Source of the DNA: Certhia americana
Lineage: Eukaryota > Chordata > Aves > Passeriformes > Certhiidae
Direction: 5' to 3'
DNA length: 64,000 nucleotides
Assembly (NCBI GenBank): GCA_018697195.1
Contig: CM031858.1
Location: forward strand, 77,648,818-77,712,817
The translations under genes were made by a program, and so were the position numbers. The notes beneath the pieces are model-generated. The model ran no database searches and was not told where the DNA came from. It worked only from the letters and a program-made list of their open reading frames with translations. Shown here one piece after another: positions 1-64,000 of the stretch (position 1 is the stretch's first letter; each line of letters opens with the position of its first letter).

Positions 1-3000
1 AAGTCCCTCCCTTTAGCTTTCCTCAACTTCAACCCTTACCTTTGTGAGAACATATGATTCATCATATCTAATATGTGGTTTTATTCCTAGTCTTTTCTTG
101 TGGTATTTAAAAATAGTTTGGATTTTTCCATTCATGCTGTGATGAAGATAAAATAGTGTTAAAGCAGTGCTGCAGTATCAAAGTGGTTGTACACACAGCA
201 GAGCACCAAATTAATTCAGAGCATCTGTAATGTTTGATCACCCAAGGGGAGAGATACACAAAGAAAATCAGTACCATCTAAAAGCAATTTCTGAAGCAAT
301 TTCTTCTGCAGAGATTGTCATGTAAGAGACAATGAATTTGATAAACATCAACACATTATCATCAGACCATTCAGGGTATGAGTATGAATAAAGTTTTAAA
401 TTAGAGAAGGACCAGAAAAGAATGCTAGAAATGTGTGTACAGAAGAATATGAGAGATGTCTGGCATAGATACTTGACAGAAACAAGTGTTCTAGGTTCTG
501 CATCATCAGCTATTTCTATGAAATTGTTGGTGCAAGACTAGGAAAAGTTCAGTTCAAGATCACATTATGATAGTTTTATCCCTCTATGACAAAGCTAATA
601 GAATGGCACTTTTCTTTTAGCATAAACTTTGTTTTCTAAACAGCAAAACCAATGCATTAAAAATTCTGAACTGTCAAATGTATTATATTTTGTTAAGCAA
701 CAAATGTCATAATTATTATTGCATTGTATTCTGGTAATAAACAAATAGATGCAAAGATTATGGACATTTGTATGGTGCATTCATTTTCTAAATGGGTAAG
801 TGAAGCATGAAGTTAGGTTTTCAAAAATACAACATGAAATTGGTGGCTAAACTTGAATTTAATTGATGATGAAAGGAAAAATTTTCAACAGATATTAATT
901 GGGAGTTTAGACAAAGTCTAAAGGGAAAACAAACAAACAAGCAAACACAGAATCCCCTCTTGGAAACTTAGGTGCTTTAAAAACCATTGCTGCCTCTATT
1001 TGTGTCAATTATGTAAGCAAGTAAAGCTGCACTACTGGATATATTGAAGGCAATGTTACATTGGCTGTTCTGAGCATATTAGGCATAAGCAAAATCATTC
1101 AAAATGCACAAAACAAGCCTCCACTTAGATAAGTCCCCCACAGGGCCCTATTTAGAAAATGCATTCAGAGCAAAATTAGTGTATAAAGACAACACATATT
1201 ATGGTATCATGCATAAGAAGAGCAGCCCCAGTCATTTCAAAGCACGGAAAAAAAAGAGAAGCAAAAAAAAAAAAAGAACCTGACTCTGTGGCCCAATGAT
1301 GACAGCATCTCTGCTGTAAACAGAAAAATATTGTTTGCTTCAGGGAGTGCTTATACATCTTGTACTTATCAGCCATGGGGTAAAGTACACTACATATAAG
1401 CAAGCACTGGAACCAAACACTGTAATCTAGGGCTTTTGCTGGTTAAATGCTCCAAAAAAACATCACTAGATCACAAATTTTATTTTGGATCCATCAGTCT
1501 GATCTTAATATCAGAGTTTCATCAACAAAATAAGCTTACTTTCACCAAAAAAGTAAGTTCACCTTTGCTTCAAGATTTGTTCTTAGTTAGGTTATAGGTG
1601 CTACTGGAGAACAAGGTTAGGGTTTTCCGTGGCAAAGAATGCTTGTTTTCTATTTCTCTGGGACAAATGCGATTACTGAATTGATAGTAGATAAAAGATA
1701 GTAGAAGCAATAATCATCCCAAACCGCATTTTTTTCTTCTTCACTAAGCCTGGTGATCTGAACAAACATCCTGCTTAAAGACATACATAAGGGTGAGTGT
1801 GTTAAACTGTATGTCTAAACAGAGATTAGAAATACATTAAGCATTTGATTGTTCCATTTTAAAACTGAGATTAAAATAAAGTTCAGTGAGCAGACTAACA
1901 ACTCAACAAGCAAGTTACAATCCACGTGGACGGAAATTCAGAGCTTAAATGGGAACAGTGCAATACTGACTCTACTGCCCATGTGAAAAGGGGCAACAGT
2001 TTCTACTGTAGGCAGATTAAAGAGATTTCAGTTATAAAGAAGAAACCTTAACTATAAAGAAGGAAACTTAATTATCCTATTTGTACTGAACAAGTATAAT
2101 AAAAATAGTGAGAATATCAGAACTTTAGAAAACGGCAATGACTTTTTTAGGAAATATTTAGGTTAAAGATGTCAAATGAAATCCTAGATTTAGCCATGAG
2201 AGACATATAACAACTGGTTTAACATCTTTAAGAGGTGCTATGAAAATGGCCATAAAGGAAACATCAAGACTTTTATAAAAGGAAGTCACCTTACAGACCT
2301 ACTAGAATTCTCTGCAGGGTCCAACAGCTGCAGGAACAAAGATCATCCATTTCACGCCATCTTCCTGGTTTCTCTAAAATGCCTTCGCAACTTGCTCACG
2401 AAAGGTTTTGAAAGGAACTATATAGCCCTCTTATAAAAGGAATGTCACTGCACAGATAAATAATTGATTAGAGGTAGGGAAGTAAAGCACAGGAGTGGAG
2501 AAGGGCCACCGGGCAATTTTCACTTTGGTTTGTTGTGCTTAACACTTGAAAATCAGGGTGAGGAACAGAATGATGAAGTGTTCTACTAAATTTTTTTTCT
2601 CAGAATAGAATGGACAAGAACAAATGAGAACAACTTAAGGTGAGAGACTTATGAAGTGAATGACTACACAATAAAACTTCAAGTAAAAGTCATCATATAT
2701 GAAGAAATCCCATCTGGGAAAAAAAAAGTATTTACTTCATGAAGAGAAAGGAAACTCTGAGACCACCTTGGAAATGTGATTAGAAAATACAGCTCTATGA
2801 GGAATGTCATCTTACTATTTAACATCAATCAAAACACCCAAATCAAATCCTTTGAAGTATTTCAAAAGACAGAGGAAAAAAACAGAATGTGATTATGCTT
2901 CATAATAAATGCTTCGTTTACCTGCCTCCTGAAAAGAATTGTGTAGCTTGCTTCCATCTCAAAACTTGTGCAAAAGCTCAGAGAGGTAAATTCAGGGCAA

Positions 3001-6000
3001 GAAGAATGATCAAAGTTATGGAATATTTTCTCACTGGGAATGGCTAAGTGGGCTGTACTTTTCCACCTGTAAAAGAGCTGAATCCTAAATAAACAATAGA
3101 TTGAAGAGAATTGGTTTTATGTCTCTCACCTAATAGCAGAATTTATTGTATTAAGCCAGTAAGATCCAAACTGAAGAGAAATAAAAGGAAATTATTCTGC
3201 AGGCAACATGTGGATGAAGCAGAATTCCCTAGCACAAGACTTTTTGAGTGTCATCTGTTTGGGTTTACAAACAATCTGGATTTGATTCTGCATGCAGTGA
3301 GAGTTACGTTATGAATACCTAATTCAGAAACGCAGATGTTGGTTTAACATGTGTGAGTGCATTTGCATATATAGGATATATATGTCAGGGAATAGGTTGA
3401 GAGGAAGAAAGTAGAAGAGGGAAGCTTATATATATATTTTGCAATGAGCTAAAATTCTTTGCAAAATGCTCACATGCATGGAAGCAACATGTAGATAGCT
3501 CCTAAAAGAATCTGCCTCATTCATCTCATGTTAATATCTCCTTGGGAACGCATTTCCATTTTTCCTTTAACTTTATCAATTTTGAAAGTTGCAAATTCAC
3601 CAGATGAAACAAAAATCCTGTCAATCAGTGTCAACCCACATACTATTCTAAATTTTGAACAAGCAGCAGAACTTTATATCTCCAAGTTCCACCTTCTTTA
3701 AAATTCATTCTCTTCTCATTTTCTTAAATCAGAAAAGGAATTAATTGCCTTTCTGAGGAAGTCAGCTGTTTATCTCCTCAAAAAAAGAGTTGGGCACAAG
3801 GGAATGGACAATTCCCAGTTCTAAAACATTAGTGGTGGGGTTGGAAGTTTATTATCTTTAGCTTCCCCTTACTCTAGATTTATTGATTATTATTTTATAT
3901 TGATCTCTGTATAAAATATTTTTTTAGAACCATTTCTACCAAATTTTCACAGAGGTATTTCAGCCATGACATAACTTCCAGCCTAAAATGCATGTGCAGC
4001 TATAAACGTCATAGGCTTTGAATCATATTTAGGTACAACACAGCTAGCTTTCTAAATTTCCACTCTTTTTTCTTTGCTTTTGAATTTTTCAACTGGAAAA
4101 CTGATCACACAAACATATGTAATATTCTATTAAATGTCCTTCATGTTTATTGACAGGAAATGTGCCTATATTAACTGAAGAGATCTGGAAAAAAAAAAAT
4201 GCCATAAACTCACAACCAATTTAATATTTTATTTCATTCAATTATTTTTGAAAATCAGTATTTAAGAAATCATGTCACTCTACAACATATGGTCAAAGAT
4301 CACCTCTAACAGCAAGCCCAGATGTTATTCTTAATTTCAAATGTTTTTATAGCAACTTTTCCCACTTTTATTTTAAACATTTCCTTCCTTTTCTAAAATA
4401 ATTTCATTCTTCTATGAAATAAAATATTTTAAACCTTTTTCCAGACAGTTCTCTCAGGTACTTCTCAATGTTATGAAGCTCAAACACATTTCATGTTGGT
4501 AGATCAAAAAATTCCATTGCCATAATCAGAAGGAGGATCCTGTGATGAATCAATTATATTTCTCTGTTCAATGTTGTCCTTTTAAAACTACATGAAACTT
4601 TTCAGTCTTAACACAAAGAGAACATTTTCAGTTCTGAAAAAATGCCATATCCAGGAAAAAGTTGTTTGGTTACAATACTGAAAATACCCTAAAAGCAAAT
4701 ACACAAAGTTCTACAAGAACAAGCCATGCCTTGGACTCCAACATCAAAATGTTTTGTAATTCACCTATCATGTTTAAAATAGAACTGTGCATATGCATGC
4801 AGGTGCTTGAGTGTTTTACTCCCTACCAACATGAATCTTTTATCGTCCATTGAATCTATCATAGGGAGAAGACACTAAAGTAACATTTATTGTAAACAAA
4901 GTCATTCAACAAGGCACTTTTGCATAATACACACCAAGATTCAATGTTGTACGGTAAACATTTTTATAGTTTAAGTGTCAAAAAAATCTGCTGCATAGCA
5001 ATGCAGCAATTTTACCTACCAAAGAGAAAAATGTAGATGGCCTATAATTTAGTACACTAAACATTTGAAAGGAAAGTGAAAAAGCCTGGAAGACAGCATT
5101 ATTCAGAAATCATTATAGATTTTTATCGTTAGCAATTATGAAGATTATCTCTCAAGTTCGCATTTTATGATTCTCAATAGATCACAGAAATAATAGGTTC
5201 ATGTTAATATATTTACTTATAGCAATATATTTATTTATTAGGAAAATACTGATGTATTTTAAATGACCATAAAAATAAGAAAAAGTATTCCAACCCGATG
5301 CTGCCATAACATTTTTTTCTTTATAAACAAGTAATTATTTCTCACTAGGGTTCCATTTTAATCAACAGTTTTCTAGATCTTCCATATTCCAGGGATCAAA
5401 AATTTCCACCTTGGCAACATAATAAAGATTATCACACTGAGATATCTTCATTGTCCTGCAAAGTGAAACTTAAAAGAATCAGAAATAAATGAAGAACAAG
5501 CTGAGTACTCCATGTCTTGATAGGCACGTGGGAATGGAAAAACTTGAAACTAAAAAGCATTAGCTTAAGGATATTCTGTTTGATATTATAATATATATTA
5601 TTATATTAATTATGTATTTTATATATTACTTGTCTCAAAATATCAACCAAGGGAAAAGAAAAGTTAGTTAACAGTTAGAGAAAAAAGGGAAATTTTATAG
5701 ACTGCAGTTAGTTTCCCAAAGGCACAAAATTTTCTCTGAAGTATAAACTTTATATAATTCAGAGACCAAATTTGTCAAGTCAAATGGTACGAGTTGTTCT
5801 GGTTATTGATAGCATATTTTTGCACCATGTATTTAATGTGTGAGGGGTCTCCTCTCAGTTTTTTATCTGACAGAATCTGTTTGGTGTGGGGAAGAAGAAG
5901 AAAGGCAGATATTTAACAATCAAGGGTGAGGCAGACAATAAGGGTTTACTGAAATGAACATTAAAAAACAAATTTAAAAGTGCCAAATAAAACAAAGTTC

Positions 6001-7650
6001 AATTCCCTATATAGGAACTAATTTTTATAAGCTTATCCAGCACAACTCCTATGCTAAGGTTTTTTCATTTGTCCAGTGACTTTTTGTGGTGCTGCAGAGT
6101 ACTCAGACCTCTCTAAATCCATGGCCTTAAGGGTAAGTTAGGCAACCTTAAGAACAGCAGTTGTTTGCTTCTGCTCCACAGAAACATTTAGTATCTTCTC
6201 GAGGTTTGAGGTTTTTATCTTGTTACTTCTGCTCATATGGAAATTTTGGTGTGCAGTAGATACGGAATGTTAACTGACCCCATCCCAGATAATTTTGTGA
6301 TGCAAAATGAAGTCAGTTTTCACATACTGAGCTTCCACTAACTGAAAACATATTATTAATTTATTGCAGGTCCTGCCAGGCTGCATGGAGGGATGGCAGA
6401 AAACAAAGAATACAAACAATTGAACTTAAAGGTTCACTTTTAATGAGAAATGTATTTATTTTTTATTTTTAGTAAATTTTAAAAGACACAGAATGGTCCT
6501 ATTTTCCAACAGATTTCCATAATAATTAAACTCAAATATTACAGAAAAACAGCCTGATCACATTTCATTATAGTAAAGTCAAAGAGAATTAAGTTAAAGT
6601 TAAAATTAGAAACTGTTATAAAGACATGAAGAAAATTGACTTTTGATCAATTTTTCCATTATAGTTCTGAGTTATTCAAGTTGCATAATAAAGGCCAAAT
6701 ACCAAAGCATCCCAATTAACACTGTAACATTTTTCTTCATTGCAATTTGGCATTTTATTTCTTAAATAGAAGGTGGGTACTTCTTTCTTTTTTCCTTTTT
6801 CTCCCAACAGTATTAGTCTGAGGCTATGGCAGCAAACCTATTATAAATTGTCAGCAAGTAGCTGTGCTGTCCTGGGAAGAGAGTAGGATAAGAATTGTCT
6901 CTGAAATTTATTTCTCTGATTTCCTTTTGCTCTGGGCAGGTAGTAAATTTGCTGTGACCTCTAGTGGCACAAATTATGATGTTAGTTTAGCTGTGCTTGT
7001 TTTGTGATTTGGGTCAGAATGTCATTATGTCTCAACTCCATTTTCTCTGCCTTTCCTCTTAACTGCAATGCATGGATAGCAGCCATTCTTTTATGCACCC
7101 TGTACAGGAAGTATAAAGAATTCAGCCTCTATCCAGGTTACTTTAAGGGCATGTAAAATAAATGAAAAAAGAAATGCTAAGAATTGTGTTGCAGCTAACA
7201 AGACAGTGTACATATTCACAACACTGACACACCAATATCTGTTTTTACTGTCATTGTCAGAGCAATGCACTTTTCAGTAGGGGTGAAGACAAAAAGTATT
7301 AGCTACAATGAAGATATGAAAGCAATAAAAGTGCAGTAGGACTCTTCAGTCTTGCCTGCAAGATTATAAAACATTACTTCTAGGACAAAGTCAAAATATA
7401 TCATAACTCTGAAAGGGTTGTCTATGACAAGCCATCGGAATACATGAGAAAAATTGGAAGACTCCTTCCTGGCATAAATAAAAAGGGTTCCTGCAGGAGT
7501 ACCTTGAGATCCAAACATGCAATGTAATAGCAATTCTTTCCTAATGGAAAATGTACATACTTAACTTCAATTTGCAAGATATGAACAAAATTTTAAGAGA
7601 CAATTCTTTGGTTTGGGGAAAGAAGCTTAAAAATATCAATTCACTGCAGG
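1..7650. other. Unique AT-rich DNA, no gene supported
   Basis: No open frame here exceeds about 76 codons, and none shows a recognisable domain or flanking splice pattern. The stretch is AT-rich with short A and T runs, a (TA)n patch near 3430 and an AT-only patch near 5580-5630. I see no LINE or LTR ends. It looks like intergenic or intronic avian DNA; conserved noncoding elements could be hidden here but cannot be seen without alignment. Confidence 0.6.
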
Positions 7651-7659
7651 ACTGAAGAA

Positions 7660-8632
7660 TCAGGAGTTATTGTTGAATATTGACTGCTTGGTAGATGAGG
7701 AATTGGTTGTATGGTCACATCCAAGGCATAGTGGTCAGTGTTGGAATATCCCAATGTACATTAGTGAAAAGTGGTTTCTGTCAGGGGCCAGTACTGGGAC
7801 CAGAACAGATGATGCCTTCATCAATGGCATTGGCAGTGGGATAGAGCACAACCTCAGCAGGTTTGCAGATGACACCAAGCTGAGTGGTGTATGTGACAAG
7901 CCTGAAGAATGGGATGCCATCCAGAAGGACCTGGACAAGATTGCGAAGTGGGCACATGGGAATCTCTTGAGGTTTATCAAGGTGCAGCTCCTGGGTTGGG
8001 GCAGCCCCTGGTATCAATAGGGGCTGGGGGATGAAGAGATGAAGAGGAGGCCTGCCAAGAAGAACTTGGGGATGGAAATGGTGGAGAGACTGCTTATGTC
8101 TCAGCAATGTGGACTCACAGCCCAGAAAGCCAAATGTGTCCTGGGCTGCACCCAAAGCAGCGTGGCCAGCAGGGGAGGGAGAGGATTCTGCCCCTCTGCT
8201 CTGCTCCAGCGACACCCCACCTGCAGTGCTGCATCCAGCTCTGGGGTCCCAGCATAGGAAGGACAGGGATCTGTAGCAGCAAGTCCAGAGGAGGGGTGTA
8301 AAGCTAATCAGGAGGCTGAAGCACCTCTCCTACAAGGTAAATGTTAAGAGAATTGGAATTGTTCAGCCTCGAGAAGGCTCCAGTATGATCTAATTGTATC
8401 TTTTCAGTACTTAAAGGGGGCCTTCTAGACCTGCAGTGACAGCGCTAGAGATAACGGATTTAAACTAAAAGGTAGGTTAATATAAAGTTGCTTTTTTTAC
8501 TGAGAGGGTGGTAAAACACTGGAACAGGTTGCACAGAGAAGTAGTGGGTGCCCTGTCCCTGCTCGTTGCAGGGTAGTTGGACTAGATGGCTTTTAAGGTT
8601 TCCTTGTTCCCCAGACTGTTCTAGGATTAACT
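7660..8632 (+). mobile_element. CR1 LINE fragment (end of RT ORF plus 3' UTR)
   Basis: Around 7860-7985 the plus strand encodes the CR1 reverse-transcriptase tail FADDTKLSGV followed by a DAIQKDLDKIAKWA-like stretch, a hallmark of avian CR1 ORF2. The preceding DNA (about 7760-7860) resembles the CR1 region between the RT catalytic block and this motif. The downstream sequence has typical CR1 3' wording, such as a block resembling 'cagctctggggtccccagca', 'ggagggg..taaagctaatcaggaggctgaagcacctctcctacaaggt' in short matches, and 'ctagatggct' near the end. The copy is 5'-truncated and full of stops and indels, so it is dead. The exact 5' boundary is uncertain; the 3' end near 8632 is inferred from loss of CR1-like sequence. 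Confidence 0.85.
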
Positions 8633-11600
8633 CAGAATTTTAAAGGACCATTCAAATTTATTGAATTATATTAGTGACCTTTCAATTTTTGTCTTGCTAT
8701 ATCAAACACTTTGAGATGTCTGTGACTTCCATAATGCCATTGTTTAATTGCGTTTTCACCTTTTTTTTTTAATCAGGAGTTTCACGTTACTGAATTTTGT
8801 GCACCTTACTGAACCACCCAGATTTTGCAGGCTCCCCACACAGACAGTATAAAAATATTAGTCTTATCTAGAAAATTATATGGAGCAAAATCCTGGGACT
8901 GCTTTTCTGATTAGCTTCTCTTAGCTGCCTGCTGTGGCAAATATTTCAGATTGAGGTTTCTCTACATGTATTTATTCCTCCTGCAAGTATTTACAATCAA
9001 ATAAATTTTGTGGGAAAAAATCCTACAGTAACAATTATCACCTTTTTGGAAGGAGTAAGGTCCTATTACTATCAGCTTCAGAAGCAGCTCAATTTAATAA
9101 GAATTGACAGCTTCTAAAGTCTCTTGTGATGCCATCATTACAGGAATTAACTTCTTAAAAATTTGAGCTTAAGAAAGTTTTATCTGAGGATAAGCCATTC
9201 TTCTGAAGAAACTTTTTTCACATCCAGAATCAGAATTAGTTCTAGAGGAGACATGAATTTTTACTACATCCAAAAAGCTTAAAGATCGTATTTTTTAAAA
9301 TATGTACAACTAAAATACTTTGATACCATATTAGGTATTTTATAATATAAAGCAATAGATGAATCTTATACAAAATCACTATTGTTTGCAGTTAGTTATA
9401 CTATAAAAATTAATGAAAAAATGAACCCATTTCCACTGTTGACAACTACAGAAAACCAGTATATTCCAATAGCACTTAATATACAATTATCAAGAAACTG
9501 TGTATCTTCGGATTTTTGACTATAAAAGCAGGCGCAATTATTAATAGTAAGTTCATCTGAATCATATAGTTGGTCTTGAGACACAGACAGACTTTTCAAA
9601 ACATCCTGTTCTGATACCTGTAATACCTCCAATCTCTCTTCCAACAAATTTTTCCTGGGTTTTTGTTTGCTTGTTTTTTTAATAAATTGAATTACTGAAT
9701 TTTGGAACAAGCTTTTGGAAAGACAATACGTATCAGCTCCGTGAAGTCTGTATTGTGAGTCAGCTGGCTGTAACTGCTTTGACTGGAAAATCTCTCTGCA
9801 GCTGAGGAACAAACCTCCCAAACGACCCCAGTGGTGTGGCAAGGCTGCCTCACTCACTGTTCAGTGCCTGCCCGCAAGACAAGTCCTCACCCCCACCCCT
9901 TTCCTTCAGCACTTGCTTTCAGTGACAGTGACAGATGCAGTGTTGCTTCTCACACGTTTAGTGGATGATCTATATATTCTGTTAACATTTCATCTGGGTC
10001 ACCAAAGGAGTGAAGATGCTAAGATAAAGGTCCAGCAACATAAAAACCCCATTTTTCTTACTGTTACATCGTGTTGTAGACTGTCAGTTGTAGAATTATT
10101 TGAACTTTTCTAGTACTCTGCTTTCTCATCAACTTCCTTCAATCTTAGCAGCAATCAAAAACTATTAATCTCTAGGCTGAACAGAAATATCAACACCTTG
10201 CTGCATTTTTTCCATCTCTATATGATTTTATAGGCAAATAATTGCTTTGTTTCTCATGTCATTTCCTGGACTGCAATCTAATGAGAGTAACTGAAAAACA
10301 TACAGATTTCTTCCACTTTTACAGGTGATGATAGCTCAATTTTATTACCTACTGCCTGGTTTCCCCATTACTGCCAACATATTTATTTTTTTTCCTGTTC
10401 AGTTTCTTTATTCCAGAGTTCATTCATAGTGAAACAAAAAATCTATCCCTTACTACAGAACACAGATTAAAAAAAGCATACACGGTTCCTAGCCTAAGAA
10501 AATCATATGGAAGGAAGCTTAGAAAACCTAAAAAAACCCAAGAAACTTCTCTGACTTCACTGAAATTTTTAACAGTTGCCCAATGGCAAGATAGAAAAGT
10601 CTGAAAATGCCTCCTCCATGATACATCAGCTTTTGGGTAAGAAAGTCTACTATTAAAAAGTAGCAATAAAAAATCATTTTATTCACAACTTTTAATGTCC
10701 ATATTCCTATCACCAGCTGACTTTTACTACTTGCTTCCAGCTCCTTCAACTCCATGTAACTTTGGAACATATATGAAAATTTGACCAACAAATTTGTTTG
10801 GAGTCTGCCCCTCAAGTGGTTCATTGAGTATTAATGAATAGTAAGGGAAAATTACCAAAAGAGAGCACAATTATATTAAACGCATCACCCTCTTTAAATG
10901 CCTATAGAAGCATTACTGAAATATTCCAAGTAATTCTAGATTCAGTAATTTAGTAAAACTTAGAAAAAGTTCATGACATGATCAGAAAAGTTCATGCTGA
11001 GCAGTGGAGATGCAAAGCATTTCATCTTAATAATAAGGAAATTACTTCCTATCAAAGATTACCAAACTAAAACATTTCCAATTGTGTTAGTACATCTTCT
11101 AGATAAAAAAGAAATCAAGCTTTAATACATTGCAAATATAATCAGCAAATATAATGTGTTGTAGCAATTCTGAGTCCTCATGAAAAATGTTAATTCTGAG
11201 AAGGTGATAGTTGGAAGTTATTCACCAAAGCAATTATAAAACATTTGTCCAAACTATTCCCTCAGTACTTTTTTCGTCTGCCTTCTCTATGCCATTTTTA
11301 AAAAGAAGGACAGAAGAATCAGTTTGCCATTCGAACACTGATCAATAGAGTCCATTGTAAAAAAAACCCATGGATAACCAAAATTTCAGCTTCAAAAACT
11401 GTCAAAGTCTTGTAATCTTGGGAAAAAATTATGAAAAAACAAAACCTAAACCCCCCATAATGTTGTTGTCAACCTAAAGGCATTTTTTCAATTTTAAGCA
11501 AAAAATAAAGTGTAATTCAAAGTGTCTGAACTTTCCTCAGACTATTTTTTCCTTGATTTCTCCTTTGGTCTTGGCTGTTTTAGACTCTCACCACTTGAGG

Positions 11601-14600
11601 CCTCTCTGGATCAGCAAGAGAGTTGAGCTCTTTCTCTTTTTCCCTCATATCCTTCTCTCCACCCCACCTGAAAATGCTCAGATAATGATTTGGAAATTAC
11701 TTTAAGAATCAAATAGAAAGCACAAAAAAGGCAAAGAATGGAAGCAATAATTACAAGTTGATTTTATGTAACCCAGAAACAGATGCTGCAGTTTTAAGGC
11801 ACAGGCCTAAATGCTGATAATTACCACTGCAGGAAGGAGGTGCAGAACCTGAGCCTTCTATAATTGTTCAATAGCTCAAGGAGGTGAACCAACTTACCTT
11901 TTAGAATTAACTTTTAGGAGCTTACATCTAGAGTAAATTAGCATGACAGCTATCACTGGCAAATGGTTAGGAGGGAGAATTACTAAATAGTTTACAGTGG
12001 CAAAATGCCAAGGGAAAATCATTATAGGCAATGCTGTGTAAATGCTACTAATGCACAAAAGACAATTTTAAATAGACTGCAGTTTACAAGGGGTTTGATA
12101 ATTTTTAAAAAAACCATACTTCTTTCATGCCAAAGCTGAGCAGTTGCTTACCTTGCAGTAGATGACATGCAATGTTACCACTCTGTACTACAAATCAGAA
12201 GTTATAGAATTCCCATGAAAAATGGAAATATTTTCTGTGCTCACAGGGTTTCTCATTTATATGAAAACTAACTTATCTGTGTCAGCTTGCATGAATGGAC
12301 TGCCAAAATGAAACTCAGCATTTCCTGAGTATTTCATCTAGATACCCTCAGCTGAGATAACAGAGGCAGCTATGTTCAAATTATATTTTTCAACAAGGAA
12401 AGAAATAAAAAGATACTTTAAACAAGACAGTTTCTTTTCTTCCTTTCCCCTGAGTTAAGTTTATATTGGATTGGTGATTCTCATGATATTCACTAATAAA
12501 AAGCTATAACCAAAGGAAGCACTAAAGTTGCTACCTCTCCCTGTGTGTCAATACATTTTTTTTTCATATAAATGCAGTCTAAGTCACAATAGATAATAAT
12601 AATGTTTAATATTAAATGCCCAGGTTCAAGATGCCAGTCCACCTTATTTCCTGTCTAGTATATGAGTTTACTAACAACTTTTTCCTCTTCCGAATATTCT
12701 GAAAGGTTTCTCACCTCAGTCAATGTTCTAAAGCTACAAAGGTAAATAAAATGAAAGAAAGTGTGTCCAAACACATTTTTACATGCATCACTAGGCATTT
12801 GTGAAAAAGAGATACTACAGATTCAACAGAAGCAGAGAATATATGGATACAGTTAACAATGAGGGTCTGATTTTTAACAAGCTTTTGCTTATACAAAAGA
12901 GCAATTGCTATTTTGTCTCTTTAGGATTTAAATTTTTGCTACATTCTCATAGGTTATTTTAATGGAGACGCAAAAAAACCCTGCAATGAAATTTTCAGAC
13001 TTCCTGCCCTTGAATTCCTTCCCTAAGGTCCTAGAAAATGTAGGTTCCCCATATTCACTGTGAAGGCTTATGACTGCATATGGAGCAAACAATTGAGAAT
13101 TGTCAGTTCTGACTGCAGTACAAGGAAAAAGTAAATACAACAACTAATTAGAATAGTACTGCTGCACTACAACTTTTCTCTTGGGAAAACAGCTACTGCA
13201 GCAGGGCAGTGGAGTCACAGACCCCACATCACCTTGTTTACACATATTTTTTTGCAAGCCTTGCAATTACTGTGGATTCAGCCTGCTAGTACACCTTCAG
13301 TAGTCTTAGCTTTGCTTCTCAATTTGTTAGATACTAAAGTGCCTAAATACAAAGGACACAGAATCCCTAAATCTCAGCAAAAAAGACACATACCCATAAA
13401 TCTTTTCTCTTGATTCAAGGATACGTTGCCACTATTTTTTTTTAAGATTTGAATGTTTAACATTTAACATTTTTGCCCACCACTGCTATTTTCTGTTAAA
13501 GAAGCCATATAACCAAAACATTCAAATTTTGTAGTACTAATAGAATATTGGTTATTTATTCAGAATTGTGGCATGAATATTCAAATCTGGACAAGAAAGC
13601 ACTCCTCGGAGATAATTGCTTTTCCTCTAAAGTCCATAAATTTTAATTTTCCTTGAAATACTTATTTTAAGTCAAGTCAAATTATTCTGAGAGTCAGGCA
13701 GGCACAATGCAGAAGAAAAAAAAAAAAAAGTGCCAAATCAGGCTTTTCTTACACAGTCATTTCTATCTCAAAATACCTATTATATGTCTAAGGACAAAAT
13801 GCAAACCCAATAAAAAAGAAAAACACTGAAATGGAGAGAACAGAAGGGAGGAAATGAATAGAAAGGACAGTTTAAAAACTTTCTCACAGGAATAGGATGA
13901 CAGCTTTACAGAAAAAGGATATTGCAGGCTACAATGATATGTAATACACCTTGCATGTGGAACAAATCCCATTTTTGTCAGACATCACCTGGATCAAATT
14001 AAGATTAGGGATGACATGTATAGTCATGCAATATGTCTTTTTCAGGGGAATACTTTCAGAATAAAACTCTGTGTTGTTAAGTAGATGATAAGGTTCATGC
14101 CTGTTAACTCTAGTTCACATATTTTAATATTTTCATAGATACTCCAATTAACAAATATAAGGGGCATGGTCTTGTGTGAAATTTCAAGAATACTTTGCCT
14201 TTTGAAAGAATCATATATACAGCCATTATATGAATACTCAATATAGGTGTTATCCATGAGTTTCCAAAGCACGAAACATTATAGAAATGTATGTTTAACC
14301 ATTTTCTTTTTTTTTTCAGAAAAAGTTAGAAGCAGGAAACATGAGTGTGACTGTCATTTCAGGGATTCATAATTTTCTTCCAAATTGTAAGGACATTAGG
14401 ATTCCTTGGAGTTCTCTAAAGCCAAAAGAATTATGAAGAGTCACATCAGGCAGTAAAAGGTGTAAAGGCCACAAGCAATAATGACTCAGTTATTGAGGCT
14501 GAAATAGTTAATAGGAGTATGATATTTGGAACCATTTCCAAGCAAAAGTTTCTGACTAGATGGAAAACACTCTCTGAAGTCTTTAAGGGATAGCAAGTTG

Positions 14601-14785
14601 CTCAGTGTGTAATTTATTTCTATTACCTTTTCAATAAATTTGACTCTTTCTCAGTTTTCAGTCATGAAGTATAAAAAATTCAGAGAACAAACACACAGAA
14701 ATAAACCAAACAGCCCTGTGAGGCCTTCCCAAAACACACTAAAAATGTAAAGGATGACTGAAAGAAGATAAACTAAATACTAAGC
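8633..14785. other. Unique AT-rich DNA, no gene supported
   Basis: The longest open frame (minus strand, 9396-9857, 153 codons) starts at GTG, has no internal ATG and no recognisable domain. No other open frame exceeds 100 codons. Homopolymer runs and AT-rich patches are scattered through it. I recognise no repeat ends or RNA genes. Confidence 0.55.
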
Positions 14786-15024
14786 AGAAAGAGGATGGAT
14801 TCAGGTTGAATATTAGAAAAAAATTTTTACTGTGAGAGTTTTGAGGCACTGGAACAGATTGCTCAAATGAGCTGTCAATGTCCTGTCCCTGGAAGAGTTC
14901 CAAGTCAAGTTGGATGGGAGTTTGAGCAACCTGATCTAGTGGAAGTGCCCCTTCATGTGGCAGAAGATTTGGAACTAAATTATTTTAATGCCCCTTCCAA
15001 CACAAATAACTCTATGATTCTATG
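14786..15024 (+). mobile_element. CR1 LINE 3' end
   Basis: This contains the CR1 3' UTR pattern: 'gattcaggttgaatatta' (growth of the common 'ggttggatattagg' block), a 'ggcactggaacagattgc' segment, 'gatctagtgg', 'cccttccaac', and it finishes in the diagnostic tandem 'ctatgattctatg' at the 3' terminus. The sense is plus. It is a 5'-truncated fragment of about 240 bp, the usual state of CR1 copies in bird genomes. Confidence 0.9.
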
Positions 15025-17704
15025 CTCCTCAAGATGAAAAAAAACCAAAAACCCGATGTGTCAGTGACAGTTTCCAGTAAAAATCATTCATTGAACATTT
15101 TTATGAACAGTTGCAATATTTTTCTGTTAATTTTAATATTATATTCAAAGACATACATTACCTTTTCAATAGTGTTTTGCCTGCAGATGAAAACTATCAC
15201 ATTTTTGAAATTATTCATTTTCCACTGAGTTTCTGATGGTTCAGAAAGGTTGATGCTTGTAGAATGCGTATTACAGACATTTTCCTCAATATAAAAATAA
15301 TGGCAATGGAATAAGAGCACAAAGAAGGTAACCCAGACCAGGGTGCAGGAAGAGCAATACCTGTGACGCTAGTTTTGGACTGAAGTAAGCAGCATGCTGC
15401 CATTTAGAGCAGCAATATTCCTGGGGACACGAGTCCTTTCCAGACCTAGACTGGCCTCACCACTGACAGCATTCAGCTGCTGCTACAGCAGTGGCTGTTT
15501 TAGCAGTGTGATATTTAGGGAGTGAGAGCATAGGGGCTTGATCACCAGATGACACTAGTCCTTTGCCCTCTTCCCTTTAACGAGGGCAGATTCATTCTCA
15601 CCTCGAAAACTTCTTTCAGTGTTCTGCATCTTAATTTCGATATCACTCTTCCCCATCTGTCATTATGATTTGCTTTGGAGATGTGCACAATAGCCCATGG
15701 CTGTTTCTACAGATAGCAAGGGCAGTATACCGGGTCCCTGCTTAAAACTGAGCCTGGCATAGCTACTGAACTTTCACCAGTCCTATGATGATGCATGCAA
15801 ATTCACACCAGCCTTCTGATACAATTTTAGATGCATGTAAAGTTATTTGCAAAAATTTAATACGTACCTAAACACTCTGAGTCAGAAATCTACATTAAAA
15901 ACGTACGTTATTAACAATATCTGTTTCTTGTGTGTGAATAGAGATTACAGATTCTGAGGAAAATGGAGTAAGTCTTGAATCATTCGTTGTCTAATACATC
16001 CAATATATTGAATAAATTTCATACTGTGCTGATCTTTAAATCAGAAAACAGTTGAAAGAGACAGTTATTGTAAAAGAAAAAGACACCTGTTAAAAATTAT
16101 TCTGATTTTTGTACTTTTTAATTGCTATAAACAGTACTGAAACTGTAGTATAACTGTAATATAACTGTAGTATAACTGTAGTACAACTGTAATAAAATTT
16201 TTTTCAAAGGACATATTAAGAATGAAGTTTACACCCAATTATTTTCTTTACCTTACAGACATTACCTTATAAAGGGACTGCAAATAAATTCAACTGAGTG
16301 AGACTGAAAATGTTACTGAAATATACTTGAATAATTCCATGTAGAACTCCACAGGGAAACTATTTTAAGCATTAATTTTGGTAGTATTTAAGAAACAGAA
16401 TCCAACAGATTTGGGATTTGCACAGAGCTTTCTGCTCTACAGAAAAATAGAATTTATAAACTGTCAGAATTAGAATGAACCAAACAAGTATAAGATTGTA
16501 TCAAAGGTTCTAGCAATATATTTCTTAATATCATTTTCAGCAATAATCTGTATTTAAAAAGGACCAAATATGTAAATAAAATTCCTTGAAAACACAACAC
16601 TTTTTTTTGGTGTAAAAATATGTTTCTGAAAAAGTCCCTTCCCTGATTTAAAAGAAATTATGTGAAACTTTGCTAGCTTTTACATGTTACAGTGAATACT
16701 TTTTGATGTTTATTCACTAAAAGAGGGGGAAAGCAGTACAGACAATTCTAAGAAGCTTGAAATTTTAATAAAAATAGTGTCATACATACTCCAATAAAAA
16801 TATAGTTATCTACTTGTCCTAGGATGTTTTCCTGACTTGACATCAATGGATCCATTTATTCCACTATTATATCTCATCCAACAATACAAATTTTGATGTT
16901 TGTTGTTTTTTTCTCCTGATTTAAAATCTTTCCAAATACACCAAATGTTAGCTTTATTCCTTAGGATCATAATAATGCAAGTATGCACTGTATGGAATTG
17001 TATTTAAGAATAAAGCATATCTGAAATTACATCTGGAGTAACAGTTAACAACAGTTAATAATTTTAGGGTTCACTGTCCCTCTATTTGTTTCCTTTTAAA
17101 GATGGAGTATGAAAGACTGTTGTCTCAGTATAAGATCTGGGTCACATAGAATTTTGTATTCATTCAGAATATGTAGATTTTTTTTAAGATTAGTTATGCC
17201 TTATTTACATGTTCATGTATTAAAAAACCAAAGAATTAAGCATACAGTGTCTATGGTTTTAATCCTTTTTACACCATTTTTATACCATTATTTATACCAT
17301 TTTTTATTTGCAAAATGTTATAATTTTATAATGTTCATTTAGTAATAGCATGAGAAAACAAATACGAGCAATGAATTATCAGGAGAAGCATGTGACAAAT
17401 CTGTACTGTTGCAATTAAAACTGATAGGTAACTCTATCCTGCCTTACCACTGAATAACACATCCCACTGCGAAACCAGTGAAATGCCGGGGACACACTTG
17501 GAAGGACAACAGTAGAAAGTGCATACTTTGGGATGAACATAATCCTGAAAATAACACTGAGCACATCTCCCTCATTATTTATGGCATTTCTGTAGATATT
17601 CCAGCTGAGAATACTTCTAAATAGAGAGGTGAGGATTGGTCCTGCAGATAATTACAAACATAAATATTTTTCAAGTATATACATTATGATGCTACCTTTA
17701 GAGA
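15025..17704. other. Unique AT-rich DNA with one small minisatellite
   Basis: There are no supported genes. The only structured sequence is the 11-bp minisatellite listed separately. Open frames are all under 80 codons and lack similarity to anything I recognise. Confidence 0.55.
16141..16195. repeat. 11-bp minisatellite, five units
   Basis: Five consecutive units of the form AACTGTAGTAT are visible, with variants ending in AATAT, AGTAC and AATAA. The unit length is constant at 11 bp with only substitutions between units. This is a short polymorphism-prone tandem repeat with no gene association. Confidence 0.9.
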
Positions 17705-17711
17705 AATACAC

Positions 17712-18400
17712 TGTTGTGGCCTGTATTTGTGTCATTTAACTGGTTTATTGTTAAAGTTTTAATGTTAACAATTTTTTCTTGCGGTCCCCCATGTTCTCCC
17801 AGAGTTGGTTTATTCCTGAAGTTGTATCCTCCCCTAAGTTACCTTGTATGGCATTTCCCCACCCCTTGTTCCAGCCCCTTCCCTGTCAATCACTGTTACC
17901 CTGCCCCTTGTTCTGGCACCTTCCATGTCACTCCAACCCTGAACCAATCCTTTGAGTGTTCCTCCCCCTGGGCATTCCTGGGTGTTTCCTAACCCTCGAT
18001 GCCCCATTGGACCGTGTGCCTTCTGCTCCCACTTGCCCCAGTTGGCCCCAAAGAAATGCTGTAACCCCTTCACTCTGCCCCTGCTGATCCCTCCCTGGAT
18101 TGTGTTTGGTACCCACCCCTTGCTCTGGTGCTGTATAAAATCCTGAGCACAGCAGTGCTTGGGGCTCTTTGGTTCCTGAGCCCTTCAATGTGAATAAACC
18201 TCCTGTTGGCACCTCAGAACTGAAGAGCCTCCTCCTTCTCCTTTACCCACCCCCTGACTGCAGTGAGAGCCTTCCACTGCAGAGCAAGTGGCTCTAAAGG
18301 TTCAGCTGTCAGCACAAACCACACACTGCAGTTGTTCCCCACACCTGGCACAGCACCGGGGTTCTTCCAGATAGCCCAGGCTTCCTGTGGGCTGTGTTAA
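17712..18400 (+). mobile_element. Solo LTR (avian ERV), plus sense
   Basis: The element begins TGTTGTGGCC and carries retroviral LTR signals in order: a TATAAAA box at 18134-18140 and an AATAAA polyadenylation signal at 18193-18198, about 55 bp apart, with C-rich U3 sequence before them. A 7-bp direct repeat, AATACAC, lies at 17705-17711 and 18399-18405 and probably marks the target duplication. The right end is unusual because the expected terminal CA is not seen (it reads TGTTAA), so the boundary may be off by a few bases or mutated. No internal retroviral coding sequence flanks it, so it is a solo LTR. Confidence 0.65.
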
Positions 18401-18405
18401 TACAC

Positions 18406-20883
18406 AACCACTGCTTCTCCAACAATGGTAGCTCCAATTCTGTTTCCTTAAGAGAAGAATAATAGATTGGGATAGCATATAATAATTATGAATACTATTC
18501 CACCTAAAAAGCGTGTTTCTGTGGGAAGGAGATAATAATACACTGGATGACAAGAAAAAGTAGATAAAGCTAAGAATAATACCAGCAAAAATGGGGAGAA
18601 TAGCAATGTTATTAACGTACACAATCAGTTGCAATGCCAGCTAAAGCACTGAATGATCACTCTTTAAAAATCAGTTTGAAAAGGAATTTCTCCATACAAT
18701 CCTTTAGAGTGCTAGGTAATGGGAAATAAATCTCTCTTGGATTTTATCCTTAGTCTTTAGATTTTAACTGGCTAGATTTTCATTTATTAAATCTACCTCT
18801 TTTTTTTAAAAAAAAAAGAAAAAAAAAGTTTAGCTTTATTGAACTTTTTGCTCATCTCTGAAATTTGTGTATTTTCATAGGAAAATGGAAAAAAATTCCA
18901 AGCCACATGGAAAAGCTTCAGTATATTTGAATTTTTATTAATTCATACTCCAAATGTCAGTTTTAAAAGTGAACCACTTAGATCTTCTTGGAATTTAAAG
19001 CTAGAAACCACTTTAATAATGCTTTGAAAAATTCAGATAACATTCTGACACATTAATTTTACTGTCTGTCAAAGCCAATCATAAGCAGTTTCCGAATGAC
19101 AACACAATCTAAGTTGTTTCTTTTTTTTTTTCTCCTTATTTAAATTTTCATCCCAATGAATGGATAGATCTGATGCATTATGCAGGACATAAAATTTGAA
19201 CTAGAAAACAGAAGAAAACTAAGAAGCACTGATGGGTTAAACCCATCCTTTTTCACAGCTTGGGCTAAATCAAAACATGTCACTGTCAACTAACCTGAAT
19301 ATAACAGTATGAGTCTTCATAAAAATCTTTCACATGTTAATATCTCCTGTTAGGTTAATACTGTTGACCGGATTCAGAGTTCTCCAGGCTTCTTACTCAG
19401 CATTTACCATGTATAACACACCTGAAAAAGTCTTGAAAGCTCTCTGAATATATTTTGAAAAAGGCAGTTTCTACTTTCTGCTTATCTTGAGCACTGTAAT
19501 TCCTGACATTCCTTCCCATTACTAAATCTACTATATCTATTCATATGCCTTTCTGAAGAATTTTACTGTAACTTAAATAAAAATCACCACAATATGCATA
19601 CTAACAACACTGGATTCAAAAGGCTGAATCACCTAAAACATTTTCTCTACTGTTCACTCATGAAATAATAATTAGCTACTAGAAACTCAAGTGACACTGA
19701 CAGTCTTTAATTCTGGCAGTGAATAGCACCATAGCAAGTTAAAAACATAGAAAAGTAATTTCCTGTCAACATGTTGTACTAGAGAAGCAACACTCCTGTT
19801 TTACAGAGGAGATGGAACCATGGAAGACAGCAAAAATTATCCAGCACACATTTCTCCTTGTAAGAGTCAGACATTTCCAAGTGACCAGATTAGACTCGAA
19901 GAAATTCAAACTGACTTTCAAAACGTTGGCCTTATATAAAAAAAAGTTTATTATACTTTCCTGAGTGAAGAAAACTACATCAGCATTTAATCAGTCTAAT
20001 GTTCTTTAAATCAAGACAACTATTTATATTATAATGTATACTACTGTCTCTACTGTAAAAGGTGCTTTACTACCGCAAAGCAGTGTATTGGTACATAAGT
20101 TCTTCAGTGGGAGTAAGACATGAGAAAAGGGGGAAAAAAAAGAGGAAACACAGCTACCATTAATACCAGCAACAGCAGACTAACTTCTGTAGATAAAATA
20201 TTTCTTAAATATGAAATGTATTTTGAGGGAGGAATATCTTATTGTTATATAGGATCTGTTTGCAACTTTCTTCAAATGCCACATGAGACATTAAAATACA
20301 GAGGGGATATATAAATAAAAAAAAAATTAAAGAAAAGAGAGAAGAAAAAGCATGGAAGTCGGTAAGTATGTGAAGGCAGAAAAATCTTTCTTTCTATTGA
20401 AATTATGTAGGAGAAATTTTTGTCCAGTTTCTAAATCTGTGGATGTTTTTGAGCACATCCATTTTATTACTGAGTGAAAGCTCCCTCGGCTTTGACATTC
20501 AGGGTAGCCATGACCTGGGAAGGATGGGATAAGGTCAGCACGGCATACTGGGTACGTCAGTAGTCTCTGGTTGTCCTTAGCACAGAGAATGAGCTCCAGG
20601 AGTTCTATGATGCATGTGCAGACAAATCAGGGTGCTGGTGCCCCTTTAAAGGAGATATTGATTAAAAAAGTTCATAGTAACTTGTATTAAAAAGCAGTAG
20701 AGCTGCACAAGTAGAGTACATGAAAATGTGTATGCTGTAAAATGCACAATTCAAGAACTAAAGAGTTGGAAGAAGCAAGAAAGACATATGGCAAAAGCAA
20801 AAATAAGTAAATGAGACAGGCCTGGAACAGGTAGATCTTCCTCTATCCTTTTAAGATGCAAGAAGTACAAAAAACCCTGACTA
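18406..20883. other. Unique AT-rich DNA, no gene supported
   Basis: No open frame longer than 65 codons lies wholly here. A mixed T/A homopolymer run lies near 18800-18830. A slightly more GC-rich stretch around 20460-20650 resembles nothing I can name; it may be an old repeat. Nothing else is distinguishable. Confidence 0.5.
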
Positions 20884-20892
20884 ACCAAACCA

Positions 20893-20928
<36 letters not shown>

Positions 20929-20980
20929 AACCCCCAAAACCCAAACAAACAGCAAAAAAACCCCCAACCAAACAAAAACC
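20884..20980. repeat. Low-complexity C-run followed by A/C tract
   Basis: About 18 to 20 consecutive C are followed by A runs and CCCAAAC-like words with almost no G or T on the plus strand. The minus strand is correspondingly G/T-rich, which produces a long artificial glycine/phenylalanine-rich open frame there. I treat that frame as spurious. Confidence 0.9.
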
Positions 20981-21303
20981 TTAAACTGCCTGAGGGAAGA
21001 AAATGAAAGAAAATATGTGCATTTTGTTTCTCACTTTCAGGCCTGATGACCTCAACCTTCATGGCTAAGACCAATGAGGTCCAAACTTGACAGTAAGCAT
21101 TGAGAGCCAGCATAAACCCTGGTGAGGTACTGATCCAAACAAGATAGTTAAGGACTGATTCTCTGAGCATCTAATGATTGATGGTCATTAAAAACAAACC
21201 ACTTATCATTTGTACCGTTAATGAACATCAATCCAGTAAAGCACTGTTTTAACTGATTTGATTTGTCCAGTCTTCCCCATCAATGCAATCCCTAATTCTG
21301 TGA
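20981..21303. other. Unique DNA between simple repeats
   Basis: I see nothing recognisable in this stretch. Confidence 0.5.
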
Positions 21304-21410
21304 GGTATATATATATGTGTATACACACACACACAACTTATATAGATATAAATACATACACACACAGATTCAGTGTGTGTATGTATTTATATCTATGTAT
21401 GTATACGTTA
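21304..21410. repeat. (TA)n/(CA)n simple repeat containing a long hairpin
   Basis: A run of TA dinucleotides passes into (CA)n and then, after a short spacer, into (GT)n and TATG words. The two dinucleotide blocks are mutually complementary and form the hairpin described separately. The open frame across it (starting at 21317) is an artefact of the repeat. Confidence 0.85.
21342..21396. other. Perfect 24-bp inverted repeat with a 7-nt loop
   Basis: Bases 21342-21365 pair without mismatch with 21373-21396, and the loop is AGATTCA. Each arm is mixed sequence at its outer half (ATAGATATAAATAC) and dinucleotide repeat (ACACACAC) at its inner half. Pairing continues outward with a G-T wobble and further A-T pairs. 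Either strand could fold into a hairpin of microRNA-precursor size, or the DNA could extrude as a cruciform. Nothing shows that it is transcribed. Confidence 0.85.
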
Positions 21411-22532
21411 CAATACACAGCGCATTTTTAAGTCCTGAAAACACTCCATGCTTCTGTCACAGAGTTGTTATTTGCTCAAAACATTTCCAAAGATACAGCT
21501 ACAGATACATTCTTGCTCATTTTGTTTCCTGCTGAGATGCTGTGATGTGCTGTGGTTTGTGATTCTGTTTATTCAGAATAAGCTGAAATATGCTTATCTT
21601 CTAGCTGCCAATTTTGCAGCTGTTAAATATGGCTGGCCATGACTTGACATTTAGGCATTTTATATTGACATTAAATTTTAAATCAGATGAAAGAAGGATA
21701 TTACAGGGTGTTGCAGAAGATTTAAAGAGAATCTTAACTCAAAGGAAAAACTTATGGACATATTTATTATTTTTTTTTCTCTACTTATTTCTAAATAGTC
21801 AGGGGATAAGACATTTTACCCCATCTTTGACAGGCCTTATTTCTAAAATAACCTCTTTAATATAGTCTGCTGATGATACACGTGAGTACTTTAATAGGAT
21901 GTGGAACTGAGTTTTAGAATGTTATAATTCAGGAACGTTAGGAGGAGACCACTGATGCTGGTTACTGAAGAATGTTTAAATTACAAAATGAGGAAACATT
22001 AATAAACCAACTTTTCACTTTGTATCCTTTGCATAGAATCCTTTGCTTCAGGAACAAATATTGAGAAAATAATCTGGAAAGAATGCAACTTGTCGTCAAG
22101 AGGTGACTGGAGAAAAAACATTAAGGGGAGTAGGGGAAAACAGAAGACATGAAATACTTTCATTTTCTGAAGAAATAATATGCAAATAGGTAGGAACATA
22201 CACAAATATAACATACAGATATGTAGGAAACAACACAACATACTGTATGAAGGCTTTACATATAATATGATAAATTAATCTGTTAGATCTCTTAAATTAA
22301 ACATTGCCTGAAAAAAAACAAATCTTTATCAGTAAACCACAGTAGGTCTAGAACATAAAACTCTCAGAGGTCAAAGCTTTCCAGCAGCCTGAACTTAAAG
22401 AATTAATGCTAGTTTCTAAAAATACTTTTTTTTTATCAGCACCAGATAAACTCTTCTAGATTATTTACTCTACTCATATCCAAACAAGCACTCAGGATCC
22501 AGTCTTGAGCATTGCTGGACCATTTCATTCTG
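21411..22532. other. Unique AT-rich DNA, no gene supported
   Basis: Open frames are all under 85 codons and have no recognisable features. No repeat ends are visible. Confidence 0.5.
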
Positions 22533-22558
22533 CATATATATCTATATAGATATATATG
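22533..22558. repeat. Perfect 26-bp palindrome
   Basis: The sequence CATATATATC-TATATA-GATATATATG reads the same on both strands. It is composed of TA dinucleotides interrupted symmetrically by C and G, so the symmetry is more than a plain (TA)n run. It sits just left of a cluster of tandem duplications. Confidence 0.9.
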
Positions 22559-22571
22559 GTATAGTAAGACC

Positions 22572-22771
22572 ATTTTTGATTTTTCATCCCTAACCAGATA
22601 TAGTTATTTTGCTTACTCATCTATCATATCATATTTTTGATTTTTCATCCCTAATCAGATATAGTTATTTTGCTTACTCATCTATCATAGCAGCATTAAA
22701 TGTAAAACTCTTATAGTGTAAATGTAAAACTCTCATAGTGTACTTTAAATACTGTTACTTTAAATAGTGTT
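22572..22771. repeat. Three successive tandem duplications (61, 22 and 15 bp)
   Basis: A 61-bp unit starting ATTTTTGATTTTTC at 22572 is repeated from 22633 with few changes. It is followed by a 22-bp unit containing TGTAAAACTC (first copy from 22698, second from 22720, one substitution) and then a 15-bp unit ACTTTAAATACTGTT (first copy from 22742, second from 22757). The units are unrelated to one another, so three separate duplication events are stacked within 200 bp. Confidence 0.85.
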
Positions 22772-22897
22772 TAACTAGCAACAATTAAACATTTTTCCAC
22801 TTCGTGTTGTACATTCCTGCCTTTGCTTGGATCTTTGTTGGGGAAAATGCCAAGCCACAAAATTTCATGTATCTCCTTCTGTTGAGGACTGTAATGA

Positions 22898-23076
22898 TAA
22901 AAAACAAACAAACAAACAAAAAAAACGCCCCAGAAAACCCACAACCCACCCCCCCAAAAAGCCCCAAACAAACAAACAAAAAACAAAAGAAAAACAAAAC
23001 AAAAAACCCTACCCAAACAAAAAACATACACCCCCCAAAAAAACCTCAAAAACAAACAAAAAAAAATCCCCCAAAC
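22898..23076. repeat. Low-complexity A/C-rich tract (about 180 bp)
   Basis: The tract opens with (AAAC)n and continues as imperfect mixtures of A runs and C runs with very few G or T. The minus strand is G/T-rich and yields spurious open frames rich in Phe, Cys, Val and Gly. Confidence 0.9.
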
Positions 23077-23994
23077 TACTACAATAAGTTTAATCTCACT
23101 TTTCTTGTTAACACAAAACCCTTCAGTTGTGAAGCTCTACAGTTACATTTACAGAAAAGCAGAACATAGTACATGGCATCGGATGACCATAAATTAGCAT
23201 TCTGGTGCAGTTGCAAAGAAGATAAACAAAATCCTAGTATTCAGGATAATTATTTTCATCTGCGAGCAAGAATCACTAAGTGCAGGAGGTCTTAGAGAGT
23301 TTTATTTGAAATATCATACATATCCAACTGTGGATATATATGTTCATCAAAGACAATTAGAGAAAATAGAAATCTTATCCTGTAAGTAAAGACCAGAAGA
23401 ACAGGACTGTTTTCACCTGGAGAAACAAAAAGTGGAAGGGAAGAATTGCTACAGAGAAATATGGCAGAAATAGGGCTAAGCACAGAAGGAGTACATAACC
23501 CCTAACCTGAAAGACAGGAGCAAATGACTTGCAGAAAGCTGAGTGCTCTTTGAAACTTGGTAAATTTAAGAAGTGGACTAAATGAAATATTGCTGGAAAA
23601 CTAGAATCTAAAGATCACTTCCACTTCATATACACTAATAGTCCCCATTCTGAATTGCCAGAGAGATAGAGTGGAATAATAATTTTAAAAGAAGTAAAAA
23701 TCAACGGCTGTCTTCTGTAAGAGGTGTGCAAAGGCTTAGAAATACTGACTAACTTAAGGTTACAGAAGAATTTAATCTATTTTAATCACAGAAGATCACA
23801 TATTAAATATTTGCTTAATACTTAATGACTGAGAACTTGCTTGACCTTTACATCAAATTGTCAGCTAAGCAGTCCCAGTGGTACCCAAAAAATACAGAAT
23901 TCTGCAGAACAGCTTTTCAGCCACTCCTGGCAGGTCAGGGGTAAGAAAATTTGGTATATTTCTTTCACTCAATATAGCAATACTTACATGCTGA
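23077..23994. other. Unique AT-rich DNA, no gene supported
   Basis: No open frame exceeds 63 codons. No features are recognised between the A/C tract and the LTR to the right. Confidence 0.5.
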
Positions 23995-24750
23995 TGTTGT
24001 GGTTTGAATGACAGGTGTCTGCTAAGGAAGGCAGGAGCCTCCCTTGGAATGGAGAATTTAAACCCCCTCCCTACGAATTATTATAACTTTGAAATTAAGG
24101 GGCTCTCAGGCAAAAATATGGGAATAGGAATAACCGTTCTTTATTAGAACTAAAATAAAATTTTTAAAAAAACCCAAAAAACCAAAAAAAAAACCAAAAA
24201 AACCCAAAAAAAACCCCACATGCAGTATTATAAAAGAGAAAAGAAACCCAAACAAACCCACTGACAGAGTCAGGATCCAGCCTGACACCCTGTGGGTCAG
24301 GTTGCTGGTGGCAGTCCCATTCAATGGTGGCTGCAGTCCCAGTGGCAGATGTGGCTCTGTTGAAGTGATGCTCCTGTAGAAAGGGTGGAGTTCTTTCACT
24401 GAAGGTCCAGTGGTGATAGATGGGCCTGGTGTTCCTCTCAGAATCCAGTGTAAAGGCTGCCTTGGTGTTCCAATTCCCAGATTTTTATCCAGGTAGGAAT
24501 ACTTGGCTCCTCCCCCTGGCTGGAGCATTTCCCAGTGGGATGATGTAATTCTATCAGTGAGACTCAATGGCCCATCAGCAGATCTCTCTCTGGAGGGAGG
24601 CTGGGTTGTGGAAGAGATAAGAAAACTGCCCCAGCAGGTTTCTTGACAGTTGGCCATTGACAGACAATTACACCACCCCCACACCCCGGGTTCATCAGAT
24701 GGTGATAGAATACAGAGATTTGGTTACATCTTGCACTGCAACCGAGGACA
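23995..24750 (-). mobile_element. Solo LTR, minus sense, distant relative of the provirus LTR family
   Basis: The element starts TGTTGTGG and ends GAGGACA, giving TG...CA termini in either reading. Flanks GCTGA (23990-23994) and GCTAA (24751-24755) match at 4 of 5 bases and are probably a decayed 5-bp target duplication. Its left third follows the same order of short motifs as the 28.65-35.41 kb provirus LTR: TTATAA..., a 'GG-CTCTCAGGC' block against 'GGCCTTAGGC', and 'AGGAATAACCGTTCTTTA' against 'AGGAATAACAGTTCTTTA'. The right part differs. It includes an A/C-rich low-complexity insert near 24165-24220. The long minus-strand frame across it is not a gene. Confidence 0.65.
24165..24220. repeat. 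A/C-rich tract inside the LTR
   Basis: It consists of A runs separated by CC or CCC on the plus strand, with the same composition as the tracts elsewhere in the window. It occupies the position where the provirus LTR family has its own poly-A/C-rich segment. Confidence 0.8.
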
Positions 24751-24755
24751 GCTAA

Positions 24756-27621
24756 TTTCACATATATATACTTAAAAGAAAGAAAAACAAGAAATCAGGA
24801 CCTGAATAACCTCAAGTATTTTTTGCCCCTTCTTTTTTTTTTTTTTTTGACATGCAGTGATGTCAAAGCACAATAAATTAGCATAGATTTTTATGTGCTT
24901 TCATGAGACAATCTAAGAAAGTATAAAACATTCTAATGTTTTACAATTCTTTTAAATATTTTCTCTAATCTTCATCTGAATATATATTCTGAGTTAATTA
25001 TGCCTGGACTTCAGACCCCAAATTACTTATAAAATATATTTTTCTAATAGCACCAAAGAATTTAGGTTTTTCTCACATTTTTTTGGTTTTCTTTCTATTG
25101 CTAGATTATTACATTTTCTGTACTGATTTCTTACAAGTAAAATGCATATTCGACCATTTTTCCTACTGTGCCCCTCTAACTACTAAAGGTTTGAATACTT
25201 GCCATAAATGCTTCTCAAGATATGAGAATAAGATTTATACCTTAAAAGATTTATAATTTATCAGAATTGCTTATGTGAACTTTAAGATTTCTATTATTCA
25301 TATCTAATAAATAAAAAGTGTGCTAAATCATTGTCATTCTTTAAAAGTATACAATTCTTTTTCTTCTGGAATTTCTGACAGATGCACTTCTCTGCTGATG
25401 TATTTGAAAGAACTAATTAAAGGCAAGTATGTTTACAATATTTTGATACTCACTGAACTCTACAGCAAAAGTCTATATCGAAAATCTACTGATTATACAT
25501 AAAACTAAAAATATTTTCAAACAACATTGGGTGTAATTCTTTTTGATTCTATGTAAACAAAATTTCACATAATTTGCTTGGTAGCATTTGTCTAGAAATT
25601 TTAATTAGGAAAGAGCAAATTTTTCATTTGATGTTTTCAACCCTTATTTCCAGCATTAATGGTTAAATGAAGAGCTATGCATTCATTATCAAATAATATA
25701 AAAATTGTATGAGGTATTAACTAAAAAGAATGCGTCATTTTGATGATTTCGTTTGCAGTTAGAGGTAGAGATCAAAATATCTTGCTTTTAATCAGAGGTC
25801 AAATAGATAAAGGAAAGGAAAAACAAAATCTGTTTTCCAAGACATAGAACCAGTAAGGAGGTTCAGATGGAAATTAAGTGAAGGGAGAAGTATGTTTTCA
25901 ACAAAGGGATCGAACAAATGAATCAAGGGATAGCAAAGGCAGATGAAACAGTTAGGGCAACCTCTTTTGATACAATCCTGAATTTGGAAGTGACTCACAA
26001 ATTTTTCTACAGCTGCAGATTTTTGAAAAAAGTCTAGATATTTAAACTTTTCAAATATGCTCAACTTCAAGCAGGAATTGGTATTTGATGTTTCTATATC
26101 ATGCATTATGTGGGAGGTAAAATCAGATCACTGATATTTTTCTTTCTGACATCATAAGCTCCAAATCCCTTGCCTGGGCACAGAAATCATCCTATTCAAG
26201 ATAACATTCTTCCTTTTGTAGAGTTGTTCTGCCATCTTTTTAATTGATTCTTAATCCATGGCAGTTCTCCATTTGTATTTAATGCACTTTCACTGTCAAG
26301 ATTTTGATTTTTGCTAATTAGTTTTGTGATTAGGAGACCACAATTCAACAGTCTCAGCAAAGAGTATTTTCACTTGATGTTTTTTCTCATTTTTCTCAGT
26401 GTTTTTCATTGTCTTCATGCATCCTGACAAGCTGCATGGATCACACAGTAATGGTACTGCAGAGCCCACTTTTACCAGCAATAGGGAATTTTCAGAGCAT
26501 TTTGCGAGATTGTTGTTTACTGAATAACTCCAACATTACACTTTGTCAGCACATTACATATCTGGGGGTGTATCATGAGGAAAAAATCCTGAGGAAAAAA
26601 TTTGTTGCTGAGGACACCAACATATACCAATTTAGATTTCAAATGGCAGCTGAGAAAGGCCACATTTCCTTTCTCTGCTTGAAGTCCAAGTTTTCTTGGT
26701 GAAGTATGGGTATGAAGCAAGATAAAATATCTTTGGCATGGCTGCCTTCCATGCACACATTTGCTTACTCTAACTAGTTGTGTGATTTACTAAAAGATTG
26801 CAGACAAATATACTTCACAGAATGTCTGCTTTGGGGAAATGTATGTATTAAATAATTTTTAAAAAATGTTGCTATGTTATTAGCAGTTCTTTGGGAGAGC
26901 ACTCTCTGCTACAATAGTTACAATCAATGTTAATGAACTCTTGATCCAGTTTTGAAGTAAAATCCATTCTGAATGCTCATTAGTTTTAATAGATTTTTAC
27001 TAAATTAGTAATGCAAAATAAAATTTTAACTCAAGAAATATTATCTTTGCAAGAAATTTATGATCCCTGAGTGACTAATTTATTTTTGCTATGTTGCTGT
27101 AATTATAATAAAATTTTAAAAATTCCTCTGGCACAAATACCTAAAACACATTTTTTTTTTTCCTTCATTTTGAATGGGTTGACAAACAAGTTTTGTCAAA
27201 AAAATGTTGTCTCAGACTATTAGAAAAGACTGACTGTTTTGGGGTTTTTCTGAGCTCTAATTTAACCATTTGTCTGCATCATTTTAATTATGTAAGACTT
27301 GGGTTGTTTCAAAACTGATTTCTACTTAAGGAATTGGGATCTGTTTCTTCTATTCCAGAAAACAATGTCACATGCAACTGTCTCTGCATTTTTTTCCTCC
27401 AAATCAGCTGTTAGTCAAAAGAACACATAACTTACTAAATAGTGTTCTCTTTATTCCTCTTATCTTTAATTTTTTTGTATTCTATATTGATGTGAAATGT
27501 TAATCAGCATTAGCTTTGTTACTGGCTCTTTTATGTCCTTTCCTGGTAGAATGGGGAGCTCTTAAATGATTTTTTTTTCCTCCATGTAAGTGCTGGCTAT
27601 CATCAAATCACCCACTAATTT
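24756..27621. other. Unique AT-rich DNA, no gene supported
   Basis: A long T run lies near 24831-24849. Open frames reach about 104 codons (minus strand, 25792-26106) but have no recognisable domain or codon pattern. No repeat ends are seen. Confidence 0.5.
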
Positions 27622-27627
27622 TCTTAG

Positions 27628-28086
27628 TGTAGTGGTCTGCCCTGCAGATAGGGGTGGAAATCTTAACTCTAAACCATGGGTCAGCTCTCAATCAGGATGA
27701 GCTGGTACCCACCCCCAATTACCTCATTTGGTTTATGGAAATCATTTCCAGAAAGTTCTCAGTTCTCGTTGTTGTTATTGATTGTATTTTGCTGCAGTAT
27801 TTTCCATATTCCTAATCGCCTTCCCCCATTGGGCTATCCCCACTTTCTCCACCCGAAACCCTTCCCCCATGTTCGTGCTTAAGAATGCTGTTACCCTGGA
27901 CATTCCAGCTCTTTTTTGATCCGTTCCCTTGTACGGTGCACGGCATATAGTTTGTTATTTTCCCGTCATTAAAAAGTTCTGTTTCTGGATGACCGAATCA
28001 GAGTGTCTCTCTCACAAAGTTGCCGAGGGTGGGTGACCTGAAATGAAGCACCGGTTATCTCATCCGGGCTAGAATTGGACACTTCA
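27628..28086 (+). mobile_element. Solo LTR, 459 bp, with perfect 6-bp target duplication
   Basis: The termini are TGTAGTG... and ...CACTTCA, which are imperfect inverted repeats of each other. The flanks are TCTTAG at 27622-27627 and TCTTAG at 28087-28092, an exact 6-bp target-site duplication. A CATATAG TATA-like box (about 27943) and an ATTAAA polyadenylation signal (27968-27973) fix the sense as plus. There is no internal coding region, so this is a solo LTR. In family terms a 6-bp duplication is typical of class II (beta- and alpha-like) elements; that class call is inference. Confidence 0.8.
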
Positions 28087-28092
28087 TCTTAG

Positions 28093-28647
28093 TAAACATA
28101 TTTTCTTAATTTTTAATGGCTGAATTATTAGACAAATTCTCTAAATCTTTAGCTGTTTTCATGAACTTTCCATAGTGAACTTATGTTTTAGCCAGCCTTC
28201 CAAGACAGACATATTACATGAATCCCAAATGCAAAAAAGTTGCTATTCCCTTCATTTCATGCATTGAATAAGTTAGGACTTTTTCCTATAAAAGTACATA
28301 TTTGTGACTGATGACTTCTCTACCAAAAATGCTGCCCACATTCAATGACAGAATTCCTACTTTTCAGGAATGGAAAAACAAATACTCTCTTCATAGATCT
28401 ACAAGAATTATTCAAGAAAAAGCTTAAACAGTAATTTTCCCAACAGTAGCTCAAAAACTTGAGTTTTGTTTTGGTTTTTATTTATTGTTTGGCCGTGGTT
28501 TGGTATATGGTGTTTTTCAGTTTTTTGGTTTTGGGATATTTTTTCCCATAAAATTTAATTCATGACATCCTGTTCTCTTGAGATTCCAGCCTCAGTGAAA
28601 CCAGTGTAATTTCCTTGATGTATTTGTGCCACATCTGAAAACATTGA
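28093..28647. other. Unique DNA left of the provirus
   Basis: No gene is seen. A T/G-rich low-complexity patch lies at about 28458-28550 and is listed separately. Confidence 0.5.
28458..28550. repeat. T/G-rich low-complexity tract
   Basis: Runs of T are separated by G, GG or GGTT on the plus strand. This is the complementary-strand counterpart of the A/C tracts seen elsewhere and the only clear one in this orientation. Confidence 0.75.
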
Positions 28648-28652
28648 GTACC
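28648..28652. repeat. Target-site duplication, left copy (GTACC)
   Basis: It directly abuts the TG terminus of the left LTR and is identical to the five bases immediately following the right LTR. A 5-bp duplication is typical of class I and class III retroviral integrases. Confidence 0.92.
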
Positions 28653-29473
28653 TGTTTTGGTTTGAAAAAGACAGGGACTAAAGAAAAGGGAAACTTCTCT
28701 TGGGGTTTGTTATAATTCTAAAATTGAAAGAGAGGCCTTAGGCAACGATAAGGAGGGTAGGAATAACAGTTCTTTACTAGTTAGTCTAACAAGGTACATT
28801 AACAATAATTACAATATTGACAACAAACAGAACTAGAGGAGGGGAAAAGAAAAACAAAAAAAAAAAAACAACAAGTCAGTCACAGTTCTTCNNNNNNNNN
28901 NNNNNNNNNNNNNNNNNNNNNNNNNNNNNNNNNNNNNNNNNNNNNNNNNNNNNNNNNNNNNNNNNNNNNNNNNNNNNNNNNNNNNNNNNNNCCCCCCCCC
29001 CCACTCCCCTCAGTACCGTCACAAGCAAATAGGCTAGCGGCAGCTCTAGGAGGGTGAGATAATTCTGAGGGTTCACAGTGGCTGGAGCTGTTGGAAAAAA
29101 AAAAGTGTCCCGGCTGGCAGGGGCTGTAGAAACAGCGTGGGGAGACTTCGAGCAGAACTGAAGAAACCGTGGGTGCAGGGCAGGGAGGAAACGGGTTCCC
29201 AAAATCCCGGGGGACACACGAAGAGACCGGTGGTCCGACGGAGTCCGAGGTGAAGGGAAAAGTGAGAGCTCTCTCTCTCGCCGAGACGAGCAGCCCTGGC
29301 CGTCCCCCCAGAGCAGAAAAAAACTGCCCTGAGCGAAGTGGAATCAATGTCTCTGTGTAGCTGCTTCTTTTGTTTGTTCTTGAGCACTCATAAGTACCGA
29401 AAAGCACCTAGCCATTAGCTCTTTAGCAACTTCTGGGAAAAAATTCTATAAGAAATCAACCTAACCCCCAACA
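28653..29473 (-). repeat. 3' LTR of the provirus (contains assembly gap)
   Basis: It matches the 5' LTR almost base for base. By eye I count five substitutions (plus-strand positions 28656, 28719, 29005, 29012 and 29169) plus run-length differences, outside the gap. Two of these (28656 and 28719) are derived here relative to both the 5' LTR and the sister solo LTR, and both are G-to-A in viral sense. The true length is probably about 731 bp, like its partner, since the 100 N stand for roughly 10 bases and a C run. Open frames inside it exist in all minus frames but resemble no known protein. Confidence 0.93.
28892..28991. other. 100-N assembly gap
   Basis: Exactly 100 N interrupt the 3' LTR at the edge of a C homopolymer. 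The other LTR reads through the same point with CTCTGGTAAC followed by the C run, so the missing sequence is about 10 bases plus an uncertain number of C. The 100-N length is a placeholder. Confidence 0.95.
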
Positions 29474-29500
29474 TTATCCACTCCGAATTTTTTCCCACCT
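29474..29500 (-). other. Polypurine tract next to the 3' LTR
   Basis: On the minus strand a purine-rich stretch of the form AAGGTGGGAAAAAATTCGGA runs up to the LTR start. This is where plus-strand DNA synthesis is primed during reverse transcription. The eight bases closest to the LTR (GTGGATAA) are less purine-pure than usual, so the precise primer end is uncertain. Confidence 0.65.
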
Positions 29501-29610
29501 TAATATGTTACATCAAATTTAAACTTTAAAATTATGTACATACATGCAATACCTTAATTATATACATATATACATGCAGCTACAAATACAGGCACAGTGT
29601 CATGAGTAGC
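29501..29610 (-). other. Short noncoding spacer between pol and polypurine tract
   Basis: About 110 bp of AT-rich sequence with no open frame and no trace of env. Its brevity shows that the element ends directly after pol. Confidence 0.75.
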
Positions 29611-30483
29611 TCACCTTAAAACAAGATTCTCTTGAGGTATGCATCGAGTTTCTCTATCTCTCAGCATGACCTACCAGGTGCAGCCTGGTCTATGAGCAAA
29701 GACCACTCCACGGATGGGCTTGTCTTTGCTGGAGGCAGAATTAACCTAAACCGTTTTTCTTAGCATACTTCTCATGTGTACCACTGGAACTTTATCTCTA
29801 TCTGTTGTTTCTAAGGCTTTAGACTGGGCAGGGCCTGCTCGGTTAGTGGAACCTCGGGTGTTCACTAACCATGTAGCCTTTGCTAAATTAATCTCCCAGT
29901 TCTTGAAAGTCCTCCTACTAAGTGCCTTTAAGGTGGTTTTCAGCAGGCCATTGCACCGTTCAACTTTCCTAGCTGCTGGTGCATGGTAAGGAATATGGTA
30001 CACCCACTCAATACCATGTTCTTTAGCCCAGGTGTTAATAAGGCTGTTTTTGAAATGAGTCTTATTGTCTGACTCAATCTTCTCAGGGGTACCATGCCTC
30101 CACAGGACTTGCTTTTCCAGGCCTAGGATGGTGTTCCGGGCAGTAGCATGAGGCACAGGGTAGGTCTCTAACTATCCAGTGGTGGCCTCCACTATGGTCA
30201 GCACGTAGCGCTTGCCTTGGCGGGTTTGGGGCAGTGTGATGTAATCAATCTGCCAGGCTTCCCCATACTTGTACTTGGACCACCGCTCACTGTACTAGAG
30301 GGGCTTCAGCCTCTTGGCCTGTTTGATGGCAGGACACGTCTCACAGTCGTGGATAACCTGTGAAATACTGTCTATGGTTAGATCTACCCCTCGGTCTCGT
30401 GCCTACTTATAGGTGGCATCCTTACCCTGATGCCCTGAGGCATCATGGGCCCATCGAGCTAGGAACAACTTTCCTTTGTGTTC
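29611..30483 (-). pseudogene. pol: Integrase domain (pol), five premature TAG stops
   Basis: Integrase inserts viral cDNA into host chromosomes. The zinc-binding HHCC module is complete: His codons at 30445-30447 and 30430-30432, Cys codons at 30343-30345 and 30334-30336 in a C-x2-C arrangement. The catalytic triad is also present: Asp at 30244-30246 in WQIDYI, Asp at 30067-30069 in SDNKTH, and Glu at 29959-29961 in KVERCN, with exactly 35 residues between the second Asp and the Glu. SDN is normally followed by Gly in retroviral integrases; here it is Lys, a G-to-A type change. In-frame TAG codons begin at 30403, 30295, 30172, 29746 and 29671 (lower coordinate). The frame ends at a TGA at 29611. 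There is no frameshift. The stops make it non-functional as encoded. Confidence 0.92.
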
Positions 30484-31060
30484 CTAATTTAAGTCTATTT
30501 TTGCCACTTCTATCTTTGCAGCATGATCTACCTGCTCATTATGTCGGTGCTCTTCATTAGCCCGGCTCTTGGGGACATGGGCATCTACATGACGAACTCT
30601 TACAGGGAGCTTCTCTACTCGAGTGGCAATATCTTTCCACTCCTCAGCAGCCTAGATTGGTTTCCTTCTACGCTGCCAGCTGGCCTTTCTCTACTGTTTT
30701 AGCCACCCCCACAGAGCATTGGCTACCATCCATGAGTCAGTGTAGAGGTAGAGCTTGGGCCACCTCTCTCTCTCAGCAATGTCTAGAGCCAGTTGAACGG
30801 CTTTGAGCTCGGCAAATTGACTTGATCTCCTTTCTCTTTCAGTAGCCTCTGCTACCTGTCGTGTGGGGCTCCACACAGCTGCTTTCCACTTCTGGTTCAT
30901 CCTTACAATACGACAGGAACTATCAGTGAAAAGAGCGTAGCGTTTTTCTTCTGCTGGTAGCTGGTTGTACGGTGGAGCTTCTTCAGCACGTGGCACTTGT
31001 TCCTGCTCCTCTTCATTAGTGAGACCAAATTTTTCACCCTCAGGCCAGTTCGTAATTATT
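30484..31060 (-). pseudogene. pol: RNase H domain (pol), premature TAG stops
   Basis: RNase H degrades the RNA strand of the RNA-DNA hybrid during reverse transcription. All four acidic residues of the DEDD set are visible: Asp at 30922-30924 in FTDSS, Glu at 30808-30810 in FAELKAV, Asp at 30736-30738 in YTDSW, and Asp at 30526-30528 in NEQVDHAAK. The first motif is normally T-D-G-S; here Gly has become Ser, a G-to-A type change. In-frame TAGs begin at 30691, 30652 and 30484. The domain boundary with the RT connection region is approximate. Confidence 0.88.
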
Positions 31061-32430
31061 TCTAAAATCTTAGGGCGATTTGGGTTTCTAATACGGGCGC
31101 GCTGCGTGATGAGAGCGATTCATTTGCTCTATGTGGCATCAGTGGCGTGGTGGGTAGAGGGAACCTTTCCTTTGAACATCTACCCCAGCACTGGTAGTCG
31201 GGGTGCCAGGAGGAGTTGTGCTTCTGTCCTAATCACCTCTGAGGCAGCTTGGACTCCTTCATAGGCAGCCAAGATCTCTTTTTCTGTGGGAGTGTAGTTG
31301 GCTTTAGATCTTCTGTAGCTTTGGCTCCAGAATCCCAGCGGTCGTCCTTGAGTTTCTCCAGGTACTTTCTGCCAAAGGCTCCAGGACAGACCATGGCTCC
31401 TGGCTGCAGAGTAAAGCACATTTTTCACTTCTGGTCCTGTCCTGACTGGGCTAAGGGCTACTGCATGAGCGATCTCCTGCTTGATTTGGGAGAAGGCTTG
31501 TTGCTGTTTAGGGCTCCAGTGGAAATCATTCTTTTTACGGGTAACTAGGTAGAGAGGGCTTACGATCTGACTGTACTCTGGAATGTGCATTCTCTAAAAA
31601 CCTATGGCGCTTAGGAAAGCTTGTGTCTCCTTCTTGTTGGTTGGTGGAGACATTGCAGTGATCTTATTGATGACTTCAGTGGGAATTTGACGCCGTCTAT
31701 CTTGCCACTTCACCCCCAGGAACTGGATTTCTCGAGCGGGCCCTTTGACTTTGCTCTTCTTGATGGCAAAACTAGCTTCTAGCAGAATCCGGATGATCTT
31801 CTCACCTTTCTTAAATACCTCCATTGCCGTGTTCCCCCACACAATGATGTCATCAATGTATTGCAGGTGTTCTGGAGCTTCACTCTTTTCCAGTACAGCC
31901 TGGATCAGTCCATGGCAGATGGTGGGACTGTGTTTCCACCCCTGGGGCAGTCGGTTCTAGGTGTACTGCACTCTCTTCCATGTGAAGGCAAACTGAGGCC
32001 TGCATTCTGCTGCCAAAGGAATGGAGAAAAACGCATTGGCAATGTCAATAGTGGCATACTATTTCGCTGCCTTGGACTCCAGCTCATACTGGAGTTCCAG
32101 CATGTCTGGCACAGCAGCACTCAGTGGTGGAGTCACTTCATTCAAGCCACGATAGTCCACAGTCAATCTCTATTCTCCTTCAGATTTGCGCACAGGCCAA
32201 ATAGGGCTGTTGAAGGGTGAGTGTGCTTTGCTGACCACCCCTTGGCTCTCCAGCTCACGGATCATTTTGTGGATGGGGATCACGGCATCTCGATTCGTCC
32301 GGTACTGCCGGCGGTGCACTGTTGAGGTGGCAATTGGCACCTGTTGCTCTTCCACCTTCAGGAGTCCTACTGCAGATGGGTTCTCTGACAGACCAGGCAA
32401 GGTGTTCAACTGCTTAATGCTCTTTGTCTC
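31061..32430 (-). pseudogene. pol: Reverse transcriptase (pol), seven premature stops
   Basis: RT copies the viral RNA into DNA. The fingers start with the conserved SPFNSPIWPV block near 32190, the motif A region TIDIANAFFSI lies near 32030-32058, and the catalytic YIDD is intact at 31849-31860. The thumb and connection continue as IPEYSQIVSPLYLVTRK, WSPKQQQAF and NYTPTEKEILA. In-frame stops begin at 32170, 32059, 31957, 31594, 31180 and 31129 (all TAG) and 31120 (TGA). Three of the TAGs sit where other retroviral RTs have Trp: directly before RLTVDYRGLN (HIV-type RT has Trp there), directly before YATIDIAN (gammaretroviral RT has Trp there), and before RMHIPEYS. The frame is otherwise continuous. 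Confidence 0.92.
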
Positions 32431-32796
32431 TACAGCAGCTATTCTAAAAGCCCACCTGAGTCTTTTCGGGTCTTTGTAATAGCCATTCCGGAGGTAGTCC
32501 ATGCCCAGGATACTCGGGGCCTCTGGGCCAGTTACAATTGGGTGTTCTTGCCATTCTTTTCTGGTCAGGCTCACCTCAGCTTCTAACAAAGTAAATTCTT
32601 GTGATCTCTCTGTCACCCCGGCAATAGAAACAGGTTCTGTCTTTACATGACTCGATGGCATCAGTGTACATTGTGAACTAGTGTCAACTAACGCACTGTA
32701 TTCTTGTGGCTCTGATGTGCCAGGCCATCTGACCCACACTGTCTAAAAGACCTGGTTCTCCCGTGCCTCTTCCTGGCTAGAGGCAGGGCCCCTCTA
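32431..32796 (-). pseudogene. pro: Aspartic protease domain (pro)
   Basis: The retroviral protease cleaves Gag and Pol after budding. The active-site block reads ALVDTSSQCTL, with the Asp codon at 32683-32685; the family rule is D-T/S-G, so the third residue here is Ser in place of Gly, a G-to-A type change at an essential position. The C-terminal signature ILGMDYL lies at 32491-32511. Protease is in the same frame as gag and RT. In-frame TAGs begin at 32794 and 32743, just upstream. In gammaretroviruses a UAG at this border is read through, so one of them could in principle be ancestral, but the general TAG pattern makes hypermutation the simpler reading. Confidence 0.85.
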
Positions 32797-34563
32797 ACCC
32801 TGGTTATTATTCTCTTCTTGAGCATACATAGTAGAGGTTTTTTCAAGGGGGTCTGACAAATTTTCTCTTCTGTAATACCTGGCAGAGCGGTCCTGGGAGG
32901 TTGAGGCTACTTTTATTTTTGTGGAACCCTTTCGATTACTGTTTCCCTCTTTGAGTTGACGCACCCGTGCTGCCAGGACAGAAGTGGGTTTCTTATCCCA
33001 CTTTCCCATGTCTTCCCCATGGTCACGCAGAAAGAACCACAAGTCAGCTCGTGGGGTGTATCCTCTTTCTTTAGCTGGGGAATGTTGGACTTTGACTTTG
33101 GGGCTTGTGACTCGCACTGGTGCTGTGTTGATCTTCCTCACCTCCTTCCTTATCTCCTTCATCTCCTCTCTAAGTTCTTTAGCCACAGCAGAGACATGAG
33201 CATGCATTGGGCCATTGACCATACTTTCATAATTTCTAAGCTTGTTGGCCACAGAACCCACTGTCTCTCGGTTGTTATCTGCATTGATTGTTGCAATGAA
33301 GGTGGTGTATTGAGCTGGCCCTAGATTTGCCAGACTCCACAACATTTGCCCTGTGCACCTGACTTTGTCGGGGTCATTATCGTGCTGTCTACCCTTCCCA
33401 AAGAGTACTTCTAGCACCGCTACTTCTCTCAGCTGTTGGATCCCTTCCTCGAGGGTTTTCTAGCGCAGCTTATGATGGTGCTCCTGCATTCTCTCTCTGT
33501 GGACAAACCGTTCTCTTACACTCATCAAAAGACGCTCCCAGAGGGAAAGGGGCCCAGGCTCCCTTACAAATACCTGATCCACACCTGAGTCTTGGGTCAA
33601 AGGTCCCAAATTCCTGGCCTCAGTACCATCTAGCTGCACACCTGCACTCATAAGGTCTTAGACCCGGAGTAACTAGGTTGTATAAGCCTCACGTCCCCGT
33701 CGTACAATGTCCTTCCGCAGGTTACGGAGACTTTCATAGGGCAGAGACTCAGTGACAATCTCTACCTTTGGCTCCCCTGCATGTTGTGAGGTCCTTCCTT
33801 TCTTATTTGATTTCATCTTAGACTTTCTAGTTTCCACAGGGGCGACTGCTGCTGGCTGTGATTTCCCTTGTGGTTCAGCTGGAGCCTGGACAGATGTAAC
33901 ATCTGTGGGTTCCACTGCTGCACCACAAGAGTCTTCCTTTTTGAGGCAGCAGGAGGGCTTTTCACTAGTGGGGGAGGTGTGCTCTTTCAGCATCTGGCCT
34001 ATCTTTTTTAGCAGAACCCCCACCCAATCCGGCTGGTTTGTTTCTGAGGTGGTCTGTGGGGCAGGGTCAGGTTCTGTGGCACTGTTAGGCTGTCTGGCAG
34101 TATCCTTGTTCTCTGGGGCAGGTATCAGGGTGGTTATCCAAGTTAATTTTTCCTTATCTCTGAATGCTAAATAGAGCAGGCTTGTCAGCAGCACTAGCCA
34201 CTGCATGACATCATTAGCATACCGAGAAAATGTGAACCTTTCGAAAACTGGTGGGGTAGACCCAAAGAGCCAGGTGAAGGGTTGGGAGAAAATTTTCCCC
34301 GGTGGCATTTCTTCACAGTAGGTGCCATTATTAAAGTAACCCCAAAAACATTCAGTTAGTATGCGATAGCTCTGGATCAATGAGCTTGCTTTCCAGAGGA
34401 AATTAAAAATCTAGGAATTCCTCACATTATCAACCCACAAAATAAACTCGATAACAGCCACGGTAGCTTTAGTTATGGGACCCATGTCTAGATAACGGGC
34501 TACAAATGGAAGAAATATAGCTGTGGCCACGTGCCATCCAAACCTGGGTACACTAGACAACAT
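32797..34563 (-). pseudogene. gag: gag, four premature stops
   Basis: Gag forms the virus particle core. I start it at the ATG whose first base is 34563, about 100 bases inside the primer-binding site; the frame is open further upstream without another ATG. Features in order: a hydrophobic stretch (ATAIFLPFVARYL, near 34490), a second hydrophobic stretch VMQWLVLLTSLLYLAF at 34162-34209, a long Pro/Ser/Thr-rich linker, a capsid-like region around 33250-33450, a charged helix with heptad character (KELREEMKEIRKEVRKI, near 33130-33180) and a basic C-terminal tail. I see no C-x2-C-x4-H-x4-C zinc knuckle. In-frame stops begin at 34411, 33673 and 33460 (TAG) and 33658 (TAA). The gag assignment rests mainly on position, since its sequence is poorly conserved between families. 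Confidence 0.8.
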
Positions 34564-34659
34564 TGTTTTACTTGATGAAGTTCTTAAATTCAGCACACAA
34601 AAAATTAGATTACTCGAACTGTTATTCCTTTTTACCCTTTTTCCTTTCGATGTCTTCAG
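34564..34659 (-). other. gag leader of the provirus
   Basis: About 96 bases between the primer-binding site and the probable gag ATG. A splice donor and packaging signal would be expected around here in a replication-competent virus, but I cannot identify either by eye. With no env, a splice donor may not be needed. Confidence 0.5.
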
Positions 34660-34677
34660 GCCCCACGTTGGGCGCCA
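34660..34677 (-). other. Primer-binding site, tRNA-Lys(1,2)
   Basis: The minus strand reads TGGCGCCCAACGTGGGGC, which pairs at all 18 positions with the 3' end of vertebrate tRNA-Lys(1,2), CCA included. It lies 5 nt inside the 5' LTR, the expected place for initiation of minus-strand cDNA synthesis. The perfect match fits a young element, because this site is re-copied from the tRNA at each replication cycle. Confidence 0.95.
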
Positions 34678-34682
34678 AAATC

Positions 34683-35413
34683 TGTCTTGGTTTGAAAAAG
34701 ACAGGGACTAAAGAAAAGGGAAACTTCTCTTGGGGTTTGTTATAATTCCAAAATTGAAAGAGAGGCCTTAGGCAACGATAAGGAGGGTAGGAATAACAGT
34801 TCTTTACTAGTTAGTCTAACAAGGTACATTAACAATAATTACAATATTGACAACAAACAGAACTAGAGGAGGGGAAAAGAAAAACAAAAAAAAAAAAAAC
34901 AACAAGTCAGTCACAGTTCTTCCTCTGGTAACACCCCCCCCCACCCCCCTCGGTACCGTCACAAGCAAATAGGCTAGCGGCAGCTCTAGGAGGGTGAGAT
35001 AATTCTGAGGGTTCACAGTGGCTGGAGCTGTTGGAAAAAAAAAAGTGTCCCGGCTGGCAGGGGCTGTAGAAACAGCGTGGGGAGACTTCGAGCAGAACTG
35101 AAGAAACCATGGGTGCAGGGCAGGGAGGAAACGGGTTCCCAAAATCCCGGGGGACACACGAAGAGACCGGTGGTCCGACGGAGTCCGAGGTGAAGGGAAA
35201 AGTGAGAGCTCTCTCTCTCGCCGAGACGAGCAGCCCTGGCCGTCCCCCCAGAGCAGAAAAAAACTGCCCTGAGCGAAGTGGAATCAATGTCTCTGTGTAG
35301 CTGCTTCTTTTGTTTGTTCTTGAGCACTCATAAGTACCGAAAAGCACCTAGCCATTAGCTCTTTAGCAACTTCTGGGAAAAAATTCTATAAGAAATCAAC
35401 CTAACCCCCAACA
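34683..35413 (-). repeat. 5' LTR of the provirus
   Basis: On the minus strand it starts TGTTGGGGGTTAGG and ends CCAAGACA, with TG...CA termini. The length is 731 bp. A TTATAGAA TATA-like word lies only about 20 bp from the start, and an AGTAAA word near the far end could serve as a variant polyadenylation signal, but U3/R/U5 limits are not certain. The middle is GC-rich and followed by a C run and an A-rich tract. Minus-strand frames of up to 146 codons are open, shared with the other family copies, and are probably an effect of its pyrimidine-rich composition. Confidence 0.94.
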
Positions 35414-35418
35414 GTACC
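35414..35418. repeat. Target-site duplication, right copy (GTACC)
   Basis: It directly follows the terminal CA of the right LTR and is identical to the left copy. The perfect match shows that both LTRs still belong to the same insertion and that the flanks have not recombined. Confidence 0.92.
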
Positions 35419-35939
35419 CTTTCTTCAGTACAGAAAATGTCCTGCTTTCTTCCCAGGTGAAGGTTACCATTTAATTGTTTCTCAAAAAGCTGCTTAATTT
35501 GAAAAGAATCTATTAATTCATCACTAGTCATAATCATCCTGTAGGAGAGACAATAAGGAAAATTATTCAATTGACATAATAAGCAAAAAAATTGTTATCT
35601 TTAACTTCTAACCATTGCTACGTGAAGCAGAAAAGCATTACAGAACTGGAATATTGACACTGGGAGCATGTTGCTTTCAAACAGAGAGTTGGATACAGCT
35701 GCTGCTGAAATGGTCATCAAACATCCCAAGATGTTATTTTGACATTTCATTTCATTTCATGTTCCTTCTGTCCCTCATTTGTCTTCATTCTCCCTTCCTC
35801 AGAAAACACGTATTTCTGAAGAAAGGTTTTTGCTCTACTTTTACTTTACTGTTCCCTGAGTTTAGGTCGACAGAACTCTGTGCAGAGAGTTGCCAAACAG
35901 CCAGAAGTGCACCATGAATACCACCCTATTTTCAGAATT
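35419..35939. other. Unique DNA right of the provirus
   Basis: No gene or repeat end is recognised. Sequence continues the AT-rich background, then becomes GC-rich toward its right edge. Confidence 0.5.
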
Positions 35940-36310
35940 GCCCCAGCAAGGCTGCCAGCAGAAGCTTTAACAGCAGGCACGGCCCATCCCAGGAGCCGCA
36001 TGGAAATCCCCTCGGTGCCGGGCTGTGTCCCTGTGTCCGCAGGACCCTCCGTGCCGGCTCTGCGCTGCCCCCGGGCCTGCTCCCGCTGTCCCCTCGGGGC
36101 TCGCAGGGCTGTCTCTCGCTCGGTTCCCCTGGCTCAGCCCTGGCTGCCGGGCAGCGTTTTGCCCTCCCTTGCCCAGGCTTTCCCCGGGGCTCTCTCCCGC
36201 CCGCCCGTGGCTGAGGGGCTCAGCCGTGCCCTGCGCTGGGGCCGCTGCAGCCGCTGGCACCGCCTGGGGCCGGGACCGGCACACCCGGCACAGACCCGCC
36301 GGCTGTCAAA
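35940..36310. other. CpG-rich, GC-rich block (CpG-island-like)
   Basis: In contrast to the surrounding AT-rich DNA, this block is about 70% G+C, and I count roughly 30 CpG dinucleotides in about 330 bp, an observed/expected ratio near 0.7. Open frames exist on both strands because stops are rare in such sequence. I recognise no protein, no TATA box and no initiator. It could be a CpG-island promoter or first exon of an unannotated transcript, a GC-rich internal piece of the neighbouring ERV family, or a retained fragment of a GC-rich repeat. It abuts a minus-strand LTR on its right. Confidence 0.65.
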
Positions 36311-36350
36311 ACATGATCCTAATATAAGAGAAAATGCCGACTTCCAAAGA

Positions 36351-36976
36351 TCTTGGGTTTCTGTGCGCTTTTGTTCTTCCCGAGAATGCAAAATTCTTTT
36401 TGTCCAGCATCGCGGTCGGCGAAAAGACTGAGAGCCATCTCCTCTGATTTTTCAAGGTTGTTTATTTTCTCTTATCTATACAATTTCTTCTCAGCTCGAG
36501 GTCAGCTCGAGGGGAATAACACCACCCCCGAAGGTGACAAGCATCTTTATACTAACAGTTACGCATATCTTGTTAACAAAAGATTCCCAATACCTATCTC
36601 TTATGTTAGGAAGTCAGGCTCTACTTTGAACCAACCAAAGATGCCCATGCCACAGCAGAAAATGGAGAAGGTGAAGAAAAAAGAAGAAACCTCAAAGCCA
36701 TGTGGAGACTCCATTTTGTGTTTTTCTGCTTATCAACCTAGAAACTGTATAAATCTATTTTTCACCCTGTGACTGACTATTACCCTACTTAAACTCTTGT
36801 GGTTTGTAAATCCTCACACAAAGGTGGTAAAATCAAAGGCACAGGAGTTTTTGACTCCTGTCAAAAGTTTGTTTTCATAGGTTTTTCCTGTCAAAACCTT
36901 TTGCCAAGGCTTCCCAGCCCCCTGTCCGGGTCGGGAATCACCCAGGACAGTCAGAGGAGTGTTCTGGACTCCAACA
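36351..36976 (-). mobile_element. Solo LTR, minus sense
   Basis: On the minus strand it begins TGTTGGAGTCCAGAAC, a start I associate with avian ERV LTRs. It carries a TATAAAG box (plus-strand 36545-36551) and, about 80 bp downstream, an AATAAA signal (36461-36466). A direct repeat CAAAGA flanks it (36345-36350 and 36977-36982), matching as a 6-bp target duplication; with it the left end reads TCTTGGG in place of TG, so that terminus is mutated or the boundary is different (an alternative TG lies at 36372). Confidence 0.7.
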
Positions 36977-36982
36977 CAAAGA

Positions 36983-39137
36983 TTTTATGATTCCTTAAGT
37001 ACACTACTATTCTGCCTGCAGCTAACAATACCAGAGTGCCTGTGATTTTGATTGTGTTCTTTGCTTTTCATTACTTCGTCTCAAACAATTTTTACATGAT
37101 TCTAAAGTGAAGTTGTATGAACTTTTCCAAGATATATCAAGGATATTGAACTTAAGAATTAGGTAATATTCAGTTTAGATTGAGACTGTAAAGAAATACT
37201 TTTAAATAACAATCTATTACGTATGTGACAGTAAATATCTTCTAAGGCTCTTTCAAAAATAAAGGTCTGTTGGTCCTGAAGTGACAGCCAAGCCAACATC
37301 CTGTCCATCTTAATATATTAACAGCCTGCCATAAAGAAGTGAAAATTACTTCTAGAATCACATCCAGGTTTGTAGGTTTGCACCTTCACCAAAATTTCTT
37401 GAAACAAGAGAGTTTGCTTTACCAACAGGATATTCAAAGGAAGTATTCAGGAAGCATTCAGGAAGTATTCCCCTGGATACCAGATTCACTCTCACCTGCT
37501 TCCTAGCTCAGGGGAAGGACCACTAATGTGCTCTCTTCTTTCATGTCACATCTTTTCTACTACCATGAAGCAAGGAAGAGCTTGTCCACAGGAGTCTGTC
37601 TAAAGGACTGAAATGGCAAATGGAGAGAATGTTAGAACTTGACTTCAAACATTGTAGTTTAACACTTCCTGGTCTTTATTTTTAAAACAAACCACCATCA
37701 GCTGAATTCTGATGTTTAATATGATAATAATACAGATGAATAAGATATTTTTCCACATCAAAGCATTTCAAATTTCATATTTTAATCTACTTCACTCCTA
37801 CACAATAATTGTTATACATTTAATATACACTTAACACCTACCATTTTATCATTATAGACACCTACTCATCTAATCAAGGAGTTCAAAAAGTTCCCATTGC
37901 TTGGGGGAAAAAAAATGAAGCATATCACCATTATCTATATATATCTAAAGCTATAGAAACCACTCAAATATGCTCTGCTTACTACAGTAACCCAACAAAC
38001 TCCATAATCCAGTAGGAATTTAAAGTATTTAGGTTTAGAGCCTTTGCCTAATATTTATGGTCAAAGTGGTTTGAAATATAAATGACAAGATTTCACATTT
38101 TTGTCCTGATTTGAATTTTGAACAACTCTTATGAGAAGCTTTCATTATCACTGTAACAAAAGTATCACGATTGCAAAGGAAGCAAATGTTTCCCGTCATG
38201 CCATTAGAAGTTGACAGTACTCAAAGCTTTTAATGCAACTACTTCAGTTTGTGTAAGGGTAGAAGGCACACATAAAGCTTTAATGGCATAGCAAAGTGCG
38301 TTTCAGACACGGCTTAAAAAAAAGAAGAAAAAAAAATTTTAAAAAAGAGTCCAGCATCAGTTAAGATCAAGGTTGGTAAAAAAATTGCCTGCACACCTAA
38401 AAAAATTAAAATCTCAATTTTCCATAGGGTTTATTTCAAACTTTTATTTATTTCAGTTCCATGCTTGTTCCCTTGTCTTGTTCTTGTACTTTCAAAAACA
38501 GCACAAGATTAAGGAGAAACTACCATTCATCATCACTAATCCATTTAGCCTTCCTTCTTAGAGGCAATTTTCTCCCTCCTCCTCTTAAAAGCCCCGCAAA
38601 CCCAGATTTGGTAGAAAAGCACATTAAAATACAAACTGTCTATGGTGATTTATTGAGGTGAAAAAGGAGAAGGGAAAAATAATTTTAAAGCATCAGTTGA
38701 TTAAATAAATCTTAAATAAATATTTGAACCTAAATTTCAGATTTCCCAAAGGGAGAAAATAACACCAGAATCTGTATTTCCATACCAAAATAAATTACAT
38801 GCATAAAAATGCTAGGTTGAAAACTTTTGTCCAAAGCTACAATATTGTTTACAATATTTGAATTAAAATATCAAACATGAATCCTCCATGATTTAGGTTG
38901 AAATTATATTTTAGATTGCCAATGAAAATATAGGTTCAAAATTTGTTTAATAATGGATTTTGCTGGTAGCTTTCTCAGTTAGACTTCACATTTTCAGAAA
39001 ATGTGTTCTCCTGATAAGACATCTAATTGTATTTCGTCTTCTTAATTAGTTCTGAAACTGAAGTCCCTATAACAGGAATCAGACAAACAACATAATGTGC
39101 CTACTGTAGAAAGAAATGTAATCTCACCTTCTGATAC
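36983..39137. other. Unique AT-rich DNA, no gene supported
   Basis: Open frames are under 70 codons. A small tandem duplication of an AGGAAGTATTC-like word lies near 37440-37470. No other repeat or gene is recognised. Confidence 0.5.
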
Positions 39138-39320
39138 AGAAACACAAGATTGTTGAGGTTGGAAGGGACCTCCAGAGATCATCTAGTCCAGTCCTGCTAC
39201 TGTGAAGATGAGAATCCAGAGCAGGTTGGCTAGCACCATGTTCACTCAGGCTATGAATATATCCAAGGGTGGAGACTCCAAAACCTTCCTGAGAAAGCTG
39301 TACCAGTATTTGACCAGGGT
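39138..39320 (-). mobile_element. CR1 LINE 3' fragment, minus sense
   Basis: The plus strand reads the reverse complement of a CR1 3' UTR: 'aggttggaagggacctcc', 'gatcatctagtccag', 'gagcaggttggctag', and 'ggagactccaaaaccttcct' with a terminal 'ctgtaccagt'. The 3' terminal octamer repeat would lie at the left edge and is decayed. Confidence 0.88.
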
Positions 39321-41439
39321 TGTTTGGGGTTTTGTTCTTCTTATCTTTTGATAGGATTTCCTACAAGATGACAAATTTTCTGTTAGTTAATGCTGTCACC
39401 TCTGTTTCCTTTTTTCCTTTTATTTAAAATGTCAAGAACTCCTTATGCAGACATATCCTAAGTCATACACAAAAAGAATAATTTATTTACATTGTTAAAC
39501 ATATACATAATATTATCCAAAGGGCTTCAATAAAAACATTATTTAAAACTCTTACTTTGTATTGTTGTTATTTATTATTGCTGCTCCTGCTTTTGATACT
39601 TTTTATTGTAAAACTGTTCTTATGTCACCCTATGTGTTTTTACCTTTTTTTGTGTCTCTTCCCCATCCCAACATGGGTGAGGGTAGGGGAAGTGAATGAA
39701 CTGCTGAGGAGTACTTAGCTTCCAGCTGGAGTTCAAGCACAATATAAGCAAAATAAATTTCTCAAACCTCTATGTAGAATCTTATTTTTGTACCTTGGAG
39801 TAACTATGGAGAGTGAAGAGATTAGAGCTATGTATTTGGCATGGTTCTTTCTTACACTTTCTCACACTAAAACATCAGAGGCTGTTAAAAGTTTCTTTTC
39901 TTTCTGGGCAAGTTCACATATTCTTCAGTTGCCAAGTGCGACAAAAGATGAGTAATTACTAGGGAAACATATGAAATAATCTGGAAGAGTAGTAAAATAT
40001 CCCAGGACAAAAGCTGCAATGTAAGAACAAAATACATACCAGAAAGAGACTTTTTCTGAATTTTTCTTGTTGAGCTTTAATTTATGCGCAGGCGCAGAAT
40101 AGAAGATGAATTGGTGGCAGGACAGGTTGTAGAAAAAATCAATAAAAGGAAAAAAACTGCCATGACCAGGTGGTAATCACCTAGGGATCTTAAAAATGAA
40201 ATAGCTTAACAGCTAACGTCTTCCGTTTCAGAGCAGAGAACTGGAAAATAGCCAAAGAGCTCAAGAAACTCTAGGTTTCCAAACCTGACATTCACAGTGG
40301 GAAAATCATAATAAAAGGCACAAAAAAAAAAAAAAAAAACAAACAAACAAACAAACAAAAAAAAAAAAAAAAAAAAAAAAACCAAAAACCAGAAGCCTGA
40401 TGACTTTACTAAAAGTTATATTTTAGGGAAGAGACCACAAGTTTTTGTATAAAAGGAAAATAATTTGTCACAGAATCACTGGATTCCTTGGTAAATTTCA
40501 GCAAACCTAGGAATAGTGAATACCAAAATTAATAGAGGCAGGCTGAATTTATAAGAGACTGTAGTTGAAAGCTTTCATTGAGTGTAATTTAGGAAGTAAA
40601 GGGCCTTTGACCTGAGAGGAAAGGATCTTCATGGATAAATAATCGGTTGAAAGACAGAAAGTGAGAATAAACTGTCTGTTTTCACCATGGAGAGGGTCAC
40701 CAGTAGAGTTACAAATTTTTGCTAGGATCAGTGCTGTTGTATAGACTGTAAAGAAACCGAGAAAGAAGAGGAGTAAGATCACAACTATTGATAAACCAAA
40801 GTAGTTCAGAAGAGGGAAAACATAAGACACCCCTGAAGAACCACAAAGAACTTCTCATGGATTCAGGAGAAGACTAAATTCCTAAATGTGAAAGGAACAC
40901 TCACATCCCAAAAAAACCCCCAAGTCATATTACCCTGAAATAGTATTATGTTCTCTTAGATAGCACTTGATATTCATGGAAATATCAATTTAGGATCCAG
41001 CAGTAATCTAAGAATCAAATCATGTTTTAGAGAAAATTAGGAAGGAACTTTTTAAGAGATAGAACATCATTATGGACTTGGATAAGTTTCCAGTGGCTGC
41101 AATCTCTTGACTATAAATATTCTCTTCCCAGACTTCAAAAGGATGCAGCAGAGTGGATAAATCTTAGAGAACAGTGGAAAAAGGTAGCAAGAGTTTTAAA
41201 AGATTATGTTGATGCCTGAAGATTTCATATGTTATATATTTTTCATGTATTTGTAGCTTTGTAGATTATTAATATAGGGTTATATACCTGATGGCATTTT
41301 TTCCTACCCTTTCTCTTAGATTTTAGAGTAATAAGTTAACCTTCTAACACATTCCTGAAATACTGTTTAGTCTTATTTTCAGGAAGAGAATCTACAAGAA
41401 CATTTTGTTTCCCAATCAGAATCTGAGAAGACACAAGAA
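39321..41439. other. Unique AT-rich DNA with one A/C tract
   Basis: No supported gene. The A/C-rich tract at 40322-40391 is listed separately. The longest open frame is 93 codons without recognisable content. Confidence 0.5.
40322..40391. repeat. Poly-A / (CAAA)n tract
   Basis: A run of about 18 A is followed by four CAAA units and another run of more than 20 A. It could be the tail of a degraded retroposon, but no body is recognisable to its left. Confidence 0.9.
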
Positions 41440-41660
41440 TATGGGGCAAAGAAGCCTGGGACAACTCTAATCAGGCAGTACCCAGGGGAAAATTACTTAA
41501 CCAATTGGACAATATTTGTTAAATATGCTAATTTGTTAAACTTAAAAAGATTGTAGAAGTCCAGTGTCGTGTGTGCCCACAGACCATAACTAGGGAGGCA
41601 CCTGTGAGCTTCCAATAAAGAACTAATTTTTTATCTTACCATTTTAATGCTTTTGCAAGA
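41440..41660 (+). mobile_element. Possible old LTR 3' part
   Basis: The order 'aattggacaatatttgttaa', 'gtgtgcccacagacc', 'ggaggcacctgtgagcttcc' and AATAAA (41614-41619) followed by an AT-rich end resembles the R/U5 part of avian ERV LTRs. I cannot find clean termini or a target duplication, so this may be a fragment or a coincidental polyadenylation-like segment. Confidence 0.35.
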
Positions 41661-43527
41661 ATTTTTGTCTTTCGATATTAGATGACACTGTACATCCAAA
41701 AATAAAACCATAGAAGTTTCTTCAGCCTAGAAAAAGAGTGCAGACTGAGATTCAAGCACCATAACTTAATTGCTTCACACACTGTTTATTCAACTGTATC
41801 CTAATGTCACAGTCAAATATTTAAATGCAACTCATGTTAGAAGATGAGTGGGTCCTTAAGAAGCATTTCAAAATAATAATTGTGTGAAAAGCATTCTCTT
41901 ATTACCTGTGGTAACCACCAAGTATAAAATGTTAGTTTTTGAACATGCAATTGGCAAACACATGGATGAACAGCTCAAAATAGACCTCTGCCTTAAAACA
42001 ATGTTGGTTGGCTGGTCAGTTACTAGTATAAGTTGTGTATTACTGATGTCCAAATCCAATGATTCTCAGTTTAATTTAAAAAAAAAAATTAAAAACAAAA
42101 TTGAAAACACCTAGAATTATATGGAACCATCAAAAAATCCTGTTATAGTCCATTCAACATAATAAATAAATAATAAATGATTGAATAAACAAATAAAAAT
42201 AACTTAGCAGCAAGGTTCATTCCAGTAATAACTATCTCAACATTTACTTTCCCTCTCAGTTCCCTCGGTTTATAAAACCTCACTTAGGAGCAGGTGTTTG
42301 CAGTTTAAGAGAAAAACTAGAAACATCAGGAAAATAAAAGCTGTTCCTCATTTCATGTACACTAAACAGGAATCAACAGCAGAAGTGCAGCAGCTGAAAC
42401 TCTGGAAGAATAGTATCTCAGATCTAGCTAAAGAAGTCCTTAATGTTTCTAAATACAACAGCCATCAGTACAACAAACGACCTAATGACGACTGTGGTTC
42501 TCACCAATGGAATCAGCCTGGTAATTATATACATCAAGCAGACCATCAGTTAAGGAGATTTATAAAGGTAGTATACTAAGTTGATGCCACCCCCAGATAA
42601 TGGAAAGCCATCTTCTAAATAAGCATAACAAAAAATAAAGAGACTTCACTAGAACATGAAAATTTTTAAGTGCACTGGACTCAAATGAAATACAATGAAA
42701 AAGCTCCCAAAATAAATATAAAGAAAACGTTAGTAACCTCAGAAACATCACATCCAATACTAAAAAGTGACATGAAACTTCAGGGCTATAATGAGCAGAA
42801 TTACTTCTGATCAATTTAAACTTAGAGTCTCTAACTATCTTCAAGCTGCTTTAGTTTTCTGAAATAAGCATAATTTAAAAGCACACAGTCAACTCTAGAA
42901 AGTACGGTCAAGGAATTATAGGACACATGCAAATAATAAACAAAATGATGCAGCAAAAAACCCCCCATACAGTAAAAAACCCATGATACATTAAACAGGT
43001 ATATGGTCAGTGTCGTAAGCAATACATCTCCATTTGCACACAACTCACCTTTAAAAAGCCAGCACCCATCCCACCTTTCTGAGCAACTACAGACTGACCT
43101 TTACACACCTTGATATGGACAGAGTTTCCCACCAATATGGCTATGGAATATACAGAAAAGATATCTTCTACAGCAAAAGAGAAGCTGTCAAGTGGTAGAA
43201 ATTGGAAATGACCTAACAAAATGCTACTGATTTATGTAATTAAATGTGAATGCATTTGAATGTAAAGCCTCTCAGAAGAACCGCAAAAAATGGGTTTATT
43301 AACAAATGACATTTTATAGTGAGATGGGAATAAAACACAGTATTGGTTTTGATAGCTTCTTTTTCCCTTTTTTTTTTTTTTTTCACTTCTTTTCTTAATT
43401 ATTTCACATAGCCTGGGCTCTTTATTTTCAGTTTGTTCCAAGTAGTATTATGCAAAACCAAGGTCATGAAAATTTCTCAATCTTTGATGCAGATTACTGC
43501 CTTAATGCTCAGCTTGTCATCTCTTAA
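41661..43527. other. Unique AT-rich DNA, no gene supported
   Basis: The best open frame is 93 codons at 42298-42579 on the plus strand, preceded by a TATAAAA-like word at about 42270; it has no recognisable domain, so I do not call it. A T run of about 18 lies near 43367-43383. Confidence 0.5.
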
Positions 43528-43532
43528 TGGCC

Positions 43533-44249
43533 TGTCTTGGTTTTGGAAAGACAGGGACCAAAGAAAAAGGGGAACTTCCCTCGGGTTTTGTTATAATTCC
43601 AAAATTTAAAGAGAGGCCTTAGGCAACGATAAGGAGGGTAGGAATAACAGTTCTTTACTAGTTAGTCTAACAAGGTAAATTCACAATAATTACAATATTG
43701 ACAACAAACAGAACTAGAGGAGAAAAAAAAACCAAAACAACAAGTCAGTCACAGTTCTTCCTCTGGTAACCCTCCCCCCACTCCCCTCAGTACCGTCACA
43801 GGCAAATAGGCTAGCGGCAGCTCTAGGAGGGTGAGATAATTCCGAGGGTTCACAGTGGCTGGAGCTGTTGGAAAAGAGTGTCCCGGCTGGCAGGGGCTGT
43901 AGAAACAGCGTGGGGAGACCTCGAGCAGAACTGAAGAAACTGTGGGTGCAGGGCAGGGAGGAAACGGGTTCCCAAAATCCCGGGGGGGACACACGAAGAG
44001 ACCGGTGGTCCGACGGAGTCCGAGGTGAAGGGAAAAGTCAGAGCTCCCCGCCTCGCCGAGACGAGCAGCCCTGGCCGTCTTCCCCAGAGCAGAGAAAAAC
44101 TGCCCCCAGCGAAGTGGAATCAATGTCTCTGTGTAGCTGCTTCCTTTGTTTGTTCCTGAGCACCCATAAGTACCGAAAAGCACCCAGCTATTAGTTTCTT
44201 AGCAACTTCTGGGAAAAAATTCTATAAGAAATCAACCCAACCCCCAACA
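43533..44249 (-). mobile_element. Solo LTR of the same family as the provirus
   Basis: It aligns along its whole length (717 bp) to both provirus LTRs but with several percent divergence. It has TGTC...AACA termini, and exact 5-bp flanking repeats TGGCC at 43528-43532 and 44250-44254. It lies in the same orientation as the provirus about 8 kb away. It arose by recombination between the two LTRs of an earlier insertion. The plus-strand C residues at many sites where the provirus has T make it a useful reference for the unedited state. Confidence 0.95.
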
Positions 44250-44254
44250 TGGCC

Positions 44255-47200
44255 TCACACAGTAATTTTAACTGTAGCACAGAAATACCAGTGTTTGCTG
44301 TAAACCAGATGGCTTGAAACAGAAAAAGAGTTTATCCATGGCTGTCTGAACATACATCCTCAGCAACTGAACTACAGATTTTGTTCATAGACTGCAGCTT
44401 CTCATTCTTGATCTGTCTCCTTAGAAATTAAGGGAGGTACCTCAAACACTGCACTGCCAAAGAGATTTTCATAATGACAGAAAGGGCCTCGGCACACATT
44501 GGCTCAATGTAGGTTCAGATTGGCATAAATTATTTAACATTGGCAGGTGCACTCCCAGAGTTCCCTGCAGTGTTCAGAGACCAAAATACGGATAGTACCT
44601 TGCACTGGAAAACATCATCTCCTTTCATTTAGACTACACAAATAATCTACAGTCTCAGTAACCTGGTCACTTAGTATTGCTATGTTGAAAGCCAATACTG
44701 TAGTGGTTGGATTGGAGTGGTGTTCTAGTTTTTATTTATTTTGTGACCCAACCATGTGACCTCCGTTGGGGCATTCAAAATATGTACTGCCAAAAAATTC
44801 ATTACTAATGACTATTTAATATGTCATATTTTTACACTTAAAAAAAAGATTTTGTCATGAAGTAGTGTGGCTAAATCATAGAATAAGATAAAAAAGATGG
44901 GTTTATTTCCCAGGAGATAGGGTTTCCTGTTGGCCAATAGAAAATTATTACCTTTTTTCCTTTTCCTGCATGAAACTCGCAACTTCTAGGTGGAAAAATA
45001 AAACATCAGTTATTAAGTGATTTTGTATCTCCTGCAGTGAAAAAAATTAATCTGCTGCTCAGTGTCCGTGCACCAAGTGCATGAGTGGGTAAAAAAAAAT
45101 GTGGGAAGCAAAGAAAAATAACTAGCCAAAAAAGACAATGCAGGTCCAATAAACATACCAGAGATAGGAGTTAAATGGATTTCACAGTTCTTCTTACAAA
45201 TACTAGACTAGATATTTGCCTTATTTATCCTAGAATGCCAAATAAACACTTCGGGATAGCTACCAAGAAATGAAAACTCCATGCTGCAGAATATCTAGTC
45301 CTCTCACTTCAACAACCTAATTAAAAATGCATTATAATATTCTCCCATATGGCACTTTTCCCTTGAAAATTGACATATATCAGAGACATCCTGAAAAATA
45401 ATACCACTCTTACTGTGTTTACAGCAAAGGCATGCACTTACTCTCTTGTTAGAGTAACATTAAGGAATTATAACTTGAAATTCTGATGGATTTTTTTGAC
45501 CATTTGGAATCTTACACAGTAATTCTTCTGGAACAATAGTTTTCTCTTTATTAATATGGGTAAACAGCCATTTCCACTGAGAAAAGAAGGAATCTTTTAC
45601 ATAATTTCAAAGCAATTATTGAAAGAGAGATGCAGCAAACAAGACTAAGTGATGAAATGATCACTTTTGGGATGAATTTAGTTGCACATTTTCAAAGTCA
45701 TGCAAAAGCTGTGTTGGGAAGTAGCATTTTATTTTATTTTAACAGGAAAAAAGTGCAAGTTTGTAAGGATGAGGAGGTTGATGAGGAAGTTCAATAATCA
45801 CTCCCTTAAACCCACAGCACCTCCCATGAAGTATCAGATTTTCTACATCTATATCAATGAAGTATTATGATCCAGGCATCTTAATGAGTCTTTACTAGTC
45901 AGCTGAACTTTAATGCTTCAAATAAACATGTTTTATTTTGTGTTGGTGAAGACCATATAGATAATAAACAGCTCAATTATTGTGTAAGCCAAAGCAAACA
46001 AATGGTGTCACGTAAATATCACTTCATATTTGAAAGACTTATGAAATACTTTAGGATTAGTGTGACTATTTTTCTCACTTCTAGTACACATATACACATA
46101 TATAATATCTAAAACATAGACAAGATTATACTTCATCCCTCATACACACTTGAGTGGGAAAAACTTCAGACATGACCCTTGTTCATTTTATCTTCCAGGG
46201 TTTATACTACCAAACAGCACACAAATTGCTATAGCAGCTACTCAAGTAAAAGTAATGTCAAATTTCTATTCCACAAGGCAGAGTAGAAAAACAGACTTAT
46301 AAAAGCACTTCCTATATATGGAATTTGTATGCAAAATTAAACATTTTTCATAGTGTTCTTTCTAACCTAGACCCATCAGCTTCTTCAGTGTCCTTACTCT
46401 AAACACTGCAAGTGACCGAAAATTTCAGTCAAGCCACACAGTTCCATTTCATTCTTCCATTCACTACATGTCTAAGAACATTGAACCTTGTACTTTGAAG
46501 GCCTATAAACATCCTTATAAAATTAGGAAAAAGATAATTAGGTTGAATGATATCTGAAACTTAATGTGCTAAGAACATGAGACACTTCATCATGTACAGG
46601 TTAATACTAGGAAGAGAGCTTCTGTATGATAGTCAACTTTCTTCAGTGACACAGGCATTCCTTTATTAATTAACTGCTCAATGTACATTCTAAACTAATT
46701 CATCTGTGCTGGCAGGTAAGAAATGTCACTTTGCTTAAAATATTATAGTAAAAGATGAATAGAGCAAAGTGAATTTATGAGATAATTTAGCATAAAATAT
46801 GCTTCTTTTTTGCAAGACAAAAAAAAAAACAAAAAGCAAAAAACCCCACAAAAACCAAAAAAACCCTGACATCTCAAAATAGATAAAGTACTCTCTTTGT
46901 CATTTTGATGTCAGTTTTGCCAATTGAACTTGAAAGACCTGCTGCTAAATGCAACAAAAGCTACAACCATCACTCTGAAACAGGTAACAGAGAAAGTTTG
47001 TTTCCTTGAAGTAAACTTTAATGATAGTTGCTTTGAGGCTAAGTCTCAGTTTTTCTTCTGATACTACCTATATTCTACTCAAACAAGGAAAGACAGTTCA
47101 TAATTGCTTCTTGCAACTCAATAAGGACATTCATTCCATATCTTCTTAAAGTAATAGTTCAATCACAGCATTTCGGATCAATATGACAATTTTTTCTTAG

Positions 47201-48244
47201 CAAGTAGCATGAGATGACTGACTGTGACCAGGAAAGTGCTTACAATATGAGGCAGAGGCTTGGTATTTTGAAATACATAACTTGTTGACATAAATTGCTT
47301 TTTAAGTAATGAACTGACAGAATTGGTCAAAGAATTACATACATTTACTCCTTTGGGGAAAAAAGATAAAAGAAGTCATAAGAGAATGGCAAAGAATGCG
47401 ATATGACAGCAGTTCAAATACAGATTTTCAAATAGATTTCTCAAAGGAGAGAAAAAAAATGCTAGACTATGTTATTAGTCTTGTCTAATGTTTTTCATTA
47501 CAAGGTTTTATTTGTGTTTGGTAACGGCATTGACATGTTTTGACCCTTCAGTTTATATAGACTAAGCTACTTTGGGGCAGCCAGGATAAGTGGGGTCAGC
47601 CATAGGTCTGCAAAGGAAAGAGGGGCACTCATCTTCATTATTTTGTTAGAATCCAGGTTTTCAAGAACAAGGTTGAGATGGGAGTACAAGAAGGAAGGTT
47701 GATAAATACTGGAAGGCCTCCATTAGAACAAATCTGTCTTTTGGCATAGGGACTGCAATTTAGCCATTGACATTAGTTCATGTCATCTGAAATCTCCATG
47801 TTCATTACAAATGCATATATTTGAAAACTATTATGACATGTTTAAGTTGAGAAACAAGGAATTACTGAAAACTTTCTCTTCCTGATCCTGTCCTGCTTTA
47901 TCAGGTGATAAAACAGACCAGTGGTTTATGAACTAACCATGTAACTCCACACTCCAGGCAGCAGGAAGAAGTGAGTGTTGCAGACCTTAGAGTTAAAACT
48001 GAGACCACAGGTGCAGACTTGTCTTTGCCTTCATGTCCATTAATTATAACTCAGGCTGATTTAGAGGGGACTGTTTTACAATATAAATGCTTTGAGCTTT
48101 CCCCTAATATATAGTACATTTTTATTTATTTGAATAATAATAAAACATTGTATGAGAAACTAAATGGTGCCATTCCCAAGAAAAGAACTCACTGAACAGA
48201 ACAGAACTTAATAATTCCAGAGAAAACCTACAAATATTTAATAG
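44255..48244. other. Unique AT-rich DNA with one A/C tract
   Basis: No open frame exceeds 62 codons and no repeat ends are recognised, apart from the A/C tract at 46817-46866. Confidence 0.5.
46817..46866. repeat. A/C-rich low-complexity tract
   Basis: A runs are separated by single C or CCCC, with almost no G or T on the plus strand. The composition is the same as in the other tracts of this type in the window. Confidence 0.85.
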
Positions 48245-48640
48245 TTCAACTGTCTGACATTTCAGGCCTGTCCAACCTACATTACTTAAGGGTATTGTCC
48301 AAATGTCTCTTCAACACTGACAATCTTGGGGCATCAGTCACCTCTCCAGGAAGCCTGTTCCAGTGGTTGACCACCCCCTTGGTAAAGGGGTAATCTAACC
48401 CTCCCCCTTTTTGAGCCATTCCCATGTGTCTGCCACTTGATTCCAGGGAGGAGAGCTAAGCACCTGTCTCCCCTTCCCTTTGGGAAGCTGCAGAGAGCAA
48501 AGAACTGCTCCCCTCTTCCTCCTTCTCCTCTAACTACACAAGCTCAGAGTCTTCATCTGCTCCTCATAGGACTTTCTTTCCAGCCCTTTCACCAGCTTTG
48601 TTGCTCTCCTCTGGATGCAAGTTTTCAGACATAATTGGTA
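48245..48640 (-). mobile_element. CR1 LINE 3' fragment, minus sense
   Basis: The plus strand carries reverse-complement CR1 words: 'ctgtccaacctacatta', 'aggaagcctgttccagtgg', 'ttgaccacccccttggtaa', 'ggaagctgcagagagca' and 'ttgctctcctctggatgca'. It is a 5'-truncated, diverged copy. Confidence 0.88.
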
Positions 48641-48721
48641 GAGATTTTGGGAATGTTTTGCTGGGTTAAGCAAGTACTTTACTTGCAAGACATTAAAAAC
48701 AATATTATGGACAATATTGTA

Positions 48722-49430
48722 CTGGTTTCAGCTGACATAGAGTTAGTTTTCTTCATATAGCTGATATAGTAGTGGTTTGGCTTTGTTAGCAATTTTGTTA
48801 CCACATTGATATTTTAGCTGTTACTGAGTGGTGTTTACAGACCATCAACATATTTTTTGGTTTCTCATGTTGCCCCATCATAGTGTAAGAAGTTAGAAGA
48901 GGACACAGCTGGGACAGGTGTTCCATCTGCCTGTGCAGCTGGGCACACATTGCAGCTTAGTCACATTCTTGTTAGCACGGGGAACCCCAGCAGGGACCTA
49001 GGCCAAAGACTCAGGCTGTGCCTGTGCAATGATGCTGAGGGTTAAGGAGTTCATCTCCACGGGGCTGCTGTGTTGCTCCTGAGCCCTCCATCCTCCCTGA
49101 GGCTCCATACCTGCTCCTGCAGCCCCATGCCCTGGTGAGCCAGCCCACACCTCCTGCAAGCAAGGATACTGTCACACTCTGCTCCCACCCCCAGGGACAT
49201 GCCCAGCACTCAGTAGCCATTTTGTACTTCAGATTCCCACCTGGGTCCTCCTGGTTTGCTGAAGAGACTACAGATGTGACCTTTCTTTCCCTTAGAGGAA
49301 TTACATTGTATTAGGATCATGTTTCAGTACTTCCACTAAAGCAGCCAAGGGATATTCCAGGGATATCACACATCAAATGGCATGCTCAGCAATAAAAGTT
49401 GGAAAAAGAAGGAAGGGGGATATATTAGGA
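48722..49430 (+). mobile_element. Degraded avian ERV LTR, probably interrupted
   Basis: It opens with 'actggtttcagctgacatag', followed by 'ttagttttcttcatat', 'agctgttactgagtggtg' and 'ggacacagctgggacag', an order I associate with a common avian ERV LTR. The expected continuation 'aagggatattcc...atgctcagcaataaaa' is found only from about 49345. The 400 bp between (about 48925-49340) are GC-richer and unlike the LTR. No target duplication was found, and the family name is uncertain. Confidence 0.5.
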
Positions 49431-51849
49431 GTTATGGCATTTGCCTCCTTAATTAATTCTTATGGATGATAAAGCTCTGCTACTCTGGAGTTATATGATG
49501 ATGTAAAATAGTGAATAAATTCCTTATTTTGCTTTGATGTGCAGATAATTTTTGCTTCCCATATTAAATGCTATCTTTACCTTAACCCACAAGTTTTCTC
49601 ATTTACCCTTTCCATACTCTCCCACATCCTACAGTAGGGGGAGTGAGCAAGCAGCTGTGTGGGTTTTAACTGCCAGAGGGATTAGTCCACAACACATATT
49701 AACATTTCAAAAATGCTATTGCTACTTTCTCCAGTCCAGTCTCTTTTACAGTTTCATTAGAATACCAGATAAATTTCCATACGCTCTACACTTACATAAA
49801 ACCAGCAATGAAAAGGAAGCTGGAAAGCTAAAACTTTTTTGATCCAATCAACGTATTTCAAGAAGTTAGCTCTTGCCTTAACAAATATGTATTGCACATG
49901 TAACATTCAAACTCTACTCTACATTGGAAAAATAATTTAAAAGAACAATAATTAATTATTATGCATGGAAATAAGTATCAAATCCAAGGATTTTTGCAGT
50001 GTTAAAGACAAATTTCATATATTGTTCTTCCCTTGTTTTTCTTATGTAGTATTAAAACCAAAATAAAAGCAATCAAGTTCTGGAGGATTTAAAACAAATG
50101 TTCTATTTAATGGATTATCCTCCATTGGATTTTTTTTTTTAATTTTAAGGAACATTTGAGTCACATAGCTTGCATTTTGTCAATCAGAAATCCTCACTGC
50201 ATGTCAACAAAAACAATATTCGATGCTGACTCAGGTAATGTAAGTAGTTTGTGACCCACTGTCATACTCCATTGACAGTACATCACTCACTCTTATGTAA
50301 GTCCACAGAGAGCAGAAGTGTTCATTACATGAACACAAAGAGAAGAGCTATATGAAGAAGGGTGATTGAGAGGGCCTCTTCATTATCTAAATTTCATGCC
50401 ACAGACAATTCAATATAATGTCTTTCAAACCCTATCAATATAAAGAAAAAATTATCTGGGAGTAAAATCTCAAGGAGGAGGAAATGAAATAGAATTTAAC
50501 CTCTCTTATGAGCTATACACTATAAGCTATATACTCACACTGGTCATAAGAAGATCTGAGGAGAAAAAAATGTCTTTTACCTTGGCGAAAGCTACTTCTT
50601 TTTTCCTTTTCAGGAAAGAAAAGCTCAGGAGAAAGAGATGATCTTTTCATGATGCCATCACAAGCATAACTGAAAATGCAAGCATTTAAAAGCCATCATA
50701 ATCAATGAGAATTCCTCATTTATCTCCAGAAAGCTTTAGGACACATATCACTGTTGACACAAAATCATGAAATGGCAGCAAGCATGCAATTCTGAGAATG
50801 CCATGGATACTGTCAAAGCAAAATATGCATGCGCTGTTTTTTCTTCATTGCCGTTGGCCAATCTTAAATAAAATCTTTTGCCTCACCTTTACTCCCTGCT
50901 GTCTAGAAAGCATTTTAGGGATCAGGCTGCTTTACTCTTATTGGGATATATCCTAAAGCAAAATCTAGGTACTTCAAAGAAGGAAAGCTCTCATAAAGCT
51001 GTCACAGAATGAAATACCTGAATAAAGAGGAAAATGAAGACAGAGCCAATAAATATTTTTTGCTGTGCTGTAAACTAAAGCAGTTTAAACAACATCGTAA
51101 TGGCATTTTTATTGTACAGAAAACCCTTTTTGATATCATGCAGTCACTTCATGCCATGAAAACAAAAAATCTAGCATGCCATTTATAGATCCAGCCTGAA
51201 TATATTCTAGCCATGGCTAGAGTGATATGACTTCCGGAACTACACAGTTTTGCCAATTTGACGATTGTAGTGAATGCTCAGTCTGTACCTTTCTTAAAGT
51301 CTGAGCTTCAGGGCACAAAAGCTCCCCATAGACTGGCTGAGCAGTAAGGGGAAAAATGTAGAATTCACACCTTAAACTTTGCTGCCGAAGAGTTCCTCTG
51401 TACCCTCATTCAGATATACTGGAGGACGTAAGTAATTTCAGCACTGCTATCTAAGCAACAAATTGATAAAAGGTTAGCCCCAGCTGATTTTGATAATCAG
51501 GAAACAATTTAACTTTCAAACTCAGATGGATGGTGGGAAATTGTTTTCACAATCTATTTCTTGGCCAAGTGTGAGACTAGTTGTAAACTGCCACTTAAAA
51601 ATGTTTGAGATCTGTTGCAAGTTTGGCATTTCTTTTTCCCAGCATTCTTGACTAATTCAACATTGCACTAACAAACAGCAGGGACAGCCAAAAGCTGTGT
51701 ATAAAAACTTAGTGAATAAATAACCTTAAAGCCTTTTGGCTATGACTGTGTAACAATAAGGATGAAGCAGAATTTAAAGGTTTCATGTGCAGCCATAGAA
51801 TAAATACTTTATTCACATGTGAGTTGCTAGATCATTTCTATTGAATGTC
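49431..51849. other. Unique AT-rich DNA, no gene supported
   Basis: No open frame exceeds 96 codons. A GTAAGT splice-donor consensus occurs near 51429 after GGAGGAC, but no convincing exon surrounds it. Confidence 0.45.
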
Positions 51850-52200
51850 TGTGGAGTTTGCACTAGCAAGTCTCAGTCTAGCAGATTTACTCCAGAATTT
51901 GGCTTGTCCTTTGAGAGAGTACAGCCCTCAGTTTCATGTCCCTCCACTGGATCTGCTTCAACAGGTCCATGTCTTTCCTGTACTGAAAACCCCAGAGCTG
52001 AAGCACTCCTGGTGGGATGTCACTAGAGTGGATTAGAGGGGCCAAATCAACTCCCTTGCCCTGCTAGTCATGCCCAGGCTACTGCTGGCTCTCTTGGGCC
52101 GTGGGCGTATTTTGCTGCTAATTCTTTGTATCTGAGCTTTTGTCAACAAATACCTTCAACTTTTCTCTCAGGTTTTCTCCCAATATGTTTGTCCCTGTAA
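51850..52200 (-). mobile_element. CR1 LINE fragment, minus sense
   Basis: The plus strand reads reverse-complement CR1 3' UTR words in the right order: 'cagagctgaagcactcctgg', 'tggtgggatgtcactagagt', 'gattagaggggccaaatcaa', 'ctcccttgccctgctagtca' and 'ctggctctcttgggc', then an AT-rich segment that follows the same layout. It is diverged and lacks the terminal octamer. Confidence 0.8.
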
Positions 52201-53811
52201 AGAAATAAGCTTAATAAGGGAAAAATAACAATATTTTTAAACTTTAATTAAAATATTAATGGGCTTCTTTAATCATTACAGTTGCTTAGAAATGTTTTAA
52301 ATGCCTTCATGACTGTTTTTTCACAAACAGTAAAAATTATGGCTGTTGTTAAAAACTATAACATATTTAAATGGTGCTTATGGCTCTTTATTCAATTCTA
52401 GGAGAATCTAATTGATTCTTTGGCTTATTTTCTTATAGACTCTCTTCAAAGGCCTGTATTTCTATTAAGAAAAGAAGTCTATCCATGGTAATTGAACTTG
52501 TTGCATACTAAACAGTTTTATCTCTGCCTTAATACAGTTTTTCCTTCCTAAAAGCTGTAAGAGATAAGCGCCCCTGAAGTTTATGTGTAGTTCAAATAAA
52601 AAATAAGGTAGATAAATGGAATGAGATGAATAAATGGAAGGAAATCTACTATGAAATTAAGATATAAATTGTAACTATGGAAACAGCCTTTGTAATTAAG
52701 AACGATTTAGAAAGGCATGGAAGATGTTTAATCAGTATGTAAATTAACTGATGATTTTTTTAGAAAGGTAATAAAAGTTAATGCAATAAAATCCTTTAAA
52801 ACTTTCTTAGTGGCCTAAAATAAAAACAAACAAATAAAAGACCTCCAGAGCCTAACTTCAAGTTATTTGCTATTTTTCACGAGTACAAGATTAAAAACCA
52901 GGCCTTACTTTACAGCATTTTCAATGTGTATTAAATTCACATTACAAATTAAACCAAAATTCTCTTTTGATATTTATAAGCATTAATACATGGATCCTCG
53001 CACACATTTTAGTGATTCCAGTAAATTTCACTGAGGTGTGGTAAAACATTTTATAAAGAAAAATAATAATTCAGGAAAGAAATATTACTTTCCAACAATG
53101 AGATGGGAGGGAAAATGAAAAATTTTCCAGCTCAGCCAGCATGTGAGAGGCACAGTTGAGAAAGGTATTTTCTTTCTAGACTAGTTGTGTGGTCTAGGTC
53201 ATGAACTGGGATGTAAACTGAAATGAAATAACACCAAATGCTGAGTGTCTGTTTGAATTCACTCTGAATGAAGCAGCAGAACTCCAAAGTGAAACACTGA
53301 CATGAGATGGAGCCAGACTGGGCTTTACACAGCAAAGGTAAAACAGTGACTTCTCAATAAATTTGCTTTGACTACTTGCTTTTAACACACTTTCTTGTAT
53401 TCTGTGTGTGTTATGCTGTTTTTTCAATAATACTTCAGCATATGACACTCCCACCAACATCACATCCTTGTAACTTGAAGTAAGCTGGCTGAGGTGCCAG
53501 AGCCAATTTAGTCTTATAACCTTTAAGACCATACTACTAAGTCTTTACTTAGTACAAGAGATCCTCACTTCTTTGCACATATTTTGTTATGTATGGGCCT
53601 GTAAGTTACAGACTATATTTTTAGCTCATCCTGTAAGGCTTTACTTCAGATATGTTAAAAAGACCTTTTGATAAGACATCAGATTTCTGTGGCGCTAAAA
53701 AGTTGTGTGAGGAAAACCAAAAAAACCTGTGTTTTACTAATACATATTATTTGTCTATGTGTACAAAGCAATGCCTGATTTTCACAACTATCTCAGAGAT
53801 TTGTACTTTTT

Positions 53812-53843
53812 GTACTCTTTGACTTCTGTAGTCAAAGAAGTAC
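53812..53843. other. Short imperfect inverted repeat
   Basis: TACTCTTTGACT pairs with AGTCAAAGAAGTA across a short loop, with one bulged base. It could form a small hairpin. No terminator-like or RNA-gene context is visible. Confidence 0.6.
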
Positions 53844-56692
53844 AGACCTCCTATGCACACCTGTTAATATCTCTGTACCAGTATCTCATGCATCTATTAA
53901 AAATATCACTATCAGTAAAACTGCAGCCATCCTAAAGAGTTTAAGCTCAAACTATAGTGTTACAGCATTTCCAAAATTTTATATTGACAAGGTCTGATAT
54001 AAAATCACAGCTAAACCCTACAAATACATAGGGACAAGTTACAGATAGAAAGCACATCTTAATAAAATCAGAGTTAAAAATGAGAGTAGGTACCTTGCAA
54101 ACATGAAGTGCATTCTACCTATTTCTTCCTCATATTACCAGTTACTTTAAAATGCCGACATTAACTGATTTTGTGGCAGTGAACAAAATTCACCTTGGTA
54201 GTCCAGCTTTTATTCTTTCTCTCAAGGCTGAAATTCAGCAGTCACTATCAGAAAAAATCTCCAAAGCAAACAGATAATGCTTAACTAGGCCCCAAAAGTC
54301 TTTAATCTATTGTATTTTTATACTGATGTATGTAAAATTCTATTTTAAAAGTAATTATGTGACACAGCGTGGCAAAGAACCTTTCCTGTGTATTCACAGG
54401 TCCGTTTTATCTATCATTCAGCTGCTCCAATTGTAGAAATTACCAGAGGCACTAAAACGTCTGAGGACTCAAATTCTATGATTAAGCTTTAAAAGCCCAC
54501 AAGCAAGATGCTTAAGTTTGGTAAATAGCAGCACCTTTTGGCTCAGCCATCCCCCAAGAGCAACAGTAGACTGCAATGATCACCGTCACAGTCAGAGGAA
54601 GGAAAAGCTGCCCAATAAAAGTCCTTAGCTCCTTATACAGACCATCAATATAGAGAAGACAAACATGTTAAAGTGCATACTGGTTTCCTACATAAAATCA
54701 CCTTGAAATTTTTAGAAGAGGCAGTAAGTGCAGTCAAAAGAAATACGATGTTAGGAAAAACTGCTGCTATTCCAGATGGTAAGATAAAGGTACCCTGACT
54801 GCTGGAAATTAGGGTTAATTCTAGTGAATGAAAAGCATGTTAGGGACACTGCTGATGTTTTTCCCAAATCTAGTTTGGGAAAGTGGAAATCCAGTTTTAT
54901 CAAATCTGGTTTGACATCAGCCAAGACGGTAAAAACATCTACACTGGTTTCAAAGTACACATTGTGGAGTTCAATATATTATTATTTGCTCAGCTACTTC
55001 TTCATCGTTTTCAACAACTGGACAGATACTATAACAGCTTTTTAAACTAAGAAGTGTTAGACAATATTTTTCAACATTATTGAAGACAGCTTAGCTATTA
55101 TGGTCCAACTTCTTGTAAATTTGAGTGCTAGCCACAAAGACTAGCAAGATCCAGAACTCCACAACCTAAAAACAGAAATAAGACAAATTATGATAAGAAG
55201 ATGTTATCAGAAGTCTGATGAAACAATACGTCAGTTAACAAAAAATCCACAAACACTGTATGCATGGAAACACTGATTAAACAAGAAAAAGTGGAGTTGT
55301 GAAATTCTGCTTCTTTTATGAAAATTCAAAGAAGGTTTTTCACCACTTCTCCCTGGAGCTTTTCCCCAAGCTGAAGTTGATGTTACCCTCTCTTCTACTC
55401 TTCTAAAATGCTTACTGTTGTTTGTGATAAACATTGAACAATTCTTTAATATGTTTGCAAATAGCAACATAAATAAAAATATTCCTCTGTTGCTTTTGAG
55501 ATTTCTATTAACTTGTCCAAGCCATTCTGGATGATTTGACTAACAAACCTAGCAATCCAGACTCACAGCTTCAGGGCCTGAGGAGCAATTGTCCAAGCCT
55601 TTCTTTTAAGACTGCCACATCACTCCACAAGAAGAGGGGTTTGGAGGCTGAGATAATTTTCAAAGATAATGGATTTCCAGAGCAAGCAATTAAACAGCTA
55701 AGACTGAGACTATCAAAATCTAATGAGATTGAAAAAGACTGAATAGAAAACCTGGAAATCTAGTCTACCTTTTGATGATTGTATAGAAAAACTGTGTTTT
55801 TTGCTCAGTCCCCTCTGTTTGCAGCACACTCCCTCTGGTTACCACAGATAATGTGTTGCTTACTACAAAACCATTTCCGTAACACCTTCTGCCAGCTCCA
55901 AATTATTCTGTTTGTCCATCTGAGATGAGCATGCTCAGTTACTCCCAGAGAAAGGCACAAACACGTCTTCCAGGAGTTTTTGCTATGATGAAACATGTCT
56001 GACACTGACTCTTTTTTTTTGGCCTTTTCCAGCACTTTGCATCATTTAAGAAGGATAACACTTCAAACAGTGAACCAGAGATAAATGGTGTTTCTCATAC
56101 TCTCCCTCCTCATATCTTTTCAATATGAATTGATCTAAACTTCAGTAAGATTTTTACAGTCTTCAAGGAAATGTTTGTGTTCAGTTCCAGATTTAAAAAT
56201 CTGTTACTCAGAGCTTCAGAACTGGGTACTTTACTGCATAAAATTTTTGATGTAGTAATATATTTAAGGAAGAGCAGCACTTTCAATTTAGGTTGTACTT
56301 TGCCGGATATCATTAGTTTTGTGATATTTCCTATGTTATTCTGCAACTGAGAGGTTGGTTTGTCTAAAACTTCTACATAAACCCATGAATTTTCATAAAG
56401 ATTTCCTCAAAGGGATGTACTCCTGCTCGCTCTAATTGTCTATTCTATATGTTTGCATGAATAGAATTTAATTCACACAAACATTTTGAGTATCAACATT
56501 GAAAGCTGAAACCCATCTAGACTATATTTTTATACTGTCTTTTACTCTCTTAAGTATTTCCTTCAGCCATTTTTTAAAAAATAGAAACGCTAGCTCAAAA
56601 TAAATTATTTTATAGTGATAGTTCACAATTTGACAGCAACCTACACATTGAAAAGTTATTTTTCTGCATTATCCATAAAATCTTTTGCACTG

Positions 56693-56737
56693 GTAATATA
56701 TATATATATATAACAATATATATATATGTAATATATA
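56693..56737. repeat. (TA)n microsatellite
   Basis: Two blocks of TA dinucleotides are separated by ACAA, giving a run of about 45 bp. Confidence 0.9.
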
Positions 56738-57204
56738 ACAGATGTAAAAGCATGCTTTTCTCTTTTATCCACACAACTTCCTTTTTCCCTCTACTCATTA
56801 CACAGATATTTTTTCCAACTTAAAACCTCAGAAAAAACAGTATCTTCCAAAAATATTTATTTTCTCTGCAAACACATTATTGCATGATGAACTTTTTCTC
56901 TATTAAATAAACTAACATCACCAGAAGTGCTTTTGTTGAACTTCTCTTGTCAGTGATCATAAGCAGGAAAAGAAGCTAGCTGGCATTTACCTCTCTTTTT
57001 ACACAGCTTTCATGAAAACCAGGGAGTAAAGCAGGTAGCACAAATATGAAACATTGGTCTGGAGTACATGCCCTGGACTTCAGACTGAATATAGATATAT
57101 GATTTATTCCCATTTTATCTTTCATACAACAAAAAAATAATTGTAATATGCCAGATACTTTGACACCTGTTCCGTCTTCTGAGAGCATGTGAGACCCTAG
57201 ATGT

Positions 57205-57908
57205 TCCTTTTTTCAGAAGGACCATGACAAGCTTGAGAGGTAGACAGACCCATATGAACCTCATCAAGGTCAGCAAGATTGTGTGTGAGATGCTGCACCT
57301 AGATCAGGGTGATCCCACGCATAAATATAGGCCGGGCATGACCAGCAGTTGAAGGAGGTGACTTTCCCAAATCTACTCCAATCTTGTGAGACCCCACCTG
57401 GAGTAATGTGTCCAGCTCTGGGAACCACAGCAAAAGTATGATGTGGGCTGGTTGGAGTGGGTCCAGAGGAGGGTGACAAAGACGATCAAACTGTTGGAGC
57501 ACTTCTCCTAGGAATACAGACTGACAGTTATTCAGCCTGTGGAAGAGAAGGCTCTGGGGAGACTTTATTGTGGTCTCCTAGTATCTTAAGGGGGGACTGC
57601 AGGAAGGCTGGAGATAGAATTTTCACAAGGATACGTGGTAATAGGACAAGGGTAATGGCTTAAAATTGAAAGAGGGCAGGTTTAGATTGGGTATTAGGAA
57701 GAAATTCTTCACTGTAAGGATGGTCAGGCATTGAAACAGGTTGCTTACAGAGGCTGCAAGTGCCCCATCTCTGTAACTGTTCCAGACCATGCTAAAAGTT
57801 TTGAGTGACCTGGTCTAGTGAAAGATGTTCCTGCCCAAAGTGTAGGGGATTGGAACTAGATGATCTTTAAGATCCCTTTCAACCCAAGTAATTTTATAAT
57901 TCTGTGAT
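57205..57908 (+). mobile_element. CR1 LINE 3' end (about 700 bp)
   Basis: The sequence runs from CR1 coding-tail wording ('catatgaacctcatcaaggt') through 'gaccccacctggagtaatgt', 'cagctctgggaaccacag', 'tccagaggagggtgac', 'attcttcactgtaaggatgg', 'gaactagatgatctttaaga' and 'cctttcaacccaagtaa', to the terminal 'attctgtgat' octamer repeat. It is in plus orientation and is the best-preserved CR1 3' end in the window. Stops and indels show it is inactive. Confidence 0.93.
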
Positions 57909-60900
57909 CAATTTTCTTGAAAACTTCATTGCAAGCATGCATGTAATTCAGTGAAAATCTCAATAGCTTTCTTCCAAGAGCATGCATACTTTCACATAAT
58001 TTAATTTACTATTTTTATAAATTCAATTCTAACTCTCCAATGTTTTTTCCTGAATTTTTGATGTCTGAAAGCAGTGCAAATAAGTTATTTAAGAGTAAAA
58101 AATAGTTTCATGTCTGGTAGAAAAAAACATTGTCCTTAACAAATAAATAATCTAAACATTAGGTTTTACATATTTTACTACTGTGATGAGGAGAAATGCC
58201 TCAGCTTCTGCATTCTTTATCACCCTAACTGTAGGGTCTATGGCAATATCTACAAATTCTAGAAGCACACTTGTTTTGCTTGAATGTATGTAAGGAAAGT
58301 ATGGCCACAGAGGGATTTTCATCACTATTGTTAGTTATATCTCTGAACTGGAATTCATTCATGCGCAGCACTCTCAGAAGGATAGTGGTTTCTTTCATCA
58401 AAGCCAGGGAAATGGAGAGGTGGGGTATAAACCTTTTAGTTCACAAACACTGCATACGAACTCTAAAGCAAACAAAAAAGCCCCCACAGAACCAAAAAAA
58501 ATCCTTTTTCTTTAATATGTAAACAGCTTTGTTCCTGATTGTAGCTTGTTAAAAATCAGTAAGAATCATTCTTGAGCCTTATGCCGACTTATCAGTGAAC
58601 TCTCAGTCATCTCAGCTAAATTCATGTTTTACAGAGTTCCTACAGTGAAGCCCATTAACTTGGGAGGCATAGTTTGTCCAAGTGTTGAATGTAATGTGCA
58701 AATCACTACTTTACCACTTCTGGAGGTGTTCACAAAGGATTATATTCCCAAGAGCACAATAAGGCAATCTATCTAAGCAATTTCATTTACTATTCTAAAC
58801 TGAAAGGCGGAATGTTCATGTTAGTCTACTACCTCGCTCATTCTAAAACTTCATTAAAATATAAATAAGACATTTATTAGCATAGTCAGTATTTTGTCAA
58901 TCAAAAAACTGGAAAATATTTCAAAGGTAGTAGTCTTTCAATAAGCTAATCAAAGAGGATAGGAGTAGAATAATATTCAAAATTATTTCTGAACATATGT
59001 ATTCCTTTTATGTATGGGAGGGAACTTCTGGCTGCTTCTATAGAAGGATCGTATGTGTACGTGTTCAAAAAAGGAAAACTTTCAAATGTTTACTGTGTTC
59101 CTTGACATTTTAAATCAAGTGTGCAGTAACCAAATGCTTATGAGATGCCATTAATCAACACTGAATGTTCTCGCATTTATGGATGGATTAAGCACAGTAA
59201 GATCTAATTAGCTTATGCTTAAACAACATGAAATTATAAATAGCAGTCACGTTTCTTAATTTACCTCTCCTACAATTTTCATTCTACTTTCAGAAAAAAA
59301 ATTGAACATTCTTACATGTTTGTTAGAAACAGGATAAACACAACAGAATGTTACATAGGGAATGGAAAATTTGAATACATTTGCCAAATGTACCATGCAA
59401 ACTTATTTCAGCAAAAACATTGGTATGTCTCCAGTTTTTTAATAGCTTTTCCTCTGTGCAGAAAACAAACAAGATGGGGGAGAAAAAGGATGTAGCCCTT
59501 CATGTTGAAGACAACAGAAACACAAATAGCTTTCAATTTTTTTCTCCCTCTGTTTTTGTATTTAATGGAAAGCTTAGAAACAAATATCTTTAAGCACTGC
59601 ATCTCTCCAGACATATCATTTCACTACCAGCTAAAAAGGCTGAAAGGACAAGAATGTGAAAGATACCCTAAATCCATGAGAAAGTATTTGATGAAGTGCA
59701 ATTTCTTCTCCTGGCAGATATAACTATACTGTAGTCACTGAGACATTTTTCCTTGTTTAAAATTCTTCAACAATATATGATAAAAAACAACCAATAGAAC
59801 ACATTATAACAAAAAGATCTAAAGAGAAAACACTGTTCACTTCCTGTGCTTTGCTTTCTCACTTTTAGTAACACCAAGGTTCACAAGACAAGGGAAAATA
59901 TTCTGCTTGGCAAATAACTGTGAAAGATAAGAAAAGTATCTGTTCAGTGCCTTAATCTTAAGTGGAAATGGTTAAGCGATGTTGAATAGTTTGTCCAGTC
60001 ACAGTTTATTTCAAATTTCAGTTTCCTTTTAAAAAAAAATTATAAATTCTATTGGCATCTTTTCTGCCTCATCTGATATTTCTGTTGTTTGTGGAGGCAA
60101 CTACTAATTGTAAAACAGCCATCTAGTGAGATAATATTCACTGATATAAACTTTGAGAACCTTCAAATGCAGAGTGATGTTTGGTTTCACAAATATGCAG
60201 CTGGTCTCTGAGATTCTTTTGGTAGATACTGTACTCCTCTGAAAGATGGGTTAACCACTCACAGTTGATTTTCAAAATTTCTGGCACATGTACTTCTCAG
60301 GGACTTAAAACTAGGAACAGTAGTTGAACAAAACACAGCAGAGGAGGCAGGGGAAATAGCCTTGTGAATGAAATAGTAAATGAGCTGGAGATGTAATAAA
60401 AGAAGGATCTATGTCCTTATTTTCTCTCTGATAGAGCCAGTTTCCACAATTAAATTAGCATGAAGAAAATGGAGGACACAGCTGAAATTTGGAAAGCTCC
60501 ATTGGAAACTGATTAGATCTCAGGAAGTAGTTTGCTTAAACTCTTTTACTCCATAAAGTAAAAGATAAGACAGCCAGTTTCTACAGATAACAAGTGCTGA
60601 ATCCAGTGATGGATTATTCCAGTTTGCATTTGGATAATTCTCAACTCCCTGATATGAAATATTTACAAAAAACACTGGTTTTTCTAAGCTAAAAATGAAA
60701 TAATTCAGTATAGCTACAGATAGTATGGAGCATACAGATAACATTAGAGGGATATTTTCATATTCTAATGTTATAAAGCATTGCTCTGTATGGAAACGGT
60801 GATAAGAAACACAATTGAGGATCAGTAACTACAATAAATTTTTTTCATTAACCCATGGAACAGAGCAGATGTGAGACATTAGAGGCAAAATAAGAGACTT

Positions 60901-63264
60901 CTGACCCAGCAGAGATTGTCTTTATAATGTATTCATTAGCAGTGACCCTCCCATAGCTTTTTTTCTGACTTCATTTACCATCTTCAAGAAAGTTAAGACT
61001 GAAAATAGAGAATGTTTAACACAACAGTATAGCAAACTCTGTCAGTATATAGGCTGTCAAAGAAAAGAGCTTCTCAGGGCATTTAACAGAGGGTGCAAAA
61101 CCAACAGGAGCAGAAACAACATTCTTACACACTGAAAAGCAATTATCTTCATACAACAAGCTGTGTAACTAAATAAGCTCTGACTGCCCACTACCTATGT
61201 AAAGGGACAAAGTGAAGTAATATAATTACTCCTTGTCATTTACCAAAAAATTGGTCTACTATTTATTATGTAATTTGATATCTATTTGATCCTGCTTAAA
61301 ATCACGAAATAATCTAAAATTCAAATATTACCTTATTAGCTGTCTGATATTTTGCTCTATGTTATTTTATTCCTTTAATGATTAGTGAGCTTAAATCCCC
61401 GATTTTTCCCTTCCCAATTGAAAGATTAAACTTGCCTAACTTAGATGAAAACTGCAAAACCCCAGTCGCCCATAGCCATTTGCTTTCTTGAGGAGTATTT
61501 AACTGGGTGATGGAAATGAAAAATGAAACTCAGAAACTCAAGATCATAGTATTAGAATGAAAACACATAGATATCAGCAATGGAAGTATATTTGTATTCC
61601 AGCCTAACAGTTAGCACATGATCCATAGCTGGCATTCCAACTGTTCCCTGAGAACTATTCTTTCACTCTCCACTCTTTAAAAAAATTGAAAACAAGAATA
61701 AAACAACACTGTCACAGCTAATGATGATCCTCTGACACCACAATTTAGTTTTGACATACCTCATTCCTACACAAACTTTCACATCCTATTTGGCACTGGA
61801 AAACAGTATGTAAAAAATGGGAACTTTTACTATACGCTGGTTGCTTATTCTAGTCACCTTTCCTCCACGTTGTGAAAACAATTTAAAATTACCTCATTTA
61901 TTACCTTTGGCCATACCATGTCAAAACACAGCAGCCTGAGCATAAACAGAATTCTTCACATTCAGTTCCATGAATACTCTCCTAAACATCAAGTTGACTT
62001 TTTCTGGATCATCTGTGATACTTTAAGGATGGACATAGATACAAAAGTAATACTAAATACTTATGGATATCCTGGTTGTATGGGAGGAAAGAGTTAGGGG
62101 TCTGTCTACCCTGCCTACCTACCCTCTGGATTCAAGGAAAGCAGGTGGCATTATCCTGTCAAATATGCATAAATCATCAGGAAATACCTTGGAGGGAAAA
62201 GTGCTGCCCATGGATGAATAACTTAGCATCTGTTCACAAAGGATTCACCATGGAGTAGGGCAATTTGCACAGAACATTTTCACGTTGTCTATTCTCAGTG
62301 GTGGATTTAGTTATGTTGGTCCAGAAAGGCAGACGTGAACTAAGAGCAAGATGGTAGATGTGTAAGAGTGTTTTTGCCATGAAAGAAATATTATTTCTTG
62401 CTCCAAGATTTGTTTTGGGGGGACATTATGATTAAATAATGTCACAATTATTCCTTTACAGTGCAATTTCTTTACACTAGCTAAATGCACTCATATAATA
62501 GGCAAACATTTAGTTGAACCACTAGGTAGGTGTGTGCAGTAGCAGAATGGGACACTGAGCAGTTTTAGCAAAATGCAGAAAATAGAGGCCAATATACCTA
62601 CAAAATTACTGCAGCATGCTGTCTTATATTGCTAAGGACTCTTTCACGGTTCAAAGATTTGCTCCTTCTCTCTGTTGAGTGCTGGTATGCCTTAGAAAAC
62701 TTGGCTTAGCTGGCTGTTCATCCATGGCCTATTAATATAAAATGTGGTAAATCCCTTTACTTCTCTGTCAGTCAGAACCTCCCTTGTAAAATAGAATAGT
62801 TTTGATTTATTTCCAGAATTTTAAAGGAGTAACTCTTATCAGGAATGCTCAGACGTTTTGGTACCATAAAAGCATCTATATCAGCTGGGTATGTCATGTG
62901 AATTTGTAATAAATTCTGCAATTAAATAGAAAAAGTTGTCTAGGGTACTTTTTTGTAGGAAATTAATGATATACAAGTTCTTCAATTCACAACAGTAATC
63001 TTCAATATATAAGAGAGAATCTGTTACAGCTCAGCATAAGCTAACACTAAAGAAACTTAAATTTGCCCTCAATTTGTCTACATTGCTGAGAAGTGTTGAA
63101 CTGGTTTAAGTGGCCATGAAGCTGGTCTAGTTACATAATATTCTCTGATCCCATTATATTCGTTATAATGAATGATTTCCCAAACCTTCCTATTTTGATA
63201 ATTTTATGGTTTTAATTTTGTATAACAGAAAAGCAAACAATTCATAATGAACATCTCAGCCATT
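57909..63264. other. Unique AT-rich DNA, no gene supported
   Basis: No open frame exceeds 83 codons, and none has a recognisable domain. I see no repeat ends or RNA genes. Confidence 0.5.
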
Positions 63265-63330
63265 GCAGCGGGGTGGGAACCAGGTGATCTTCAAGTCCAT
63301 TCCAACCTCTTAGCATTCTATGATCTGTGA
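63265..63330 (+). mobile_element. Tiny CR1 LINE 3' terminus
   Basis: Words such as 'gggaaccaggtgatcttcaa', 'ccattccaacctctta' and 'attctatgatctgtga' match the last 70 bases of a CR1 3' end in plus sense. The short length is typical of extreme 5' truncation during LINE insertion. Confidence 0.8.
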
Positions 63331-64000
63331 CTATCTGCTTTATGTAGGAGATTACTTCCTGCTTTGACACATAAATAAAATTGGAGTGAGGGATGAACCA
63401 GACCCATTAATGAGTCTATTTAATAGCTAATGCTTATCTTTTTTAATGGCCTTCCCATGTATCATTAACAATGTCAAGCATGCTTTACCTGCCACACAAA
63501 CCAATTTATTTGAGACCCAGGTCACACAATCAGAAGGAGACATAATTTAAGGATGTTACAGGACTGTAGAAACCAGAAACAGCACATGCATACATTTCTG
63601 AGCCTTACTACTTCACTGCTTTAAAAGCTAGAGAAAGATGGGGAAAATTTATATCAGCTACAAGAAATATTCATCTAGTATCCTCCATCAATTAAAAAAA
63701 AAACTAAAAAAAACCCCAACAAAAAACAATAAAAAACCCACCATAAACCAAATAAAAAAACCCCAAAACACATCTTGATTCCAGTCACCTTCTTACTTTT
63801 TTCTGTTTTCTACAAATGAATAAACATCCCCCCCAAAAAAAACCGCTAAGTTGGGCAGAAGATACTCTTCCAATTATTCCTTCTGTTATGGGTACAAATT
63901 TTAAAAGCACAAAGGTCATCAATAATGATGAGCTCCGGTTTAAAGTTGAATAATGATACCATGAGGATGCAGCAATCTGTAGCAGCCTTGGCCACAATGA
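63331..64000. other. Unique DNA with A/C tract
   Basis: No gene is supported. The A/C-rich tract at 63691-63771 is listed separately. Confidence 0.5.
63691..63771. repeat. A/C-rich low-complexity tract
   Basis: A runs with CCCC and CCC interruptions on the plus strand. Another short C run plus A run follows at about 63829-63843. Confidence 0.85.

What the first reader, a model, noticed from the sequence alone, without database searches (positions are those of the whole stretch)
29611..34563. Endogenous retrovirus with a tryptophan-to-TAG stop signature: G-to-A hypermutation in GG context
Seen: one continuous gag-pro-pol frame of 1651 codons with no frameshift contains 21 premature stops, of which 19 are TAG, one TGA (31120-31122) and one TAA (33658-33660). 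TAG positions (lower coordinate): 34411, 33673, 33460, 32794, 32743, 32170, 32059, 31957, 31594, 31180, 31129, 30691, 30652, 30484, 30403, 30295, 30172, 29746 and 29671. Random decay should give frameshifts and mixed stops, especially TGA from methyl-CpG decay of CGA. Known: several of these positions carry Trp in other retroviral RTs. Inference: TGG became TAG by G-to-A editing of the first G of GG, as made by cytidine deaminases acting on minus-strand cDNA. Birds are not known to have APOBEC3; AID and, in some birds, APOBEC1 are the candidates. I recall reports of edited LTR elements in passerines, so the phenomenon may not be new, but this copy is an unusually clear one.
Basis: partly seen in the sequence, partly recalled or inferred. 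Interest (0 to 1): 0.88.

Follow-up and report, generated by a model that had tools for sequence, protein, structure and literature searches.

The report
Songbird retrovirus crippled by DNA editing
A retrovirus copy in a likely songbird genome carries 21 premature stop codons; related bird virus proteins have tryptophan at 19 of them, and its G-to-A changes at conserved sites all fall before G or A, so it was likely crippled by a host DNA-editing enzyme, a kind of damage already reported in songbirds.

Summary
In detail: 34563-29611 (minus strand) is one frame of 1651 codons with 19 TAG, one TAA and one TGA before its final stop. The reading is supported, with one correction. Of 21 stops, 19 could be compared with relatives, and Trp is the majority residue at all 19. 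One has no data. The TAG at 32794 is a native gag stop: 22 relatives' proteins end at the codon before it. Against conserved columns (716 codons), G>A is 39 of 397 opportunities and C>T 3.3 of 294; by 3' neighbour GG 30/112, GA 9/129, GC 0/94, GT 0/62. C at +2 is avoided (GGC 0/18), as reported for APOBEC3G. A non-coding test agrees: against a solo LTR in the window, the 5' LTR has G>A at 12/57 GG and 3/111 other G. LTR divergence predicts under one decay stop; 20 are present. The empty GC/GT classes speak against AID. Edited zebra finch ERVs are in print, and other relatives look edited too, so the copy is not exceptional. Whether the TAGs are private to this copy is untested: the own-genome search did not complete.

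The parts
28653..35413 (-). whole provirus: LTR, gag, pro-pol, LTR; no env
   Evidence: LTR borders and target duplication; domains in pieces; 137 bp between pol stop and 3' LTR
34683..35413 (-). 5' LTR, 731 bp
28653..29473 (-). 3' LTR, holding an assembly gap of 100 N (28892-28991)
35414..35418 (.). target site duplication GGTAC, 5' side
28648..28652 (.). target site duplication GGTAC, 3' side
34660..34677 (-). primer binding site, Lys type (assignment recalled)
   Evidence: sequence after the 5' LTR
29611..34563 (-). broken gag-pro-pol frame with 21 internal stops, 20 of them read as editing damage
32794..32796 (-). native gag stop (TAG) in frame with pol
   Evidence: 22 relatives' proteins end at the codon before it; no Trp majority there
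43533..44249 (-). solo LTR of the same family, target duplication GGCCA; used as the DNA relative for the LTR test

Best explanation
This is an endogenous retrovirus copy whose 20 non-native premature stops and excess of G-to-A changes before G or A most likely come from a host cytidine deaminase that acted on its minus-strand cDNA during reverse transcription, before it integrated. Inferred mechanism: the enzyme turned C into U on single-stranded minus-strand cDNA, mostly the 3' C of CC and less often C after T; plus-strand synthesis read U as T, so G became A in the coding strand and Trp codons became stops, mostly TAG; the damaged DNA then integrated normally and was inherited. Shown here: the stops, Trp in relatives at 19 of the 19 that could be compared, the spectrum, its context and strand bias, the same context bias in the LTRs, and an intact 5-bp target duplication. 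Inferred: the enzyme, the stage at which it acted, and that the host is a bird. The likeliest editor is a bird APOBEC1-like enzyme with an APOBEC3G-like motif; AID is unlikely.
For: Trp majority at 19 of 19 comparable stops. G>A 39/397 against C>T 3.3/294; GG 30/112, GA 9/129, GC 0/94, GT 0/62; GG and GA against GC and GT P 1e-9. The same with stops left out (27/385; GG 19/101, GA 8/128, 0/94, 0/62) and at two other cut-offs, and with near or distant relatives apart (137 and 185 of 322). C at +2 avoided: GGC 0/18 against 30/94, P 0.003; Trp codons followed by C 0/13 against 20/50, P 0.006 (counts, tests). Non-coding DNA test: solo LTR to 5' LTR, GG 12/57 against 3/111 for other G, P 2e-4. Under one stop expected from decay. 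Edited ERVs reported in zebra finch (passages).
Against: No same-genome DNA copies could be compared. Six of the 19 Trp sites rest on four or fewer relatives. In the LTR test the G>A excess over C>T is only 15 to 7. A>G is second in the frame (10.3/374). In the amino-acid control 46 of 240 relatives reach the same G>A-type rate, and 20 of the 27 non-stop G>A residues occur in at least one relative. No clear gradient along the frame: edited GG sites per kb 3/10, 6/36, 10/35, 10/29, 1/2. No enzyme was looked for or found.
Confidence: 0.93

Rival explanations
1. Ordinary decay after integration, including loss of methylated CpG, made the stops.
For: A few non-G>A differences exist, and two of the five LTR differences are C/T at CpG-like sites.
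Against: Expected 0.71-0.78 stops against 20. No stop has Gln or Arg as majority in relatives, although 77 CAA/CAG and 19 CGA codons are present. C>T before G 0/11; G after C changed in 1 of 13.
Confidence: 0.02
2. AID, and not an APOBEC, edited the cDNA.
For: Birds have AID, a DNA deaminase (recalled).
Against: AID prefers WRC (recalled), which would give plus-strand edits at GC and GT: 0 of 156 in the frame, 1 of 72 in the LTR comparison.
Confidence: 0.05
3. The editing happened in an ancestral copy, and this is a daughter that inherited the damage and was moved by helper proteins of an intact relative.
For: Nearly the same G>A set in both LTRs (15 and 17 against the solo LTR) would also fit this. 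Annotated proteins cannot show shared stops, so it is not excluded.
Against: Non-stop G>A residues are rare in relatives (mean share 0.032), and no relative shares more than two of them. The relatives seen are from other species.
Confidence: 0.15
4. Reverse transcriptase itself made G>A errors under low dCTP, without a deaminase.
For: Such hypermutation has been proposed for HIV (recalled).
Against: The preference for GG over GA and the avoidance of GGC match the deaminase motif in PMC3909203 (passages).
Confidence: 0.03

Closest known systems
Ultra-edited zebra finch ERVs (TguERVl1_I-int and TguLTRK1_1; Knisbacher and Levanon 2016, as tabulated in PMC12548423)
   Same: G>A-loaded LTR elements in a songbird; one of the two is an ERVL by its name
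   Different: Their loads were counted on DNA (392 G>A in 5,486 bp). Here the frame could be scored only at conserved codons, so a full load is not known
APOBEC3G hypermutation of HIV (motifs in PMC3909203, passages)
   Same: GG preferred, C at +1 and +2 disfavoured, G>A on the plus strand
   Different: Birds are recalled to have no APOBEC3; the enzyme here is unknown
Class III (foamy virus and ERV-L-like) endogenous retroviruses
   Same: RT nearest, among solved structures, to Pr125Pol, recalled to be foamy virus Pol; no env; 5-bp target duplication
   Different: Primer site of Lys and not Leu type (recalled); the RNase H profile matches cellular RNase H1 best, and p80 RT/RNase H entries (recalled to be MLV) better than the entries recalled as foamy virus; gag ends in an in-frame stop, a gammaretrovirus trait (recalled)

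Membership tests
APOBEC-type hypermutated provirus | G>A in excess of C>T in viral sense | tested here: met
   39/397 against 3.3/294; weaker in the LTR, 15 to 7
APOBEC-type hypermutated provirus | Edited G followed by G or A | tested here: met
   39 of 39 in the frame; 14 of 15 in the LTR by the neighbour in the solo LTR
APOBEC-type hypermutated provirus | Stops at Trp codons | tested here: met
   19 of 19 comparable stops; 2 of 21 not comparable or native
APOBEC-type hypermutated provirus | Editing before integration | tested here: inconclusive
   Both LTRs carry nearly the same G>A set, which an earlier generation would also give
APOBEC-type hypermutated provirus | Edits private to the copy, source copies clean | tested here: inconclusive
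   Own-genome search unanswered (12 calls); protein relatives cannot show stops; non-stop residues rarely shared
APOBEC-type hypermutated provirus | An enzyme of the host makes these edits | not testable with these tools
   Needs the host genome and an assay
AID-edited element | WRC target, plus-strand GC or GT (recalled) | tested here: not met
   0 of 156; 1 of 72 in the LTR
ERV-L (class III) | RT nearest to foamy virus and ERV-L | tested here: met
   Profile E 3e-20 for Pr125Pol against 2.4e-11 for the best MLV-type RT; solved structures only, no named ERV-L was compared
ERV-L (class III) | No env | tested here: met
   137 bp between pol stop and 3' LTR
ERV-L (class III) | Leu-type primer site, the source of the name (recalled) | tested here: not met
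   Lys-type site after the 5' LTR (assignment recalled); hence 'class III-like' only
ERV-L (class III) | dUTPase after integrase (recalled) | not tested
   The last pieces of pol were not among the nine given to Pfam
Gammaretrovirus-type gag stop with read-through | Stop between gag and pol in one frame | tested here: met
Gammaretrovirus-type gag stop with read-through | Read-through takes place | not testable with these tools
   RNA after the stop folds better than 195 of 200 shuffles, only a hint

The most novel reading that the evidence does not exclude
Songbirds have a germline-active deaminase that independently arrived at the APOBEC3G target: the 3' C of CC, with G two bases upstream excluded (plus-strand GGC avoided). 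It is neither AID nor a TC-preferring APOBEC1 of mammalian type, and this provirus and its neighbouring solo LTR both record it.
Probability: 0.35. Interest if true: 0.62.

Novelty: new member of a known kind. Interest (0 to 1): 0.38.

Why it matters
It is a readable record of germline defence against a retrovirus in a lineage recalled to lack APOBEC3. The motif (GG, then GA, not GC or GT, not GGC) is a fingerprint against which the deaminases of birds can be tested, and it points away from AID. As one more edited bird ERV it is not new.

Tried and rejected
No DNA relatives were found: four scans of viral contigs and one of genome contigs gave none. In its place stand 322 proteins and one solo LTR. 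The three protein searches had 494, 92 and 338 hits, of which 120, 92 and 120 were listed. They centre on protease-RT, gag C-terminus and RNase H; integrase and the gag N-terminus are thinly covered.

Rows dropped: 33 of 422 tblastn matches were out of frame or range. Codons with fewer than 8 relatives or under 80% agreement were not scored, which leaves 716 of 1650; of the 74 that differ, 9 are not one base away from the conserved residue.

Considered and rejected: CpG decay; AID; a reassigned TAG codon, because one TAG is the native gag stop and 43 TGG remain. The amino-acid control with every relative as focal sequence was blunt: the provirus has G>A 19.7, A>G 11.3, C>T 3.3 of 61 differences, and a G>A minus A>G share of 0.14 against a median of 0.10 in 168 relatives, so it is no outlier there. 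No gradient along the frame could be shown. The hairpin after the gag stop was not pursued. Rfam gave nothing in the window.

Full report
Observation. It lies in a provirus with LTRs at 34683-35413 and 28653-29473, target duplication GGTAC, and a primer site of Lys type (assignment recalled) after the 5' LTR. The 3' LTR holds an assembly gap of 100 N. Of nine stop-free pieces given to Pfam, four match reverse transcriptase, RNase H or integrase families; the integrase match is just under its curated cut-off (29.7 against 32.6). One more has a weak protease match (15.1 against 28.2), and four, three of them gag, match nothing. Between the pol stop and the 3' LTR are 137 bp, so there is no env. 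RT is nearest, among solved structures, to Pr125Pol, recalled to be foamy virus Pol; RNase H is not. I call the element class III-like.

Relatives. Three protein searches gave 322 listed relatives. The listed ones that bear an organism's name are birds, the best of them passerines (Hirundo, Zosterops, Turdus); others are unnamed metagenome proteins. That the host is a bird, likely a passerine, is inferred from this.

The stops. Aligned to the frame, the relatives have Trp as majority residue at 19 of 21 stops; six of the 19 rest on four or fewer relatives. The stop at 34411 has no data. At 32794 there is no Trp majority (one each of A, Y, W, R and eight gaps), and 22 relatives' proteins end at the codon before it. 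That TAG is a native gag stop in frame with pol, so read-through, known for gammaretroviruses (recalled), is the natural inference; the RNA after it folds better than 195 of 200 shuffles (z -2.05). Hence 20 stops are damage, 18 of them TAG, if 34411 is counted with the rest. Annotated proteins cannot contain a stop, so Trp in relatives shows the older state but not that the stops are private.

Spectrum. At columns with at least 8 relatives and 80% agreement (716 codons, 74 differences, 9 not one base away), per opportunity for a visible change: G>A 39/397, A>G 10.3/374, C>T 3.3/294, every other class under 1%. By 3' base: GG 30/112, GA 9/129, GC 0/94, GT 0/62. GG and GA against GC and GT gives P 1e-9. 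The pattern stays without the stops (GG 19/101, GA 8/128, 0/94, 0/62) and at a stricter and a looser cut-off (the looser one gives one GT). It stays with near and distant relatives apart (137 and 185; the distant set gives 1/81 GC and 1/49 GT). C at +2 is avoided: GGC 0/18 against 30/94, P 0.003; Trp codons followed by C 0/13 against 20/50, P 0.006 (counts, tests). Some GA calls may be GG sites in which both bases changed.

A DNA test outside coding sequence. A solo LTR of the family lies at 43533-44249 with target duplication GGCCA. From it to the 5' LTR, G>A is 15, C>T 7, A>G 7; by the neighbour in the solo LTR, GG 12/57, GA 2/39, GC 1/31, GT 0/41, GG against the rest P 2e-4, GGC 0/6. By the neighbour in the provirus, 14 of 15 precede G. 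Read the other way, the solo LTR has 7 G>A, 5 of 46 at GG, so it may be edited too. The two proviral LTRs differ at 5 of 720 sites (a second alignment adds one beside the gap). Three are G/A; at two of them the solo LTR has G, making them changes of the 3' LTR, one before G and one before A. Nearly the same G>A set in both LTRs (15 and 17) fits editing of the cDNA, or of an ancestor.

Age. The LTR difference predicts 17.2 substitutions and 0.71-0.78 stops in the frame since insertion, against 20. Gene conversion between LTRs could hide age but would not make this spectrum.

Mechanism. A deaminase on single-stranded minus-strand cDNA, preferring the 3' C of CC, is the best-supported reading; plus-strand synthesis then fixes G>A. 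The empty GC/GT classes argue against AID (WRC recalled). PMC3909203 (passages) gives GG, TGG and TGGG as favoured and C at +1 and +2 as disfavoured for APOBEC3G. PMC3880073 (passages) names zebra finch and anole lizard APOBEC1 as the only non-mammalian homologues then identified and reports the lizard enzyme as a DNA mutator. A bird APOBEC1-like enzyme is therefore my candidate, by inference only.

Results against an exceptional status. With every relative as focal protein and stops ignored, 46 of 240 relatives with at least 100 scored columns have a G>A-type rate as high as this copy; P0121 and P0146 (Zosterops) lead. Of 27 non-stop G>A residues, 20 occur in at least one relative, with a mean share of 0.032; no relative has more than two. 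Edited copies seem common in this family.

In print. PMC6523648 and PMC6497032 (passages) cite Knisbacher and Levanon 2016 for strong APOBEC editing of LTR elements in zebra finch and oscines. PMC12548423 (passages with Table 3) lists zebra finch TguERVl1_I-int with 392 G>A in 5,486 bp. The 2016 paper itself was not held. In the searches I saw, in listings and in the passages opened, no paper that identifies the bird editor or reports a GGC gap in birds; most listed papers were not opened.

Verdict. A real and well-supported case of a known phenomenon; its value lies in the motif, which narrows the search for the enzyme.

Noticed in passing
window 43533-44249 (-): A solo LTR of the same family, about 91% identical to the 5' LTR, with target duplication GGCCA; it may carry GG-context G>A changes of its own.
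   Followed up: yes
window 32695-32796 (-): Native gag stop TAG in frame with pol in an env-less, class III-like element, followed by a predicted hairpin (z -2.05): a possible read-through signal.
   Followed up: partly
window 28892-28991: Assembly gap of 100 N inside the 3' LTR, at a G-run that the 5' LTR reads through.
   Followed up: no
window 22572-22689: Two near-identical tandem copies of a 61-bp unit (98% matches).
   Followed up: no
window 35001-37000: G+C of 0.48 against about 0.35 around, reaching beyond the 5' LTR.
   Followed up: no
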